Shown here: positions 1 through 64,000 of the stretch, piece by piece
Position numbering within the stretch: position 1 is the stretch's first letter
How the letters are laid out: each line of letters starts with the position of its first letter
From: Candidatus Venteria ishoeyi
GTDB taxonomy: Bacteria > Pseudomonadota > Gammaproteobacteria > Beggiatoales > Beggiatoaceae
Assembly (NCBI RefSeq): GCF_030378065.1
Contig: NZ_JAUCGJ010000004.1
Span: 1 to 64,000 of the forward strand
Direction of reading: 5' to 3'
Length of the DNA: 64,000 bases
The notes under the pieces: model-generated
Databases searched by the model: none
What the model was told of the DNA's origin: nothing
Seen by the model: only the letters and a program-made list of their open reading frames with translations
Made by a program: the position numbers and the translations under genes

Positions 1-1
1 T

Positions 2-133
2 CATCACGCTATTCGTTACGCTCAGGAGGTATTAAAAATACTTCCTGAAAATGTAAAACCGATTAATATTGAGCAGCTATTTACAGAGATTCCTGTGCTG
101 GGAAGGATTCATGAGAGAAAAATGGCTGCTTAG
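2..133 (+). CDS. C-terminal end of an unidentified protein (partial)
   Basis: An open frame enters from the left edge and runs 43 codons to a TAG. The visible residues (beginning HHAIRYAQEVL, ending IHERKMAA) form a mixed helical, charged tail that I cannot assign to a family. It is in the same frame as the transposase that follows, but two stops separate them, and it does not look like the missing transposase N-terminus. It may itself be a gene fragment cut by the insertion next door. Confidence 0.4.
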   Translation, partial: HHAIRYAQEVLKILPENVKPINIEQLFTEIPVLGRIHERKMAA

Positions 134-226
134 TGGCGAAGGTATTGATAAAGTTAATTATTTAATTTTTTTGAATTTACGTCACGGATTCAGGATTTAG
201 CTCTTCATGCCGCAGAACAACTAGGT

Positions 227-1633
227 TTGAGGGATATTTTGAAGGAATTGGGATTTAATCGTCACCAGATAGCTGCAGCTTTGGGTAATATCATTGGGCG
301 CATTACCAAGCCTGCAAGCGAAGCGGCTACCCACGAGTGGCTACAACAACACAGTGCTTTAGGTGAACTGCTGGATTATGATTTCGAAGGCATGGCGGCA
401 AAACGACTTTATGAAGCCTCAGATATGTTATGGAAATACCATGACCAGTTGGAAGAACAGCTCTACCGTACTGAAAAGAACTTATTTTCCTTTGAGGAAA
501 CCGTCACCTTGTATGATTTGACCAATACCTTTTTTGAAGGTGCATCTCAGGGCGGTAAACTAAGCAACTATGGTCGTTCCAAAGAAAAACGTACCGACGC
601 ACCTCTGGTAACACTTGGATTGGTCTTGGATAAAAGTGGATTTCCCCGTAGCAGTCGCATTTTTCCTGGTAATGCATCCGAACCTGGAACCCTGGAAACC
701 ATGCTGAAAGGGCTTAATGCCAACCCAAAAGCCATCATCATCGTTGATGCAGGAATCGCCACCGAAGACAATATCAGTTGGCTTAAAGCTAAAAAATACC
801 ATTATCTGGTCGTCAGCCGCAAACGCAATCGCCAATTTGACCAAGACCAGGCTGTTACCGTCAAAGAAGTAGCCGGGCAAGAAGTCAGCGTCCAGCGAGT
901 TGTCAACGAAGAAACGGATGAAATTGAACTCTACTGCTATTCCAAAATCCGTGAAAAAAAAGAACAAGCGATGCAAAATCGTGTCTGTGAGCGTTTTGAA
1001 GAACAGCTCCAATATCTACATGATGGACTAAGCATAAAAGGCCGCGCTAAAAAATACGGGGTCATTATGGAACGTATCGGTCGCATCAAGCAACGATTTT
1101 CTCGTGCAGCCCAGCATTATCAAATTACGGTCGAACAAGATAAGGATAGTGATAAAGCCATATCCATTAAATGGATACGCCAGGAGAAGTCTGGCAGCCA
1201 GGCCACACATCCTGGTGTTTATTGCTTGCGTACAGACTTGAAGGATTCGGATGAAAGCACCCTATGGCATACCTATACCATGCTAACCGATCTTGAAGCC
1301 GTCTTTCGCAGTTTAAAATCTGAATTGGGTTTACGTCCCATCTATCACCAAAAAGATAAGCGTATCAGTGGCCATTTGTTCATCAGCCTACTCAGCTATC
1401 ACCTGATTCATACGCTACGTACTCAGCTCAAGGCGAAAGGCATTCACAATAGTTGGGAACAACTACGCAACTTATTGCACACCCGTAGCAGAATTACCGT
1501 AACCATGAACAATCGTGAAGGCAAAACCATCCATGTGCGCAAATCGACACAGGCAGAACCTTCACAACAAAAAATTTATGATGCTTTAGGCATTTCTTCC
1601 CAGGCTGGAATTTCTCAACGCACCATCTTCTAA
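227..1633 (+). CDS. IS1634-family (IS4 superfamily) transposase, N-terminally truncated
   Basis: This is a DDE transposase of the IS1634 group. Visible family hallmarks are THEWLQQHSALGELL near residue 35, LYDLTNTFFEG near residue 95, GRSKEKRTDAPLVTLGLVLD near residue 116, the VDAGIATEDN strand and the C-terminal YHLIHTLR region. The 468 residues are about 100 fewer than usual for the group, and the missing part is the N-terminus. The reading frame is open back only to 158, where a stop lies, and the listed start is a TTG without a ribosome binding site. I therefore read it as a 5'-truncated, inactive copy. No convincing terminal inverted repeats are visible around it. Confidence 0.85.
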   Translation: MRDILKELGFNRHQIAAALGNIIGRITKPASEAATHEWLQQHSALGELLDYDFEGMAAKRLYEASDMLWKYHDQLEEQLYRTEKNLFSFEETVTLYDLTNTFFEGASQGGKLSNYGRSKEKRTDAPLVTLGLVLDKSGFPRSSRIFPGNASEPGTLETMLKGLNANPKAIIIVDAGIATEDNISWLKAKKYHYLVVSRKRNRQFDQDQAVTVKEVAGQEVSVQRVVNEETDEIELYCYSKIREKKEQAMQNRVCERFEEQLQYLHDGLSIKGRAKKYGVIMERIGRIKQRFSRAAQHYQITVEQDKDSDKAISIKWIRQEKSGSQATHPGVYCLRTDLKDSDESTLWHTYTMLTDLEAVFRSLKSELGLRPIYHQKDKRISGHLFISLLSYHLIHTLRTQLKAKGIHNSWEQLRNLLHTRSRITVTMNNREGKTIHVRKSTQAEPSQQKIYDALGISSQAGISQRTIF

Positions 1634-1694
1634 CTGACAAGGAAAAACTTTGTAGTGCCATAACAAGGCTAAAAAAATTTCAACTCATTGGTTT

Positions 1695-1967
1695 TTAAGG
1701 GGAAGTTTGAAGTAGGTGGCAAACTTGGGTAGCGAGGGAAAGCTGGTTTGAGGCAGATTTTTTCATTATTTGAGGCGAATATTGGGTATATTTAACGAAA
1801 ATAAGGGGGAAATCTGACCAAATCCAGCTTTTCTGTAGTAGGTCTTGTGTTCTCAGGCAGCCTCCCTGGCAATAATCACGGAATTCATCCGCGTTCATTT
1901 TGCCACGCAGGCTGTCTGCGATGTTCCAGAGTTGTTGTTCGAGTTGTTTTTTTTGGTCTATGGTCAT
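1695..1967 (-). pseudogene. hsdM: hsdM fragment (type I restriction methyltransferase N-terminus) fused to unrelated sequence
   Basis: The first ~33 residues (MTIDQKKQLEQQLWNIADS, then RGKMNADEFRDY) are the highly conserved N-terminus of HsdM, the adenine methyltransferase subunit of type I restriction systems. At RDYC the match stops abruptly, where the normal protein continues ILGFIFYKYLS. The remaining ~57 codons are junk reading. The breakpoint coincides with a short sequence (AGTAGGTCTTGTGTTCTC and CAGCCTCC, 1836-1864) that recurs near 24992, 58491 and 8880. A mobile element terminus therefore probably cut the gene. No hsdS or hsdR is present. Confidence 0.7.
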
Positions 1968-2012
1968 GAGTTTTTATTTTTTCGGGTTAAGGGCAAGGGG
2001 GGGGGACACATA

Positions 2013-2037
2013 CCCGGATATTGCATAAATATCCGGG
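2013..2037. terminator. 10-bp perfect hairpin downstream of the DUF1302 gene
   Basis: CCCGGATATT and AATATCCGGG flank a 5-base loop. The hairpin sits 21 bp past the stop of the minus-strand gene that starts at 4034, so it could end that transcript. No run of T follows on the minus strand, only a run of C (nine G on the plus strand, 1997-2005). It may instead be an mRNA-stabilising stem. Confidence 0.4.
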
Positions 2038-2057
2038 CTAAACTGGCATAAAGCGGG

Positions 2058-4034
2058 TTATTCCATCAAATACTGTATGCCCAGTTGAAAATTAGAGGCC
2101 TGGTGCAATTGCCCAAACAAGCTGTTGCGACTGCCAAAATAATGGTTCCATTCCACCGTGCCAAGCAGTTGGTCGCTGAAGACATATTCCAGATTTAAAC
2201 GGTTCCAGTTACCCCCGTCATTTTTATATAAAAACAGATTATTCACGCGTCCGCGCTGGGATTCGCCAAAGGGCTTGGATAAAAATACCGAGATAAAGTT
2301 TTCCATTTTATCAGCTTTTTTCAGGTTGTTGCTCAGGTGCATGGTGCTTTGTGCTGCCGTGTAACGTCCCTGATTTGCGCCCTGAGCATAACCATTACCC
2401 GCTTCATCAATATAATCCAGATTAATAAACTGTATCCATTGTAAACCCACCGTCAGGTTGGTGAGTAGTGTAATATCCGCGCCCACTGCATATTTAAAGA
2501 AATCCGCAGATACGGTGCTTAAACCTTGCGCCATATCACCAATCGCCAGTGCATCACGATTAATCACCGGGGTTTTTACGCCGTGTTCATAGACCATTTC
2601 ACCGCGTAGAATAATGGAGCCAAAGCGTTTGCTATCAACTTGGGTATCAAATGACCCGCCTATGCTGTGTATACGTTGTAGTGATTCTTCAAATACCAAT
2701 GTCGCAACGCCGTCGTTTTCCGCCAGGGGATCACGGGCATTAAATACACTGCCATCATCTTTGCGCAGGCGCACGGTGCGTACCGTATCCCCCGTCACCC
2801 CCTGTTGGTCAGTGATAAAGGATTGTAAACGCTGGCCCTGCGGGTCTTCCCAGTGTACATTCACTACTGGATTGGCATCATAATGATAAAGATAATTCAA
2901 AGAATAATTGACCTGATCCTGCCAATTACCTTGATAACGCAAACCAAAATTCACCTGCTCATCATTTGGATATTTTCGCCGGTAGCGGGTCTGTGCCTGA
3001 GAAAAGCTATCAAACGTGGAAAATGAAGCCTGCGCCAGATATTCAAAGGTATTATCCGGCTGGCTGGCATCAAACTCAGCTTCCACCAGGTTGGTTACGT
3101 TTTCATTGCCGCCCAGACCCGGCGTTTGCGCGACAAAATCTAAAAATTTTGCACAGCTATTGATTGTTGCCGGTATGCCTGCATCCGCAACTGGTTTGCC
3201 CCCTGGACAAAATGGACTGCTGCCATTAATAAAATCCTGCACTGTAAACGTATTGCCGCCTACGCTTTCTAATTTCCCCGATAAACCGCCTGTGAACGCT
3301 GCGGCAAATTGTCCAAAAGCAAACGCGGTGTTACCCAGTGCCGGGGTGATATGGGTAAAGCCATTCACCGGCCCGGTAATGGCGTCCACGCCCCGGGTCA
3401 TAAACGCTTGTCCAGCTTCGCCACCTGCTTGCAAGCCGGGAATGCGATTAGGCACGGCCTGCACTGCTAATAATTGTAAGTTACCGGTGTCACCTATGGA
3501 TTGTTCCAGCTTTGCCATCCACACTGGAATACGCGCCTCTTCCGGTGTATTTTGAAAAAACTCACGATAATCGGTGGGATTGAGCTTATCCAGCAACTTA
3601 ACCCCGTCAGCCGTGCCCCACACCACTTGCTGCTTACCCAGGCGAATATCGGTATTTTCCCCCAACGTGTAATCAATATAGGCTTCACGTACATAATCCT
3701 GTTGGCTGTAAAGCGTATGATGTTTTTTAAGGTTGTCATGCTCACCTTCATCATAATAAGCAAAATTTAGTTGCATATGCCCGGACAGGTTTTCAGTCAG
3801 TTCGCTATTAAGAAATAAGTTGGCGGAAAATTCCAGTTTACTGAAATCACCACTGCGATGTTGCGGTTCTGCTGCACCTGAATGTCTGTTACGCTGCCCA
3901 ATCACAGCGCCACTACGGGTAAAAATTGCGGTTTCATTTTTCAGATAAGCATAGGTTTCGACTTCGATGGCAGCAGCGCTGCTAGCAAGGAAAAAGCAAT
4001 AAAAAAATAAACTGAAAAGGGGGAGAGTGCGCAT
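2058..4034 (-). CDS. DUF1302-type outer-membrane beta-barrel protein
   Basis: The 658-residue protein has an N-terminal signal peptide (MRTLPLFSLFFYCFFLASSAAA). The mature part is rich in alternating polar/hydrophobic strands typical of an outer-membrane barrel, and it ends in a short strand (LGIQYLME). The segment around residues 115-180, including YVREAYIDYTLG, RLGKQQVVWGTADG and DKLNPTDYREFF, matches what I know of the DUF1302 family. These proteins are often encoded with DUF1329 partners and are linked to lipid or terpene use, but no DUF1329 gene lies next door. The gene stands alone, with a hairpin after it and a dispersed repeat upstream. The precise function is unknown. Confidence 0.8.
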   Translation of the reverse strand: MRTLPLFSLFFYCFFLASSAAAIEVETYAYLKNETAIFTRSGAVIGQRNRHSGAAEPQHRSGDFSKLEFSANLFLNSELTENLSGHMQLNFAYYDEGEHDNLKKHHTLYSQQDYVREAYIDYTLGENTDIRLGKQQVVWGTADGVKLLDKLNPTDYREFFQNTPEEARIPVWMAKLEQSIGDTGNLQLLAVQAVPNRIPGLQAGGEAGQAFMTRGVDAITGPVNGFTHITPALGNTAFAFGQFAAAFTGGLSGKLESVGGNTFTVQDFINGSSPFCPGGKPVADAGIPATINSCAKFLDFVAQTPGLGGNENVTNLVEAEFDASQPDNTFEYLAQASFSTFDSFSQAQTRYRRKYPNDEQVNFGLRYQGNWQDQVNYSLNYLYHYDANPVVNVHWEDPQGQRLQSFITDQQGVTGDTVRTVRLRKDDGSVFNARDPLAENDGVATLVFEESLQRIHSIGGSFDTQVDSKRFGSIILRGEMVYEHGVKTPVINRDALAIGDMAQGLSTVSADFFKYAVGADITLLTNLTVGLQWIQFINLDYIDEAGNGYAQGANQGRYTAAQSTMHLSNNLKKADKMENFISVFLSKPFGESQRGRVNNLFLYKNDGGNWNRLNLEYVFSDQLLGTVEWNHYFGSRNSLFGQLHQASNFQLGIQYLME

Positions 4035-4161
4035 GATGATAATTCTCTATTTTTTGGTATGAGAAAATAAAACATAGCTATTTTTAACAGCAATTTCCAG
4101 AAAAAGCATCGATTTCTTATTTTTTTATCTTTATCCTGATTAAAAAATCACTGTCATTCAC

Positions 4162-4325
4162 TTAGGAGTGAGAATTTTATAACTTCAGCAACTTGGCTGG
4201 TCTTTCCCTCCATTTTCTGCGTTGTGAAAACAGTTACATAGCTTGCTATGCGCCTGTTTTCACGCCTTGAAAATGAATAAAAATCCTGCGCCCAGTTTCT
4301 GCATTTATTTCATCCTCACTCCTTA
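4162..4325 (+). repeat. Dispersed palindromic repeat (MITE/ERIC-like), copy 1
   Basis: The ~164-bp element starts TTAGGAGTGAGAATTTTAT and ends CATCCTCACTCCTTA, so the termini are inverted repeats. Internal inverted repeats nest inside: CCATTTTC with GAAAATG, GTGAAAACAG with CTGTTTTCAC, and CATAGC with GCTATG in the centre. The whole unit can fold into one long imperfect hairpin. It lies between the divergent DUF1302 and hppA genes. The orientation given here is used as the reference for the other copies. Confidence 0.85.
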
Positions 4326-4741
4326 AAAGAAATTGACATGAGCGCCAAGCAAAGAGGGGTAATTATCGAATCTCTGGAGGTATCGACATCACCCCCAATA
4401 AAAAACAAACATTATTAAAAAACAGCAGGCACAACAGGCCGAACTACAACAGTTACTCGCGGAACTGGCTCAAAAAGTTGCCAAACTACGTGGTGGCGGT
4501 CAACCCGCTATCTATACGCCAAAAACATCGCAAAACTGAAACGGCCTTAAATAAGGTGAAAAAAATGATTTATCGTTTTATTTTATAGACGCATTAGTTT
4601 TCACGAATAGCTGATAACAGAGGTTTATGAGATGATCCTAATGCTCGATCTGAAGTTTTGCCAGAAAAAGCTGTCTGATCACCCGGAATGTTCAAGTATC
4701 AGGCAGGTTTATTATTTTCCAACTTCTCATAAGGAGAAAAC
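4326..4741. other. Intergenic region upstream of hppA, with possible gene remnant
   Basis: There is no convincing intact gene here. A short open frame begins with ATG at 4338 (MSAKQRGVIIESLEV...) and ends after 26 codons. In another frame, downstream, there is a charged helical stretch (QQAELQQLLAELAQKVAKLR, ~4420-4490). The two together look like a small frameshifted remnant. The last 100 bp lead to a clear ribosome binding site (AAGGAG near 4732) for hppA. Confidence 0.35.
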
Positions 4742-6766
4742 ATGCCATTATCCTTGCTTATCATTCTGGTATGCGCACTCATAGCGATTGGCTATGGTGT
4801 CGTATCTATTTTTAAAGTACTTGCCTGCTCCCCTGGCGATGGTGAGATGCAACGTATCTCTCAAGCTATTCAGGAAGGTGCTTCCGCTTATCTGAAACGC
4901 CAATACATGGCCATCGGTATCGTTGGTCTTGTATTGCTGGTCGTTATTTTCTTTGCGCTGGGTACCTTAACCGCTGTCGGTTTTGCCATTGGTGCAATAC
5001 TTTCCGGCTTAACCGGTTTTGTGGGTATGCACGTTTCCGTGCGTTCTAACTCACGTACTACAGAAGCAGCTAAACAGGGCATTAACCCTGCGCTGGATGT
5101 TGCCTTTCGTGGCGGTGCCATCACCGGTATGCTGGTGGTTGGTCTTGCGCTGTTAGGCGTTGCTGGTTTCTATGCGGTATTGCTGGGTATGACCCCTGAA
5201 GGTGAGGCTGTCAGCCTGTCACCACTGGTTGGTCTGGCTTTTGGTGGTTCCTTAATCTCCATTTTTGCCCGTCTTGGCGGTGGTATTTTCACTAAGGGCG
5301 CTGATGTTGGCGCAGACTTGGTAGGTAAAGTGGAAGCAGGTATTCCTGAAGATGATCCACGTAACCCAGCAGTTATTGCCGATAACGTCGGTGATAATGT
5401 GGGTGATTGCGCGGGCATGGCGGCTGATTTGTTTGAAACCTATGCCGTTACCGTGGTTGCGACCATGATTCTGGGTTTATCCATTTTTAATGATAACCCT
5501 AATGCCATATTGTACCCTCTGATGCTGGGTGCAGTTTCCATTATCGGTTCTATTATCGGTACCTTCTTTGTACACGTTAAAGAAGGCGCAAAAATCATGT
5601 CTGCGTTGTATCGCGCCTTGATTATTTCTGCTGCTTTTTCCTTGGTGGTTTATTATCCGGTTACTGCCTGGATGATGGGCGGTGAAGGTCAACCTTATAC
5701 CGTAATGCAACTGTTTGGCTCCGCTGTTGTGGGTCTGATCATTACTGCGCTGATGGTAATTATTACTGAATATTACACTGCAACAGAATTCAGCCCGGTT
5801 AAAAAACTGGCTGAATCTTCTACTACCGGTCACGGCACCAACGTTATTGCCGGTCTGGCTTTGTCTATGGAGGCAACTGCTGCACCCGTACTGACAGTTT
5901 GCGCTGGTATTTATGCTTCTTATGCAATGGCAGGACTTTACGGTATTGCGATTGCTGCAACCGCCATGTTATCCATGACTGGTATCATTGTTGCGCTGGA
6001 CGCTTATGGCCCGATTACTGATAATGCCGGTGGTATTGCTGAAATGAGCGATCAGGATGAGTCTGTTCGTGAAACTACTGATGCACTGGATGCAGTGGGT
6101 AACACCACCAAAGCCGTTACCAAAGGCTATGCAATTGGTTCTGCCGGTCTGGCAACCCTGGTACTGTTTGCCGACTATACCCGCGAACTCAGCCATCATG
6201 GTGAAAAAGCCTTATCCTTTGACTTGTCTAATCACATGGTGATTATCGGCCTGTTTATCGGTGGCTTGATGCCTTACCTGTTTGGCGCAATGGCAATGAA
6301 AGCCGTAGGTCGCGCAGCGGGTTCTGTGGTGATTGAAGTACGCCGTCAGTTCAAGGAAATGCCGGGTATTATGGATAAAACCCAGAAACCGGATTATTCT
6401 AAAGCAGTTGATATGCTGACTAAATCCGCTATTGGTGAAATGATTGTACCTTCTTTATTACCTGTTCTGGCTCCTGTGGTTGTTGGTTTGACCCTGGGCG
6501 CGGAAGCTTTAGGTGGTATGCTGGTGGGTTCTATCGTAACCGGTTTGTTTGTGGCAATTTCCATGACCGCTGGTGGTGGTGCCTGGGATAACTCCAAAAA
6601 ATACATCGAAGATGGTAATTTTGGTGGTAAAGGTTCCGAAGCCCATAAAGCTGCGGTAACTGGTGACACTGTTGGCGATCCTTACAAGGATACCGCAGGC
6701 CCTGCTATCAACCCATTGATCAAAATCATCAATATTGTGGCATTGATGATGGTACCTTTGTTGTAA
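4742..6766 (+). CDS. hppA: Membrane-bound proton-translocating pyrophosphatase, K+-independent type
   Basis: This integral membrane enzyme couples hydrolysis of pyrophosphate to ion pumping across the inner membrane. The 674 residues form about 16 hydrophobic segments, the usual size. The substrate-binding signature is present ([14 protein letters not shown], then EDDPRNPA and [16 protein letters not shown]). The family diagnostic reads GNTTKA, with Lys at residue 457 and Thr at 460. K+-dependent enzymes have Ala at the Lys position, so this should be a K+-independent H+ pump. The ATG follows AAGGAG by six bases. The gene is monocistronic, closed by a strong terminator. It lets the cell recover energy from biosynthetic pyrophosphate. 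Confidence 0.96.
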
Positions 6767-6781
6767 TTGGGTAAGTTCTCC

Positions 6782-6824
6782 CACACATAAAAAAACCGGC
6801 CTCGTGCCGGTTTTTTTATGTGTG
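6782..6824 (+). terminator. Intrinsic terminator of hppA
   Basis: A perfect 19-bp inverted repeat (ending ACCGGC, loop CTCGT, then GCCGGT followed by seven T) lies 15 bp after the hppA stop. The GC-rich top and the T run make it a textbook Rho-independent terminator. Because the stem carries A and T tracts on both sides, it could work in both directions. Confidence 0.92.
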
Positions 6825-6841
6825 TATTTGTCGGCAAATGC

Positions 6842-7005
6842 TTAGGAGTGAGAATTTTATAACTTCAGCAACTTGGCTGGTCTTTTTCTCCATTTTCTAC
6901 GTTATGAAAACAGTTACATAGCTTGCTATGCGCCTGTTTTCACGCCTTGAAAATGAATAAAAATCCTGCGCCCAGTTTCTGTATTTATTTCATCCTCACT
7001 CCTTA
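6842..7005 (+). repeat. Dispersed palindromic repeat, copy 2
   Basis: This full-length copy runs from TTAGGAGTGAG to CTCACTCCTTA and is nearly identical to copy 1. It lies between the hppA terminator and the gpmI promoter, so it is outside both genes. Confidence 0.88.
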
Positions 7006-7023
7006 GGTAAGCTAACGCAATAA

Positions 7024-7049
7024 TTGTGTCATTTGCATTATGTTATAAT
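7024..7049 (+). promoter_or_regulatory. Probable gpmI promoter with extended -10
   Basis: A perfect TATAAT at 7044-7049 is preceded by TGT, giving an extended -10 (TGnTATAAT). No good -35 exists at 17 bp, which is tolerable with an extended -10. Transcription would begin near 7056, leaving a ~150-nt leader before gpmI. That leader contains a small hairpin (GCTTAAA/TTTAAGC, ~7147-7165). Confidence 0.5.
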
Positions 7050-7204
7050 AGTAGGGTTTAGATGCCTTAAGCAAGTGCAAACAAGCTCCCAGGCACCCTT
7101 TCAAGGCAACACAAAGCCACAACAGAATCTGTTATCAATAGAACAGCTTAAACGCGCTTTAAGCGCAGCTTCCACCGGACATCACTAATTTAAGGAATTA
7201 AAAC

Positions 7205-8770
7205 ATGAAACCAACCTGCCGCCCATTAACACTAATAATTATGGATGGTTGGGGTTATTCTGAGCAAGCTGAGTATAATGCCATTGCCCAGGCAAATACA
7301 CCGGTTTGGGATCAGTTATGGGAAAGCAATCCCCATGCTTTTCTGGATGCTTCCGGGTTTGCCGTTGGCCTGCCGGAAGGACAAATGGGTAACTCTGAAG
7401 TCGGGCATCTCAATCTGGGTTCGGGACGCGTGGTCTACCAGGACTTTTCACGTATTGGTCAGGAAATCAAAAACCAGCGTTTTAAGCAAAATCCGGTACT
7501 CCAGCAAGCAGTCAAAGCCGCCACTGAACAAGGTAAAGCCGTGCATATCATGGGTTTATTATCCCCTGGCGGCGTACATAGCCATGAAGATCATCTATTT
7601 GCCATGCTTGAGCTTGCCGTGCAACAAGGCGCGGAAAAACTCTACCTGCACGCATTTTTGGATGGGCGTGATACGCCACCGCGTAGCGCAAGCAACAGCG
7701 TAAAACGTGCGGAAGAATTATTTAAGCGTCTGGGTACAGGGCGCATCGCCTCTTTAGTCGGGCGTTATTACGTCATGGACCGGGATAAGCGCTGGGATCG
7801 GGTGCAGCAAGCCTATAATTTACTAACCTGCGGCATTGCGCATTACCACGCAGATACAGCACAAGAAGCCTTGGCGCAGGCCTATGCGCGTCATGAAAAT
7901 GATGAGTTCGTAAAACCCAGCCTGGTGGGAGAAACGGTACGGATTGCCGATGGTGATGCGGTGGTTTTTATGAATTTCCGTGCTGATCGCGCCCGGGAAA
8001 TCAGCCGTTGCTTTCTGGAACAGGATTTTAAAGGCTTTGAGCGCCAGTGCCAGCCTAAACTCAGCCAGTTTGTCTCTCTGACACAATATCAGAAAAGCCT
8101 TGACTGCGCAGTGGCTTATCCGCCTGAGCAATTACCGCAAGTTTTAGGTGAAGTGTTATCCAACGCGGGTATGCGTCAGTTACGCATTGCTGAAACTGAA
8201 AAATACGCGCATGTTACCTTCTTTTTTAATGGTGGAGAAGAAACCGTTTACCCCGGTGAAGATCGGGTTTTGATTCCTTCGCCAAAAGTGGCAACTTATG
8301 ATTTGCAGCCGGAAATGAGTGCCATCGAAGTCACCGATCATCTGGTTGCTGCGATAGAACGTATCCACAGCCAGCCCGATCAGGCTTACGATGCCATTAT
8401 TTGTAATTTTGCCAATACTGATATGGTGGGGCATACCGGCAATATAGACGCAGGTATTAAAGCTGTGGAAACCATTGATCACTGTCTGAGCCGAATTCTG
8501 AAAGCCAGCGCCAAAGTCGGTGGTGAAATGCTGATTACCGCCGATCATGGCAATGCAGAAAAAATGTTTGATCCCGACTCCGAACAAATGCACACCGCGC
8601 ATACCAGCAACCTGGTACCTTTCGTGTATGTCGGGCCGCGCCAGACTGAGGTGAAATCCGGGGCATTAAGCGATGTTGCGCCAACCATACTGACGCTGAT
8701 GGGCATGGATATTCCCGCAGTCATGACAGGCCATAGCCTGGTTTCACTGATTAAAGCAGCTAAGGAATAG
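7205..8770 (+). CDS. gpmI: 2,3-bisphosphoglycerate-independent phosphoglycerate mutase
   Basis: This cytoplasmic glycolysis/gluconeogenesis enzyme interconverts 3- and 2-phosphoglycerate and is a Mn-dependent member of the alkaline phosphatase superfamily. At 521 residues it is the normal length. Asp14 sits in IIMDGWG. The phosphoserine nucleophile is Ser64 in [20 protein letters not shown]. The substrate loop [12 protein letters not shown] and the metal-binding [11 protein letters not shown] and [11 protein letters not shown] motifs are all present. The ATG follows AAGGAATT. It is a single gene with its own likely promoter upstream, and a degenerate repeat copy lies just behind its stop. Confidence 0.97.
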
Positions 8771-8786
8771 TCAGTAAATAACTAAC

Positions 8787-8872
8787 GCACTTATCTTTTT
8801 ATCCGGCTTCTGCGTTGTGTAAACAGTTACATAGCTCACTATGCGCCTGTTTCCACCAGGCCTTCCAGGTTT
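8787..8872 (+). repeat. Degenerate partial copy of the dispersed repeat
   Basis: Only the core remains: a TTTTTATCC stretch, GCGTTGTGTAAACAGTTACATAG, a CACTATGCGCCTG arm and a CAGGCC arm. Both terminal inverted repeats are lost. It starts ~16 bp after gpmI and can still fold into a hairpin, so it may act as a weak transcription end. A short GGCTGTCCGAGAACA motif follows at 8882-8896. Confidence 0.55.
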
Positions 8873-8912
8873 TAAACTAGAAGGCTGTCCGAGAACAAGC
8901 TAATAAACTTTA

Positions 8913-8921
8913 TGCTATATT
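8913..8921 (+). promoter_or_regulatory. Possible promoter of the tRNA-like gene
   Basis: TGCTATATT forms an extended -10 about 67 bp before the tRNA-like sequence. No clear -35 is visible at 17 bp. It would also serve the downstream 622-residue protein. Confidence 0.3.
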
Positions 8922-8987
8922 ATTAAACGTGGGCAAACGGCGTTCCTTAACACTTCTGAATAAAGTATTTACGCCCCGCCCGCGCCT

Positions 8988-9100
8988 GGGGAAGTAGCTC
9001 AGTCTGGTAGAGCACCGTATTACTCTCCGCCGATGGCACCGAGAGTTCCTTAACAGGCCTCTTAAGCCGGTGGTCGCAGGTTCAAATCCTGCCTTCCCCG
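8988..9100 (+). tRNA. tRNA-like gene with about 39 extra bases in the anticodon region
   Basis: The acceptor arms GGGGAAG (8988-8994) and CTTCCCC (9093-9099), D arm (GCTC, AGTCTGGTA, GAGC) and T arm (GCAGG, TTCAAAT, CCTGC) are perfect. The total is 113 bases instead of ~74. Between D and T arms, CACCG pairs with CGGTG, but inside lie two hairpins: ACTCTC/GAGAGT with a 13-base loop, and CTTAA/TTAAG. If the ~39 bases were absent, the best cloverleaf would read loop CTCTTAA with anticodon CTT (Lys) and stem GCCGG. However, the discriminator G is not typical for Lys, and CCA is not encoded. It could be an interrupted tRNA, a tRNA-derived RNA or a pseudogene. Confidence 0.55.
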
Positions 9101-9120
9101 CAATTATTAAGGGGATAGCT

Positions 9121-10989
9121 ATGGATGCCGTATTACGATTATTTAACGCGATTCAGGTTGAAAACAAGCAACCGCAGGATATGCCAGAGTCCGTTTTGGC
9201 GCGAACACTCAAAAACGGTTATGTCCTCGATCCCGCTATCCATCCAGATGCCTGCTTACTGGAGACTATTGAGCGCATCATCGGATTTTCCGGCGAAAAA
9301 GCCAATGCCGCTTTCCATAAATCCTGGAAAGTCATTCAGGAATCCTCAATAGAATCACTGGTTGTTCAGCAACTTATCCACTATGTCACCACCTATGGCT
9401 TTGAATCGCTCGGCCTGTATCAGCAGGATAGGGTTTATATTCCCCACGAAAAATTAGCGATTCCCGCGCTCAAAGACGATATACCCTTAATTATGATTAA
9501 GGCGATGGATGCCAATGAAATTCTTAATGCAATTATTGATTTGGCTTCAGGTATTGCACTGTCCCAGGCAACGCTGGATGACATGATGGCAATTGTCGCA
9601 GCCAATGCTTACCAACAAACTTTTATCGAAAAAATACAAAACCGTGAATTAAAAGCCTTGCTTTACGACCACTATGGCATTGTGCCGTCCGATCCAGAAG
9701 AATTTCTGCGGCATCTGCTCAGTAAACTGACGGATGAATCCCTGCTCATCAAGAACAATGCCTTGATTGAGAAAATCAAAAGCGCAAATGGCAAATTTTT
9801 AGATGAATTATTGAAAAATGCACCGGACAATCTGGCAGCTATTTTCTTCCGCTTCAAACCCCTGTTCCTGGCGATGAAGTCCATCTCGCGTAATAAGTCA
9901 TTTTTCAACCACTTGCGCAAGCAGGCAAAGCATTTACATCGTCCGCTCCCGGTGGACTACCTGAATAGTATAACTGCCCAAATCAAGCAAAATACTTTAG
10001 ATTTGAACAGGCTTGCGGCTGTTTTGAACAAAGCCCCCATTTTCCGTAAAATCCGTCTGGCCTATGCGCTAAACCACCGTCTTCATGCGGGAAATTCCAT
10101 TGTTTACCGTGTGCGTAATGGTCGAGGCTGGGCCACTGAATTTGACTGGTCGGACACGCTGGAACAAACAACACAACAAGCGCTTGATACGGTGCTTGCC
10201 GCCATCACCGATGAACTGCGCAAAAATCTTGAAAACAAGCTGATTTATATCCCGGAACACGTTCATTACGCCCTGCCAGCAACAGAAAAACAATTTACCG
10301 GCAACCTGCCCACAGGTACTTATGTTGCAGTGCCACAGGATTTGATTGTCGGTATCCACTGGGTGAATAGCAAAAATCGGGTTGATCTGGATTTATCTGC
10401 GATTGGTCTGAGTGGTAAGACTGGCTGGGACGCGGCCTATCGCTCGGATAAGGCTAATCTGCTGTTCTCCGGCGACATGACCGATGCCCCGCCACCACAC
10501 GGGGCTTCTGAACTGTTTTATATCAAAAAAAATATCGGGGAAGCCAAACTATTGATGGTGAATTATTTTAATTTCAACAAAGGCGATGAGGTTAGAATGA
10601 AAATACTGGCTGCCCGTGAGATGGCGAAGAAATTTGGTGAAAACTATATGGTAAACCCCAATAATATCGTTACCTGCACTGAGCTTAATATCAGTAAAAA
10701 ACAAAATGTAATCGGCTTGATTGTAAATATAGATAATGAAAATCGTATGTATTTTGCCAATATCAGCATTGGCAATTCCATTACCGCCAGCCATAATCCA
10801 CACACCACCTATGCCCGTGAGTATTTATTCCACAGCATGGTTTATACGCTGGATTTTAGAACCATTCTGCGTATGGCAGGAGCATCTGTGCTTGATGAGA
10901 AACCAGAGGATGATGGATATATCGACCTGTCGCCGGAAGCATTGGATAAGACGACAATTATTAACTTAATCAACGCATCAGGCCGATAA
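9121..10989 (+). CDS. Unrecognised 622-residue protein downstream of the tRNA-like gene
   Basis: The start is the ATG at 9121, preceded by AAGGGG. A longer frame back to 9070 reads through the tRNA T arm and is rejected. I do not recognise the family. The first ~330 residues are mostly helical, without signal peptide or membrane segments. From ~395 on the protein turns strand-rich (GTYVAVPQDLIVGIHWV, VDLDLSAIGLSG, LFSGDMTDAPPPHGASELFY). Its acidic, short-strand style faintly recalls TerD-type beta sandwiches, but I could not confirm that. It is probably cytoplasmic. It is convergent with menI and may share a transcript with the tRNA-like RNA 20 bp upstream. Confidence 0.75.
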   Translation: MDAVLRLFNAIQVENKQPQDMPESVLARTLKNGYVLDPAIHPDACLLETIERIIGFSGEKANAAFHKSWKVIQESSIESLVVQQLIHYVTTYGFESLGLYQQDRVYIPHEKLAIPALKDDIPLIMIKAMDANEILNAIIDLASGIALSQATLDDMMAIVAANAYQQTFIEKIQNRELKALLYDHYGIVPSDPEEFLRHLLSKLTDESLLIKNNALIEKIKSANGKFLDELLKNAPDNLAAIFFRFKPLFLAMKSISRNKSFFNHLRKQAKHLHRPLPVDYLNSITAQIKQNTLDLNRLAAVLNKAPIFRKIRLAYALNHRLHAGNSIVYRVRNGRGWATEFDWSDTLEQTTQQALDTVLAAITDELRKNLENKLIYIPEHVHYALPATEKQFTGNLPTGTYVAVPQDLIVGIHWVNSKNRVDLDLSAIGLSGKTGWDAAYRSDKANLLFSGDMTDAPPPHGASELFYIKKNIGEAKLLMVNYFNFNKGDEVRMKILAAREMAKKFGENYMVNPNNIVTCTELNISKKQNVIGLIVNIDNENRMYFANISIGNSITASHNPHTTYAREYLFHSMVYTLDFRTILRMAGASVLDEKPEDDGYIDLSPEALDKTTIINLINASGR

Positions 10990-11041
10990 GCCTTGGGTAT
11001 TTTATTACCGGCTTGCCAGTAAGCAACCCAATTGTGAAGCT

Positions 11042-11485
11042 TCAAAGTTGTGGTTTTAAATTATTTTGAGTCAGAATACGGGTGGTCAATTGGGCTGTAC
11101 AGATGAGCGCCTCTTGATTATCCCGTATTTCAATCTGCCAAAGGTGGCTTTTTCCACCCAGATGAACAGGTTTTGCCATACCTGTAACAATACCTTCAGC
11201 AACGCTTTTGATGTGGTTGCCATAAATGGATTGACCTGCCGGGTAAAACCGGTTGGAGTCTACGCACAAATAAGAGCCAAGACTGCCCAGGGTTTCCGCT
11301 AACACCATAGAAGCCCCGCCATGTAACAAACCAAAAGGTTGTCGGGTTCGCTCATCCACCGGCATGGTGCCGATTAAGGCGTTATCCTGTATCTGACTAA
11401 TCTGGATGCCTAAATGGTGAATCATGGCGCTGTCAAAGTCTTTATTTAATTGCGCCACTGTAACGGGCTGGAACCAAATGCTCAT
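11042..11485 (-). CDS. menI: 1,4-dihydroxy-2-naphthoyl-CoA hydrolase (hotdog thioesterase)
   Basis: The 147-residue single hotdog-fold protein is closest to E. coli YdiI/MenI. The core TMPVDERTRQPFGLLHGGAS contains the HGG helix start, followed by the helix MVLAETLGSLGSYLC, where Glu is the expected catalytic base. GNHIKSVAEG and PVHLGGKSHLWQIEI follow. It releases 1,4-dihydroxy-2-naphthoate from its CoA ester in the menaquinone pathway. It lies three bases after menE as the last gene of the men cluster, which supports this function over a PaaI-type role. Confidence 0.9.
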   Translation of the reverse strand: MSIWFQPVTVAQLNKDFDSAMIHHLGIQISQIQDNALIGTMPVDERTRQPFGLLHGGASMVLAETLGSLGSYLCVDSNRFYPAGQSIYGNHIKSVAEGIVTGMAKPVHLGGKSHLWQIEIRDNQEALICTAQLTTRILTQNNLKPQL

Positions 11486-11488
11486 GTT

Positions 11489-12598
11489 TTAGATGCCTTT
11501 ATGATAAGCCAACAAGGTACGCATCCGATCCAGCTTGCCGCTATCCGTCATGCTAAATTGGGACACGGTTTTAATCTGCCGGGGGCAAGCATATTTCGAT
11601 TGACTCACTTTGCTGCAATCATTCAATAACTGTGTTTGCGCTGTCTCTTCCAGGTCTTGCCCCTCAAGCAGCAATGTCAGGCATTCACCCAATTGCTTAT
11701 CATTGATACCCACTATCATATAACGCCGCTTCAATTTTTGCATAACGGGAAATAATGCCGCTTCAATCTGCTCCGGGTGAAACTTCAAGCCACCGCTGTT
11801 AATCACAAAATCCAGCCGCCCCAGCCAGTGAAAACTTGTTGCAGTATACAGCTTTACCTGATCCCGGGTATGCAATGGCCCGTCACATAATGCGGGTGCA
11901 TGAATAATCAGACAGGCTTCCTGGTTTTGTTCAAAATGAATACCGGGCAATGCCTGATAGTATGGTCTTGCAGGTGCTGGCGCAAGACGGCGCAAAGCAA
12001 CGTGGCTTAAGGTCTCCGTCATGCCATAGGTGAGATAAACCGGGTTTTTGCATTGGCAAAGCCAGCTTTCTAATGCCGGTGACGGCGCAGCGCCGCCGAC
12101 CAATAAATGTTTAATCTGATCTACTGCGCCACGGTTTTTTTTATTGGTCTGCATCAGTCCCATTAATTGTGAGGGCGTGGCAGCAGCCAGACAGTATGAC
12201 TGAAGTGGAATATTCATGGCCTGCCAGGTTAGTCTGGGTTGCAGCGTAATCAAATCCAAACCGCCAATAATGGCACGAACCAGCATCATTTTTCCCGCCA
12301 CATGGCTTGCCGGTAAAATTAGTAATGCCTTGCCTTTACCGGAAATGCCTAAAGCATCCAAGGTTGCGCGGGCGCTGCTCGCCATGCGTGATTTTTGCGC
12401 AGTAATGGTTTGCGCCGGGCCGGTGGAGCCGGAGGTTTGCAGGCTAATGTGTTCATCCGGCCCGTACCATGCCTGTAAAAATTGATAAATATCGTTTTTC
12501 CAGGCAGGTAGCTTAGTCTGTTCCCGTTCACGGCTTATTAATGCGATTAAGGCGGCGGGATCATAATAAATACCATTTAAGCTTAAACCCATCTGCAT
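11489..12598 (-). CDS. menE: o-Succinylbenzoate--CoA ligase
   Basis: This AMP-forming ligase (ANL superfamily) activates o-succinylbenzoate to its CoA ester. Visible motifs are the P-loop-like LQTSGSTG near residue 55, LTYGMTET, GRLDFVINSGGLKFHPEQIE at the hinge, and the C-terminal catalytic lysine region DSGKLDR. I place the start at 12598: its ATG overlaps the menC stop (TAATG), the pattern of translational coupling. This gives 369 residues; an ATG at 12592 is an alternative. An upstream in-frame GTG/ATG region inside menC is unlikely to be used. The protein is at the short end for MenE. Confidence 0.92.
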   Translation of the reverse strand: MQMGLSLNGIYYDPAALIALISREREQTKLPAWKNDIYQFLQAWYGPDEHISLQTSGSTGPAQTITAQKSRMASSARATLDALGISGKGKALLILPASHVAGKMMLVRAIIGGLDLITLQPRLTWQAMNIPLQSYCLAAATPSQLMGLMQTNKKNRGAVDQIKHLLVGGAAPSPALESWLCQCKNPVYLTYGMTETLSHVALRRLAPAPARPYYQALPGIHFEQNQEACLIIHAPALCDGPLHTRDQVKLYTATSFHWLGRLDFVINSGGLKFHPEQIEAALFPVMQKLKRRYMIVGINDKQLGECLTLLLEGQDLEETAQTQLLNDCSKVSQSKYACPRQIKTVSQFSMTDSGKLDRMRTLLAYHKGI

Positions 12599-13680
12599 TA
12601 AGGATTTCCCAGTACCCAGGGCCGTTCTGGAGCATAATGCAGCCACTCGCCTTCCTGCACCAGTGGCGAGACTATATTATTTTGAAAAACACGCCCCGTT
12701 CCCAAACCTTGTGGCATTTGCGTGTTTAAGGTCGCAGCCCATTGTGCCAGGGCATTTAATCCAATATTGGATTCTAACGCGGAAGTCAGCCACCAGCCTA
12801 TATCTTGCTGTTTGGCGCAGTTTATCCAATCCAGCGTTGCAGCAAAACCACCCAGTAGCGTGGGTTTTAAGATGATAAATGCCGGTTTGATCGTTTCTAA
12901 CAAGCGGGTGCGTTGTTCCGTGCTGTCAATGCCGATGAGTTCTTCATCCAGGGCAATAGCAATCGGTGAATCAAGACACAGTTTAGCCATGTACTCATGC
13001 TGCCCCGGCGCAATCGGCTGTTCAATGGAATGGATGTCATATTGTGCCAGTTGCTTGAGCCTGTCCAGCGCGGTATCGGCTGAAAATGCGCCATTGGCAT
13101 CCAGGCGAATTTCTATTTCGGAGGCACTGAAACGGCTGCGCAGGTTTTTTATCATGTGATATTCCTCCTGCCAGTTTAATGCACCGATTTTTAATTTGAT
13201 GCAGGAAAAACCTGCTTGTAGTTTGTCTTCAATCGCTGCCAGCATGGTTTGGGTATTGTTCATCCAGATTAGGCCGTTAATCAGAATGTTTTGTTTACCC
13301 TGCACAAAAGGTGAATCAAATAAAATTCGTTGTCCGCCACCGAGCAAGTCTAATAAGGCCATTTCAACCGCAAAACGAATGGATGGCTGGCTTATTGCTG
13401 CCAGCGCAGCCCTGGTGCCATGACAGTGTAAATCATGGCAGAATTGCGCCAGTTGGGAAGGCATTTCCGGCAAGGTTTCAGGGCTTAAGCCAAACAATGG
13501 CGCGGCTTCGCCAAGACCAAACTGCGCCGGGTTAGCACGATTGTGGATACGCAGCAACCAAATCTGGCGCTCGGTCATGGTGCCGCGTGAGGTTGTGCCG
13601 GGAAATTGAAATTGTAGTTTCATGCTGCGCCAGTTGGCTTGCAGTGCTGGCAGCGTAGCGTATTGTTTTTCAAGTATCAT
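12598..13680 (-). CDS. menC: o-Succinylbenzoate synthase
   Basis: This enolase-superfamily enzyme dehydrates SHCHC to o-succinylbenzoate. The catalytic pair is Lys162/Lys164 (IKLKIGA). Metal ligands are Asp194 (RLDANGAF), Glu220 (SIEQPI) and Asp245 (ALDEEL), and the opposite-face lysine is Lys272 (ILKPTLLGG). The 360 residues are slightly longer than the family because the ORF starts 11 bp inside menD. An ATG at 13623 (MKLQFQF) gives a more typical N-terminus. Neither has a strong ribosome binding site, so coupling to menD translation is likely. Confidence 0.94.
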   Translation of the reverse strand: MILEKQYATLPALQANWRSMKLQFQFPGTTSRGTMTERQIWLLRIHNRANPAQFGLGEAAPLFGLSPETLPEMPSQLAQFCHDLHCHGTRAALAAISQPSIRFAVEMALLDLLGGGQRILFDSPFVQGKQNILINGLIWMNNTQTMLAAIEDKLQAGFSCIKLKIGALNWQEEYHMIKNLRSRFSASEIEIRLDANGAFSADTALDRLKQLAQYDIHSIEQPIAPGQHEYMAKLCLDSPIAIALDEELIGIDSTEQRTRLLETIKPAFIILKPTLLGGFAATLDWINCAKQQDIGWWLTSALESNIGLNALAQWAATLNTQMPQGLGTGRVFQNNIVSPLVQEGEWLHYAPERPWVLGNP

Positions 13681-15352
13681 GTGCGTGCTTCAAAGCGAGA
13701 TAAACCCTTTTATTGTCCTCTGGTGCTAAACAGATTTCAACAAGCCTGGCTTGTGTTGCATTTTCAGCCAGCCACTTTGCTGCCTGCAAACCTGCCTGCC
13801 GTGTTGTCACACGTTGATAGGCCAGAGCATATTCCAGGGCAATTTGTTGGCAGTTTAACTGTTGCCGGGTGACAAAATATTCCTCGCACTCTGGTTGCTT
13901 CGCGCAATCATCAAGCATTTCAAAAATTCTGCCACCGCCATTATTCAAAACCACAATACGCAGATTGGAGGGGATTTTTTCCAGCCAAAGCGCATTGCGG
14001 CCATACTGAAATGCCATATCACCAATAATAAGCAAGTGTAACTTATCCGATAACAAACTATGACCAATCGCCGTTGCCAGACAGCCATCAATACCTGAGG
14101 TGCCACGGTTAGCCCACACCGCACCCTGTGGCGGTGCAATACCCAATAAGCAGGCATAACGCACGCTCAGACTGTTAGCCAGATGTAATTGGGTGCCAGA
14201 TGGCATGGCCTGGATGAGCTGCGCAACTGCTTCGGCTTCTGAATAGGGCTGTTGCTTGAAAGCATCCTGAATAAAATATTGATTGGCCTGATGTACCATT
14301 TGCCAGCGTTTGGCAACCGGGTTCAAAGCCTGGGGTTTGATTTTTTTTTGCAGTGTGTGAAAAAAACAAACTGGATCGGCTGAAATTCTCTGAGTCATGG
14401 ACTGAAAAGTATCAGCAATATCCGCGCCTGCTTCAATATGCCAGTGCTGCCGGGGGGGGTATTGTCGAATCAGTTTTTTTAGCTTTTTGGATAAAACCGA
14501 TTGACCAAAGCTAATCAGCAGTTCCGGCGGCTCGGCTGACCAGCTTGCTGCGCTGCGATCCGATAACTGACAGACGCTTTCTGTCGGTGGCAGGTTGCTT
14601 AATAGCTCAGCCAGAATCACGCTGCCAGATTTTTTTGCCAGTGCGATGACAGCCTCTGCCAATGCGGGTTGCGGGGTTAATTGTCCGCTTAGCAATAAAA
14701 TGGACTGCACATTTTGAAAGTTATCAATTAATGCAGGCCATGCCGATTCTGAGACAATGCTTTGACACAGTGGTGCCTGAATAATATTGAATTTTTCTGG
14801 CAAACCCGGTAATTCTCCGGGTTCGGGGTACAAGGGTTCCCGTAGCGGTACATTCAGGTGAACCGGGCCAGATGCTTGCTGTTTAGCCTTGATTAGCAAA
14901 TCCGACAGAATGCGGACAGCAAACCAGCAGGCATCAGGGTGGTTTAAGTCTACCGGCCATGTCGCAGATGTTTTGACATGTGGCCCATAAAGCTTGGTTT
15001 GCCGGATGGTTTGTCCATCACGCTGGTCAAGCCAGTCACCGGGCCGATCTGCCGTCAGCACCAACAACGGTACTTGTTGATAAAAGGCTTCGGCGATGGC
15101 AGGGGCGTAATTTAAGGCCGCAGTGCCTGAAGTGCAGATTAAAACCACCGGGCTTTGTGACTGTTGCGCCATGCCCAGCGCCAGATAAGCGGCGCTGCGT
15201 TCATCAACCACGGTATGGCAATGGATGTGTGGATGGCGGGAAAAAGCCAGGGTCAGCGGCGCTGAGCGGGAACCGGGAGAGATGATGGCCTGTTGCACGC
15301 CGTGCTGGTAGCTGATTTCTGGAATCAGGGTGATATAGTGGTGTGTTTTCAT
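13670..15352 (-). CDS. menD: 2-Succinyl-5-enolpyruvyl-6-hydroxy-3-cyclohexene-1-carboxylate synthase
   Basis: This thiamine-diphosphate enzyme makes SEPHCHC from isochorismate and 2-oxoglutarate, the committed step of menaquinone synthesis. Its 560 residues are typical. The active-site entrance ISPGSRSAPLTLA, the cofactor-activating Glu51 in VVDERSAAYLALG, and the ThDP/Mg motif IIGDMAFQYGRNALWL followed by VLNNGGGRIFEML are all present. It heads the cluster menD-menC-menE-menI. menF, menB, menA and menG are not in the window. The start has only a weak Shine-Dalgarno. Confidence 0.95.
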   Translation of the reverse strand: MKTHHYITLIPEISYQHGVQQAIISPGSRSAPLTLAFSRHPHIHCHTVVDERSAAYLALGMAQQSQSPVVLICTSGTAALNYAPAIAEAFYQQVPLLVLTADRPGDWLDQRDGQTIRQTKLYGPHVKTSATWPVDLNHPDACWFAVRILSDLLIKAKQQASGPVHLNVPLREPLYPEPGELPGLPEKFNIIQAPLCQSIVSESAWPALIDNFQNVQSILLLSGQLTPQPALAEAVIALAKKSGSVILAELLSNLPPTESVCQLSDRSAASWSAEPPELLISFGQSVLSKKLKKLIRQYPPRQHWHIEAGADIADTFQSMTQRISADPVCFFHTLQKKIKPQALNPVAKRWQMVHQANQYFIQDAFKQQPYSEAEAVAQLIQAMPSGTQLHLANSLSVRYACLLGIAPPQGAVWANRGTSGIDGCLATAIGHSLLSDKLHLLIIGDMAFQYGRNALWLEKIPSNLRIVVLNNGGGRIFEMLDDCAKQPECEEYFVTRQQLNCQQIALEYALAYQRVTTRQAGLQAAKWLAENATQARLVEICLAPEDNKRVYLALKHAHDT

Positions 15353-15374
15353 AAAAAATCTTATAAATATATTT

Positions 15375-18300
15375 TTATAGCCAATTCCCCATTAAAATAA
15401 ATGCTGCCCAATAATAAGGATGACGATAATAAACTGGATAAGTGCTGTTTGTTTGTGGCTGAATAAATCCCAGTTGTGCACGGCGCAGGGCTTCGGCTTT
15501 ATTATCCCCCTGATGATGGTTTTCATAAAGCTTCTGCATTAATAATCCAGTACTGCGGTCATCCACCGACCACAGGCTGGCGATTACACTTTTTGCACCA
15601 TTTTTCTGTGCCAGTGCGCCAAAGCCCTCAATTTCCCGACCGCTGCCCTGTCCGATGGAACCCACTGCTGTCTGACATGCTGACAAGGTAAGTAAATCCA
15701 CACCGGCAAAGGCATAATGCTGACGGATTTCACCCAAGTCCAGATGGCGACCATCTCCCAACAACAAATAAGAATCTTTTTCCGTGCCGGGGCTGAATAC
15801 AAAATGACTGGCGATATGCAGCACCGGATAATCCTTGCCCAACACGCCCTGAAATTGTCCGGCGTTAAAGTCATCATTGAGATAAATCACGCCATTCAAC
15901 ACACCGTCTTTATCTTGCGGGTTTTGTACGATGATACTTTCCAATTCCTTAGCCACCGCAGGCAGCGGTGCAAAACCTTCAATCGCCTGGGTCAGCCCCA
16001 GCCCTGCCAGTAGCCATTGTTGCAGCGGTGGTGTGGTGATGTGCTGTTTTGCCGCTTCGGTGTAATTGACCAGCGCATAACGCTCCAGCAAAAATTGCTT
16101 GCCATCATATAAAGCCGCCAGCGGCACATAACGCAAAGCACCATCCAAAGATAACATCAAGGTATGGACTTTAGCCTGTTCCAATGCAGGTGCAATCGGG
16201 GTGATGAGCTGTTGGTACAGACTGTTACCGCGTGAGCGGTAACTGCGGTTGCGGGGATCGCGCAAGGCGGCACGCAGATTGGCAATCAATTGATGCAGCT
16301 TTTGCGCACTAATCGGCACACTGCGCACTTGCTGCTGCCTGGCGGTGGTTAGCAGGATATGCAATTGCTGTTCGGTAATCAGATAATGTAATAAGGCCAC
16401 GCCTTGTCCGGCCTTATCCAGCGTGTGTAAATTTTGTTGTAATTGCTGTAAATGCCGCTGGTTGTCTTCGCCTAAAGTAATTTTTTCCCCGGCATCCACG
16501 GATAATGATTCTGCATCCTGGATAGCATCCAGCCATTGCTGAAATGCCTGTAATACAGCTTCCAATTCTAAAGATAATTGTTGACGCTGCTGTTGTTCTG
16601 TCGCTGTCAGGGTTTGGGCATGGGCCTTTTTACGCAGCATCCGCAACTTTTTACCAATGGCGACCAGTTGTACATTAATACTGGCATAAGACTGGTTCCA
16701 AGCTTGTTCCTGTGAATTGTAATTTAAGTGCTGCCACAGGTTTTGTATTTTTGTATCACGCCGCACAAAATCAAAATATTCTTCTTCCTTGAGCATTGCC
16801 AGCACTTGTTGGGCCTCGTTCAAACGCCCTTGCTGAATCAATAAATCAGCCAGTTCTTCATAGGTTTTGGCCTTATCTTTGATAAATTGCTGTTGCAGGC
16901 TTTGTTCTAATACGGATAAATCACTGCGCAGTTTTTGCAGATTATTCACCGCCTGCTTGCCAAACAAAATCGCAGCAGCAGGGTGGCTGTCACGTAATAA
17001 CAGTGATTGCAGGCGTAAAGCACGGATTTCTCCCACCCGATCTTGCAGGCTTTTCGCCAGTGGCAATGCCTGGTTTAACCATTGCTGGGCTTGTGTCGGC
17101 TGCTGCTGGAGATAAGCCAGCCAAGCCAGGTTCAGCAAACTGCGCTGGCTTAATAAGGGATCATCCAGTTGCTGAGCCAGTTTTTTAGCATGCTCAAAAG
17201 GCTCCTGGGCGGCGGCAAAGTCTGCTTTTGCCAGATAGATACGCCCCAATTGATTCAGTGCCAGCGCCTGACCATGCGGGTTATCGATATGTTTTAAGAT
17301 GTGGTAGGCGCGCCGCTGGCTGTTTAGGGCTAAGTCGGCCTTATCTTGTGCCAGATAACAGCGGCTGAGTTGATTCAGCACCAGACTCAGGGTGTTTTGA
17401 TCGCCTGCAACATGTTTCGCGGCAGCTTGCAGGTGAGTTTCTGCGCGACTGTAATCCCCCAGTTGCATGGCCCATTGCCCCAAATCAATATGGGCATGTA
17501 AATATTTGTGCTGCAAGGCGGCTTCAAACGCCGCCAGCGCGGCTGGATAATCTCCCAGTGCCATCTGCGCACGCCCTGCCTGCCAGCCCAGATAAGCTTG
17601 CTGACGTTTGCTATCAGTTTGTTGTTGCAGGCGCTGATAAATGTCCAGGGCTTTCTGATACTGTCCACTGTCATATAAACGCTCTGCCTGTTGTATGCTG
17701 TTTTTTTTATTTTCAGCCTTGCTGATATGAATATTATCAATCCAGAAAAAACCGCTATTCAGTGACAAAATGCGAAAATCAATCAAATCATTGTGCCCGA
17801 TGTTAATGTCAGCCTGGAAATGTTGCCAGCCATAAGTACCGGGCGGTGGTGCGGGCAGGCGTTTATTCCAGCCCGGATCAACGGCAAAACTGATTGCGCC
17901 AGGTTTTAAGTCACGCGCCTTGGCATCGTATTCAATATGATAAACCTGATTTGGCTGCAAGCCGCTGATGCGCTGGGAAAGCGTGCTGAATACGTGCGGC
18001 GCGTTGGGCGAAGCGTTGCCAATCTGCAAGGCGCGTTGTCCACTGCGAAATTCAGCCGTATCTATTTTCATAAATGCCTGGGCGTTTTTACTGTTCCACC
18101 ACAGACCAAAATCAAACTTGCCATCCTCACGCTCATAATGTCCCGTACCCCAGGGAAACAACAAACCGTCTTCAAAGCCGCCGTTTTGCAGCAAATTATT
18201 GCTGATTTTTGTGGGTTTGGTGTGTGGCAGGGCTTGTTTGAGTTGTTTGGCGAGGCTAAAACTTTTGCGGAACAACTTGGTTTTACCCTGCACCATCGAA

Positions 18301-18533
18301 CAGGCAGCAATATTATTTACCAGTTCTGAAAAATGCGGCGGGCGCGGTGTTTGGCTTTTCCATTCACTATAGAGTTTCAGATATAAATCCTGAGCTTTTG
18401 CGTATTGTTGTTGGTTAAACAAGGCATCGGCTTGTTGCAGGCGGCTATCTGGGGGCGCGGCAAAAGTAACAGCGCAACTTATAGACAGGCTGTAAAGTAG
18501 TAGCAGGTGAAGCTTTGTGATTTGTATGTGCAT
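15375..18533 (-). CDS. Secreted TPR protein with jellyroll-like domain and C-terminal CHAT (caspase-like) domain
   Basis: The ATG at 18533 has AGGTGA seven bases upstream; an earlier in-frame GTG lacks this. The 1052-residue product has a signal peptide (ending about SCAVTFA), so it is exported. A short TPR follows (30-70). Residues ~118-270 (NLLQNGGFEDGLLFPWGTG ... GFFWIDNIHIS) resemble a carbohydrate-binding jellyroll. More TPRs (275-520), a helical linker and a CHAT domain (~760-1050) complete it. The expected His/Cys dyad is His910 (IASHF) and Cys953 (LSACQTA), in the family positions. The substrate is unknown. It is 22 bp upstream of menD on the same strand, with no functional link evident. 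Confidence 0.88.
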   Translation of the reverse strand: MHIQITKLHLLLLYSLSISCAVTFAAPPDSRLQQADALFNQQQYAKAQDLYLKLYSEWKSQTPRPPHFSELVNNIAACSMVQGKTKLFRKSFSLAKQLKQALPHTKPTKISNNLLQNGGFEDGLLFPWGTGHYEREDGKFDFGLWWNSKNAQAFMKIDTAEFRSGQRALQIGNASPNAPHVFSTLSQRISGLQPNQVYHIEYDAKARDLKPGAISFAVDPGWNKRLPAPPPGTYGWQHFQADINIGHNDLIDFRILSLNSGFFWIDNIHISKAENKKNSIQQAERLYDSGQYQKALDIYQRLQQQTDSKRQQAYLGWQAGRAQMALGDYPAALAAFEAALQHKYLHAHIDLGQWAMQLGDYSRAETHLQAAAKHVAGDQNTLSLVLNQLSRCYLAQDKADLALNSQRRAYHILKHIDNPHGQALALNQLGRIYLAKADFAAAQEPFEHAKKLAQQLDDPLLSQRSLLNLAWLAYLQQQPTQAQQWLNQALPLAKSLQDRVGEIRALRLQSLLLRDSHPAAAILFGKQAVNNLQKLRSDLSVLEQSLQQQFIKDKAKTYEELADLLIQQGRLNEAQQVLAMLKEEEYFDFVRRDTKIQNLWQHLNYNSQEQAWNQSYASINVQLVAIGKKLRMLRKKAHAQTLTATEQQQRQQLSLELEAVLQAFQQWLDAIQDAESLSVDAGEKITLGEDNQRHLQQLQQNLHTLDKAGQGVALLHYLITEQQLHILLTTARQQQVRSVPISAQKLHQLIANLRAALRDPRNRSYRSRGNSLYQQLITPIAPALEQAKVHTLMLSLDGALRYVPLAALYDGKQFLLERYALVNYTEAAKQHITTPPLQQWLLAGLGLTQAIEGFAPLPAVAKELESIIVQNPQDKDGVLNGVIYLNDDFNAGQFQGVLGKDYPVLHIASHFVFSPGTEKDSYLLLGDGRHLDLGEIRQHYAFAGVDLLTLSACQTAVGSIGQGSGREIEGFGALAQKNGAKSVIASLWSVDDRSTGLLMQKLYENHHQGDNKAEALRRAQLGFIQPQTNSTYPVYYRHPYYWAAFILMGNWL

Positions 18534-18627
18534 AATTCTCACCTTTTTAATGAGGCAAAAAATATTAACCTATTTGGACGGTCAGAAAAACGACTGTATT
18601 GTCAGTTTGATGGTCTTAAAAACAATA

Positions 18628-18803
18628 TTAGGAGTGAAGATGAAATAAATATAGAAACTGGGCGCAGGATTTTTATTTATTTTCAAGGCGTGAAAACAGG
18701 CGCATAGCAAGCTATGTAACTGCCTAAGTCCAAATAGGCACAACGTAGAAAATGGAGAAAAAGACCAGCCAAGTTGCTGAAGTTATAAAATTCTCACTCC
18801 TTA
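18628..18803 (-). repeat. Dispersed palindromic repeat with exchanged loop arm
   Basis: This is a full-length copy in reverse orientation. Where other copies read CTGTTTTCACAACG, this one reads CTGCCTAAGTCCAAATAGGC and then ACAACG, so the arm is replaced by a new small hairpin (GCCTA/TAGGC). The segment GTCCAAATAGG (18728-18738) is the exact reverse complement of CCTATTTGGAC at 18569-18579, just upstream of the CHAT gene. Confidence 0.85.
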
Positions 18804-19092
18804 GCACATGGGTAGAGGACGGTATTCTTCACAGAATTTGAGGAATTAAAGTTTCCCAGAAATTATTGACATGAATCTAATTCAAGCATGAGTTCATGTA
18901 GTTATAAGTTTTTTCTGTGTTTTCCGCGTATTCTGTGGTAAAAAATAATCGGGGTCTGAATAGTTACAATAAAGGAGGTTAGTAGGTCCATCCCTGGACT
19001 TCCTTCCTGGAAGTATTTAATCCTTGTCTATTCATCCTTGAATATATGATATTTAGTATATCAATATACCCTTATATTGCAAGTTATTTTTT

Positions 19093-19545
19093 TCAGGCAT
19101 TACGGATTCGTACCACCACATCCATGCTATCCAGGCGGGTACCATCCGGTAAAATCGGTGTTGTAATACCTGGATCATCCACATCCATATCAAACAACTC
19201 ACCCGTATCAATATTATAAAAATGGTAATGTGCGGTGGTATTTGAATCGTAAACCACCTTGCCCGGATAAACCGTTAATTCCCGAATCAGACCCTTGGCG
19301 ACAAACAAATTTAAGGTGTTATAGATCGTTGCTTTAGATACCTGACGCTCTGCATTATTCACCGCCAGCAAAATTTCATCCGCACTCAAATGTTGCGGAG
19401 CTTTTAATAAAAACATGGCAATCTGGATACGTTGCTGGGTTGGAGTGATACCCAGTTTCATCAGACGGCGAATCACTGAGGGGCGATGATCACCAATATA
19501 AGTGGCGCTATTATTATCAGTTGTTGGTATTGTTTTGTGTTTCAT
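19093..19545 (-). CDS. Fur-family transcriptional regulator, Irr/PerR-like
   Basis: The winged-helix DNA-binding part is clear (MKLGITPTQQRIQIAMFLL, then HLSADEILLAVN and VSKATIYNTLNLFVAKGLIREL). It is followed by the Fur dimerisation core with HYHFYNIDTGELFDMD. No cysteine is present, so the structural CxxC zinc sites of Fur and PerR are absent, as in Irr-type members. I start at the ATG at 19545 (MKHKTIPTT); the longer frame to 19650 would overlap the Uma2 gene end. It probably controls metal or peroxide genes, but targets cannot be inferred here. Confidence 0.88.
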   Translation of the reverse strand: MKHKTIPTTDNNSATYIGDHRPSVIRRLMKLGITPTQQRIQIAMFLLKAPQHLSADEILLAVNNAERQVSKATIYNTLNLFVAKGLIRELTVYPGKVVYDSNTTAHYHFYNIDTGELFDMDVDDPGITTPILPDGTRLDSMDVVVRIRNA

Positions 19546-19606
19546 ATGCAATTGCTCGTTAAAGAATATACCATTAAGCTTGTATTTTGCTTCTCCGGCA
19601 ATTGCC

Positions 19607-20134
19607 TTAATCAAAAACATCCTGATAAAGTTCATCAATACCACATTCAAAATTAAGACTGGGCAAGGCTAATCGCTGGTGATTTTCTGCCGGGTAATAA
19701 AACCACTGACCTTGATTGAAACGAAAAATATCCACTACCTGCCGTTTTGAGTCAATCAGGATATATTCTGACAACTGGGGCAGTTGTCGATATAAAGAAA
19801 ACTTAAGGCCACGTTTAAATGCTTCATTATCTGGGGCAAGAATTTCCAATATAACCTGAGCTTCTTTTTTATATGCAGCGCTGTGGCTGTTTTTTGCCGA
19901 AACAAATAAATCAGGATAAACACAGGAATCTGCCGCTTCAATATACAACCGGACATCGCCCACATGTAATTGGTAATCGGTTGTGCTGAGATGTTCATTT
20001 AATAAAAAAGCCAGATTCATGCGCAGGGCGAAACTGTGTTCATCGGGCTCTGTCTGTGCATATAATTGGCCTGATACCCATTCATTGGGAATTTGTTGTA
20101 ATTTTTCCTGATCTAAGTAGGCTTGAAAGTCCAT
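19607..20134 (-). CDS. Uma2 (DUF820) family PD-(D/E)XK nuclease-like protein
   Basis: The 175-residue protein has the DUF820 layout: an N-terminal Y-L-x-x-E segment, a charged middle, and the core VGDVRLYIEAAD..VYPDLFVS followed by AQVILEIL and SLYRQLPQLSEYILID. The PD and ExL positions match the restriction-endonuclease-like fold. The ATG at 20134 gives the standard family N-terminus (MDFQAYLDQEKL). The longer frame to 20284 would run inside pcm. The family is very abundant in cyanobacteria and large sulfur bacteria, often in transposon-rich genomes. The biological role is not established. Confidence 0.85.
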   Translation of the reverse strand: MDFQAYLDQEKLQQIPNEWVSGQLYAQTEPDEHSFALRMNLAFLLNEHLSTTDYQLHVGDVRLYIEAADSCVYPDLFVSAKNSHSAAYKKEAQVILEILAPDNEAFKRGLKFSLYRQLPQLSEYILIDSKRQVVDIFRFNQGQWFYYPAENHQRLALPSLNFECGIDELYQDVFD

Positions 20135-20213
20135 AATACCCGTTTCTTGTTTATTATCCTGGTTAATGCCAGAATTTTCCAGTGTGTGATACTCAAAATC
20201 CCCACAACCATAT

Positions 20214-20891
20214 TTATTGAGTTCCATTGCAGAGGGGAACAAAACTGACCGCATCCAGAGCTTGCTGGTGAATCCCCTGTTCATCGCGTTGAATCAGGGT
20301 TAAGGTTTGGGTTTGGTATTGATCGCCCAGCGGTAGTATTAAACTACCACCCACAGCAAGCTGATCCAGTAAGGCATAGGGGATTTCATTCGGTGCCGCT
20401 GTCACCAGTATGCCTTGATAAGGCGCATGTGTCTCCCAGCCCCACTGTCCATCGCTGTATTGCAGTTGAATATTGCGCAGGCCAAGTTCTTCCAGACGTT
20501 GCTCGGTACTTTGTAATAAAGGTTGAATACGCTCAACACTATAAACCTGCGGCACCAGTTGCGCCAGGATAGCCGTTTGATAACCGCAGCCGGTGCCGAT
20601 TTCCAGGACTGTTTCAGGAATGCCGTGACGTAGCAGCAATTCAGTCATGCGCGCAACAATATAGGGTTGCGAAATGGTCTGATTAAAACCAATGGGCAAG
20701 GCGGTATTATCGTAAGCATGACTGGCAATCGCTTCATCAACAAAGACATGTCGGGGGGTAAAGCGTATTGCCTCTAATACGGGTTCAGAGCGGATACCTT
20801 GCTGGCGCAAGCGTTCGACCAGACGATCACGCGCGCGCTGGGAGGTCATACCGCTGCCGACAAATTTTTTTAGATGTGACGGTATATTCAT
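20214..20891 (-). CDS. pcm: Protein-L-isoaspartate O-methyltransferase
   Basis: This repair methyltransferase converts isoaspartyl residues in damaged proteins, using SAM. In 225 residues, family signatures are clear: [38 protein letters not shown], the substrate loop [12 protein letters not shown], the SAM motif [18 protein letters not shown] and VYSVER. The start is one base after the stop of the upstream permease gene, so the two are probably co-transcribed. In many gammaproteobacteria pcm sits with surE/nlpD/rpoS; that context is absent here. Confidence 0.95.
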
Positions 20892-21956
20892 TTACTTTGC
20901 TGCATCAAACTGAATTCTGGGATCAATAAGTACATAACTCAAATCGGTCAGCAGTTTACCGACTAAACCCAATAAAGTAAAAATATACAGGGTTGCCAGC
21001 ACTACCGGATAGTCCCGTTTTAATACGGACTCATAAGACAATAAACCCAGGCCATCAAGCGAAAAAACGGTTTCTATCAATAAGCTACCGGTAAAAAATG
21101 CGCCGATAAAGGCTGCCGGAAAGCCAGTAATTAATGGAATAATAGCATTACGAAAGACTTGTTTATAGAGTATGGCTTGCTCCGTTAAGCCCTTGGCACG
21201 CGCTGTTAAGACGTATTGTTTGCGGATCTCTTCCAGAAAACTATTTTTGGTCAGCATGGTCATCACTGCAAAATTACCGACCACCATGGTGGTGATGGGT
21301 AAAAATATATGCCAGAGATAATCCAGGATTTGTGCATACCAGGGCAGTTCATCCCAATTATCGGAAACCAGTCCACGCAGGGGAAACACATCCCAGAAAC
21401 TGCCGCCACCGAATAATACCAGCAAAAAAACGCCCAGCATAAAACCGGGAATCGCATAACCGACCAAGATGATACTACTGGTTGTAACATCAAAAGAGGA
21501 ACCATCTTTCACCGCTTTTTTGATGCCCAGCGGAATGCAGACCGCGTAAGTCAGGAAAAAAGTCCACAATCCTAAACTGATAGAAACCGGCAGTTTCGAG
21601 ATGACCAGCTCAACTACAGATTGTTGATGAAAATAGCTTTCGCCAAAATCAAACTGTAAGTAATGATCCAGCATGAGCCAGAAACGCTCCCATACCGGTT
21701 TATCAAAGCCATAGAGCTTTTTCAGCGCATCCAGTTGTTCGGCATCCAAACCTTGCGCACCCTGATAAATGCCTTGCACCCCCATGCCGGTACTGGCTTC
21801 AGCGCCACCTAAACCACCATGCTTGCCTTGTAATTGTTCTGTCAGTTGCTCTATCGGGCCGCCAGGTACAAACTGGATGATCATAAAAGTGACTAACATC
21901 ACCCCGAATAAAGTCGGAATCATCAATAACAGGCGTTTGAGTATATAGTGGAACAT
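20892..21956 (-). CDS. yejB: ABC transporter permease, YejB-like (oligopeptide/microcin C type)
   Basis: The 354-residue inner-membrane permease belongs to the DppB/OppB class. It has an N-terminal hydrophobic helix with VTFMIIQFVPGGPIEQ, a periplasmic insert (residues ~40-95) typical of YejB, and a block of transmembrane helices. It ends in the coupling motif (LEEIRKQYVLTARAKGL) and the family C-terminus SYVLIDPRIQF. The usual partners yejA, yejE and yejF are not adjacent; upstream are only two dispersed repeats. The transporter set may therefore be split or disrupted. Substrate specificity is inferred from similarity only. Confidence 0.85.
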   Translation of the reverse strand: MFHYILKRLLLMIPTLFGVMLVTFMIIQFVPGGPIEQLTEQLQGKHGGLGGAEASTGMGVQGIYQGAQGLDAEQLDALKKLYGFDKPVWERFWLMLDHYLQFDFGESYFHQQSVVELVISKLPVSISLGLWTFFLTYAVCIPLGIKKAVKDGSSFDVTTSSIILVGYAIPGFMLGVFLLVLFGGGSFWDVFPLRGLVSDNWDELPWYAQILDYLWHIFLPITTMVVGNFAVMTMLTKNSFLEEIRKQYVLTARAKGLTEQAILYKQVFRNAIIPLITGFPAAFIGAFFTGSLLIETVFSLDGLGLLSYESVLKRDYPVVLATLYIFTLLGLVGKLLTDLSYVLIDPRIQFDAAK

Positions 21957-22027
21957 ATTGAATCACCGGAGTTCGATGCAAGCTTATTTTTGTGCTAATC
22001 GCGCAAAAAAACACTCTTGTCTCATGC

Positions 22028-22190
22028 TAAGGAGTGAGAATTTTATAACTTCAGCAACTTGACTGGTCTTTTTCTCCATTTTCTACGTTGTGAAAACAGT
22101 TACATAGCTTGCTATGCGCCTGTTTTCACGCCTTGAAAATGAATAAAAATCCTACGCCCAGTTTCTGTATTTATTTTATCCTCACTCCTA
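22028..22190 (+). repeat. Dispersed palindromic repeat, tandem copy A
   Basis: This full-length copy runs from TAAGGAGTGAG to CTCACTCCTA. It abuts the next copy with only the TA shared at the junction (CTCACTCCTAAGGAGTGAG). It lies in the promoter region of the YejB-like gene. Confidence 0.9.
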
Positions 22191-22353
22191 AGGAGTGAGA
22201 ATTTTATAACTTCAGCAACTTGACTGGTCTTTTTCTCCATTTTCTACGTTGTGAAAACAGTTACATAGCTTGCTATGCGCCTGTTTTCACGCCTTGAAAA
22301 TGAATAAAAATCCTACGCCCAGTTTCTGTATTTATTTCATCCTCACTCCTAAG
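22189..22353 (+). repeat. Dispersed palindromic repeat, tandem copy B
   Basis: This second direct copy is almost base-for-base identical to copy A, including the CCTACGCCC variant not seen in most others. That points to recent tandem duplication rather than two independent insertions. Confidence 0.9.
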
Positions 22354-22414
22354 CTCTTGATAGTGTGCACTGGATTTAAGCATGTTTGGATAAAAAACCT
22401 TATGCCTTACATCG

Positions 22415-23608
22415 CTAACCCAGACGATAACGTTGCTCTCTTGGGAAACCTTGTAAAGCTATATCAATTTCCTTACCCAAAGCAATCACCTTGAATAATT
22501 CTCCCATTTCTGAGGGCAGGGTCAGGGTTTGTATGTGTTTGGACAGACGCGCATGATTTTCCACATCATCGGGATCAGACAGGGCAAAACGCTCAGGCAG
22601 GCCACAGGCTAGCAGAAAATCAGCCTGATTGCTGTAAGCGCAGACATCCAGACCAGCATCCAATGCCGCTTCCGCAACGGCGGTAAAATCAACATGTGCG
22701 GTAATATCCTGCAAGCCCGGATACAAAAACGGATCGCCGTGGCTATGATGGCGATAATGACAATATAAGGTGCCTTGATCGCGCTGCGGGTGATAATATT
22801 CATGACGCGGAAAGCCATAATCAATCAGCAGTATCAAACCGTGTTGCAAAATCTCCGCAACACTTTGCAGCCAGTGCGCCAGCGCTGGGTTCCACTCGGA
22901 TTCATAGCCTTCGGGCAGGCTTGACAGCACATCGCTTAATCCATGCTGTAATTGCGTCGCCAGATTTTCCGGCATAGTTTGCCATTGCCAATGAAACCCC
23001 TGGTTTTCCTGCCAACTGACACAAGCCCGTTCAAATTCTCCCGCTGCCTTAATACGAAACTTTTCCACGGGCATGGCATCCAACACTTCGTTGGCGAGAA
23101 TCACCCCCTGGAAAGGCTGTTCTGGTAAATGATCCAACCATTGCACCCGGTCTAAATACGTCGGAATATGTGTTTGCAGGGTTTCACGCTGGCGTTGGCG
23201 TAGTTCTGCGCTGAGTTCTAAAATCCAGTATTGCTCAGGCAGAGCATTTAAATTTGCCAGTTCTTTGAGCAGTTCCGCTGCCATAATACCGGAACCTGCG
23301 CCAAATTCTAAAATAATTGCCGATTTATCTGCTATTGCTGCAAATATTTGCTGACATTGCTGCGCCAGACATTGTGAAAACAGGGGGGAGACTTCCGGTG
23401 CCGTTATAAAATCACCCGCAGCACCAAACTTGCGCAGGCTGTTACTGTAATAGCCTAAGCCTGGTTCATACAGCGCAGCCTGCATAAAGGCTGAAAACGG
23501 CAGTTGTCCACCTTGTTGCTGAATTTGGCTTTTGATATTGGCTATCAATTGCTGGCTGAGCTGTTGTGCGTTGCTATCAGGTTGGGGGAGTTGACTTTGA
23601 GTGAGCAT
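22415..23608 (-). CDS. SAM-dependent methyltransferase, MidA/NDUFAF7-like (DUF185)
   Basis: The 397-residue protein matches the COG1565 family. It has GQLPFSAFMQAALYEPGLGYY near residue 35, then GAAGDFITAPEVSPLFSQ, the SAM-binding ILEFGAGSGIMAAELL, and ILANEVLDAMPVEKF, followed by LLIDYGFPRHEYYHP. In eukaryotes the family methylates an arginine of respiratory complex I; the bacterial substrate is unknown. It is cytoplasmic, with no signal or membrane segments. The gene lies just behind ispH on the same strand with a 35-bp gap, so co-transcription is possible. Confidence 0.9.
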   Translation of the reverse strand: MLTQSQLPQPDSNAQQLSQQLIANIKSQIQQQGGQLPFSAFMQAALYEPGLGYYSNSLRKFGAAGDFITAPEVSPLFSQCLAQQCQQIFAAIADKSAIILEFGAGSGIMAAELLKELANLNALPEQYWILELSAELRQRQRETLQTHIPTYLDRVQWLDHLPEQPFQGVILANEVLDAMPVEKFRIKAAGEFERACVSWQENQGFHWQWQTMPENLATQLQHGLSDVLSSLPEGYESEWNPALAHWLQSVAEILQHGLILLIDYGFPRHEYYHPQRDQGTLYCHYRHHSHGDPFLYPGLQDITAHVDFTAVAEAALDAGLDVCAYSNQADFLLACGLPERFALSDPDDVENHARLSKHIQTLTLPSEMGELFKVIALGKEIDIALQGFPREQRYRLG

Positions 23609-23643
23609 AAATTATTTGAGTATAACCTGTTTCATTCTATTGA

Positions 23644-24567
23644 TTACAAAATTTCGGGTAATTTAAAGGTCGTATTTTCTTGAATCCCATGCATTTCATG
23701 TACCTGCTTAATGCCCAATTGTGATAGACGTTGAATAACGCCTTGAACCAAGTCTTCAGGGGCTGAAGCACCCGCAGTAATACCCACCTTTGTTTCATGT
23801 TTAAACCACTGTGGCTGAATATCATCCGCATCTTCAATTAGTTCAGATGCAATGCCGACTTGTCGGCCCAGTTCCATCAAACGATTTGAGTTTGAACTGT
23901 TATGCCCACCCACCACTAATAATAAATCAATATCCGTAGCCAATTCACGCACAGCATTCTGGCGATTTTGCGTGGCATAACAAATATCTTTCAGGGAAGG
24001 GCCTTGAATTTTGGGGAAATATTGTTGTAATGCGCTGATGACATCTTGCGTGTCATCCACGCTTAAAGTCGTTTGTGTAACATAGGCTAATTTTTCAGGG
24101 TCAGCAGGCTGTAGCTGCTCAACTTCGGCGACACTGCATAAAACATGTACCGGATCATCAAGTTGTCCACAGGTGCCTTCTACTTCAGGGTGTCCGGCGT
24201 GTCCGACAATGACCACGCTCAGCCCCTGCTTTTGGTAACGCTGCGCCTGATGGTGGACTTTGGTAACCAGTGGGCAGGTGGCATCAATCGCATGCAGTTG
24301 TCGTTGTGCAGCATCCATGACCACTTTACGTGGCACACCGTGGGCACTGAAAATACATAAAGCACCTTGTGGAACAATATTAATATCTTCAACAAAAATC
24401 GCACCACGCTGACGTAAATCTTCAACCACGTGGCGGTTATGCACAATTTCATGAAAGACATAAACTGGTGCGCCGTGTTTTTCCAGGGCTTGCTCGACAA
24501 TTTTAATCGCACGCACTACGCCTGCGCAAAATCCACGCGGTTGTGCGAGAATAATTTCCGGTATCAT
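23644..24567 (-). CDS. ispH: 4-Hydroxy-3-methylbut-2-enyl diphosphate reductase
   Basis: This iron-sulfur enzyme performs the last step of the MEP isoprenoid pathway, giving IPP and DMAPP. The three cluster cysteines are Cys14 (PRGFCAGV), Cys98 (DATCPLV) and Cys196 (DICYATQNRQ). The substrate-binding histidines and the proton-relay Glu128 lie in FHEIVHNRHVV and GHAGHPEVEG. At 307 residues it is the normal length. Its products feed the quinone side chain as well as other isoprenoids. ispH commonly sits near lspA/fkpB; here it precedes the MidA-like gene instead. Confidence 0.97.
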   Translation of the reverse strand: MIPEIILAQPRGFCAGVVRAIKIVEQALEKHGAPVYVFHEIVHNRHVVEDLRQRGAIFVEDINIVPQGALCIFSAHGVPRKVVMDAAQRQLHAIDATCPLVTKVHHQAQRYQKQGLSVVIVGHAGHPEVEGTCGQLDDPVHVLCSVAEVEQLQPADPEKLAYVTQTTLSVDDTQDVISALQQYFPKIQGPSLKDICYATQNRQNAVRELATDIDLLLVVGGHNSSNSNRLMELGRQVGIASELIEDADDIQPQWFKHETKVGITAGASAPEDLVQGVIQRLSQLGIKQVHEMHGIQENTTFKLPEIL

Positions 24568-25152
24568 ATAAAGTGAAATGCCTGCTTGTTTGTTTGTGAA
24601 GGGGGTATCCCGAATATTTTATGAATTGTCATGATGTTTGCACAGTAATTTATTTCATAAAGGGATTTTTTATTGCATACCGTACGGCTGCATTCCCAAA
24701 AAATGACATCCCTATAAACCTGTTGTCATATAGTTTCTGTTAAATTTGAGAAATTCTGATTGTTCTCACCGTTCGCTTATTTCACAACTCAGTTTAACAA
24801 ATTACCCGCTCAAAGCCAGATATATCGTAGCAGGAAAGTCCAAGAGTGATAAAACTCATTTCACCTTTTTTAAGGATGCAGCTCAATCAAGTGGTAGTGA
24901 TTTACCCCATGCTCAGTCCTTGCCAGTTGCCATGTGCCTGAAAGTGTTTGTCAATTAACGCTGCTAGGCGTATCTTGTTCATCTGCTCCACAGTAGGTCT
25001 TGTGTTCTCGGGGTAAATTGTTGGAACTCTATTTCAGTAGTTTAGCCAAATTTGACGAACGCCTGATCAATTTGAGCAAACGCTGAGTGATATGATAAAA
25101 AAAGTCATTATGTAACTTGTAACCTACTGAAAAATAAAATTTGGTGCTGATT
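24568..25152. other. Gene-free stretch with decayed sequence and an element-end motif
   Basis: No intact gene is supported. An open frame at 24746-24958 has no ribosome binding site and no recognisable product. At 24992-25010 lies AGTAGGTCTTGTGTTCTCG, the motif found at the hsdM breakpoint. Directly after it a short frame (LLELYFSSLAKFDERLINLS, stop near 25086) looks like the tail of a lost gene. The end of the stretch holds the cyaY promoter region. Confidence 0.4.
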
Positions 25153-25494
25153 ATGAAAATAAATGAATCTGACTTTAATAATTTAGTTGATGCAACCCTG
25201 GAATGGATCGAAAATTATCTGGATGAATGTGATGTTGATATTGATTATGAAACCAGTGCAGGTATTTTGACCCTGGAATTTGAAAATGGCAGTAAAGTGA
25301 TTATTAATCGTCAGACGCCTGTGGCTCAACTTTGGTTGGCGGCGCGTAGTGGTGGTTTTCATTTCAATTATGATAATGAACAGCAACAATGGTTTTGGGA
25401 TAAAGAGGACACACCATTTTGTCACATACTCAATCAGGTTTGCCTGGATCAAGGTGCGTTTAGCAACAGCGATATTGATTTTTGCCAGGAGTAA
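25153..25494 (+). CDS. cyaY: Frataxin-like iron donor CyaY
   Basis: The 113-residue protein matches bacterial frataxin. It has an N-terminal acidic helix (MKINESDFNNLVDATLEWIE, then DECDVDIDYE), the strand pattern GILTLEFENGSKVIINRQTP, QLWLAARSGGFHFNY and a tryptophan-rich end. It modulates iron delivery for iron-sulfur cluster assembly in the cytoplasm. The ATG at 25153 is chosen over an upstream TTG because it gives the family start. The stop is six bases before the next gene, and the AGGAG for that gene lies inside cyaY, so the two are coupled. Confidence 0.93.
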   Translation: MKINESDFNNLVDATLEWIENYLDECDVDIDYETSAGILTLEFENGSKVIINRQTPVAQLWLAARSGGFHFNYDNEQQQWFWDKEDTPFCHILNQVCLDQGAFSNSDIDFCQE

Positions 25495-25500
25495 ATCCAC

Positions 25501-28014
25501 TTGCAACAGGAAGCGTTATACTTTATTTTTTTACTGGCGGCAATTGCCTACAGTTTGTATCTCTGGTATCGCTTAAATCGTCTGCAAATATATTCTGATA
25601 AGCGTGATAGGCAATATCATAACTTGCAAACGGAGTTGGAAAAGCAAACAACCACATTATGTCATACTGAAGCCAATCTGGTGCGTGCATATCATATGGC
25701 AAAATTGGGGGATTTTCACCATAATCTGAATACAGGAGAAATTATCTGGTCTAAAGAACTATGTCAAATGGTAGGACTGGGTGAGCAGGCGCGTTCCCTA
25801 ACCCTGGATGAAGTGAATCATTTATTGCAGCCAGAAGATATTAAGTGCTGGAAGCAGGCTTTACATGAAGTGATTACCCAAGGTTGTATTGCTGATCTCG
25901 ATATCACCATTCATCACTCAGACAAGCAGGAATTTTACTATTACCGTAATCGTTTTGAAGCAATTTTTAATGAACAGGGAAAGGCTGTTGAAGTTTTTGG
26001 TACGCTTCAGGATATTACCACGCATAAACGCACAGAAAATTCCCTGAAAAAACAAAATGTCTATGAACACGCAATTGCAGAGTGTTCCCGCAGCTTATTA
26101 ATACCACCATTAGATGATCCACAAAAAAAACAGGATATATTAATCCAGGCATTAAAATCATTGCTGGATGGTTTACATATCAGTCATGTCATGCTGGTTA
26201 AAAATATCCAGAACCCCGATCTGGGAGCCTGTTTTGAGTATGTGGCTGAGGTAACTGTAGAGCAGAGATCTTATCAACAGAAAAAATATTTACCCTGGTC
26301 AATTTTTCCGCCAGAATTACAAGCAGCACTAAACAAAGGCCAAAGCATAGGGGGAATGACACATGAACTGTTCAAAGAATACCCACTGGCGCTAAAACAT
26401 TTTGATACGCTGTCTCAATATTGTTTTCCCATTCATTTTAATGACCATTGGTGGGGAACTATTGGCTTTGGCAATTGTATTGAACCACGTATGCTCGATG
26501 AAATGGAAATCATGCTGTTGCAAACCGTTGCTGAAATGTTCAGTAATACCTTGCAACGTTGGGAAAATACCACAGCACTGAAAAAAGCCATTAAAGCGGC
26601 TGAAACTGCCAACCACGCCAAATCAACATTTTTAGCCAACATCAGTCATGAATTACGTACCCCATTAAATGGTATTTTGGGTTATACCCAGATTTTACTG
26701 CGCCATGGCAACCTGGCTGAAAAACAGCAAAATGGCCTGGAAATCATTCAACAAAGTGGTAGCCACCTACTGACATTGATCAATGATGTCTTGGACATTG
26801 CCAAGATAGAAGCAGGTAAACTCAGTTTAAAACCCACTTCGATTTATCTGAAAAATTTTCTGGCAGAAGTGGTTGCCATGATACAGATGCAGGCTCAACA
26901 AAAAGACCTGTCCTTGATTTATCAGCAAGATAATAGCCTGCCAGACATTATCTGGGCCGATGAAAAACGTTTGCGGCAAGTGTTATTAAACTTATTGAGT
27001 AATGCCATTAAATTTACCGCACAGGGTGAAGTTGCATTATCAGTACATATACAGTCAAAAATACCAGAGACAGCAGCAAAACCGATAGAACAAACGCAGC
27101 AAATGGATATTTTTTTTGAAATAAAGGATACGGGTATTGGTATCTCCAGTGAGCTGCAAGCAAATATCTTCAAACCTTTCCAGCAGGCAAATATGAATGC
27201 AATGGGAACCGGTTTGGGCTTAACGATCTCTCAGCAATTAGTTGAGAAAATGGGAGGGCAGATTCAGGTAGAAAGCTTACCAGAACAGGGAAGTCGTTTC
27301 TGGTTTGAGTTGGAATTCCCTATTTCTGCCACTGCCATTGCGCCGAAAAAGACCTTAAATGGTAGCAAAATTACAGCTTATCGTGGTAAACCGCAGTGTA
27401 TTCTGGTGGTAGATGATGTCGATTATAATCGTATGTTATTATCAAGTTTATTAAGCCCGTTAGGATTTAAAGTGGTACAAGCTGATAACGGAGAAAAGGC
27501 TTTAGCTTATTTACAGCAGCAAACAGTGGACTTGATATTAATGGATTTAACCATGCCGGTCATGGATGGTTTTACAGCTTTTCAAAAGCTGCGTACCTTG
27601 CCTGGACTGGCAAAAACCCCTGTTATTGCAATTTCTGCCAATGTTTCACAAGCTGCTCAAGATCAGGTTAAAGCAATGGGTTTTAATTATTTTTTACCCA
27701 AGCCCGTCGAATCCAAATGTTTATATTCACAAATTAAAACCTGCTTAAATCTGGAGTGGATAGAAACTGCAATATCACCACGGCCTGCAAAAAAAACAAC
27801 CAATATTAAGTCTCAAGTACCTCCTTCTGCAAGTCTGGCATACTTAAAAAACTATGCTGAAACTGGAAATATGGCTTGCATCAGACAATGGATTAGCAAT
27901 ACCCAGGCAGAAAATGAGCAATATACGATATTTTCTGAAAAAGTAGAAAGACTGTCTCAAGTATATGATAATAAAGGGATTGTTGAGCTTATTCACGCTG
28001 TGGAATCCAAGTAA
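25501..28014 (+). CDS. Hybrid sensor histidine kinase (PAS, GAF-like, HisKA, HATPase, receiver)
   Basis: The TTG start follows AGGAG at a normal distance. One membrane helix spans residues ~5-22, so the 837-residue protein is anchored with a cytoplasmic body. A PAS-like domain (~65-170, ending FGTLQDITTHKR) precedes a GAF-like region (~185-350). The HisKA phospho-acceptor is His383 (NISHELRTPLN). The ATPase domain shows N-box (NLLSNAIKF), G1 (DTGIGIS) and G2 (GTGLGLTISQ). A receiver follows with phosphorylatable Asp682 (LILMDLTMPVMDG). The C-terminal ~75 residues are unassigned and too short for a clear Hpt. The signal is unknown, and no separate response regulator is adjacent. Confidence 0.92.
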   Translation: MQQEALYFIFLLAAIAYSLYLWYRLNRLQIYSDKRDRQYHNLQTELEKQTTTLCHTEANLVRAYHMAKLGDFHHNLNTGEIIWSKELCQMVGLGEQARSLTLDEVNHLLQPEDIKCWKQALHEVITQGCIADLDITIHHSDKQEFYYYRNRFEAIFNEQGKAVEVFGTLQDITTHKRTENSLKKQNVYEHAIAECSRSLLIPPLDDPQKKQDILIQALKSLLDGLHISHVMLVKNIQNPDLGACFEYVAEVTVEQRSYQQKKYLPWSIFPPELQAALNKGQSIGGMTHELFKEYPLALKHFDTLSQYCFPIHFNDHWWGTIGFGNCIEPRMLDEMEIMLLQTVAEMFSNTLQRWENTTALKKAIKAAETANHAKSTFLANISHELRTPLNGILGYTQILLRHGNLAEKQQNGLEIIQQSGSHLLTLINDVLDIAKIEAGKLSLKPTSIYLKNFLAEVVAMIQMQAQQKDLSLIYQQDNSLPDIIWADEKRLRQVLLNLLSNAIKFTAQGEVALSVHIQSKIPETAAKPIEQTQQMDIFFEIKDTGIGISSELQANIFKPFQQANMNAMGTGLGLTISQQLVEKMGGQIQVESLPEQGSRFWFELEFPISATAIAPKKTLNGSKITAYRGKPQCILVVDDVDYNRMLLSSLLSPLGFKVVQADNGEKALAYLQQQTVDLILMDLTMPVMDGFTAFQKLRTLPGLAKTPVIAISANVSQAAQDQVKAMGFNYFLPKPVESKCLYSQIKTCLNLEWIETAISPRPAKKTTNIKSQVPPSASLAYLKNYAETGNMACIRQWISNTQAENEQYTIFSEKVERLSQVYDNKGIVELIHAVESK

Positions 28015-28093
28015 TATTACAAAATAATTACCCATTTTTTGCTATCATGCGCATCAATTCACAGTAGTCACGCAGAAGCACTCCAGGTTCACC

Positions 28094-30121
28094 ATGTTAA
28101 AAGATTTAAATCCGCCACAACGGGAAGCTGCCGCTTATCTTGATGGCGCTTTGTTAGTACTGGCAGGCGCGGGTAGCGGTAAGACCCGGGTTATCACCCG
28201 CAAAATTGCCTATTTGATTATTGAAGCCAATATGCAGGCGCGTAATATTGCCGCTGTCACCTTCACCAATAAGGCTGCACGGGAAATGAAGGCGCGTGTC
28301 GGGAAATTGCTTTCTGCCAAACAATCACGGGGTTTGATGGTTTCCACTTTTCACACCCTGGGACTGAATATTTTGCGCCGCGAAATCAGTATTTTAGGGT
28401 ATAAAAGCGGCTTTTCGATTCTGGATGCGCAAGATAGTATGCAACTGTTGCAAACCATTTCCGAGCGCAGTCAATTATTGGATAAAGAGCGTTTGCAGGG
28501 GCTGCAAAACCAGATCAGCCGCTGGAAAAATGCCTTAGTCACCCCTGAACGTGCGCAGGCAGAAGCGGAAGATAAAGACCAGCACCGTGATGCGCATTTG
28601 TATGAACAATACCAACGCCAGCTCAAAGCCTATAATGCCGTGGATTTTGATGATCTAATTGGCCTGCCAGTATTTTTATTTCAGCAGCACCCGGAAGTGC
28701 TGGAGCACTGGCAGAAAAAAATTCATTATCTGTTGGTGGATGAATACCAGGATACCAACCAGTGCCAGTATCAACTGGTGCGGCAACTGGTGGGGGTGCG
28801 TAATGCACTGACGGTGGTGGGGGATGATGACCAGTCGATCTATGCCTGGCGTGGCGCGCAGCCGGAAAACCTGCATCTGCTGAAACAGGATTTCCCCGGT
28901 CTTAAAGTGGTGAAACTGGAGCAGAATTACCGTTCCAGCAAACGCATATTGAAAGCCGCCAATACCTTGATCCGTAATAACCCCCATGTATTTGAAAAAG
29001 CCTTGTGGAGTGATAAGGGTCTGGGCGATCAGTTGCGGGTGCTGAGTACCCAGGATGAAGTGCATGAAGCGGAACAGGTGGTGTCAGAACTCATCAGCCA
29101 CCGTTTTCAGCACCAGAACAAATATCAGGATTATGCAATTTTATACCGTAGCAATCACCAGTCGCGTCTGTTTGAGCGTATGTTGCGCAGTCATAAAATC
29201 CCCTATTTTCTCAGTGGCGGCACCTCGTTTTTTTCCCGCAGCGAAATCAAAGACATCATGTCTTATCTGCGTCTGGTGGCGAATCCCGACGATGATAATG
29301 CGTTTTTGCGCATTATCAACACGCCTCGCCGGGAAATTGGTGCATCCACCCTGGAAAAACTGGGTACCTACGCCACGGATCGGAATATCAGTCTGTTTGC
29401 CGCTTGTTTTGAACTGGGTTTGGCAGAGCGTTTATCAGAACGCGCTTTGCAGCGTTTACAGCATTTTGCCCGCTGGCTGACAGATATCAGCGACCGCGCC
29501 GAGCGCAGCGAAGACCCGGTGGATCTGACCAAGGAAATCATTCGTACTATTGATTACGAAGTCTGGTTGCAAGATACCTGCGATAGCGTGAAAGCGGCTG
29601 AACGGCGCATGGAAAATATCTGGGAACTGGTGGAATGGCTGGGCAAACTCACCGCAGAAAGTACGGAAAACAAAAAACTGGCTGACTTGGTGGCGTATTT
29701 AACCCTGATGGATATTCTGGAACGTCAGGAAGAGAATAAAGCCGAAGAAAATAATGACCGGGTGACGATGATGACCTTACATGCGGCTAAGGGTCTGGAG
29801 TTCCCGCATGTATTTCTGGTCGGCATGGAGGAGGAAATGCTACCCCATGCCAATACCCTGGAAGATGAGCAGATGCTACAGGAGGAGCGGCGTCTGGCCT
29901 ATGTGGGCATCACCCGCGCCCAGCGCAGCCTGACTTTCAGCTTTGCCCAGCAGCGCAAACGTTACGGGGAAATGAAAAACTGCGACCCCAGCCGGTTTTT
30001 AGGCGAGTTGCCGGAAGAGGATTTACACTGGCAGGGCGGTAAACAACAAGCAGCGGACCCGGAAGCGCGTAAAGCCAAGGGCAGCGCGAATCTGGCACAT
30101 ATTCGGGGTATTTTGAAATAA
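28094..30121 (+). CDS. rep: ATP-dependent DNA helicase Rep
   Basis: This superfamily 1A 3'-5' helicase helps replication forks pass protein roadblocks. The Walker A is AGAGSGKT with Lys30. It is followed by TFTNKAAREMKAR (motif Ia), VDEYQDTN (II), VVGDDDQSIYAWRGA (III), LEQNYRSS (IV), TLHAAKGLEFPHVFLVGMEE (V) and EERRLAYVGITRAQ (VI). The 675 residues match E. coli Rep (673) better than UvrD. It ends ten bases from the convergent glnD stop, with no terminator between them. Confidence 0.95.
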   Translation: MLKDLNPPQREAAAYLDGALLVLAGAGSGKTRVITRKIAYLIIEANMQARNIAAVTFTNKAAREMKARVGKLLSAKQSRGLMVSTFHTLGLNILRREISILGYKSGFSILDAQDSMQLLQTISERSQLLDKERLQGLQNQISRWKNALVTPERAQAEAEDKDQHRDAHLYEQYQRQLKAYNAVDFDDLIGLPVFLFQQHPEVLEHWQKKIHYLLVDEYQDTNQCQYQLVRQLVGVRNALTVVGDDDQSIYAWRGAQPENLHLLKQDFPGLKVVKLEQNYRSSKRILKAANTLIRNNPHVFEKALWSDKGLGDQLRVLSTQDEVHEAEQVVSELISHRFQHQNKYQDYAILYRSNHQSRLFERMLRSHKIPYFLSGGTSFFSRSEIKDIMSYLRLVANPDDDNAFLRIINTPRREIGASTLEKLGTYATDRNISLFAACFELGLAERLSERALQRLQHFARWLTDISDRAERSEDPVDLTKEIIRTIDYEVWLQDTCDSVKAAERRMENIWELVEWLGKLTAESTENKKLADLVAYLTLMDILERQEENKAEENNDRVTMMTLHAAKGLEFPHVFLVGMEEEMLPHANTLEDEQMLQEERRLAYVGITRAQRSLTFSFAQQRKRYGEMKNCDPSRFLGELPEEDLHWQGGKQQAADPEARKAKGSANLAHIRGILK

Positions 30122-30131
30122 ACACAAATAC

Positions 30132-32807
30132 TCAAATAACATGCTTTTGCAGCTTTTGTTGCTCCGTATCGTCCAGCCATTCTTTGATCTGAGTGCGCAG
30201 GCAATCAAGCTGCTCTGGCAATTGCAGCGGTTTGCCTTCTTTATCAATAATATAAAAAACATCTTCAACCTTGCTGCCAAAAGTGGCAATTTTGGCATTT
30301 TTCAGGCGACCGCCACATTTTTGCAAGACTTGGGCAACCCGCGATAAAACACCGGGGCGGTCGGTGGTCACCAGTTCCATCACCGTGTGATGGCTGCTGT
30401 GATCAATGGTGAATTCGACTTGGGTGGGAATGGTAAAATATTTAATCTGGCTGGGTTGGTGACGTTTAATGGCGGAGAAATCCTGTGGTTGCTGGCAGGC
30501 TGCGATCAAACCCTGGCGTATGACTTCCGCGCGTTTTTCATCCAGATGGGTACTGTCATCTTCCAGTACAGTGTAATGTAATAAGGTACAGTGTTTTTTA
30601 GTGGTGATGATATATGCAGCAACCACATTCAGGCGCTGTTTTTCCAGGTATAAAGCGGTGGTGGCAAACAGATCATCACGATCTTCAGTGTAAATGGTAA
30701 AATCCGTGCTGCCTTTAAGGGCATCAGGAATCAGCACCAGTGGTTCGTTAGGCGCTTTTAATAAAATCGCGTCAGTTTCTCTGGCAATATCACCGGGACT
30801 GCAACGCAGAAAATACTCATCATCCAGGGTGTCCCACAACATACCCACCCCCACCTGATCCGTGCTGTCCAATAAACTATTCGCCTGACGCTTAATGCTT
30901 TCAATCCGCACCTGACGGTCAATCGGGTTGCTCAGACCATCTCGCAGCGCGTGGCGGGTACGGTTATAGAGATCTTCCAGCAGCGAGGCTTTCCAACTGT
31001 TCCATAATTTTGGACTGGTGGCGCGAATATCGGCAACTGTTAATAAATACAGATAATCCAGATGCGCCAAATCCATCACCTGCAAGGCAAAACGGTGAAT
31101 CACATCGGGATCGGAAATATCTTGACGCTGCGCGGTGACGGACATCAGCAAATGATTTTTAACCAGCCAGGCCACTAAACGGCTGCCATGCGGACTCATA
31201 CTATGTAATTGGCAAAATGCCATGGCATCATGCTGGCCCAGTTCTGAATGATCACCACCACGCCCTTTGGCAATGTCATGAAATAAACCCGCAAGATACA
31301 GCAATTCAGGCTTGGGTAAGTGTGCCATGATTTTAGAGCACAAGGGGAATTCATGTTGGTGTTTGTCGATGGAAAAACATCGCAGGTTATGTAATACGGA
31401 TAAGGTGTGTTGATCCACCGTGTAGACGTGGAATAAATCATATTGCATTTGCCCGACAATATTGCCAAAAGCGGGAATATAAGCATCCAGGATGCCGTAG
31501 CGCCGCATCATTCTGAGCACGCGGGTCACGCCCTGAGGTTGGCATAATATTTCATAAAACAGGCTGGTGGCACGTAAGTCACTGCGAAAAGCGTCATCAA
31601 TAGAGGATTTATAATAACGCAGTAAGCGCACGGTACTGGCACGAATTCCTTTGATTTCAGGATGGTTTTCCAGTAATAAGAAAATTTCCAGCAAGGCAAA
31701 AGGGCGATCTGCAAACACCCGATCATGCGCGACTTCAATTAAATCATTACATACCCGGAAGCGTTTATTCAGCGGTTTTACCTGATTTTTTTCCGGGCGT
31801 AAAATGGCTTCCTGAAATAATTGCAACAACATTTCATTCAATTGACGCACTTCTTCAGCAGTGCGGTAATATTGTTTCATCAGGGTTTCCACGCCGAGAT
31901 GTTGCTCCGTATCCTGATAACCGAGCTTCTCAGCGATGGTGCGTTGATACTCAAACCCCAGACGATCATCATGTCGCCCGGTTAATTGATGTAACAAATA
32001 ACGCACTTTCCATAAAAAATTTTGACATTCATTCAGTAACTGGTATTCTTCGTTGGTTAAAAAACCACGACCAAACAGGTTTTGCAGTTGTGGCGATCCA
32101 AAATGACGTTTTGCCACCCACAAGACGGTTTGAATATCACGCAGGCCACCAGGGCCATCTTTAATATTTGGCTCCAGATTATAAGCCGTGTCATGGTAGC
32201 GGCTATAACGGCTAGCCTGCTCAGCCACTTTGGCTTCAAAAAAAGTTTTGGCAGGCCACATGTGTTCAGGCCCTATCAATGCCTGTAATTGCTCAAACAA
32301 TGCCTGACTGCCAATCAGTAAACGGGCTTCCAGCAGATTGGTCATCACCGTGATGTCATCAGCCGCCATTGCCTGCGTATCAATTGGGGTGCGCACGCTA
32401 TGACCCACTTCCAGCTTAATATCCCATAAAAAGGTCAAAAACTGCTCAATATATTCTTGCGTGACATCATCCAGTACATCATGATATAAAAACAATAAAT
32501 CAACATCAGAAGCCGGATGTAATTCCTGCCGACCATAACCGCCCACTGCCAGTAATGCCACGGCATTTTGGTCAGGCCAGTCATATTGCTGCCACATGTG
32601 AATTAATATTTGATCGATTAACCAGCCACGTTGACCAACGATTTCAGTGATGGAAGCATTATCCTGAAAACGTAAATTAAGTTCTTTATCTCCAGTTTTC
32701 AAAGCATCACGAAAAACAGGAATAGCAGATTTGGTAGTTTGTAAACGTTGTTGAAATTCAGCAGCATCAAACAGGCGGGTATCAATATAATCGTCAGCGT
32801 AGCGCAT
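30132..32807 (-). CDS. glnD: Bifunctional [protein-PII] uridylyltransferase/uridylyl-removing enzyme
   Basis: This nitrogen sensor uridylylates PII proteins when glutamine is low and removes UMP when it is high. Its 891 residues hold, in order, a nucleotidyltransferase domain (GGYGRQELHPASDVDLLFLY near residue 70), a helical linker, an HD hydrolase domain (YLAGLFHDIAKGRGGDHSE near residue 510) and two C-terminal ACT domains (one near 700, one from VMELVTTDRPGVLSRVAQVL to the end). All catalytic motifs look intact. The target glnB/glnK is not in this window. Confidence 0.96.
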   Translation of the reverse strand: MRYADDYIDTRLFDAAEFQQRLQTTKSAIPVFRDALKTGDKELNLRFQDNASITEIVGQRGWLIDQILIHMWQQYDWPDQNAVALLAVGGYGRQELHPASDVDLLFLYHDVLDDVTQEYIEQFLTFLWDIKLEVGHSVRTPIDTQAMAADDITVMTNLLEARLLIGSQALFEQLQALIGPEHMWPAKTFFEAKVAEQASRYSRYHDTAYNLEPNIKDGPGGLRDIQTVLWVAKRHFGSPQLQNLFGRGFLTNEEYQLLNECQNFLWKVRYLLHQLTGRHDDRLGFEYQRTIAEKLGYQDTEQHLGVETLMKQYYRTAEEVRQLNEMLLQLFQEAILRPEKNQVKPLNKRFRVCNDLIEVAHDRVFADRPFALLEIFLLLENHPEIKGIRASTVRLLRYYKSSIDDAFRSDLRATSLFYEILCQPQGVTRVLRMMRRYGILDAYIPAFGNIVGQMQYDLFHVYTVDQHTLSVLHNLRCFSIDKHQHEFPLCSKIMAHLPKPELLYLAGLFHDIAKGRGGDHSELGQHDAMAFCQLHSMSPHGSRLVAWLVKNHLLMSVTAQRQDISDPDVIHRFALQVMDLAHLDYLYLLTVADIRATSPKLWNSWKASLLEDLYNRTRHALRDGLSNPIDRQVRIESIKRQANSLLDSTDQVGVGMLWDTLDDEYFLRCSPGDIARETDAILLKAPNEPLVLIPDALKGSTDFTIYTEDRDDLFATTALYLEKQRLNVVAAYIITTKKHCTLLHYTVLEDDSTHLDEKRAEVIRQGLIAACQQPQDFSAIKRHQPSQIKYFTIPTQVEFTIDHSSHHTVMELVTTDRPGVLSRVAQVLQKCGGRLKNAKIATFGSKVEDVFYIIDKEGKPLQLPEQLDCLRTQIKEWLDDTEQQKLQKHVI

Positions 32808-32893
32808 AGGGTTTCACATAAAAAAAGGTGAATAAAGGGTAAATTATTTTTATAATGGTATCGCATCATACCAGAGTTACTTCTTTTTGAACG

Positions 32894-32929
32894 CTTAGGA
32901 ATGGTAATGAAATAAAACCGACTCCTTAA
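32894..32929 (-). repeat. Internally deleted remnant of the dispersed repeat
   Basis: CTTAGGAATGGTAATGAAATAAA is followed after a few bases by ACTCCTTAA. Both termini of the family are recognisable, but the ~125-bp middle is missing. It sits between the divergent glnD and 32945 genes and could affect either promoter. Confidence 0.5.
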
Positions 32930-32944
32930 AACTGTACAGCCTTA

Positions 32945-34084
32945 ATGTCCTATCTAAAACCTATTCTATCATTTCTTATTCAGTACCTGCTCATTCTGGC
33001 TCAAACAGCCTGGGCGCAAGAGCAAGAAATATTACCACTATCTGAATCTTTTTCACCTTTAGCAGAACTCAGTGCATATAATCCATTACAACAGCATTCA
33101 GGCACAAATCTAAATGAGCATACAAACTGGCAGGGCACTTTTTCAGATGGGCAGGTTAGCTTGTCTTTGCAAGGTGATGGGCAGCACTATACCGGCAGTT
33201 TAACGATTAATAAACAATATTACCCGGCAACCGCACAACCAGAGGGCCATTATCTGCTGGGGACATTTAACAGTCAGGCGCATTATTTTCAGTTCACTTT
33301 GATGCCCCAGAGCGGCGCTTTTCTATTGGATAGTGAAGGTAATCAATTTTTATTAAGACGTACAAATACTTACCAGTCATCCCGACAAGCAGCAAAGAAC
33401 AAATACGCGAATTTACCGCCTCAACAACAACTAATTCAACACCATCGTTTGAATCAACGTATTCGTAAAGATTTTCAACAGTTTTTACAGCAGCTCTGGT
33501 ACTGGATGGGGGGTGATGCACAAAAGTCAGCCGGTAAGCGGGGAAATGCACCACAATTACAAGGCATGGCGCTGTTACGTCAGCAACTGATTCCACAGGT
33601 GCAGGCATTACACCTTGAATTTCAGGAACTGACCCGCCTCAGTCAGCAACTGGAACAAAGCGGCGCTTTTGGCAAAAATGCAACTGCCGTGTTTCATCGT
33701 TTTACCCTGCTTGGGGAGCGTGGCACAGTGCTTTTAGGAAAGTGGCAGCAATTATTGGAATATCTGGCACAGGTGGATTGGCGTAAAGATAATCAAAACC
33801 TGTATAAAAAACTTAAAAAGGTGTTACCGGTTGCTACTCAAAATCTTATTATACTGGCAAAAAACTTTGTCGTACTTGCCCGTATCAGCAGCCATATCCC
33901 CCCTAAACTTAAGGGTGGCAGCCCCATGCAGTCCCTGTCTGCAATGCCAGTGCCTGAAATACCGCCCAGCGTCATGAATGTAATGCCCGGTGGTGGCAAC
34001 CCCGCTCAGCTAAAATGGGAAATTATGCGCAACATGAGTGAGATGATGCGTGATGCCATGCGCATGATGGGGGCGGATTTTTAG
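32945..34084 (+). CDS. Exported protein of unknown function with beta domain and Met-rich tail
   Basis: I do not recognise this 379-residue protein as a named family. A signal peptide ends at AQTAWA, so it is periplasmic or surface-bound. Residues ~60-140 follow a repeating strand pattern (WQGTFSDGQVSLSLQGDG, YTGSL, GHYLLGTF, FQFTLMPQSGAFLLD), like small barrel or lipocalin-type modules. The middle (~150-320) is helical and glutamine-rich. The C-terminus contains a proline stretch and is very rich in methionine (MRNMSEMMRDAMRMMGADF). It is transcribed alone, divergent from glnD. Confidence 0.75.
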   Translation: MSYLKPILSFLIQYLLILAQTAWAQEQEILPLSESFSPLAELSAYNPLQQHSGTNLNEHTNWQGTFSDGQVSLSLQGDGQHYTGSLTINKQYYPATAQPEGHYLLGTFNSQAHYFQFTLMPQSGAFLLDSEGNQFLLRRTNTYQSSRQAAKNKYANLPPQQQLIQHHRLNQRIRKDFQQFLQQLWYWMGGDAQKSAGKRGNAPQLQGMALLRQQLIPQVQALHLEFQELTRLSQQLEQSGAFGKNATAVFHRFTLLGERGTVLLGKWQQLLEYLAQVDWRKDNQNLYKKLKKVLPVATQNLIILAKNFVVLARISSHIPPKLKGGSPMQSLSAMPVPEIPPSVMNVMPGGGNPAQLKWEIMRNMSEMMRDAMRMMGADF

Positions 34085-34100
34085 AAATTGACTGCCACTT

Positions 34101-34493
34101 TTATGACTCAGAAATCCGCTTACCCAGATTTTTCTCCAAACCAAATTGCCAGGATTGGATAAATAATTGTATGGAGTCGATAAAATCTGCATCATGTTCT
34201 GTGCGATTAATCGTACAATGAATCACAACCTTCTCCGGTTCTGGTGCAAAGCCTGTTGTTATGGTCCAGGCCAAGGCATTAGGGCAGTCAGGCAATGAGA
34301 AACGAACCCCGCCATTAATCACCTGCCGGTGAACCGTAAATTCTCCCCATACACAATACACATCTGCCTGATTATCATTTTCGATATGGAGCACCTTGTT
34401 AATATCCGCACAATATTTATTCAGTTTATCGACAGTGAGTGCTTGCAGTGTTGCCGGGGTTACCTCTATGTTGGCGATGGCAAAAAATTCCAC
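34101..34493 (-). CDS. Hypothetical 130-residue protein
   Basis: This small, probably soluble alpha/beta protein has no signal peptide and no family I can name. Notable features are three cysteines in the middle (YCADIN, VYCVWGEF, LPDCPNAL) and a C-terminal acidic/aromatic helix (DFIDSIQLFIQSWQFGLEKN). It lies 33 bp after murU on the same strand and is probably the last gene of that unit. It is convergent with the 32945 gene (16-bp gap). Confidence 0.6.
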   Translation of the reverse strand: MEFFAIANIEVTPATLQALTVDKLNKYCADINKVLHIENDNQADVYCVWGEFTVHRQVINGGVRFSLPDCPNALAWTITTGFAPEPEKVVIHCTINRTEHDADFIDSIQLFIQSWQFGLEKNLGKRISES

Positions 34494-34526
34494 AATTATT
34501 TCTCAGTTTATAAGCAATATAAGGGC

Positions 34527-35225
34527 TTACTTTTTGGCCTCTGAAGTCAGCTTGTCTAATCGCGCTAAACGCTCAGGTGTGCCAATATCCATCCATAGAC
34601 CATCATGATGTTGTGCACTGACTAAATGCTGGCGCATGGCTTGTTTGAGCAAAGGCGCGAGAGGAAAAGCACCGGCCTGGCAGTGGTTAAACAACAAAGG
34701 ATGATACACACCGATGCCGGAGAAGGTGAATACTTGTTCCTGGATGTGTTCAGGCAGGGTGGTTTTTTCATAGGCGTGGTGGTCATGTAGCACAAAATCC
34801 CCTGCAGGATTGTGTTCAGGATTATCCACCAGCAGCAGATGGGCCAGTTTGCCCGGAGGCAGTTGTAGACTGTCAAGCGCGCAATCACACCAGATGTCGC
34901 CATTAATAACAATAAAAGCTTCAGTACTGGTCGGACTTAACCGAGGCAGCGCCTGAAAAATGCCACCACCGGTTTCCAACGCTGTGGTTTCCGGGGAGTA
35001 ATGAATATTCAGGCCATAATCCGTGCCATTGCCTAAGGTATTTTCTATTTGCTGGCCCAGCCAGGCATGATTGATGACAATATCTCGAAAGCCCGCCTGA
35101 TATAAATGCTCCAGATGGTAGCTGATGAGTGCTTTTCCAGCCACTTTGAGCAGTGGCTTAGGCGTGGTATCGGTGAGTGGACGCATACGTTCTCCGCGTC
35201 CTGCTGCCAGAATCATGGCACGCAT
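34527..35225 (-). CDS. murU: N-acetylmuramate alpha-1-phosphate uridylyltransferase
   Basis: This sugar nucleotidyltransferase takes part in the cell-wall recycling route that bypasses de novo UDP-MurNAc synthesis. The signature AAGRGERMRPLTDTTPKPLL at the N-terminus, NHAWLG, the ETALETGGGIF-like loop and the metal-binding INGDIWCD are present. At 232 residues it is close to Pseudomonas MurU. The usual partner amgK, normally directly upstream, is missing; instead the ATG overlaps the stop of a gspF-like gene (TAATG). The call rests on sequence style; a GlmU-like or mannose nucleotidyltransferase is less likely. Confidence 0.88.
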   Translation of the reverse strand: MRAMILAAGRGERMRPLTDTTPKPLLKVAGKALISYHLEHLYQAGFRDIVINHAWLGQQIENTLGNGTDYGLNIHYSPETTALETGGGIFQALPRLSPTSTEAFIVINGDIWCDCALDSLQLPPGKLAHLLLVDNPEHNPAGDFVLHDHHAYEKTTLPEHIQEQVFTFSGIGVYHPLLFNHCQAGAFPLAPLLKQAMRQHLVSAQHHDGLWMDIGTPERLARLDKLTSEAKK

Positions 35226-36433
35226 TAGAAATTCACATTATTGAGGCTGAATATGGCGGAGAATATGATAATCACCACAGAACCCACCATACCACCCAGC
35301 ACTAAAATCAATACCGGTTCAATCAAGGACATCAGGCGGCTGGTTTGCTGACGGACATTGGTGTCAAAAGATTCCGCCAGTTTGTTGAGAATTTCAGCCG
35401 TGCGCCCAGATTCTTCCCCAACCACCACCAGTTGTGATAATAAAACCGGAAAATTACCAGCTTGTGCCAGGGATTTACCCAAGCCAGCACCGGAGCGTAC
35501 ATTTTCTTCCACGGATTCCAGGTTAGTGGAAAGCATTTGATTTTCCATCACGCCGCGCGCGATATGCAGTGATTTTAACAGCGGGATACCTGATTGCAAC
35601 AATGCGCCCAGCGTACGACAAAAACGCGAGGATTCTGCCTCCAGCAACAAATTACCCAGTAAGGGTATACGCAATAAAAAACCATCCCGTTGCAAGCGTC
35701 CACTTTTGCTGGTTCCCCATTGTTTCCAGGCATAAGCCAGTAAGAACGGTAAGCCCAGCAGCGTCCACCACCAGTGTTTCAGCCAGTCGCTAATCCCCAT
35801 TAATAAGGCGGCGGAAGCAGGCAGGGCATCACCCATGTCTTCAAACAGCGGGGTAAACTGCGGTACCACCAGCATCAGCAGCGCGGCAACACTGAACACG
35901 CCCACCACCAGCAGTATCAAGGGATAGGTCAGCGCCGCCATCACCGTGCGTCTTGCTTCTTCGGCATCTTCCAGAAATTTTGCCAGGCGCGGCAACAGTT
36001 TTTCTAAGATGCCGCCTTCTTCACCGGCATGTACCATATTGATATACATACGCGAGAAAATTTGCGGGTGCGCTTGCAAAGCATCGGCAAGGCTATGCCC
36101 ATCTTTAACTTCCCGGCGCATTTCATTAATCAAGTTTTGCATTTCTGCGGCGCTGGTAATACCTTCCAGTAAACTCAGTGCCTTATCCAAGGGCACATGC
36201 GCTTCCACCAGGGTACATAAACCATTAGTGAAATCAATGACATCGCGGTTTTTTATACCACTGCGCGAGCGCCCGCCACTGGGAGCGGATTCATCCAGTT
36301 GAATCTGTACCGGGATCAGTTTCTGGTTTTGCAGTATGGCAACGGCTTCCTGCTCAGTTTCTGCATTAAGAGTGCCTTGGTGTTTTTTTCCCTGCGCATC
36401 GCAGGCTGAGTAACGATAGGATTGGGCGGCCAT
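35225..36433 (-). CDS. gspF: Type II secretion/type IV pilus inner-membrane platform protein, GspF-like
   Basis: The 402-residue protein has the duplicated T2SSF fold. The N-terminal cytoplasmic region begins YRYSACDAQGKKHQGTL. The first repeat is LCTLVEAHVPLDKALSLL and GEEGGILEKLL, with a membrane helix near 170-195. The second is TLGALLQSGIPLLKSL and GEESGRTAEIL, ending in a terminal membrane helix. It would anchor the secretion ATPase to the pseudopilus machinery. No other gsp or pil gene is nearby, so it is an orphan here; PilC cannot be excluded. It is coupled to murU by a TAATG overlap. Confidence 0.87.
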   Translation of the reverse strand: MAAQSYRYSACDAQGKKHQGTLNAETEQEAVAILQNQKLIPVQIQLDESAPSGGRSRSGIKNRDVIDFTNGLCTLVEAHVPLDKALSLLEGITSAAEMQNLINEMRREVKDGHSLADALQAHPQIFSRMYINMVHAGEEGGILEKLLPRLAKFLEDAEEARRTVMAALTYPLILLVVGVFSVAALLMLVVPQFTPLFEDMGDALPASAALLMGISDWLKHWWWTLLGLPFLLAYAWKQWGTSKSGRLQRDGFLLRIPLLGNLLLEAESSRFCRTLGALLQSGIPLLKSLHIARGVMENQMLSTNLESVEENVRSGAGLGKSLAQAGNFPVLLSQLVVVGEESGRTAEILNKLAESFDTNVRQQTSRLMSLIEPVLILVLGGMVGSVVIIIFSAIFSLNNVNF

Positions 36434-36457
36434 AAATAAACTTGAACTCAGGTTAAA

Positions 36458-36793
36458 TCAGGAAAAGTGTTGTTGTAAATAATGGATAATGGCATCGGAT
36501 TCATATAACCACTGAATGCCATCGAGTTCTTCAATACGCAGACAAGGCACTTGCTCAAGTCCACCTTGTTCAAGTAATGCTTGGGAAAATTTATATTTTT
36601 GGGCATTGCGTAATTCAATGGGCAGGTTCAAGCGCCACAGCTGACGTCGGACTTTAATACAATAAGGGCAGGCAGGGAAATGATACAGGCTTAAATGCAC
36701 GCAGTTTTCATTCACTTGCGCTTGTGCTTCGGGGCTGCGCTGCTGAGGTTTGCCGCCCATGAGAAAGTTTTTTATTCCGGCTAATAAATTCAT
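36458..36793 (-). CDS. Glutaredoxin-like protein with CPYC motif
   Basis: The 111-residue protein has a thioredoxin-fold core, with the redox motif Cys42-Pro-Tyr-Cys45 in YHFPACPYCIKVRRQL. The cis-proline region QVPCLRIEEL and the C-terminal helix YESDAIIHYLQQHF resemble the N-domain of glutathione S-transferases. The first ~30 residues form an amphipathic extension (MNLLAGIKNFLMGGK) that may associate with membrane. It should reduce disulfides or glutathionylated proteins. It lies 25 bp before gspF on the same strand. Confidence 0.88.
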   Translation of the reverse strand: MNLLAGIKNFLMGGKPQQRSPEAQAQVNENCVHLSLYHFPACPYCIKVRRQLWRLNLPIELRNAQKYKFSQALLEQGGLEQVPCLRIEELDGIQWLYESDAIIHYLQQHFS

Positions 36794-36853
36794 GGTTTTA
36801 TTTTCTATAGATTTTCAGGTGAATAATTTCCCAATCAATAATGATAATACTCG

Positions 36854-37456
36854 CTATTGCAAATTTTCCACTTGATTTATTTGATTAAACATCCAGTTCA
36901 GCGTATTAAATACCTGCTGTAATTCCGTGGTAGCCGATAAATATCTCGGATCAATCACAAAAATATTATTTTCCAGCTTACCAAACTGCCAAAGTGCGCC
37001 GGTTGTGACAATGCCATAACAAATACGTGCCTGCGACAGGGAGGATGCGACCATTTCCGATAAAGCCTGTGTCCAGCCATCATCAAAATTGTCTTTTTTA
37101 GCTTCAATGATGCAAAGTGAAGGTTCTGCCATTGCGCCATATTTCGTTTTTGCGGCAATCAAATAATCAGGCTCGCCAACCAGACCTTTTTCTTCATCCA
37201 CGTTATATGGCACATGTGACCAGACCTTTAAGGGGTAATTGTCCGCCACTATATCTAAAATAGGGCGAATCAGCGCGTCACAAATTGCAAATTCGTTGAT
37301 ATAGTTGGTATCATCTTTGAGTTTTTTGGCAATCATCTCAAACACAATATTCAGAATTTCAAATGGCTTTTGTGCGACAAATGGGGTTCTGTCTGATACC
37401 GTAATATCAAATTTAATCGCCACTTCTTCAACTGATTTGAACTTGCCGTAAGACAT
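36854..37456 (-). CDS. PD-(D/E)XK nuclease-like protein of unknown role
   Basis: The 200-residue soluble protein has the core of the restriction-endonuclease fold: GEPDYLIA followed by PSLCIIEAKKDN, giving the D...ExK triad, and then a helix (DDGWTQALSEMVASSL). The C-terminal half (YGIVTTGALWQFGKLENN) matches what is common in uncharacterised bacterial proteins of this fold, where it accompanies the nuclease core. It may act on DNA or be a non-catalytic regulator. It sits between a cytochrome gene and a glutaredoxin gene, with a 6-bp gap to the former, so the three are likely co-transcribed. Confidence 0.75.
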   Translation of the reverse strand: MSYGKFKSVEEVAIKFDITVSDRTPFVAQKPFEILNIVFEMIAKKLKDDTNYINEFAICDALIRPILDIVADNYPLKVWSHVPYNVDEEKGLVGEPDYLIAAKTKYGAMAEPSLCIIEAKKDNFDDGWTQALSEMVASSLSQARICYGIVTTGALWQFGKLENNIFVIDPRYLSATTELQQVFNTLNWMFNQINQVENLQ

Positions 37457-37462
37457 AAAGGC

Positions 37463-37927
37463 TTATTTTTGTTCCAGTTCCAAACGATGACCTGCATGAC
37501 AAGCGACACAATTTTGCATTAATTCCGTCAGTTGTTTTAAAGCATAAGCGCCGTCACCCAATGACTCGGCATCCATTGCAAGCTGGTCGAATTTAGTATG
37601 CGTATCAAAGCCAAGCCGTTTAAATGCGATGGGCAGTTTTCCTATGAGTGAGCCGGGAACCTCGCCTTGTGCTGCTGCCCCCACTTTTTTTGCATATTCC
37701 ACAACCAGTTTCATGTCATTATCAGCAATACCTTGGGTTATTTTCTGGATACTCTCTAAAAATGCCCGCATTTCTGTAAGGACTAAATCCCTCTCCGCAG
37801 GCGTGAGATGTATTGCCATCCTGCCATCGGTACTTTCAGTAACGCTGCCTTGAATGATAAATTTATATGCACCACCCATAATAATTAAAAAGAGTAGCAG
37901 AAGCATTGCGAAACATTTTTTATTCAC
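37463..37927 (-). CDS. Cytochrome c'-like (class II) protein with C-terminal CXXCH
   Basis: The 154-residue protein has an N-terminal hydrophobic helix (MLLLLFLIIMGGAYKFI) that exports and probably anchors it. The remainder is helical, with a single heme-binding motif Cys140-Val-Ala-Cys143-His144 near the C-terminus. That placement and the four-helix pattern are those of cytochrome c' and related periplasmic proteins. It may bind NO or serve in electron transfer, but this is inferred from the fold only. It is the first gene of a likely six-gene minus-strand run down to 34101. Confidence 0.8.
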   Translation of the reverse strand: MNKKCFAMLLLLFLIIMGGAYKFIIQGSVTESTDGRMAIHLTPAERDLVLTEMRAFLESIQKITQGIADNDMKLVVEYAKKVGAAAQGEVPGSLIGKLPIAFKRLGFDTHTKFDQLAMDAESLGDGAYALKQLTELMQNCVACHAGHRLELEQK

Positions 37928-38007
37928 TTATTTATCCTATTGCACTATTTATGTTCATTCTTCATTTCCAGATTCTACCTGGGAATGTTTACCCTGGAGG
38001 CTCAGCC

Positions 38008-38171
38008 TAAGGAGTGAGAATTTTATAACTTCAGAAACCTGGCTGGTCTTTTTCTCCATTTTCTGCGTTGTGAAAACAGTTACATAGCTTGCTATGCGCC
38101 TGTTTTCACGCCTTGAAAATGAATAAAAATCCTGTGCCCAGTTCCTGCACTTATTTCATCCTCACTCCTAA
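38008..38171 (+). repeat. Dispersed palindromic repeat, copy 5' of the cytochrome gene
   Basis: This full-length copy runs from TAAGGAGTGAG to CTCACTCCTAA. It lies 80 bp upstream of the cytochrome c'-like gene, so it may overlap that promoter. Confidence 0.88.
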
Positions 38172-38249
38172 GCCGTATTTGCGAGATATGCATTTCCAAT
38201 CTGGACATTGGGAAAGAGGTAAATCAGAATTTGCTTAAGTCAAAACGTT

Positions 38250-38276
38250 CCGGTCGGGTTTACACAACCCGACCGG
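38250..38276. terminator. Strong GC-rich hairpin
   Basis: CCGGTCGGGTT and AACCCGACCGG form a perfect 11-bp stem around a 5-base loop. It lies between two dispersed repeats in a gene-free gap. No T run follows directly; a second hairpin starts three bases on. It may end transcription of the histidine kinase gene on the minus strand, or be an unrelated repeat unit. Confidence 0.5.
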
Positions 38277-38279
38277 CTT

Positions 38280-38302
38280 GAGACGTAGCAGCGCTACGTC
38301 TC
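38280..38302. repeat. 10-bp perfect hairpin GAGACGTAGC/GCTACGTCTC
   Basis: The stem GAGACGTAGC pairs with GCTACGTCTC around a 3-base loop, followed by TATATTTA. The unit resembles small REP-type palindromes found in many copies in large bacterial genomes. Only this copy is seen in the window. Confidence 0.55.
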
Positions 38303-38312
38303 TATATTTAGC

Positions 38313-38476
38313 TTAAGAGTGAGAATTTTATAACTTCAGCAACTTGGCTGGTCTTTTTCTCCATTTTCTACGTTATGAAAACAGTTACATAGCTTGCTAT
38401 GCGCCTGTTTTCACGCCTTGAAAATGAATAAAAATCCTGCGCCCAGTTTCTGTATTTATTTCATCCTCACTCCTTA
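38313..38476 (+). repeat. Dispersed palindromic repeat that supplies the histidine kinase stop codon
   Basis: This full-length copy has left end TTAAGAGTGAG (one G lost) and right end CTCACTCCTTA. The last three bases of the right terminus (38474-38476) are, on the minus strand, the TAA stop of the adjoining CHASE histidine kinase gene. Confidence 0.88.
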
Positions 38477-40309
38477 AGCATTATGCGCAGGTAATTTCAA
38501 AATATAAGTTGTACCCTTGCCAGATTCAACTTCAATATCAAATTTACCGCCCATCATTTGCCAGAAGTGAGAACTGATAGCCAATCCCAGACGTACTGAC
38601 TGTTCACTACCACTGGCATGGGGATCAGGGTGCGCCAGCGCTTTCAGCAGCCATTCACGGCGCTCAGAAGGCATACCGCCACTCATGTCTTTGACGGCAA
38701 AGCGAATCCATTCTTTGCCACCTTCAACCTCTCTGGCGACATGTAAGTTAATTTCACCATTTTCCGTGGCATCAGAAGCATTGTTTAACAGGTTAAACAG
38801 AATCTGGTGCAAACGGGTAATATCAGTTTGCATGGCACCAATATCTTCCGGACAGGTAACATTCAGGGCGTTGCCATTTTGTTTGGCTAATACCGTGGAG
38901 ATTTTTTCTACTTCTTCCACCAGATGTGAAATCTTACAGGTTTCAGAATGAATTTCCACGCGCTGACTTTTAATTTTGGATAAGTCCAAAATACCATCGC
39001 TGAGTGATAACAGGTATTTGGCGGAGATATTCACTTTTTCAACATCACCAATAATGGTGGGGTCGTCCATATCTTCGGCTTCTTCCTGCAATAATTCGCT
39101 GTAGCCGATAATTGCGTTCAGCGGGGTGCGCAACTGGTGGCTCATATTCGCCAGGAAGCGGGATTGTGCGATATTAGCTTCCTGTGCAGCTTCTGCCATC
39201 AGGTAAGCATGGCGTATGGCGTTGTAAAAATAAGCTGCCAGCAGGAAGGTTAATAACAGCCCCAGTATTAATACTACAGGTGCTTGCCAGGAGCTGGTGA
39301 TACCTTGTAGATAACCGGGTGCTGGCGTACAGGTAACGGATAACTTACGTCCTGCAATCTCAAATTCACGGGTGATTTTATATTTTGCGCTGTCTATATT
39401 CTGTGTCAACTCACTGTCATCCAGCATATCCAGAATTTCTTCATCTACCTGTCCCGGCAGGAAATGCAGGAAACGGGAGTCATCATCCATATCTTCTGAC
39501 ATATCAAACACGCGAATATCAATCGGGCGTGGTTCCAGAGTATCCATGGCATTATCCAGTACTTTACCAATCAGATACACGGTCATTGCAAAACCGGCAA
39601 AAGCCGTGCGACGTTGGGCAATGGTTTGAATTGGCATGTCGTTTTTATAAATGGGTATAAAGACCACCGAGCCATGTTGATTAGCCGTATCCGGCACCAG
39701 GGTGGCGTGGGAAATAGCCAGCGAGTTATTTTCATCCCGCGATTCATGCAATAACTGACGGCGCTTTTTATCCGCAGAAATATCAAAGCCCACGGAGGCT
39801 TCATTACCTTCAATCGGTTGCACGTAATACAGTGGCAGGTAACTGTCACGTTCTGTGGCATTTACAATTTTATTGTCGGCGTTGAGTTCGCTAATCCGGA
39901 AGTTGGGGTGTAATATCTGAGTTTTTTCAATAAACTGCGTACGTTCATTGTTACGAATATAAGGAATCCACTCAATTGCCTGAATTGAGGGGTCTTGCGT
40001 AATAAATGGCATCACATAACTTTGAAATAATTCCGGACCCATGTCAGTGCCCACGGAATTAAAAAAGGCTTTCAGGCTGGCAATCATTTCCATTTTATGC
40101 GCCAGCGTGCGTTGTATGGAAACTGCCCGGTCTTCTGCCGCCTTATTAAAGTTTTGCTTAATGCGGTCTTCTTCCCAGGCGTTCACAAAATAATATAAGC
40201 CAATAGAGACCAGAACACCGACTGTTAAACTCAAAATAATCGGCAGATAACGTTGTGTAAAGGGTTCTTGAGATTGCATGGATGCTTGGGTGGATGCTGT
40301 ATTGTCCAC
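38474..40309 (-). CDS. CHASE-domain sensor histidine kinase
   Basis: The 611-residue membrane kinase has a first membrane helix at ~22-42. A periplasmic CHASE domain (~85-300, with YVMPFITQDPSIQAIEWIPY and SVGFDIS) senses an extracellular ligand. A second helix lies at ~347-367, and the HisKA domain carries His391 (NMSHQLRTPLN). The ATPase domain retains an N-box (NLLNNASDA), but its G1 region is unusual (VKDMSGGMPSERREWL), which could weaken ATP binding. There is no receiver domain. The stop codon comes from the neighbouring dispersed repeat, so the C-terminus may have been trimmed. The cognate regulator is unknown. Confidence 0.87.
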   Translation of the reverse strand: MDNTASTQASMQSQEPFTQRYLPIILSLTVGVLVSIGLYYFVNAWEEDRIKQNFNKAAEDRAVSIQRTLAHKMEMIASLKAFFNSVGTDMGPELFQSYVMPFITQDPSIQAIEWIPYIRNNERTQFIEKTQILHPNFRISELNADNKIVNATERDSYLPLYYVQPIEGNEASVGFDISADKKRRQLLHESRDENNSLAISHATLVPDTANQHGSVVFIPIYKNDMPIQTIAQRRTAFAGFAMTVYLIGKVLDNAMDTLEPRPIDIRVFDMSEDMDDDSRFLHFLPGQVDEEILDMLDDSELTQNIDSAKYKITREFEIAGRKLSVTCTPAPGYLQGITSSWQAPVVLILGLLLTFLLAAYFYNAIRHAYLMAEAAQEANIAQSRFLANMSHQLRTPLNAIIGYSELLQEEAEDMDDPTIIGDVEKVNISAKYLLSLSDGILDLSKIKSQRVEIHSETCKISHLVEEVEKISTVLAKQNGNALNVTCPEDIGAMQTDITRLHQILFNLLNNASDATENGEINLHVAREVEGGKEWIRFAVKDMSGGMPSERREWLLKALAHPDPHASGSEQSVRLGLAISSHFWQMMGGKFDIEVESGKGTTYILKLPAHNA

Positions 40310-40539
40310 TGTGCTCCTCCTTCATGAAAAAATAAAAAATCAAAAAATCTATCTAATTTAAGAAAAGCTGGGGTGCCATTATAGCCATTAGCACTTGGCT
40401 TCAGGCACAAGTTATGCCAGAAAGCTTAATCTAAATTACGGTCTGCGCCAATAAAAATATTTCCAGAAATATTGATTCCAGATAAATCAATCCAACATCG
40501 GGAAGCAATAACTTAAACATAACATGAGAGAACTATCGC

Positions 40540-43122
40540 ATGAATATGGAAAAAATTACTGCAAAATTTCAACAGGCACTGGCAGAAGCGCAGAGTCTGG
40601 CTATCAGCCTGGATCATTCATTTATCGAGCCTATTCACCTGATGATTGCCCTGTTAGATCAGGAAGGCGGTATTACCCGTCAATTATTAGGCCGTGCTGG
40701 GGTCAATGTCAATGCCTTGCGCAATACATTAATGACACTTTTGCATAAATTGCCCAGCGTCACCGGAAGTCATCAGGGTGAAGTACATGTTTCCCGCGAG
40801 CTTGGCCGCTTATTAAACCTGACCGAAAAACAAGCACAAAAACATCAGGATCAATTTATCTCCAGTGAATGGTTTGTACTGGTGGTGCTGGAAGACAAGG
40901 GGGAAATCGGCAAATTACTGCTCCAGGCGGGTGCTAATAAAGCCCTACTGGAACAGGCTATTGAACAAGTTCGTGGTGGACAGTCTGTTGATGACCCCAA
41001 TGCCGAAGAACACCGTCAGGCACTGAGTAAATATACCATTAATTTAACTGAACGTGCAGAACAGGGTAAATTAGATCCCGTTATTGGTCGGGATGAAGAG
41101 ATTCGTCGTACCATTCAGGTTTTGCAGCGCCGCACCAAAAACAATCCGGTATTGATTGGAGAACCAGGCGTTGGTAAAACTGCAATTGCTGAAGGATTGG
41201 CACAGCGTATCATCAATGGTGAAGTACCGGAAGGCTTAAAAAATCGCCAGGTTTTATCATTGGATATGGGCGCATTAATTGCAGGTGCCAAGTTTCGAGG
41301 TGAATTTGAAGAGCGTTTGAAAGCGGTGTTAAAAGATCTTGCTAAACAGGAAGGCCAGGTTATTTTATTTATTGATGAATTGCACACCATGGTCGGCGCA
41401 GGTAAAGCCGATGGCGCAATGGATGCCGGTAATATGCTCAAACCCGCCCTGGCACGGGGGGAGTTGCACTGCGTTGGTGCCACCACGCTGGATGAGTACC
41501 GTAAATTTATTGAAAAAGATGCCGCTTTAGAACGCCGTTTCCAAAAGGTGCTGGTGGACGAGCCGAATGTAGAAGATACCGTCGCTATTTTGCGTGGCCT
41601 CAAAGAGCGTTATGAAGTCCATCATGGGGTGGATATTACCGACCCGGCAATTGTCGCCGCAGCCAGCTTGTCACATCGTTATATCACCGACCGCCAACTG
41701 CCGGATAAAGCCATTGATTTAATTGATGAAGCTGCCAGCCGTATTCGCATGGAAATTGATTCCAAGCCTGAGCGCATGGATCGCTTGGATCGGCGCTTGG
41801 TGCAATTAAAAATTGAACGCGAGGCAATGAAAAAAGAAACCGATGAGGCTTCTTTGAAACGTCTGGAAAAATTAAATACCGACATAACCGGATTGGAAAA
41901 GGAATATGCGGATTTAGAGGAAATCTGGAAGGCAGAAAAAGCAGCAGTGCAAGGTGCACAGCACATCAAAGAAGACCTGGAACGCGCCCGTATTGAAATG
42001 GAAGCCGCGCAGCGTACTGGTGATTTGCAGCAAATGGCAAAAATCCAGTATGAGCGCATCCCGGCGCTGGAAAAACAACTTGCCGCAGCAGACCAGGCCG
42101 AAACCTATACCATGGAATTGTTACGCAATGCGGTGACAGAAGAAGAAGTGGCAGAAGTGGTTTCACGCTGGACGGGCATTCCCATCACTAAAATGCTGGA
42201 AGGTGAACGCGATAAATTATTACGCATGGAACAGGCAATACATCAGCAGGTGGTGGGGCAGGACGAAGCCGTCAAGGTGGTTGCCGATGCCATTCGCCGC
42301 TCACGCGCGGGTTTATCCGATCCTGCAAGACCCAATGGCTCGTTTATGTTTCTTGGCCCTACAGGCGTGGGGAAAACTGAACTGACCAAAGCCCTGGCAA
42401 ATTTTTTGTTTGACACGGTTGATGCCATCGTGCGGGTAGATATGTCAGAATTTATGGAAAAACATTCCGTGGCCCGTTTAATTGGCGCACCGCCGGGGTA
42501 TGTGGGCTATGAAGAAGGTGGTTATCTCACTGAAGCCGTGCGCCGCAAACCCTATTCCGTCATACTGCTGGATGAAATTGAAAAAGCCCACCCGGAAGTA
42601 TTTAACGTACTGCTGCAAGTATTGGATGATGGTCGGCTGACAGATGGTCAGGGACGCACAGTGGATTTTCGTAACACGGTGATTGTCATGACCTCTAATC
42701 TGGGATCACAAATCATTCAGAACATGGCGGGTGAGGAACAATATGGCGAAATGAAAGCTGCGCTGATGGATATTATCACCCAGCACTTCCGTCCCGAATT
42801 TATTAACCGTGTGGATGATGTGGTGGTATTTCATCCCTTACAGGAAAATCAGATTCGGGAAATTGCCAAGTTACAGGTGCAGCGTTTACAGCAGCGTCTG
42901 GCTGAGCAACAGATGGGGCTGGAAATCAGTGATGAGGTTTTAAGTCATGTCAGCCGCACCGGTTTTGACCCGGTCTATGGTGCCAGACCCTTAAAACGGG
43001 CAATTCAGCAAATGCTGGAAAACCCGTTGGCACAAGCTCTGTTAAGTGGGCAATTTGTACCGGGACAAACTATTAAGGTGGACTGGCAAAATGAAAGCAT
43101 TCGCTTCGGGAATGGCATGTAG
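40540..43122 (+). CDS. clpB: ATP-dependent disaggregase ClpB
   Basis: This hexameric AAA+ chaperone rescues aggregated proteins with DnaK. The 860 residues show the N-domain repeats, the first ATPase with Walker A Lys213 (GEPGVGKT) and Walker [11 protein letters not shown], and the coiled-coil middle domain (~410-520). The second ATPase has Lys612 (GPTGVGKT) and sensor motifs. The axial loop [11 protein letters not shown] and GYVGYEEGG are intact. A second ATG two codons in (40546) is an alternative start. The 230-bp upstream region shows no convincing heat-shock sigma-32 promoter to my eye. Confidence 0.97.
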
Positions 43123-43235
43123 TAAATTTCCTGGAGTGCTCAAAAATATATTTTTATCTCCCGCTAAGGCGCTAAGGCGCAGAGGATGCTATCATGACCG
43201 CCTCGGTAATAATATCTGCCTGCACACGTTAATTT

Positions 43236-44741
43236 ATGGACACAGAACACGGCATTGCGCTGACTTCCCACCGGATTACGGTTTTATTGATCGATGATCA
43301 ACAGATCATCGGCGAAGCCGTGCAGCGCATGGTGCATGAAGAACCGGATATTGATTTTCATTATTGTCAGGATCCCACCCGCGCCATTGGGCTTGCCAAT
43401 AAAATCCAACCGACTGTTATTTTGCAGGATTTGGTGATGCCTGAAGTACAGGGTTTGACATTAGTGCGTTATTTTCGCGCCAATCCGGCAACCCGTGATG
43501 TGCCACTGATTGTTTTATCCAGCAAGGAAGAAGGTGATGTCAAGGCTAAGGCTTTCAGTGTCGGCGCTAACGATTACATGGTCAAGCTGCCTGATCCGCT
43601 GGAGGTGATTGCGCGTATTCGCCATCATTCCCGGGGTTATATTAACCTGCTGGAAAGAAATGAAGCCATGAAGGAACTGGAAAAAGCCAATGGCTTTATT
43701 CGCCAGACTTTCGGACGTTATTTGTCTGAAGATGTGGTGGATACATTACTGGAATCCCCTGATGGTCTGGAACTGGGCGGAGAAAAGCGTGTTGCCACGA
43801 TCATGATGACGGATTTACGGGGGTTTACCGCCATCAGTGAACGCCTGCCACCGGAAACGGTGGTTGCCATGATCAATATTTATCTGGAGCGCATGACAGA
43901 TATTATTTTCAAGTATCAAGGCACCATTGATGAGTTTATCGGCGATGCAATTCTGGCGATTTTTGGCGCGCCGGTACAACGTGATAATGATGCCCAGCGC
44001 GCTGTGGCTTGCGCACTGGAAATGCAGCAGGCAATGACGGAAGTCAATCAGATGAATCGTGATGCGAATTACCCAGAAGTCGATATGGGCATAGGCATTA
44101 ATACCGGCGCGTTGGTGGTAGGCAATATTGGCTCTAGCAAACGCGCTAAATATGGCGTGGTGGGGCAGCATGTCAACCTGACTTCACGCATAGAATCTTA
44201 TAGTATTGGTGGACAGATTCTGGTTTCTGAGCATACCCTGAAAGCTTGTGGCGATATATTACGCATTGATGAGCAGATGGAAGTGATGCCCAAGGGCGTT
44301 AAAAAACCCATGACCATCAGTGAAATTGGTGGTATTGGTGGAGACTTTAATATTTATTTACCTGAAAAGATAAGCCAGCCATTATCAATACTGGCTACAC
44401 CTTTGGCGATTCAATTTACGGTGTTGGCGGAAAAAGATGTAGGGCAGGTTTTATGGCCTGGTAAAATTCTGCGCTTACTGGAAAATAGCGCCGATGTGGA
44501 AACCCAAACCCCTATTGATAAACTGAGTAATCTAAAAATCAGCCTGCTTAATGCGCAAGAGGCTGTGTTGTATCAGGAACTCTATGCTAAAGTAACGGCT
44601 ATATTGCCAGCAACTGCACCAGTGGCAGAATCGGCAACAAAACAACAAGACGACACACAACAGTATTTATTCAGAATTGTCTTTACCTCATTACCACCAG
44701 AAGCCCAAGCATTTTTGAAAACATTAAATTTAAAAGTCTAA
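43236..44741 (+). CDS. Response regulator with class III nucleotide cyclase domain
   Basis: The 501-residue soluble protein has a receiver at ~13-130, with phospho-acceptor Asp65 (ILQDLVMPEV) and switch Lys117. A helical linker leads to a class III cyclase catalytic domain (~185-345) with both metal aspartates: Asp193 (MMTDLRGFTAISE) and Asp237 (IDEFIGDAILAIFG). The base-recognition position before Phe-Ile-Gly-Asp is Glu233 rather than Lys. The partner position (KYGVVGQHVNLTSR) is Gly. A C-terminal ~130-residue domain is unassigned. It probably makes cAMP or cGMP in response to phosphorylation. The chemotaxis receptor follows after 33 bp. Confidence 0.9.
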   Translation: MDTEHGIALTSHRITVLLIDDQQIIGEAVQRMVHEEPDIDFHYCQDPTRAIGLANKIQPTVILQDLVMPEVQGLTLVRYFRANPATRDVPLIVLSSKEEGDVKAKAFSVGANDYMVKLPDPLEVIARIRHHSRGYINLLERNEAMKELEKANGFIRQTFGRYLSEDVVDTLLESPDGLELGGEKRVATIMMTDLRGFTAISERLPPETVVAMINIYLERMTDIIFKYQGTIDEFIGDAILAIFGAPVQRDNDAQRAVACALEMQQAMTEVNQMNRDANYPEVDMGIGINTGALVVGNIGSSKRAKYGVVGQHVNLTSRIESYSIGGQILVSEHTLKACGDILRIDEQMEVMPKGVKKPMTISEIGGIGGDFNIYLPEKISQPLSILATPLAIQFTVLAEKDVGQVLWPGKILRLLENSADVETQTPIDKLSNLKISLLNAQEAVLYQELYAKVTAILPATAPVAESATKQQDDTQQYLFRIVFTSLPPEAQAFLKTLNLKV

Positions 44742-44774
44742 TGCTTGACTCAAGTTCCCCAAGGTATTTACGAC

Positions 44775-46787
44775 ATGGCAGTTTTTTCTCTACCTAATTT
44801 CACGATTCGTCAAAAACTCTGGCTGGGTTTTTCCAGTTTCCTGTTTATCCTGTTAATAGCGGTACTTATTGCTATCATCATGATATCCAATTTCAAGCAA
44901 CAGTTTTCGGAAGTGGTTGATAACGATTTGCCTATGGTGCAAAACACCATGTTGCTGGCAAATAAGATGGAACAAAGCCTGAGTTTGCTGGAAATGTTCC
45001 TGCTCAGCCGGGATGTGACTTTTAAACAAAAATATTTTGATAGTAAAAAAGAACTGGATACCTTATTGCTGGAATTAGAGCAACATCCACAGACCCATAT
45101 CAATCCTGAAATTCGTCGTTTGAGCAAAGCCATCAGCAAACAATCGGAGCTTTTTTATAACAAAGGTCAAGATATTATTGCCCTGACTGAAGATGACCAG
45201 AAAAACTATCCGGCACTCGATTATTCACAAGTGCATTTAAACCCTGGCAGTTTGGAATTACTGCAATCTATCAGTAATTTACTGCAAGAAGATATGGATA
45301 ATATGGGGACAGTGAAAATACTTTATCAGATGCGTCATACCTGGTCACAGATTGTTAATGAATTACGTGGTTTTTTAGCCCATCGCGGCGTTGCAACGTT
45401 TAGCAATATTGATGCATATTATAGGGTGTTTCTGACTTACGAAGCAAAGCTGATTGCGGCTTTAGGTGATGATATAAATTTTGTACAGGGAGAGGAACTT
45501 AAACAGATTCAAAAAACCAGAATACAGTATATGGAAAATCTGCAACAAGTTCGTGAGCTGCACAGTAGCCCGCAGTGGCGGCAGGATGCCTACTTACTGC
45601 ACACGCAGGTTGCCCCCTTATTGGAAAATATTCGTTACACTATTAACCAATTGGGCAAATATGAACAACAAAAAATGAAAAATAACAATCAGGATTTGCT
45701 CACCTGGCTTAATACCTTAACTTCCTTAAGTATACTGGCAATTCTGGCAATGCTACTGCTTTCCGCCTTAGGCTCAAGACGTTTGGTCAAAAGTATTACC
45801 ACGCCTTTATTTCGTGCGGTGCGGGTGGCCGAGCAAGTTTCCGAAGGGGATTTACGCATACACCTAAAAGCCAATGAAGTTCAGAAAGATGAAACCGGGC
45901 GTATGTTGCAAGCCATGCAGATTATGGTACAACACCTCTCTGAATTAGTTGCGCATTTACAAGCCTCCGGTGCCCAGTTGAGCGCGGCAACCGGACAGAT
46001 TGCAGTGACAGCCCGTGAGCAGGAAGCTACCGTTACCGAGCAAGCGGCAACAGCCAATGAAATCATGTCCACAGCCACCATGATTTCAAAATCAACCCGC
46101 GATCTGGCTTATACCATGAATGAAGTGACGGAACTGGCGCAAAATACTTCAGAATCTGCTGAAGCCGGACATGCCGACTTATTGCGTATGGAGCAATCCA
46201 TGCACAAGATGCTGGATGCCACCGATATTATTAATGCCAAGCTGGAACTGGTACAGGAAAAAGCCGATAACATCGGCACGGTTGTGACAACAATTACCAA
46301 AATTGCCGATCAAACCAACCTGCTATCCTTAAATGCAGCGATTGAAGCGGAAAAAGCCGGAGATTATGGCTTGGGGTTCAGTGTCGTGGCGGCTGAAATC
46401 CGTCGTCTTGCCGATCAAACAGCCGAAGCCACCTGGGATATTGAACAGATTGTCAAAGAAATGCAAAGCGCGGTATCTGGCGGCGTACAAGGCATGGCGC
46501 AATTTAGCAGCCAGATTCGTCATGAAGTCAAAGGCATCGATCAGGTCAGCCAGCAATTAGCCGATATTATTGAGCGTATGAAAAGCCTGCTGCCTCACTT
46601 TCAAACCGTACGCGAAGGGATGCAGGGACAAACCCTCAGTGCCGATGAAATCAGTGACGCTATCAGTGAATTAAACGACTCTGTACGCCAGACCGCAGAC
46701 TCCCTGTCGCACTCGAATCAAGCACTGCAACAACTGGATCAAACCGCACACGATTTGCATGAAGGTATTTCTATTTTCAAACTATAG
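44775..46787 (+). CDS. Methyl-accepting chemotaxis protein
   Basis: The ATG at 44775 has AAGG nine bases upstream; an earlier TTG lacks this. The 670 residues carry a first membrane helix (~17-39), a long periplasmic helical sensor region and a second helix near 320-340 ([15 protein letters not shown]). A HAMP linker ([19 protein letters not shown]) and the signalling domain follow. The hairpin tip is recognisable in [20 protein letters not shown] and [15 protein letters not shown]. It would control CheA. No che genes are present locally, but its position right after the receiver-cyclase suggests a shared pathway linking second messenger and motility or development. Confidence 0.92.
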
Positions 46788-46936
46788 TTGAAATAAATTT
46801 TTTCCTTAATCTTAGTTGTTTAATACTTGCATAGATAAAGCGAAATTGTTATTAATAATGAATATTATGCAAAGGTAGCCTACTTATTCTCTTAGACATA
46901 AAAAACTACCATTGTGTTACATGAAATAATTATTTT

Positions 46937-47095
46937 AGGTAACTCGCAAGAAGTAACACCCCCGTAGCGCGCAGGATTTTTATCCGTTTTCAAGGCGTGA
47001 AAACCGGCGCATAGTGAGCTATGTAACGGTTTTTATAACGCGGAAAACGGGTAAAAAGACCAGCAAAATGGGGGGGTATTCGCTGTGAGTTACCT
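46937..47095 (-). repeat. Divergent subfamily member of the dispersed repeat
   Basis: The core matches the reverse orientation (GCGCAGGATTTTTATCCG, CAAGGCGTGAAAAC, GCATAG, GCTATGTAAC). The termini differ: outer arms AGGTAACTCGC and GTGAGTTACCT, plus inner runs CACCCCC and GGGGGGG. The arms still pair, so compensatory change has kept the palindrome. It fills most of the gap before the methyltransferase gene. Confidence 0.75.
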
Positions 47096-47118
47096 TACAC
47101 CAAATCTAAGGAATATGA

Positions 47119-47919
47119 ATGCCAAGCAATAATATTCTCGATGCCTATATTACAAACTTACCTACACCACAAAATGCGCTAAATTTATTTCAGGGTGAAT
47201 GGCGTTCCAAGCTTCCAGAGGCTTACGCGCCACTAAAAACGACCGGTCAGGCGGGTTTATTTGAAGATGATCGCATTGCCTGGATGTTACAACAAATAGG
47301 TGACATCAGCGGTCAGGATATATTGGAACTGGGGCCTTTGGAAGCCGGACACAGTTATATGCTGGAACAGGCAGGCGCAGCCTCTGTTACTTCGATTGAA
47401 GCCAATACCCGGGCTTATCTTAAATGTTTAGTCATGAAAGAAGTGCTGGAGTTACAGCGGGTATGTTTTTTATTAGGCGATTTTGTCACCTGGTTGCGCC
47501 GTGAACAAGTGCCACACTTTGATTTAAGTATTGCCAGTGGCGTGTTATATCACATGAAAAACCCAGTGGAATTGCTGGAACTACTGGCTAAAACCAGTGA
47601 CCGATTATTTATCTGGACGCATTATTACGATAAAGAAATACTGGCTAACAATCCCAATATTCCGGCTGACAAATTTGCCCAGGGGCAAGAAACAAGCTGG
47701 GCAGGTTTTCAACACACGCTTTATCCACAGGATTATCAGGCCGCATTAAACTGGAATGGTTTTTGTGGCGGGCCGGAAACCAGCAGTTGCTGGCTGCCAC
47801 GGCAAACAATTTTGGATGCACTGGTATTTTTTGGATTTAAAAATATCCAGATTTATGGTGAAGCAACGGCAGAACATCCTAATGGCCCTTGTTTTAGTTT
47901 ATTAGCAAGTAAAGAGTAA
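47119..47919 (+). CDS. Class I SAM-dependent methyltransferase
   Basis: The 266-residue protein has a Rossmann-type SAM site: ILELGPLEAGHSYMLEQAGA (motif I), TSIEANTRAYLKC (acidic end of strand 2), and FDLSIASGVLYHMKNPVELL (motif IV and helix). The C-terminal half is probably substrate-specific (DKEILANNPNIP, ETSSCWLPRQTILDALV). Such enzymes often occur with glycan or polysaccharide genes. The substrate cannot be told. The start follows AAGGAAT closely. Just behind the stop there is a broken frame that may once have belonged to the same protein. Confidence 0.85.
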   Translation: MPSNNILDAYITNLPTPQNALNLFQGEWRSKLPEAYAPLKTTGQAGLFEDDRIAWMLQQIGDISGQDILELGPLEAGHSYMLEQAGAASVTSIEANTRAYLKCLVMKEVLELQRVCFLLGDFVTWLRREQVPHFDLSIASGVLYHMKNPVELLELLAKTSDRLFIWTHYYDKEILANNPNIPADKFAQGQETSWAGFQHTLYPQDYQAALNWNGFCGGPETSSCWLPRQTILDALVFFGFKNIQIYGEATAEHPNGPCFSLLASKE

Positions 47920-48149
47920 GATATGGATATGACTTTGCGGCTGGCAGGCTATCGTCATGTGACAGCACCCAGAAGTTGCTAAGAGAGCCAGAGTCGCAGC
48001 AACCACACTCATTGCCAGCAGATATTTCACAACAGGCATTTGATGCAGAAAAATATTTTGCAGCCAACCCCGATGTTGCAGCAGTAGGTATGGACGCTTG
48101 GGAGCATTGGATACAATATGGACGCGAGGAAGGGCGGCAGAGTTTTTAA
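47916..48149 (+). pseudogene. Out-of-frame remnant with a repeat domain of large surface or glycan proteins
   Basis: In the frame two bases off the methyltransferase, an open stretch ends at a TAA at 48147-48149. Its last ~40 residues contain FDAEKYFAANPDVAAVG and then WEHWIQYGREEGR. This is a short module I know from large calcium-binding exoproteins and multi-domain glycosyl/methyltransferases (pattern Y-x-A-x-N-P-D-V ... H-x-x-x-x-G-x-x-E-G-R). No start codon or ribosome binding site is convincing. A frameshift that detached it from the methyltransferase is the simplest explanation. Confidence 0.55.
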
Positions 48150-48153
48150 TAGC

Positions 48154-48317
48154 TAAGGAGTGAAGATGAAATAAATGCAGAAACTGAGCGCAGGATTTTT
48201 ATTCATTTTCAAGGCGTGAAAACAGGCGCATAGCAAGCTATGTAACTGTTTTCACAACGCAGAAAATGGAGGAAAAGACCAGCCAAGTTGCTGAAGTTAT
48301 AAAATTCTCACTCCTAA
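48154..48317 (-). repeat. Dispersed palindromic repeat upstream of tolQ
   Basis: This full-length reverse copy (TAAGGAGTGAAGATG ... ATTCTCACTCCTAA) starts five bases after the remnant's stop and ends 40 bp before tolQ. The tolQ promoter must therefore lie inside it or in the 40-bp gap. Confidence 0.88.
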
Positions 48318-48356
48318 GTCTTTATCCCAAAACACTGCACCTTAGTTTTTGAGCCT

Positions 48357-49070
48357 ATGAAATTTGATACGACAATTTTAGAATTAGTCCTGGATGCCAG
48401 TTTGCTGGTACAGATGGTAATGTTGTTATTACTGACCTTATCCTTTGTATCCTGGTATTTAATTTTTTACAACAGTCGTCGTCTGAAAAAAGCCGGGCAA
48501 CATGCCCGTAGTTTTGAAGACTGGTTCTGGAAGTCACGGGATTTTGCCAGCCTATATAACCGTATTAATGCCCATGATTACCATGAACAAGGCATGGAAA
48601 AATTATTTATGGCAGGTTATACCGAGTTTGCAAGAATGCGCAAACAGGCTGAAGCGATTGCTGCTGATCGCTTAAGCGCGACCCAGCGCGCGATGCAAAT
48701 CGTATTAAATAATGAGGCCGATGAGCTGGAAAAAAACCTGCCCACCCTGGCAACAATTGGCTCAGTCAGCCCCTATATTGGTTTATTTGGCACGGTCTGG
48801 GGCATTATGCATTCTTTTCATGCGCTGGCAGATGCCAAACAAGTTACGCTGGCAATGGTGGCACCGGGTATTTCAGAAGCGCTGATTGCCACCGCTCTGG
48901 GTTTGTTTGCCGCGATTCCCGCAGTGATTGCGTATAATCAACAAATCACTCAGGTTGATCGTTTGTTGTCACGTTATCATAGCTTTAGCGAGGAATTTAC
49001 CAGCGTGTTACAACGCCATGCCTATACCTCGCCTGCTGCAACTGGAGCAACCAGCAGCACCAATGAATAG
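48357..49070 (+). CDS. tolQ: Tol-Pal system motor protein TolQ
   Basis: The 237-residue inner-membrane protein has three helices. The diagnostic second and third helices are PYIGLFGTVWGIMHSFHAL and PGISEALIATALGLFAAIP, which is TolQ rather than ExbB or MotA. With TolR it forms a proton-driven motor that keeps outer-membrane constriction and lipid homeostasis in step with cell division. tolR follows after 21 bp. The usual ybgC upstream is missing, replaced by a dispersed repeat. Confidence 0.93.
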   Translation: MKFDTTILELVLDASLLVQMVMLLLLTLSFVSWYLIFYNSRRLKKAGQHARSFEDWFWKSRDFASLYNRINAHDYHEQGMEKLFMAGYTEFARMRKQAEAIAADRLSATQRAMQIVLNNEADELEKNLPTLATIGSVSPYIGLFGTVWGIMHSFHALADAKQVTLAMVAPGISEALIATALGLFAAIPAVIAYNQQITQVDRLLSRYHSFSEEFTSVLQRHAYTSPAATGATSSTNE

Positions 49071-49091
49071 TGCTATTTTCAGGGGAATATC

Positions 49092-49559
49092 ATGCCGGTT
49101 TATCGTCGCCGCCGTCGTTTAATGGCGGAAATGAATGTGGTACCTTATATTGATGTCATGCTGGTTTTGTTAATCATTTTTATGGTGACATCCCCCATGC
49201 TGGATCTCACACAGGGCGTTGAAGTAGATTTACCGGTGATTGAAACCGCACCCAATACGCCCGATCCGGCTTTACCTGTGCTGATTAAGGTCATAAAATC
49301 CGGCGTTGCTTTGCTCAGTGATGAAAATGCGCAGGATCAAGCTTATGCGCCACACAACTGGCAACAATTGGGGGCGCATGTTTTGGCGCATTTGCGGATT
49401 AATCGACAACGCCCGGTTGTCATCAGCGCCGATAGGCAGGTGACCTATGAGCAGGTGCTGCGTTTAATTGCGATGCTGGAAGGCAACGGGGTAAAAGTGC
49501 GGTTAATGACACGTCCTCTACGGGATGAAGATAATCGCCAGGGAACAGGAGCAAAATAA
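49092..49559 (+). CDS. tolR: Tol-Pal system protein TolR
   Basis: The 155-residue protein has an N-terminal basic segment (YRRRRRLMAEMN) and one membrane helix with the proton-path Asp21 (PYIDVMLVLLIIFMV). A periplasmic domain ends in QVTYEQVLRLIAMLEGNGV and VRLMTRP. AGGGGAA precedes the ATG. Its stop codon (in GCAAAATAACTTCAGC) falls in sequence that matches the dispersed repeat's ATAACTTCAGC, so the repeat has probably set the 3' end. tolA, expected next, is absent. Confidence 0.93.
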   Translation: MPVYRRRRRLMAEMNVVPYIDVMLVLLIIFMVTSPMLDLTQGVEVDLPVIETAPNTPDPALPVLIKVIKSGVALLSDENAQDQAYAPHNWQQLGAHVLAHLRINRQRPVVISADRQVTYEQVLRLIAMLEGNGVKVRLMTRPLRDEDNRQGTGAK

Positions 49560-49675
49560 CTTCAGCAAAGGCTTGAAAACAGGCGCATAGCAAGCTATGT
49601 AACAGTTTTTATAACACAGAAAATGGAGAAAAAGACCCGCCCAGTTTCTGAAGTTATAAAATTCTCGCTCCTAAA
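49557..49675 (-). repeat. Rearranged, shortened copy of the dispersed repeat
   Basis: It begins with TAACTTCAGCAA, which belongs to the left part in forward orientation. It then continues in reverse orientation (GGCTTGAAAACAGGCGCATAG ... AAATTCTCGCTCCTAA). About 40 bp of the normal right part are missing. This looks like an inversion or recombination between two copies, located exactly at the tolR stop. Confidence 0.75.
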
Positions 49676-49714
49676 TAATAGCGTACACATAAACAGCCTA
49701 TAGAGATAACTGCC

Positions 49715-50605
49715 ATGTACTATCCTTTTTTCCGTTTATTCTTAGCCATCATTTTATTGTTCAATATTGGCGCATTGAGCAGTCAGGCCGTTGCAAGCAG
49801 CAATTGTAGTGACAATAAAAATTCACTGACCTGCGTAAAACAGCAATGGCAACAGGCGGATGCTGCCTTAAATCAGCATTATCAGCAACTCATGAAAAAA
49901 TTGCCAAAAGCCACGCAACGCGCTTTGCGTCTGTCACAACGCAATTGGATACGCTTTCGTGACGCGCAATGTCAGCGTACAACAACAAAATTAGCAGATA
50001 TGCAATGCCTGAGAACCTTGACCGCAAACAGAGTAAAAGAATGGCAAAACACTTATCTGCAAAAACCACTGCCACAGGCAAAGACTGCACCTGATTATGC
50101 CAGCGCAGACCGCCAGCTTAATCAAACATATCGACACATTATGGGCAGTCTGCATAAACATGATAAAAAACAATTGCGCACCAGCCAACGTTTATGGCTG
50201 CCGTTTCGTGATGAAAACTGTCTGGCACAACAGAGTTATGGTGTCAGCCAACAACAGTGTTTAGCTCGTATGACTGTTCATAGAACTCAGGCGTTACAGC
50301 ACTACTACCAGGGTAATTTCCATGGCCTAACGGCTCAGTCCCTGATTGGTGAATGGCGAGGTTTAGGGGGGGAAGCGGTTATGCGGCTGCAATTTGGCAT
50401 CAGTAAGGGCATACATTATTATCTTTCCCATTTGGAAAACCTGCCATTTGAAGCAGGGCAATGGCAATTTAATCGGGGGCAGCTCAACATTATCGCCAGC
50501 AATGGCAAATTGATGCATCGCTATGAAAAAGTGGCTTTGGAAAATGGCGTACTTTCCTTGTATGAAAAAGATGGTGCTTTATTACAATATCAAAAGCAAC
50601 CCTAA
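49715..50605 (+). CDS. Exported protein with two LprI/DUF1311-type domains
   Basis: The 296-residue protein has a signal peptide (ending SSQAVAS). Two similar Cys-containing domains follow. The first (~30-105) has SNCSDNKNSLTCVKQQWQQADAALNQHY, written here in the usual D-A-x-L-N-x-x-Y pattern, and then RNWIRFRDAQC. The second (~118-195) has ASADRQLNQTYRHIM and RLWLPFRDENC. These are the hallmarks of lysozyme-inhibitor LprI-like proteins. A ~95-residue strand-rich C-terminal domain (IGEWRGLGGEAVMRLQFGIS) is unassigned. Its TAA stop is the first three bases of the next dispersed repeat. Confidence 0.85.
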   Translation: MYYPFFRLFLAIILLFNIGALSSQAVASSNCSDNKNSLTCVKQQWQQADAALNQHYQQLMKKLPKATQRALRLSQRNWIRFRDAQCQRTTTKLADMQCLRTLTANRVKEWQNTYLQKPLPQAKTAPDYASADRQLNQTYRHIMGSLHKHDKKQLRTSQRLWLPFRDENCLAQQSYGVSQQQCLARMTVHRTQALQHYYQGNFHGLTAQSLIGEWRGLGGEAVMRLQFGISKGIHYYLSHLENLPFEAGQWQFNRGQLNIIASNGKLMHRYEKVALENGVLSLYEKDGALLQYQKQP

Positions 50606-50766
50606 GGAGCGAGAATTTTATAACTTCAGCAACTTGGCTGGTCTTTTTCTCCATTTTCTGTGTTCCGAAAACAGTTACATAGCTTGCTATGCGCCTGTTT
50701 TCACGCCTTGAAAATGAATAAAAATCCTGCGCCCAGTTTCTGTATTTATTTTATCCTCACTCCTAA
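50603..50766 (+). repeat. Dispersed palindromic repeat overlapping the LprI-like gene stop
   Basis: This full-length copy starts TAAGGAGCGAG, and the leading TAA is the stop codon of the LprI-like gene. The right end is CTCACTCCTAA. A second left-end fragment (TAAGGAACGAGGATTTTATAA, 50764-50790) begins immediately, so a tandem copy once followed. Confidence 0.88.
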
Positions 50767-50825
50767 GGAACGAGGATTTTATAATTCTCGAATGCCAGCA
50801 ACTGCATTATTGGTAAATTTCACGA

Positions 50826-52394
50826 CTATTCCATGATACCCGTTTCGGCTGCCTGCGGATTTAGAAGATTTATTATGCGTGATGCTGGCAATTTTGGAAT
50901 ACGATAGCCTTGTTCCTCTGGGGTTAGGGTCTGCATGGTTTGTAACTGGTATTTTAATACTTCAGGCGTGGCATCAGAAGCATCCTGATGTTGTGACAAA
51001 CGCTGCTCAATACGTTGGCGGCAGGTTTGTTCACCCGTCTGGCAATCCAGAATATAAAACGGCAAGGCTGCAACTTTGGCAATTGCGGCAAAACGCTGGC
51101 GCTGGCTCTGTTGTAAAAATGTGGCATCAACCAAAACACTGAAACCGGCATTTAATAACAAATGGCAGAGTTGCTCAAGGTATTCATAAGTGGTTTGCGT
51201 GGCCTGTTGACTGTACATACCGCTTGCCAGTGTTGCCTTGTCTGCTGATTGGTTTTGAAACAAACGTTTACGCACCACATCAGAGCGTAAGACAATCACA
51301 TCCACCTGCACCAGCAGTTGCTGACTGAAATAACTTTTTCCGCTACCCGATACCCCATAAGTAATCAGTAAAGCGGGTTTATCCTGGCGTTTACTTTCAA
51401 TTTCGGCAAGGTTCAGGTATTTTTGCAGCGCCTGCAATGCCTGCCAATGATTTTGACTGCCCGGTTTGGCTTGCTGTGCCTGCAAAGCATAAACTTTAGC
51501 ACGTACCATCGCACGATAGACCAGATAAAAACGTAACACTTTCAAACCCGCATAATCACCACTATGGCTTAAATAAGCATTCAGTAAACGCCGCGCCATA
51601 CCCATTTCCCCATGCGCCTGTAAATCCATCAGGGTAAAAGCCAGTTCGCTGCAAACATCTATCCAATGTAGCTGTGCATTAAATTCAATACCATCAAAAA
51701 TCAGTAGCTTACCCTGCATCACTGTGATATTGCCCAGATGCATATCACCATGACATTCCCGGATAAAACCTTGTTGTTTACGCTGTATCAGTATTGATTT
51801 AAGCTGTTGATAAGTGTTTACAGTCCACTGTTGCAAGTGCTGAATTTGTTCAGATAAGGTGTTATTCAGTGGCAGCATATTGCCTAACTGAGTGAAATTA
51901 TCCATTGCCGGTTGATAAATGGCGCTAGGTTCGCCCCAGGCAGTATCCTGCGCCGCTGGAGGAAGCTGTTGATGAAATCTTGCCATAATTTGCGCCAGTT
52001 CATCAATGCGTTGACTGCTGAGTTGTTGTCGGCTCAGTAAACGATCCAGTTGATTTTCCTGGGGGAAACGTAACATTTTAACGGCATATTCAAACGCAAC
52101 GCCTGTGCCATTTAAGCGAGGGGCTTTAGTGCTGCCGGTAAGCGCAATAAGTGCTAAATACAAATCCGGGGCCAAGCGTCGATTTAAGCGTAATTCTTCT
52201 TCACAATAAAACTTGCGTTGTGCCAGATGTGTGTAATCAAGAAAACCAAAATTAACTGGTTTTTTGATTTTGTAAGCAAATGCCCCCGCCAGCAGCACCC
52301 AGGAAATATGCGTTTCGACCAATTCAATCTGCTTAGTCTGATGGGGGTAAGCATGGGGATGAGTGAGTAAATATTGAATAAAATCGGGATACAT
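50826..52394 (-). CDS. Two-domain phosphotransferase/P-loop kinase fusion
   Basis: The 522-residue soluble protein joins two modules. Residues ~1-325 form an aminoglycoside-phosphotransferase-like kinase: WVLLAGAFAYKIKKPVNFGF near the start carries the ATP lysine. The catalytic loop is RECHGDMHLGNI and the metal-binding motif LIFDGIEFN. Residues ~345-522 form a P-loop kinase with Walker A GVSGSGKSYFS and LRSDVVRKRLF. The same pairing (COG2187 with COG0645) is widespread and uncharacterised. It may phosphorylate a small metabolite. Transcription is monocistronic, with repeats at its 3' side. Confidence 0.87.
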   Translation of the reverse strand: MYPDFIQYLLTHPHAYPHQTKQIELVETHISWVLLAGAFAYKIKKPVNFGFLDYTHLAQRKFYCEEELRLNRRLAPDLYLALIALTGSTKAPRLNGTGVAFEYAVKMLRFPQENQLDRLLSRQQLSSQRIDELAQIMARFHQQLPPAAQDTAWGEPSAIYQPAMDNFTQLGNMLPLNNTLSEQIQHLQQWTVNTYQQLKSILIQRKQQGFIRECHGDMHLGNITVMQGKLLIFDGIEFNAQLHWIDVCSELAFTLMDLQAHGEMGMARRLLNAYLSHSGDYAGLKVLRFYLVYRAMVRAKVYALQAQQAKPGSQNHWQALQALQKYLNLAEIESKRQDKPALLITYGVSGSGKSYFSQQLLVQVDVIVLRSDVVRKRLFQNQSADKATLASGMYSQQATQTTYEYLEQLCHLLLNAGFSVLVDATFLQQSQRQRFAAIAKVAALPFYILDCQTGEQTCRQRIEQRLSQHQDASDATPEVLKYQLQTMQTLTPEEQGYRIPKLPASRIINLLNPQAAETGIME

Positions 52395-52477
52395 GGCAGC
52401 ACCTTCGTTTAATAGGGATTTAAATCAGCAATTACAAAATCCTGTAAAATTTCAGGTTTTCCTATAATCTGCCTGTG

Positions 52478-54865
52478 CTAAGGCTCAGCAGACTCTGGCA
52501 ATACTTTCATAAACCCCGCATACAGCAAACGATCTGCCAGCAAACGGCGTTCCGTAGCAGAACTGTAGTTCAATTGCTGTACACTGGCTGTGAGCATGGC
52601 CTGATCTTGAAGCAGTTCCGCGTCATTATGCCAAAAGGCAGTTTGCTGCTGTACCGACTGCAACAGGCTCTGGTAGCGCTGCAATAATTTCAAAGCTGCT
52701 TGCTGTTGATTTTGTTCCAAATATTCACCGGCACGGCGCACATTGTTGGCTAATTGAATCGCCAGCAGGTTTTTTACCACATTATATTCCAACGGCCCGC
52801 GTGGGCTTTCCTGACTGCCCAGGCTGAGCTGCGCCTGGTTGCTGCCATTACGCAAATACACCAAATCCTTATAACGCATTGTCACTTCCATGATCGGCCC
52901 TGGGCGCTCTACGACCACATCCAGCAAAATACTGTGGCTATCACCTGCATGATAAGCAGGAATCATAATCTGAATACCGGCATCATCCCGACTGCGATCA
53001 CGCTGTATGCCCAGGGTGCGCGCCAGTCGTTGATCCAAACTTTGTTCTGCCTGCCTGACCTGCTGGCTGCGTTGCTGTGCCAGGGGTTTGGAGCCGATAA
53101 CATCCACCAGTTTAACTCCCGGAGCCAGACGAATATTCAAACGCACGGCGCGTGCCACGGTGCGGCCTGCTGAATGCAGTTCTTTATCCACCAGACCGGT
53201 TGCCGCATCCGGGCGGCGTAAAAAACGGCGGTTGCCCTGACCTATCAGGGTTAAACGCTGAATCTCCTCATCCTGTTGATAGTTCAGGGATGTTTTATTG
53301 GACGCAGCCGCCAACTGAATCAGGCTCAGAGGGATGCCGCGAATCGCGCTGTGGTGTGCGAGGTTTTCCAAAATACTCAGGTCACTGCCAAAACTGCCCT
53401 TGGAAATTAGAATGACTGCGCTGCTGCCCAGTAAGGCATCGGCTTTGCTGTGGCCCTGCACCCAGGACATGGTGTTTTGCATAGCCTCCACCAGATTCAG
53501 GGTGGGTGCGCTCTGGCTTTCTGCGCCCTGTCCAAATAACTGAGCCATTTTGACTTGCAAGGGGCCGTGGCGAAAATCTTCCGGCGGTAATAGCGTACCA
53601 CCGGGTACGCCAGCCACGGTTAAGGCAAAGCGATCTGTGCTGCGCCGCGCCTGCACAAAGGCTTTGAGCAAAGCACGCACCGCAGCATTTTCTTCATTGC
53701 TGAGCGCAGTACGTAAATCCAGAATAATACCCACATTCATTGCCGGTCGCCGCCCACTGTGGCGCAGGCTGCCTTTCAGGCCAACTTGCGCCAGTAGTCG
53801 CGTAGGCCCTTGTATTGCAGTCTTATCACTGTGTAAATATACTGCCAGCGCAGCATCCAGGGGGGGATCAAACGGCTGCCAGATTTGTTTTAAGGCGGTT
53901 TGCCGGATACCGGCAGTCAGCTTTTGACGATTAAGACGCACCTGCAAATGGCGTAACAAGGGATCGCCGGGTACATAGCTATTTTCCCAGTAACCGCTGG
54001 CCTCCTGATAAGATAAACCCTGAATTTGCTCACGTTGTTGATAAAAATCTGCTACTACGGTTTCAGCCAGGGCAAGGGCTTTGCGGGGCGCTTGTTTATC
54101 TTTTAGTTTATTTTGAAGTTTTTTAGCTTTTTTTCTTTGCTTAAGTTCCCGGTTTTCATTGCGCAAACGACCATTGGCAATGCTACTGTCTCTGCGCAAG
54201 GCTTCGCCGCCTGCAACACTGCCTGTTATCAGAGCGGGTGGAGCCTTGGGTTTCATTAAGGCCCGTTGCAGCTTTTGTGGTGAGGTGGGTTTAAGCTTGC
54301 GCAGGCCATCAACTGCTCCAGTCAGATTCAAGGCCCGAAGTTGTGCGATACCTGAAGTTGGCTGTTCTGGCGTTGATTGGCCTACAGTGGATTGTACCGG
54401 AGCCATTTGTTTTTCTATAGCGAGTTGTCGAAACATAGCGTTTTTTTGTGCATAATCGCTACTGGTTGCACGGGTGCTTTCTTCTTCCGCCAGCACTTGT
54501 TCGCTGCGTTTTCCTGTCATGGGTACATGTCGTTTGGACGCAGGTTTATTATCCTGCCCATAAAAACTGTCTTGTTTTTGTGCTTCATACACCGCACCCG
54601 CTTCATCATCCATCTCCTCATCGGATACCTCAAAACTATCCGCGTCAATTTCTTGGGGCATCGGCACAGGCAAGTCGAAAAGGACATAATCCTCATGATT
54701 TTCTTTTTCAACGTCTCCTAGTTTTGATTCAAGACTGAGTCGTTCAGAAACCGGAGAAAGCATCAATAAACCAATCAGAATACTGCCGATGATGACGAAC
54801 AGCGCCACATAAACAGCAATACGCACAAACCATGAACTGTGTGTAAAAATAGATAAGCGTTTCAT
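52478..54865 (-). CDS. Membrane-anchored protein with VWA-like domain, MIDAS degenerate
   Basis: The start is the ATG at 54865 (MKRLSIFTHSSWF) with AGGAGT upstream. A longer frame to 54931 would invade the divergent gene. Of 795 residues, 13-37 form one membrane helix. A long acidic, then basic, disordered region follows. Residues ~290-360 recall the conserved segment before VWA domains in YfbK-type proteins. The VWA-like domain is ~375-570, where the metal site D-x-S-x-S is replaced by Asp383-Leu-Arg-Thr-Ala. The rest is strand-rich, then helical. The partner is probably the divergent 1059-residue gene 64 bp away. Function unknown. Confidence 0.75.
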   Translation of the reverse strand: MKRLSIFTHSSWFVRIAVYVALFVIIGSILIGLLMLSPVSERLSLESKLGDVEKENHEDYVLFDLPVPMPQEIDADSFEVSDEEMDDEAGAVYEAQKQDSFYGQDNKPASKRHVPMTGKRSEQVLAEEESTRATSSDYAQKNAMFRQLAIEKQMAPVQSTVGQSTPEQPTSGIAQLRALNLTGAVDGLRKLKPTSPQKLQRALMKPKAPPALITGSVAGGEALRRDSSIANGRLRNENRELKQRKKAKKLQNKLKDKQAPRKALALAETVVADFYQQREQIQGLSYQEASGYWENSYVPGDPLLRHLQVRLNRQKLTAGIRQTALKQIWQPFDPPLDAALAVYLHSDKTAIQGPTRLLAQVGLKGSLRHSGRRPAMNVGIILDLRTALSNEENAAVRALLKAFVQARRSTDRFALTVAGVPGGTLLPPEDFRHGPLQVKMAQLFGQGAESQSAPTLNLVEAMQNTMSWVQGHSKADALLGSSAVILISKGSFGSDLSILENLAHHSAIRGIPLSLIQLAAASNKTSLNYQQDEEIQRLTLIGQGNRRFLRRPDAATGLVDKELHSAGRTVARAVRLNIRLAPGVKLVDVIGSKPLAQQRSQQVRQAEQSLDQRLARTLGIQRDRSRDDAGIQIMIPAYHAGDSHSILLDVVVERPGPIMEVTMRYKDLVYLRNGSNQAQLSLGSQESPRGPLEYNVVKNLLAIQLANNVRRAGEYLEQNQQQAALKLLQRYQSLLQSVQQQTAFWHNDAELLQDQAMLTASVQQLNYSSATERRLLADRLLYAGFMKVLPESAEP

Positions 54866-54929
54866 ATTAAAACAACTCCTGTTACTATTTTTAGAAATAC
54901 TTGTTAGAACCAGTTGAGGAGATCGAATC

Positions 54930-57900
54930 ATGCCAATAAGATTCTGGATACTGTTTTGTATTGTGAGCTGTTTTGGACATTTTGTCCAAGCGGAGACTGA
55001 ATTCGAGCCTCAAGACTGGGAAAATGCCAGCGGTGAAGTGCGCGTACCGCTGGATGTATACCGTAAACTACTCAAATTGGCTGAAAATCCGCCACAAGCA
55101 GCCCCCGCCAGTTACGCCATTGGCAAGGCACAAATTGACATGCGCATTCGCAGTGAAAATCAGCGCAGTCATGCTCATATCAATATCCATTTTCAAGTGC
55201 AAAGCTTTGTTGATGAATGGACGCTGATTCCTTTTTTACCTGCCAGCACTGCTTTAGCGCAAGCCAGCGTGAATGGTCAGCCAGTACAGTTGGTGCGTAC
55301 CTCTGCGGGTTTCAGTTGGGCAGTGCAAAAGGCGGACACCTATGCCGTGCAATTGGAATATAAGCTGGATGCGCTGGCTTCAAAACAGGGCTTGGTACTG
55401 GCTGCACCTCTGCCTAAAGCCCCTGCCAGCCACTTGTCTATGATTTTTGAAGAAACCGACGTGGTGGCTTCGGTCATACCCGCAGTGAATATTCATACAG
55501 AAAATAAAGCCAGGGAAACCCATGTCAGCGCGGAGATTCCCGCTGCTAATGCCCTGCAAATTGCCTGGAAAGCACCGCTACAGCAGGATTATGTACTCAG
55601 CCGTGCGCATTATCAGGGTGAACAAGAAGGCGATGCTTTGCGCTGGGCAGCGCGATTTAATGTCGAGGTGTTTACTGACGACCCTATCCATTTGCCTTTG
55701 TTTCCACGCGAAGTCACTTTGACCGAAGTGTTGGTCAATGATGAAAAAGCCATGCTGTTATTAAAAGCAGCAGAAAGCAAAAATCCAGGGAAAGGCCAGC
55801 AGGTACTGGCAATTACCCGCCAAGCGCATTTTGCCACGCTGCTGCAAGGTGCAGGCAGTTATGAAATCAAGGTGTATTTTGAAGTGCCGATTCAGAAAAA
55901 TCAGGGTTCGCCCAATGCCACGCTGTTGGTGCCGGAAGTGCCGGTATCCTTTTTTGAATTAAGCCTGCCGGGGAAAAAACAAGTGCAGGTCACTCCTTCA
56001 GCAACCGTTACACTGGAACACAGTGAGGCAGAAAGTGCTTCAAGCGAAGCAACGGAAGATGAGGGCGAAACTGTTGCCAGTGTTTATATTCCCATGCGCA
56101 CCCAGGTGACATTCAGTTGGACAGAAGCCGTGCCTACAGAAATCAAAGATGAGTTACGCGCCAATGCCAGCCTGTATCATGCGGTTCACGCAGAAGAAGG
56201 CGTATTACACGGACAGGCATTTGTGTTGTATCAGGTGACACGCGGAGAAACCAATATTCTGGAGCTTGAAGTACCGGCAAACACCCAGATTAACCAAATC
56301 AGTACCAAAATCGGCAAGGTGACGGACTGGCGCATGTTAGAAGACGCTGTAGACAAGACAGGCAGCCAGTCGCAGCAACGCCAAAACGTGCGTATTTTCC
56401 TGGATCGCAAGGTTAAGGGCAAGTTCCACTTTAAGGTGAATTACGAATACTTGCTCAGCGGTAAACCTGAAAATTTCCAGGTGCCTTTATTACGCGCCGT
56501 TGATGTCCACCGCCAACGCGGTATGCTGGCCTTATTATCCGGCCCGGAACTGGCCTTAAAACCCCTGCAAACCGAACGTTTATCGCGGGTGGGAGAAAAC
56601 CAGCTACCCACCCATGTGCGTAAAGCCTTAAAAATGGCCGTGGCGCATACTTATAAATACAGTGGAAACAAACCGCTGCTGATGGCGCAGGCCATTACCC
56701 CCGAGCGCAAACGTGGCAAATTTGACGTGCGCACGGATACCTTGATTTCCATTGGTGATGTCACCTTAAAAGGTGCGGCAACATTGGAATTAAATATTAA
56801 ATCCGGCAGTGTGATGGACTTAAACCTATGGCTGCCGCAGGATGTTAACGTGCTGGCGTTGAACAGTCCGGCGTTGCGCACCTATCAAATTAATAACGAA
56901 GCAGATAAACAAAAGCTGCATGTAGAGTTTACCCAGGAAATTGAAGGCCAGTTTCGACTGGAACTCAATTATGAAGTGATTCTGGCGGAAGGTAGTGAAG
57001 AAAACAGCGTGCCGCTGGTATCAGTGACCGATGCCGAAGTGGAATATGGACGCATTGCGGTTGAAGCCTTAGCCGCCGTGGAAGTACAGGCCTCTTCACT
57101 GGTGCAGTTGTCGTCTTTGGACTTAAATGAACTGCCGCAGCAACTGGTATTAAAAACTACTAACCCGATTTTGCTGGCTTATCGTTATGTACGCGCAGAC
57201 ACCCCGTATCGACTGGGTTTGAAAATCACCCGCCATAAAGAACTGGACGTACAGGTTGCCGCCATTGAGAAAGCGGCTTATCACACCCTGCTCACCCGTG
57301 ACGGCCTCAGCGTAACCACTGCGCGTTATACCATACGCAACAGCCGCAAACAGTTTTTGCGCCTGCAACTGCCGCCAGATGCGGAAGTCTGGTCAGTGTT
57401 TGTCGGCGGTAAAAGTGAAAAACCCGCAGAAGCCGAAGAACCCGCTGTCAGTAATGCCAATCGCCGCAGCGTATTAATTAAAATGATTAATTCCACGGCA
57501 GGCTTTCCCCTGGAAGTGATTTATGCCAGCAAACTGGAAGCCCTGGGGCAGTCTGGTGCGATTTACAGCGTACTGCCACGCCCGGACATGATAGTCACCC
57601 ATTCACGCTGGGATTTATATTTACCTGATAAACTGGATTATCAGGAGCCTGACAGCAATATGGACAGGCTGGCTGTGGGCAGATTGGTTGCTGCCAAAAG
57701 CATACAAACCGCGATGCAGTTGCGCAAACAAAACAGCAATCAGCAGCAAGGTTTACATTTACAGGTACCCAAACGCGGTATTCATTTTGCCTTTGAAAAG
57801 CTCTATGCCAACCAGGCCAAAGAGGATACCTGGATAGAAATTCCTTATGTGGCGGCAGAAGCACAGGATCGTGGCCTGTGGATAAGTTTGCTGGGCAGTT

Positions 57901-58109
57901 TCCTGGTGCTGCTGGGTTTACTTGCCATGCTTGGCAAAGTACCTGATATTTCAGAAAAGATTGGGGTTATCTTATTGATTACAGGCTTGCTGTTACTGTT
58001 ATACGCTTTTGTCCAATTGTATGCACCCTGGCTTCCAGCATTGATATTTAGCACAATATGGCTCATGATTTGGGCTGCTTATGTTTGGAAAAGTAGCAGA
58101 AGTGGATAG
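54930..58109 (+). CDS. Large envelope protein of unknown function, divergent partner of the VWA-like gene
   Basis: The 1059-residue protein has a signal peptide (cut near HFVQA). It then has ~950 residues of beta-rich periplasmic sequence with recurring modules of the form (I/L)xFxQEIEGxFxLxLNYE, and three hydrophobic helices at the C-terminus (~975-1055). It is therefore tethered to the inner membrane with its bulk in the periplasm. An early segment VPLDVYRKLLKLAENP is notable. I do not recognise a named family. AGGAG precedes the ATG. It shares a 64-bp divergent control region with the VWA-like gene, the main hint to function. Confidence 0.75.
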   Translation: MPIRFWILFCIVSCFGHFVQAETEFEPQDWENASGEVRVPLDVYRKLLKLAENPPQAAPASYAIGKAQIDMRIRSENQRSHAHINIHFQVQSFVDEWTLIPFLPASTALAQASVNGQPVQLVRTSAGFSWAVQKADTYAVQLEYKLDALASKQGLVLAAPLPKAPASHLSMIFEETDVVASVIPAVNIHTENKARETHVSAEIPAANALQIAWKAPLQQDYVLSRAHYQGEQEGDALRWAARFNVEVFTDDPIHLPLFPREVTLTEVLVNDEKAMLLLKAAESKNPGKGQQVLAITRQAHFATLLQGAGSYEIKVYFEVPIQKNQGSPNATLLVPEVPVSFFELSLPGKKQVQVTPSATVTLEHSEAESASSEATEDEGETVASVYIPMRTQVTFSWTEAVPTEIKDELRANASLYHAVHAEEGVLHGQAFVLYQVTRGETNILELEVPANTQINQISTKIGKVTDWRMLEDAVDKTGSQSQQRQNVRIFLDRKVKGKFHFKVNYEYLLSGKPENFQVPLLRAVDVHRQRGMLALLSGPELALKPLQTERLSRVGENQLPTHVRKALKMAVAHTYKYSGNKPLLMAQAITPERKRGKFDVRTDTLISIGDVTLKGAATLELNIKSGSVMDLNLWLPQDVNVLALNSPALRTYQINNEADKQKLHVEFTQEIEGQFRLELNYEVILAEGSEENSVPLVSVTDAEVEYGRIAVEALAAVEVQASSLVQLSSLDLNELPQQLVLKTTNPILLAYRYVRADTPYRLGLKITRHKELDVQVAAIEKAAYHTLLTRDGLSVTTARYTIRNSRKQFLRLQLPPDAEVWSVFVGGKSEKPAEAEEPAVSNANRRSVLIKMINSTAGFPLEVIYASKLEALGQSGAIYSVLPRPDMIVTHSRWDLYLPDKLDYQEPDSNMDRLAVGRLVAAKSIQTAMQLRKQNSNQQQGLHLQVPKRGIHFAFEKLYANQAKEDTWIEIPYVAAEAQDRGLWISLLGSFLVLLGLLAMLGKVPDISEKIGVILLITGLLLLLYAFVQLYAPWLPALIFSTIWLMIWAAYVWKSSRSG

Positions 58110-58178
58110 ACTGTAGGCTTAGAGTGTATATAATAGGCATAAATGATTTTTTGAACGAATCCTGAATGAGGAAGCAAG

Positions 58179-58370
58179 ATGCAAACACTGGAAATACAAG
58201 TTCCTGATGAATTAGCGCAACGTCTGGAAACGCTGGTTGCAGAGCAAGGGACAGATTATGAGAGCCTGAATTCAGACTTGAAAGGTCGTGATGCCTTATT
58301 AGGTGACTTATTGTTACTGGGCCTGGATGAATTAATTGCCGGGGAAGACGAATTCCCGGATGATGAGTAA
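58179..58370 (+). CDS. Small acidic protein, possibly of ribbon-helix-helix type
   Basis: The 63-residue product starts MQTLEIQVPDELAQRLETLV, the strand-then-helix pattern of small RHH or CopG-like proteins. It continues acidic (GLDELIAGEDEFPDDE). AATGAGGAAG lies upstream at a good distance. No toxin-like partner follows. It is 69 bp after the 1059-residue envelope protein and may be the last gene of that transcript. Confidence 0.55.
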   Translation: MQTLEIQVPDELAQRLETLVAEQGTDYESLNSDLKGRDALLGDLLLLGLDELIAGEDEFPDDE

Positions 58371-58490
58371 ACTCAAGTTCGGTAGGTATTGCCTATTTAG
58401 TATTTTTTTGCATTTTCAGCGGCTTTATTAAAAGGAAATTTTTTAGCCGCAGAAAGTGCAGAAGTTCGTGGGAATAACAAGGCGTGTTAT

Positions 58491-58510
58491 GTTCTCGGAC
58501 AGCCTCCTAA
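58491..58510. repeat. Short element-end motif (GTTCTCGGACAGCCTCCTAA)
   Basis: The motif recurs as GGCTGTCCGAGAACA at 8882-8896, and in variant form at the hsdM breakpoint (1836-1864) and at 24992-25010. Each copy borders decayed sequence. It probably is the terminus of a transposable element whose body is not in this window. Confidence 0.5.
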
Positions 58511-58608
58511 GCCAGGTGACTCGGAAAATCTGCCAAGCTTCATTTTTGAAGCAAAAGCAAAATCTTTGGTGTCTCATCCTCTTTGCAGGAAATCTATTTC
58601 AATTTAAC

Positions 58609-58641
58609 CCGCTTTAAAAACCTGAAAGGTTTTTAAAGCGG
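58609..58641 (-). terminator. Hairpin at the 3' end of lexA
   Basis: CGCTTTAAAAACCT and AGGTTTTTAAAGCG pair perfectly over 14 bp (15 with the flanking C/G) around GAA. The lexA stop lies inside the right arm. The run after the stem on the minus strand is only moderately T-rich. The arm's own A/T tracts probably help termination. Confidence 0.65.
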
Positions 58642-59325
58642 TTTGTTGCGACCACTGCGAATAATACCCACGCCCAAGCCTTCGATATTCAGTTGCTGGT
58701 AACGCAGATCCACAGTAATTGGTTGATAACATGGGTCACTATTTTCAGGTAATAATTGTACAATAGGCACATTTTCACTTTCACGGAAAAAACGCTTAAC
58801 CGTGACCTCATCCTCGATTCTGGCAACCACAAGCTGACCTTTACGCGGTACGCCGTCATAAGCTTTTACGGCAAGTAAATCACCGTCATAAATACCACAA
58901 TCATGCATACTGTCGCCCTGAACCCGCAGTAAATAATCTGCTGGCGGGGTAAACATTTCTGCGGGAATACGATAATGATCTTCAATATGTGCTTGCGCGA
59001 GAATGGGTTTACCGGCTGCAACCCGCCCCACAACGGGCAAGCCTTCATCCATTATCACGGGTTGATTTTCAAACTCTTCAGCAGGCGGCAGGTATTTTTT
59101 GATTTCATTCCAGCCTTCCTGGGTAATACTGATACCGCGTGACTTGCCACTGCGCAATTTCAGCATGGCTTTGCGCTCTAATGCACGTAAATGTTGTTGT
59201 GCGGCATTAGCGGAACTGAATCCCAGTTGCTGAGCAATTTCTTTGCGCGTTGGCGGCCCACCTTGCCGAATTGCGCTGGCAATGCAAACCAAAACCTGTA
59301 TTTGTTTTTCTGTGAGAGAAGTCAT
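58633..59325 (-). CDS. lexA: SOS repressor LexA
   Basis: The self-cleaving repressor of the DNA damage response has 230 residues from the ATG at 59325 (MTSLTEKQIQVL); the longer frame to 59367 lacks support. The winged helix (PTRKEIAQQLGFSSANAAQQHL) is followed by the cleavage site Ala104-Gly105 (VGRVAAGKP). The catalytic Ser139 (VQGDSMHDCGI) and probable Lys154 are present. The DNA-recognition helix is not identical to E. coli, which fits the non-canonical operator-like palindromes upstream. coaBC is divergent, 69 bp away. Confidence 0.93.
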   Translation of the reverse strand: MTSLTEKQIQVLVCIASAIRQGGPPTRKEIAQQLGFSSANAAQQHLRALERKAMLKLRSGKSRGISITQEGWNEIKKYLPPAEEFENQPVIMDEGLPVVGRVAAGKPILAQAHIEDHYRIPAEMFTPPADYLLRVQGDSMHDCGIYDGDLLAVKAYDGVPRKGQLVVARIEDEVTVKRFFRESENVPIVQLLPENSDPCYQPITVDLRYQQLNIEGLGVGIIRSGRNKPL

Positions 59326-59351
59326 TTTGGATTCCAATATTTCCTTACATA

Positions 59352-59384
59352 TTGTTATTATATACACAATGTTGTTTCATACAA
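59352..59384. promoter_or_regulatory. Palindromes in the lexA-coaBC intergenic region, possible LexA operators
   Basis: Two TTGT...ACAA palindromes lie side by side: 59352-59369 (spacer 10) and 59372-59384 (spacer 5). The first overlaps a TATAAT on the minus strand that would serve as the lexA -10. Neither fits the gammaproteobacterial CTGT-N8-ACAG box, so LexA binding is a guess from position. Confidence 0.35.
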
Positions 59385-59394
59385 GTTTATAGCG

Positions 59395-60606
59395 ATGATT
59401 TTAAAAAATAAACGTATTTTATTGGGTGTTTCGGGTAGTATCGCAGCGTATAAGGTACCGGAACTGGTACGCAGGCTGCGCGAGCAAGGCGCAGAAATCC
59501 GCATTGTGCTGACCTCAGGCGGGGCGCAATTTATCACGCCCCTGACCTTACAAGCTGTATCCGGTTCCCAGGTTGAGCAGCAGTGGATTACTGATACGGT
59601 GCAGCCCGTAAGTCAGGAATCCAGCTTTGGACATATTGAACTGGCACGTTGGGCAGACTTAATTGTGATTGTACCCGCCAGCGCAAATTGCATGGCAAGG
59701 CTGGCTCATGGCTTTGCCAGCGATTTATTATCCACCCTGTGTCTTGCCAGTGATGCGCCTTTGGCTGTAGTACCAGCAATGAATCAACAAATGTGGAAAG
59801 CCCCTGCAACGCAGGACAATATCCAATGCCTGGACAAACGCGGCACATTGATTTGGGGGCCGGACTCCGGTGTTCAGGCTTGTGGCGAAACAGGTGCGGG
59901 GCGTATGTTGGAAGTCAGTGAAATCATTGAGAAAATCAACGCATTCTGGCAAGAGAAAATCTTCAGCAAGATGTGTCTTGTGATTACAGCGGGGACAACG
60001 CATGAAGCTATTGATCCGGTACGTTTTCTCAGCAACCGCAGTTCCGGGAAAATGGGGTACGCCATTGCCCGCAGCGCGCAAATGATGGGAGCAAAAGTTA
60101 TTCTGATCAGTGGCCCCAGCGCTTTAAGCTGCCCCACTGGCATTGATTATTATCCGGTAGAAAGTGCTGCGCAAATGTATCAAACCGTGATAGAACAAAT
60201 CACTCAGGCTGACATTTTTATCGCTGCCGCCGCCGTTGCTGATTATCGCCCTGTACAGGCACAAGTGCATAAAATTAAAAAACATAACGATACAATGCAT
60301 CTGGAACTGGAACGTACCCAGGATATTTTAGCCGCAGTGGCTGCTTTGCCAGAAGCACCGTTTACGGTAGGTTTTGCTGCGGAAACCCAGGATCTGGAAC
60401 ATTATGCCCTGGATAAATTGCAACGTAAAAAACTCAATATGATCGCTGCCAACCCCGTGGGTAAAAATCTGGGGTTTGATCAGGAAGATAATTGTTTAAG
60501 CGTCTATTGGAAAGCAGGCAAAAAACAACTGCCACGTATGCATAAAACCCAGTTGGCGCAACAGTTATTACAGCTTATTTATACAGAATATCAAAAACAT
60601 TCTTGA
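59395..60606 (+). CDS. coaBC: Bifunctional phosphopantothenoylcysteine decarboxylase/phosphopantothenate-cysteine ligase
   Basis: This enzyme carries out two steps of coenzyme A synthesis. The start is ATG 59395 (MILKNKRILLGVSGSIAAYK); a frame open from 59191 crosses lexA and is rejected. It has 403 residues. The CoaC half has FMN-binding SGSIAAYK, His80 (FGHIELARWAD), PASANCMARL, the PAMN motif (127-130) and the cysteine flap QACGETGAGRM with Cys163. The CoaB half has ITAGTTHEAIDPVRFLSNRS and SSGKMGYAIA, AAAVADYRP and KIKK. Both halves look intact. Confidence 0.96.
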   Translation: MILKNKRILLGVSGSIAAYKVPELVRRLREQGAEIRIVLTSGGAQFITPLTLQAVSGSQVEQQWITDTVQPVSQESSFGHIELARWADLIVIVPASANCMARLAHGFASDLLSTLCLASDAPLAVVPAMNQQMWKAPATQDNIQCLDKRGTLIWGPDSGVQACGETGAGRMLEVSEIIEKINAFWQEKIFSKMCLVITAGTTHEAIDPVRFLSNRSSGKMGYAIARSAQMMGAKVILISGPSALSCPTGIDYYPVESAAQMYQTVIEQITQADIFIAAAAVADYRPVQAQVHKIKKHNDTMHLELERTQDILAAVAALPEAPFTVGFAAETQDLEHYALDKLQRKKLNMIAANPVGKNLGFDQEDNCLSVYWKAGKKQLPRMHKTQLAQQLLQLIYTEYQKHS

Positions 60607-60671
60607 CAAGTATGGCGGGGTTTTATATTATGCGCAGCCTGATTTCTGCTTGCAATGAGCAGTTTTTATAT

Positions 60672-60747
60672 TCCCCGGTAGCTCAGCAGGTAGAGCAAGT
60701 GGCTGTTAACCACTGGGTCGGCGGTTCGAATCCGTCCCGGGGAGCCA
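60672..60747 (+). tRNA. tRNA-Asn (GTT)
   Basis: This 76-base cloverleaf with encoded CCA has acceptor TCCCCGG with CCGGGGA, D arm GCTC/GAGC, and anticodon stem AGTGG with CCACT. The loop CTGTTAA gives anticodon GTT (60705-60707). The T arm is GGCGG TTCGAAT CCGTC with one non-canonical pair. An integrase remnant lies 50 bp downstream, so this gene probably was an attachment site. Confidence 0.95.
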
Positions 60748-60796
60748 ATTAAACAATGGCTTACAAGTTCCCCCCCCCTTCATTTGCAAAAATCTT

Positions 60797-61064
60797 CTAA
60801 AGCTCTAACTCAACCCGGTTTATTTTATGCCCCTGCAAATAATGCCCTGTCATTTTCTCACGGGTATGCCCAAGTAAAGCTTGAACAATCGCTTTGGATT
60901 TTGATTCTTCATAAATTGAAACCCCCAAGCTGCGAACTTCATGAAACCCCGGCTGGGATAATATTTACTTTTTTTGTGTGCTTTTACCCATTCCTTGGTA
61001 ACATATCTGGCAATATCGCAGTAAAGTCATCACGGTCTTAAGCTTGGCGGCATTTCTGCGGCTG
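60797..61064 (-). pseudogene. Tyrosine recombinase (phage-type integrase) C-terminal fragment, frameshifted
   Basis: On the minus strand, reading toward the tRNA, the last ~50 codons give FHEVRSLGVSIYEES, then QALLGHTREKMTGHYLQGH and a stop at 60797. The HxxR box, the LLGH box and the nucleophile Tyr are thus visible. Upstream the frame breaks: a one-base loss at the HEVRS box shifts it from DIARYVTKEWVKAHKKSKYY, and a further shift lies near 61035. Nothing earlier of the integrase remains. It is the scar of an integrated element at tRNA-Asn. A plus-strand frame here is a shadow. Confidence 0.8.
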
Positions 61065-61241
61065 GCGATGTAAAACATAAACGCTTGCAATATCAAAATG
61101 CTATTCAGAACCAGAAAGAGTAATTAGATACCTGACTTTACCTGGTTAGGTAATAATTTCAATTGGTTACAATGAATAAGACGCCGTAAGATGAAATACC
61201 TCAACTCACCATTAGCATAAAATATTAATTAATTTATTCGA

Positions 61242-61880
61242 ATGAACTATCTTAGAAATATATTTTACCGCACAATTCTAGTAGTAATTATTATCACATT
61301 GCCTCCATTTGCTTTGGCAACTGATAGCATTCAAATTGAGTCAGTGATTATTTTCAATACTTCATGTGCACAATGCCATGAAGGTGAGTGTAGTGGAAGG
61401 ATGGCTTTCCACTTGCCAAAGAGTGCCACTGATCAGCATATTCGCCGTCATGGTAGCGAGCTATCAAAGAAAATGATTCAGGAATTGTTTGAACTTTTGC
61501 GCTATATGAAGGAAGAGTGTAGTTTCTATCCATTATCGGTTGCTCTTTCACAAGATCAAATATGGGGCAGTGACAAGCTGAGTAAATTGCGGTCTCCTTC
61601 AAATAATGCCTATTTCGTGCCTCTTGGTTACCTTGAACTTGGTTTGTACCAGTTACTGCTTGAAGGGCTTGGTGATAATGCCAATTATTGCATTGAAATT
61701 ATCAATGGTGAGTTTGAATATTTTGTTGAGAAGACAGTGAATAGAGAGAGTGAAAAACTGAGTCTGCAATTTCAGGCAGACGAGCGCTCAAATTATTATC
61801 TGCGGATAAAATCCAAGAAGCCAATAAGTCTTAAGAGAATAGAGATGTTAACCAGCAAGAAAAATGGTGCTAACAATTAG
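61242..61880 (+). CDS. Exported protein with single CXXCH heme-binding motif
   Basis: The 212-residue protein has a signal peptide (TILVVIIITLPPFALA). The heme site is Cys42-Ala-Gln-Cys45-His46, followed by a third cysteine and RMAFHLPK. The rest has helical then strand-rich character and fits no family I can name. It may be a monoheme c-type cytochrome with a C-terminal binding domain (FEYFVEKTVNRES ... YYLRIKSKKPISLK). It lies between the integrase scar and an intact IS, and may be cargo of the lost element. Base composition is more AT-rich than the surroundings. Confidence 0.7.
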   Translation: MNYLRNIFYRTILVVIIITLPPFALATDSIQIESVIIFNTSCAQCHEGECSGRMAFHLPKSATDQHIRRHGSELSKKMIQELFELLRYMKEECSFYPLSVALSQDQIWGSDKLSKLRSPSNNAYFVPLGYLELGLYQLLLEGLGDNANYCIEIINGEFEYFVEKTVNRESEKLSLQFQADERSNYYLRIKSKKPISLKRIEMLTSKKNGANN

Positions 61881-61923
61881 CTCCAGCGGACATCAAAAGG
61901 GAAAAGGGGACGCTACTACTACA

Positions 61924-63373
61924 GCAATTCTCAATTTAGACTTACGTTCATCAATTTATTAGATATCGGTATAGGTATTTTTAATCCATCTAGCATAAAT
62001 TCCATCAAACATTGCCAATCATCAAAGAGCATATAACGTGTCAAAGCCCTGAGATCATCAAAGAAAATTTTTCGACTGGGTAGATACTCTCTGAGTAATT
62101 GATAGCAGACATCAAACCACTCCAATACAGTATGAAACAAATAGGCAAGGATAATGAGACTGGCAAGTATCGATGCCAGATATTGACTGCCATGTCCAAA
62201 GTTGTGCTTAAAATTATATCCTTTTGTTTTTAATGTATTATTATTCTCATTTTCAATCTTCCAGCGAGTGCGTCCGGCTTTGACAATCTTCGCTACATTA
62301 TTTTTATCTAAAGTATAATTTGTAGCAAAAGCATTATGATAAAGTACCTTGCCTGATTCATCTGTGGTTTCTAACTCACACCAGTTCACTAATAATGCAT
62401 CATTACTGTTACGTAAGGGCATTTTATTCATAAATCTATATCGATCTACAACATATTGTTTACCTGTCCAACGGCGTTTCTCCATAACTTCAATTTTTTC
62501 TTCACGTTCAAAATCGGCTACCCATTCATACAGGGTTTTATGTGAGTCAGGTTTACATACCAGTATAAAATTCCATCCCTTATCACGGATGTGTTCACAA
62601 AATGGCTGATGGCAATACAAATCATCTCCAAGAATAGTAGTATTAACCGGCTGGTAGCTGCTTTCTCGTTCTATCCAACGTTTCGATGCAGCAAGTTCAT
62701 AATCCTGCTTCTCACTACCATCTTGAGGAGTAACAAATTCGGGAGATAATGGAATAACACTTGATTGATTTGGTGAAACAATGACAGGAGTAACCGCCGT
62801 ATGAAAATACTGTGCTTTACCATTTTTCAAAGTTTTTGTTGAGCAGCAGTTGCAATAAATTTTCTGAGAGCTAAAATATTCCACACCATCCATTGCAATC
62901 AATGTGCTACCATTAAGTACATGAAATTCTTTTAGTTTACCGCTTTGCTCCAGTCCCTTAAAAATATCTCTATACAAGGGATGTAGTGCATTTGGTGTAG
63001 CGCCATCAAGTAAATTACGAATTTGATTATCACTCGGTATTTGGTGTACTCCGAATAAACTTTCCGCATTATTACCACCTTGCTGTTTTTTCATGGTTTT
63101 TTGATGCGCCAAAAATGAAGATGATTGCATAAAAAAAACTGAAAATGCACTCATTGCTGCATCTAACACACTATATTTCTTATAAGTACCTGTACCACTT
63201 CGATAATCTGGTAAGCTTTCAAAACTTTGTCTCAGATGCTTTATCATTGTTGTGTGGGTAAATTTATAGGTAGTTTTATCTGTTGACTCAAAGGGGTATG
63301 ACATCGTTTAACTCATTTAATATTGATAATATTTAGTAGAGTTTAACCTATAAAATCCTAAATTGAGAATTGC
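61924..63373 (-). mobile_element. Intact ISNCY-type insertion sequence
   Basis: GCAATTCTCAATTTAG (61924-61939) and its exact reverse complement CTAAATTGAGAATTGC (63358-63373) flank the transposase gene, giving a ~1.45-kb unit. The repeats may extend by a few imperfect bases. No clear target duplication is visible. The left repeat contains the transposase stop codon. The element is inserted just upstream of prfB. Confidence 0.85.
61931..63304 (-). CDS. ISNCY-family transposase
   Basis: This 457-residue DDE-type transposase matches the ISNCY group seen in gammaproteobacteria and cyanobacteria. It has IKHLRQSFESLPDYRSGTG and the DAAMSAFSVFFMQSSSFLAHQ segment near the N-terminus. FGVHQIPSDNQIRNLLDG, then LIAMDGVEYFSS (first Asp), TILGDDLYCHQPFC (second Asp) and RWKIENENNNTLK (Glu) follow. 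All three catalytic positions and both ends appear whole, so the element may still be active. Confidence 0.92.
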   Translation of the reverse strand: MSYPFESTDKTTYKFTHTTMIKHLRQSFESLPDYRSGTGTYKKYSVLDAAMSAFSVFFMQSSSFLAHQKTMKKQQGGNNAESLFGVHQIPSDNQIRNLLDGATPNALHPLYRDIFKGLEQSGKLKEFHVLNGSTLIAMDGVEYFSSQKIYCNCCSTKTLKNGKAQYFHTAVTPVIVSPNQSSVIPLSPEFVTPQDGSEKQDYELAASKRWIERESSYQPVNTTILGDDLYCHQPFCEHIRDKGWNFILVCKPDSHKTLYEWVADFEREEKIEVMEKRRWTGKQYVVDRYRFMNKMPLRNSNDALLVNWCELETTDESGKVLYHNAFATNYTLDKNNVAKIVKAGRTRWKIENENNNTLKTKGYNFKHNFGHGSQYLASILASLIILAYLFHTVLEWFDVCYQLLREYLPSRKIFFDDLRALTRYMLFDDWQCLMEFMLDGLKIPIPISNKLMNVSLN

Positions 63374-63409
63374 GGATTTTTTTGCTTTTATCCGCCATCA
63401 GATTGGTTA

Positions 63410-63418
63410 TGGTAGAAT
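63410..63418 (+). promoter_or_regulatory. Probable prfB promoter (extended -10)
   Basis: TGGTAGAAT fits the extended -10 pattern TGnTAnnnT, 40 bp before the prfB start. The IS ends 36 bp upstream, so the insertion sits at or just behind the -35 position. Confidence 0.4.
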
Positions 63419-63457
63419 ATCGGGTTTTCCCAAGTATTCTGTGATAAGGACAGCGCA

Positions 63458-64000
63458 ATGGAATTAAATCCATTATTTGAAAAAATCAAAGATATGCAGG
63501 CACGTAGCGATGTGCTGAGGGGGTATCTTTGACTATGAAAGCAAACGCGAGCGTTTAGATGAGGTTTCCCGCGAGCTGGAAGAGCCGGAAGTGTGGAGTG
63601 AACCGGAGCGAGCGCAGTCTTTAGGGCAGGAGCGTTCTAACCTGGAAAAAGTCATCAGCTTGTTTGACAAGCTGGGCAATACGCTGACTGACAGCCAGGA
63701 TTTGCTGGAAATGGCGGCAGAAGAAGACGATGCCGACACCGTGGAAGCGGTGACGCTGGATCTGGATGAACTGGAAAGCCAATTGGCGGAACTGGAATTC
63801 AATCGTATGTTTTCCGGGGAAATGGACGCTGAAAATGCGTTTCTGGATATACAATCCGGTTCTGGCGGCACGGAGGCGCAGGATTGGTCGGAAATGCTGC
63901 TGCGCATGTATTTACGCTGGGCGGAGCGGCGCGGCTTTAAGGCCGAACTGATTGAGGTTTCCGCAGGCGATGTCGCGGGTATTAAAAGTGCGACCATCAA
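63458..64000 (+). CDS. prfB: Peptide chain release factor 2, with programmed +1 frameshift (partial)
   Basis: RF2 ends translation at UGA and UAA. The ATG at 63458 follows AAGGA and encodes 24 residues ([20 protein letters not shown], then RGYL) up to an in-frame TGA at 63530-63532. The site AGG GGG TAT CTT TGA C is the classic autoregulatory frameshift: an internal Shine-Dalgarno, slippery CTT and weak TGA-C. After shifting by one base the frame continues [12 protein letters not shown] and remains open to the window edge (ending ...[10 protein letters not shown]). The GGQ domain lies outside. Low RF2 promotes shifting and so restores RF2. Confidence 0.97.

Follow-up and report, generated by a model that had tools for sequence, protein, structure and literature searches.

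As passages of one published account describe it, the tRNA-like domain of the RNA YrlA is modified by tRNA enzymes, its stem binds Rsr, and PNPase is placed at the tRNA-like end (PMC8394870). In some bacteria YrlA lies in an rtcBA operon, and Hughes et al. have proposed that its tRNA-like domain may competitively inhibit an anticodon nuclease (both from parts of PMC7790460). In the Rfam model of YrlA (RF02553), the D arm comes late and the T arm early, so that the closing stem contains a permuted tRNA.

At the exon joints of archaeal BHB introns, two 3-nt bulges lie around a 4-bp helix. The tRNA genes of algae and archaea include circularly permuted ones, with swapped halves, and intron-containing ones, with a short structured insert in the anticodon arm (passages of PMC3978253). 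As described in part of another report, Listeria phage CKA15 carries an Rsr-like gene (detected by HHpred) with three highly transcribed and unexplained RNAs nearby, which its authors regarded as possible Y RNAs (PMC12282133). In addition, the tRNAs of phages are more and more often interpreted as protection from tRNA-cutting enzymes of the host, and evasion of anticodon nucleases has been proposed or shown in sections of two papers (PMC10264068, PMC11555353).

Here, we analysed a locus of Candidatus Venteria ishoeyi within a stretch of 64,000 nucleotides (hereafter the window), which contains a tRNA-like RNA with an insert in its anticodon arm, two copies of a conserved stem element and a gene for a partner protein. 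The features are as follows.

8930..8982, forward strand: element copy 1, an open hairpin (type A); 49.6 bits with our covariance model of the element (R1), for which this copy was one of the 39 building rows; predicted fold -15.5 kcal/mol
8988..9100, forward strand: tRNA-like RNA whose anticodon arm is longer by 39 nt (type B); 53.3 bits with the Rfam tRNA model; same plan at seven other loci
9017..9055, forward strand: 39-nt insert between tRNA nt 28 and 29; read from the sequence
9020..9052, forward strand: element copy 2, inside-out, UUA-CUCUC-C-GCC-(GAU)-GGC-ACC-GAGAG-UUCCUUA; from pattern scan and consensus
9056..9070, forward strand: anticodon stem-loop GGC-CTCTTAA-GCC-GG, reading Lys CTT; read from the sequence
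9121..10989, forward strand: gene of the partner protein, 622 aa; supported by homologues and an AlphaFold model (pLDDT 84.8)

Rather than a damaged tRNA gene, the locus seems to encode an RNA-protein particle that is based on tRNA mimicry and has not been described before. Our main reading, to which we give a probability of roughly 0.57, is a Y-RNA-like tRNA-mimic ribonucleoprotein that occurs chiefly in phages and, in this case, in a bacterial chromosome, for which we infer binding of the RNA by the protein and a decoy or quality-control function.

Like YrlA, the system combines a closing stem with a tRNA-like part, and in 12 phage forms the D, T and acceptor arms are permuted. It differs from YrlA in the conserved sequence of the stem, in a partner with a TerD-like C-terminal domain, and in its arrays with anticodon arms and other pieces. 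The window form departs further from YrlA: its arms follow the usual tRNA order, its acceptor end is open and its stem element lies within the anticodon arm. One may regard the window RNA as the YrlA plan turned back to normal order, the closing stem now being an internal hairpin. Permuted forms in the two loci tested matched the YrlA model with E values of 8.3e-7, 1.1e-6, 1.2e-6 and 0.0037; one of these four matches spans the whole model and three cover the tRNA-like part only, which any permuted tRNA might match. The best scores were 37.5 bits (L083, E 8.3e-7) and 37.0 bits (L091), against a gathering score of 69, which was reached in none of 31 sources; the window RNA scored 14.6 bits. The system resembles the algal and archaeal genes in having swapped tRNA halves or a short structured insert in the anticodon arm; unlike them, the element is tied to one protein family and many copies lack a full tRNA. 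By description, it is also close to the CKA15 arrangement of a phage gene with an Rsr-type match, which is weak here, and RNAs nearby.

The window RNA and the stem element

The initial annotation had proposed a tRNA-like gene with perfect acceptor, D and T arms and about 39 additional bases. This description holds: the acceptor (GGGGAAG/CTTCCCC, 7/7), D stem (GCTC/GAGC, 4/4) and T stem (GCAGG/CCTGC, 5/5) are fully paired, and the excess is exactly the 39 nt of 9017-9055. The comparison with a tRNA covariance model that it had suggested gave an end-to-end match of RF00005 to 8988-9100 (53.3 bits, gathering score 29, E 1.3e-8), and ARAGORN called no tRNA at these positions. The Lys(CTT) arm expected when the insert is left out is likewise present, as GGC-CTCTTAA-GCC-GG directly after CC. 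On the other hand, only one of the two extra hairpins described there is extra, namely the element hairpin at 9020-9052; the other is the anticodon hairpin itself (GGC-CTCTTAA-GCC, 9056-9068). The fold of the whole RNA beat all of 200 dinucleotide shuffles (z -2.66). In isolation, the minimum free energy structure pairs the anticodon arm differently from the arm as drawn here, and the latter therefore rests on comparison with relatives and not on a single fold.

The 622-aa gene starts 20 nt 3' of the tRNA-like RNA. Upstream of the locus lies a phosphoglycerate mutase gene (Pfam), and other neighbours are presumably a pyrophosphatase-like gene upstream and menaquinone-type genes downstream, so that the neighbourhood has an ordinary look. 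Scans of 8760-9130 for sigma-70 promoters and intrinsic terminators found nothing.

The element has two strands, X with the consensus p1-ANN-s1(5)-UUCCU[A/U]A and Y with the consensus UA-s1'(5)-C-p1'. Where X comes before Y (type A), the intervening loop is open to cargo; where Y comes first (type B), a loop of a few bases caps the p1 end and the element sits as an insert within a tRNA. One copy of each type is present in the window. Its type A copy reads GGGC as p1, the bulge AAA, a 5-nt s1 and UUCCUUA, followed on the other side by UUA, s1', C and GCCC, and its loop is AACACTTCTGAATAAAGTATT.

To assess pairing, X strands were located by their sequence constants and the first downstream Y-like site was taken, with no complementarity required. 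Among 116 X sites in 38 loci, 106 had a Y-like site, giving 88 distinct pairs. All four variable inner positions were complementary in 60 of these (500 shuffles: mean 14.0, maximum 25), and the four outer positions in 73 (shuffles: mean 20.4, maximum 32; one position is nearly fixed by the search pattern), where the shuffles leave the relatedness of the sequences in place. In an alignment of 39 short hairpins, 10 of 10 pairs changed on both sides, with a covariation score of 0.773 vs 0.286 after shuffling; these rows had been preselected for pairing, and the test on 88 pairs is the fairer one. Judged from sequence comparison, the element is a real, covarying RNA structure. In the titles, starts of abstracts and passages of the literature that was searched, nothing was found that describes it.

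Several known classes of insert were considered and rejected. An archaeal-type BHB intron does not fit by inspection of the internal loops: unlike in the BHB, a 3/1 internal loop is followed in the element by 5 bp and then by UUCCUWA/UA, which forms a 7/2-3 internal loop. For a group I or II intron the insert has only 39 nt, and no Rfam intron model matched 8700-9300 up to E 10. Known small ribozymes gave no Rfam match at the window.

Co-occurrence of the element with a protein family

We searched 39 loci carrying homologues of the partner protein (39 sources, 401,669 bases, both strands) with R1. The model gave 114 matches in 37 of the 39 loci, all on the strand of the gene; 39 of these matches are the training rows, and three loci repeat others. 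With approximate gene ends, 95 matches lie upstream of the gene, 19 downstream and none inside it. The distance to the gene was at most 300 nt for 70 of the 95 upstream elements, and 30 of the 37 loci had an element within 300 nt of the gene start. R1 found no element at L104. Genome G016 (L062) encodes a distant homologue and an insert-bearing tRNA-like RNA, but it has no element at the R1 threshold.

Most loci with homologues are on IMG/VR contigs, which are predicted viral (7 and 24 loci in these searches, one of them shared). Homologues were also present in three phages represented by five GenBank records, namely the cyanophages S-CRM01 and S-CBWM1 and the phage Phass-1, and in MAGs of Desulfobacterales and of Candidatus Albibeggiatoa, the latter belonging to the family of the window's bacterium. 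Among bacterial genomes, 3 of 42 in the family of the window and 3 of 274 in its class had a homologue, both counts including the window's own genome. The plasmid search returned one weak Streptomyces match, which was unannotated and had no element.

The reverse search, in which the element patterns alone were used on viral contigs, gave 34 stretches (3 by the type B pattern and 32 by the other search, L113 being in both). The protein was present in 23 of them, on the same strand in 23 of 23. For 4 of the remaining 11, the protein was elsewhere on the same record, and for 7 of the 34 there was no protein on the record, which may be a fragment; five of these seven hold tRNA genes. Some of the stretches are not independent: four of the 23 (L121, L131, L135 and L138) are on contigs already found by the protein (L097, L095, L087 and L083, respectively), and L132 is on the same record as L128. 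Among the loci as a whole, L092 repeats L091, L096 repeats L081 and L112 repeats L111, and L072 and L073 are near copies. The type B pattern match at L113 consists of two neighbouring type A hairpins and has no tRNA insert.

Strong element matches among the 42 family genomes were restricted to G000 and G005, both with the protein, and among 398 genomes of the phylum to the window's own genome, with one marginal match in G468; these scans applied strict filters, with 137 (family) or 14 (phylum) candidates scored per genome, and their absences are weak. Marginal element matches (E 0.007-0.008) were seen in G001, G033 and G468.

The proteins of the Albibeggiatoa and Desulfobacterales MAGs are 65-66% identical to that of the window, a similarity that suggests transfer of the protein between distant bacteria. 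In the AlphaFold model, a helical N-terminal part (about 1-370) is followed by a TerD-like C-terminal domain (Z 11.4, 145 aligned, about 404-564). The full model had weak fold matches to Ro60 (9nf8, Z 4.2, 286 aligned) and Rsr (2nvo, Z 4.1, 212 aligned), and Foldseek placed Rsr at rank 4 (E 0.046). When the N-terminal part was folded alone, Ro60 and Rsr were absent among the matches listed, and the link to Ro therefore stays weak; the TerD match at 404-564 also leaves little room for a C-terminal vWA domain of the Ro60/Rsr type. It is plausible that the partner works like a Ro particle, and that it is a Ro protein is unproven.

By sequence, the window protein matched no model in Pfam, PHROGs (3 proteins searched) or PADLOC (4 proteins searched), and a PDB sequence search gave no match. 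Among 26 members of the family, Pfam gave no match to TROVE, and 13 unrelated families were hit once each (E 0.0025-0.094). NCBIfam NF041916 (the MXAN_6230/SCO0854 'RING' family) matched window residues 395-465 weakly (E 5.4e-7) and the G016 homologue well (E 7.9e-51), all of its matches being far under the curated cut-off of 600 bits. No paper naming SCO0854 or MXAN_6230 was found in the literature searched.

tRNA pieces held by the element and readings of the window RNA

Many phage contigs carry the system in or beside tRNA clusters. In phages, many element loops hold tRNA pieces: permuted tRNAs, in which the 3' half precedes the 5' half with a short linker in between, as well as T arms, a D arm together with an anticodon arm, or anticodon-type stem-loops. 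For the loop statistics, 76 of 125 listed type A pairs were retained (loop of 9-45 nt, stricter pairing, and in the window only near 8900-9100), as the full listing includes some chance pairs within coding sequence, four of them in the window. Anticodon-like hairpins (stem of at least 4, U33, purine at 37) occurred in 15 of the 76 short loops, compared with 2.0 in dinucleotide shuffles (maximum 6), and 52 of the 76 had none even at a stem of 3. The second loop set was weaker, with 8 of 63 vs 2.4 (maximum 8), and at a stem of 3 with 14 vs 6.7 (maximum 15). The loop of the window's type A hairpin (CUGAAUA) is not anticodon-like by this definition.

In the 12 permuted forms, the T stem is paired 5/5 throughout and the acceptor 7/7 in 10 and 6/7 in 2; at least L084 2156, L098 3818 and L129 2422, whose D arm is off the pattern, were left out of this set. 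Seven of the 12 give a perfect 5-bp anticodon stem and a 7-nt loop when the halves are joined at about nt 28/29, a position with a one-base ambiguity in most cases, and the insert of the window RNA breaks the tRNA at that same position within a base or so. The completed anticodons are those of Asn, Thr and Ile in the permuted forms and of Lys in the window RNA.

A search for homologues with the same insert, also suggested by the initial annotation, turned up seven other loci at which the same arm of a tRNA-like gene carries an insert, six by Rfam match (L068, L069, L070, L079, L085 and L062, the last with a diverged insert) and L111 by reading of the sequence, its repeat L112 not being counted. 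We know of no insert-free version of any of these eight interrupted genes. At many other loci only hairpins occupy the position of the tRNA-like gene, and ordinary tRNA genes lie near some element arrays (e.g. tRNA-His at L077 3660-3730). In G005 (Candidatus Albibeggiatoa, same record as L069), a tRNA-like RNA with two inserts stands at the homologous gene with another hairpin upstream. In the Desulfobacterales MAG (L068), the tRNA-like RNA has one insert and two hairpins beside it, and the arm with the insert folds into one uninterrupted, lengthened helix, which takes in the anticodon region and leaves no anticodon loop.

The initial annotation had offered an unusual interrupted tRNA, a tRNA mimic tied to the downstream gene, and a non-functional chimera. 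The second fits best in view of the close co-occurrence of element and gene, and the third is disfavoured by an insert that covaries and is shared with other genomes. The type A copy at 8930-8982 was overlooked in that annotation, and the recurrence in phages lay beyond what the sequence by itself could reveal. In the tRNA-mimic particle that we prefer, the protein encoded at 9121-10989 would recognise the covarying stem element, a putative step supported by their co-occurrence. The element holds out a piece of tRNA, as the sequence shows for part of the copies: in the window it forms part of the anticodon stem of an RNA that keeps its D, T and acceptor arms intact, with another, free hairpin ahead of it, and in phages it closes permuted tRNAs, stem-loops of anticodon type, T arms, or a D arm with an anticodon arm. 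The complex would present these tRNA mimics to tRNA-acting enzymes. Its most likely role would be that of a decoy for, or a platform to capture, tRNA-cutting toxins and defence nucleases, or alternatively that of a platform for tRNA quality control and repair. Through the hairpin in the 5' leader, the protein may in addition control its own production.

If this is true, an element that displays parts of tRNA, together with one undescribed protein family, would be a new component of the conflict between phages and hosts over tRNA, and a route by which Y-RNA-like particles pass between phages and bacteria. The purpose of tRNA mimicry by Y RNAs would become a testable question, and since the cyanophages S-CRM01 and S-CBWM1, with recorded Synechococcus hosts, carry the system, it could be tested in culture. 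Element and protein are also blind spots of annotation, the interrupted form of the window having been missed by ARAGORN.

An unusual interrupted tRNA is a rather doubtful description of the window RNA, although it can point to the CCA in three relatives with an insert and in some permuted forms. In this alternative, the element would be the end of a new kind of tRNA intron in interrupted and permuted genes; either the protein or a nuclease of the host would cut it, and a ligase such as RtcB would join the halves into a functional tRNA. We regard this alternative as unlikely for the system as a whole. It draws on the perfect 5-bp stem and 7-nt loop that seven of the 12 permuted forms and the window RNA complete across about nt 28/29. 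A CCA follows nt 73 directly in two of the 12, the second form of L083 (3819) and the first form of L084 (2018), and also in L084 2156 and, by eye, in L098 3818; these four are the strongest candidates for genuine permuted tRNA genes. Among the insert-bearing relatives, L069, L070 and L079 encode CCA, and for L079, omission of the insert after U33 gives, by reading, Gly(UCC) with U73 and CCA. The genome of the window has a single RtcB, on a contig other than that of the window. Against splicing, ten of the 12 permuted forms lack CCA after nt 73, eleven have linkers of 6-9 nt and ten have extra closing pairs, and many elements hold only a stem-loop or fragment, from which splicing would yield no tRNA. 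The window's own genome has an ordinary tRNA-Lys(CTT) (L003), and CCA is encoded by 40 of its 42 other tRNA hits but not by the window RNA. The ordinary tRNA-Lys(CTT), the missing CCA and the continuous helix of the L068 arm thus favour mimicry for the window RNA, whereas the splicing reading stays alive because permuted forms complete the anticodon arm exactly and some of them encode CCA. A more specific version, in which such genes of phages and bacteria depend on the element and a phage protein, are spliced at 28/29 and are hidden from host anticodon nucleases until joined, seems to us improbable to a like degree; to our knowledge, no class of tRNA genes that depends on such an element and protein is known in bacteria or phages.

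It is quite improbable that the hairpins and the tRNA-like RNA are only cis elements of a leader, through which the protein or factors binding uncharged tRNA control the downstream gene. The tRNA-like RNA of the window ends 20 nt before the ATG, and the proximity of most upstream elements to the gene, all on its strand, agrees with such a role. However, 19 of the 114 elements lie downstream, and others are found inside phage tRNA arrays with the gene elsewhere on the record or absent from it. That the locus is a remnant, in which both a tRNA gene and a mobile insert have decayed, is scarcely credible, since the rejection by ARAGORN and the missing CCA are set against intact arms, a covarying insert and the same plan at seven other loci.

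Other observations at element loci

Several loops and neighbourhoods have additional features. At L091 3012-3123, a complete tRNA in normal order is contained in an element loop, and ARAGORN reads a four-base anticodon (ggaa). Loops with just a D arm and an anticodon arm were seen at L119, L120, L125, L127 and L132, the first four of which are among phage tRNA genes. The string [A/T]TGG occurs in 26 of the 76 short loops (e.g. L072 3857, L075 3940, L087 3795 and L101 7830), which is above mononucleotide shuffles (mean 7.0, maximum 15) but not above dinucleotide shuffles (mean 20.1, maximum 29).

In G016, the genome of the distant homologue, the tRNA-like RNA at L062 3119-3234 (minus strand) retains UUCCUUCA in its diverged insert, and a hairpin upstream of it carries the same string. 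At the Desulfobacterales locus, the upstream flank of the RNA and protein has genes for a Band-7/SPFH protein, RtcA and RtcB (L068 583-4659), and the downstream flank has a tRNA array with an HNH-like gene (L068 11364-13836); the RtcA, RtcB and Band-7 neighbours point to RNA repair. A 59-nt match to the tRNA model at G000:C97:10866-10924 (44.2 bits), without CCA and missed by ARAGORN, may be another tRNA-like remnant.

Beside arrays on phage contigs and in Phage Phass-1, tmRNA matches were found (L083 616-1039, L098 334-757, L103 9458-9896 and L076 6060-6184, the last covering only 125 nt vs 374 model positions). A Hatchet ribozyme (86.7 bits) is located upstream of the array and protein gene on related phage contigs, at L093 3141-3278 and L099 571-708.
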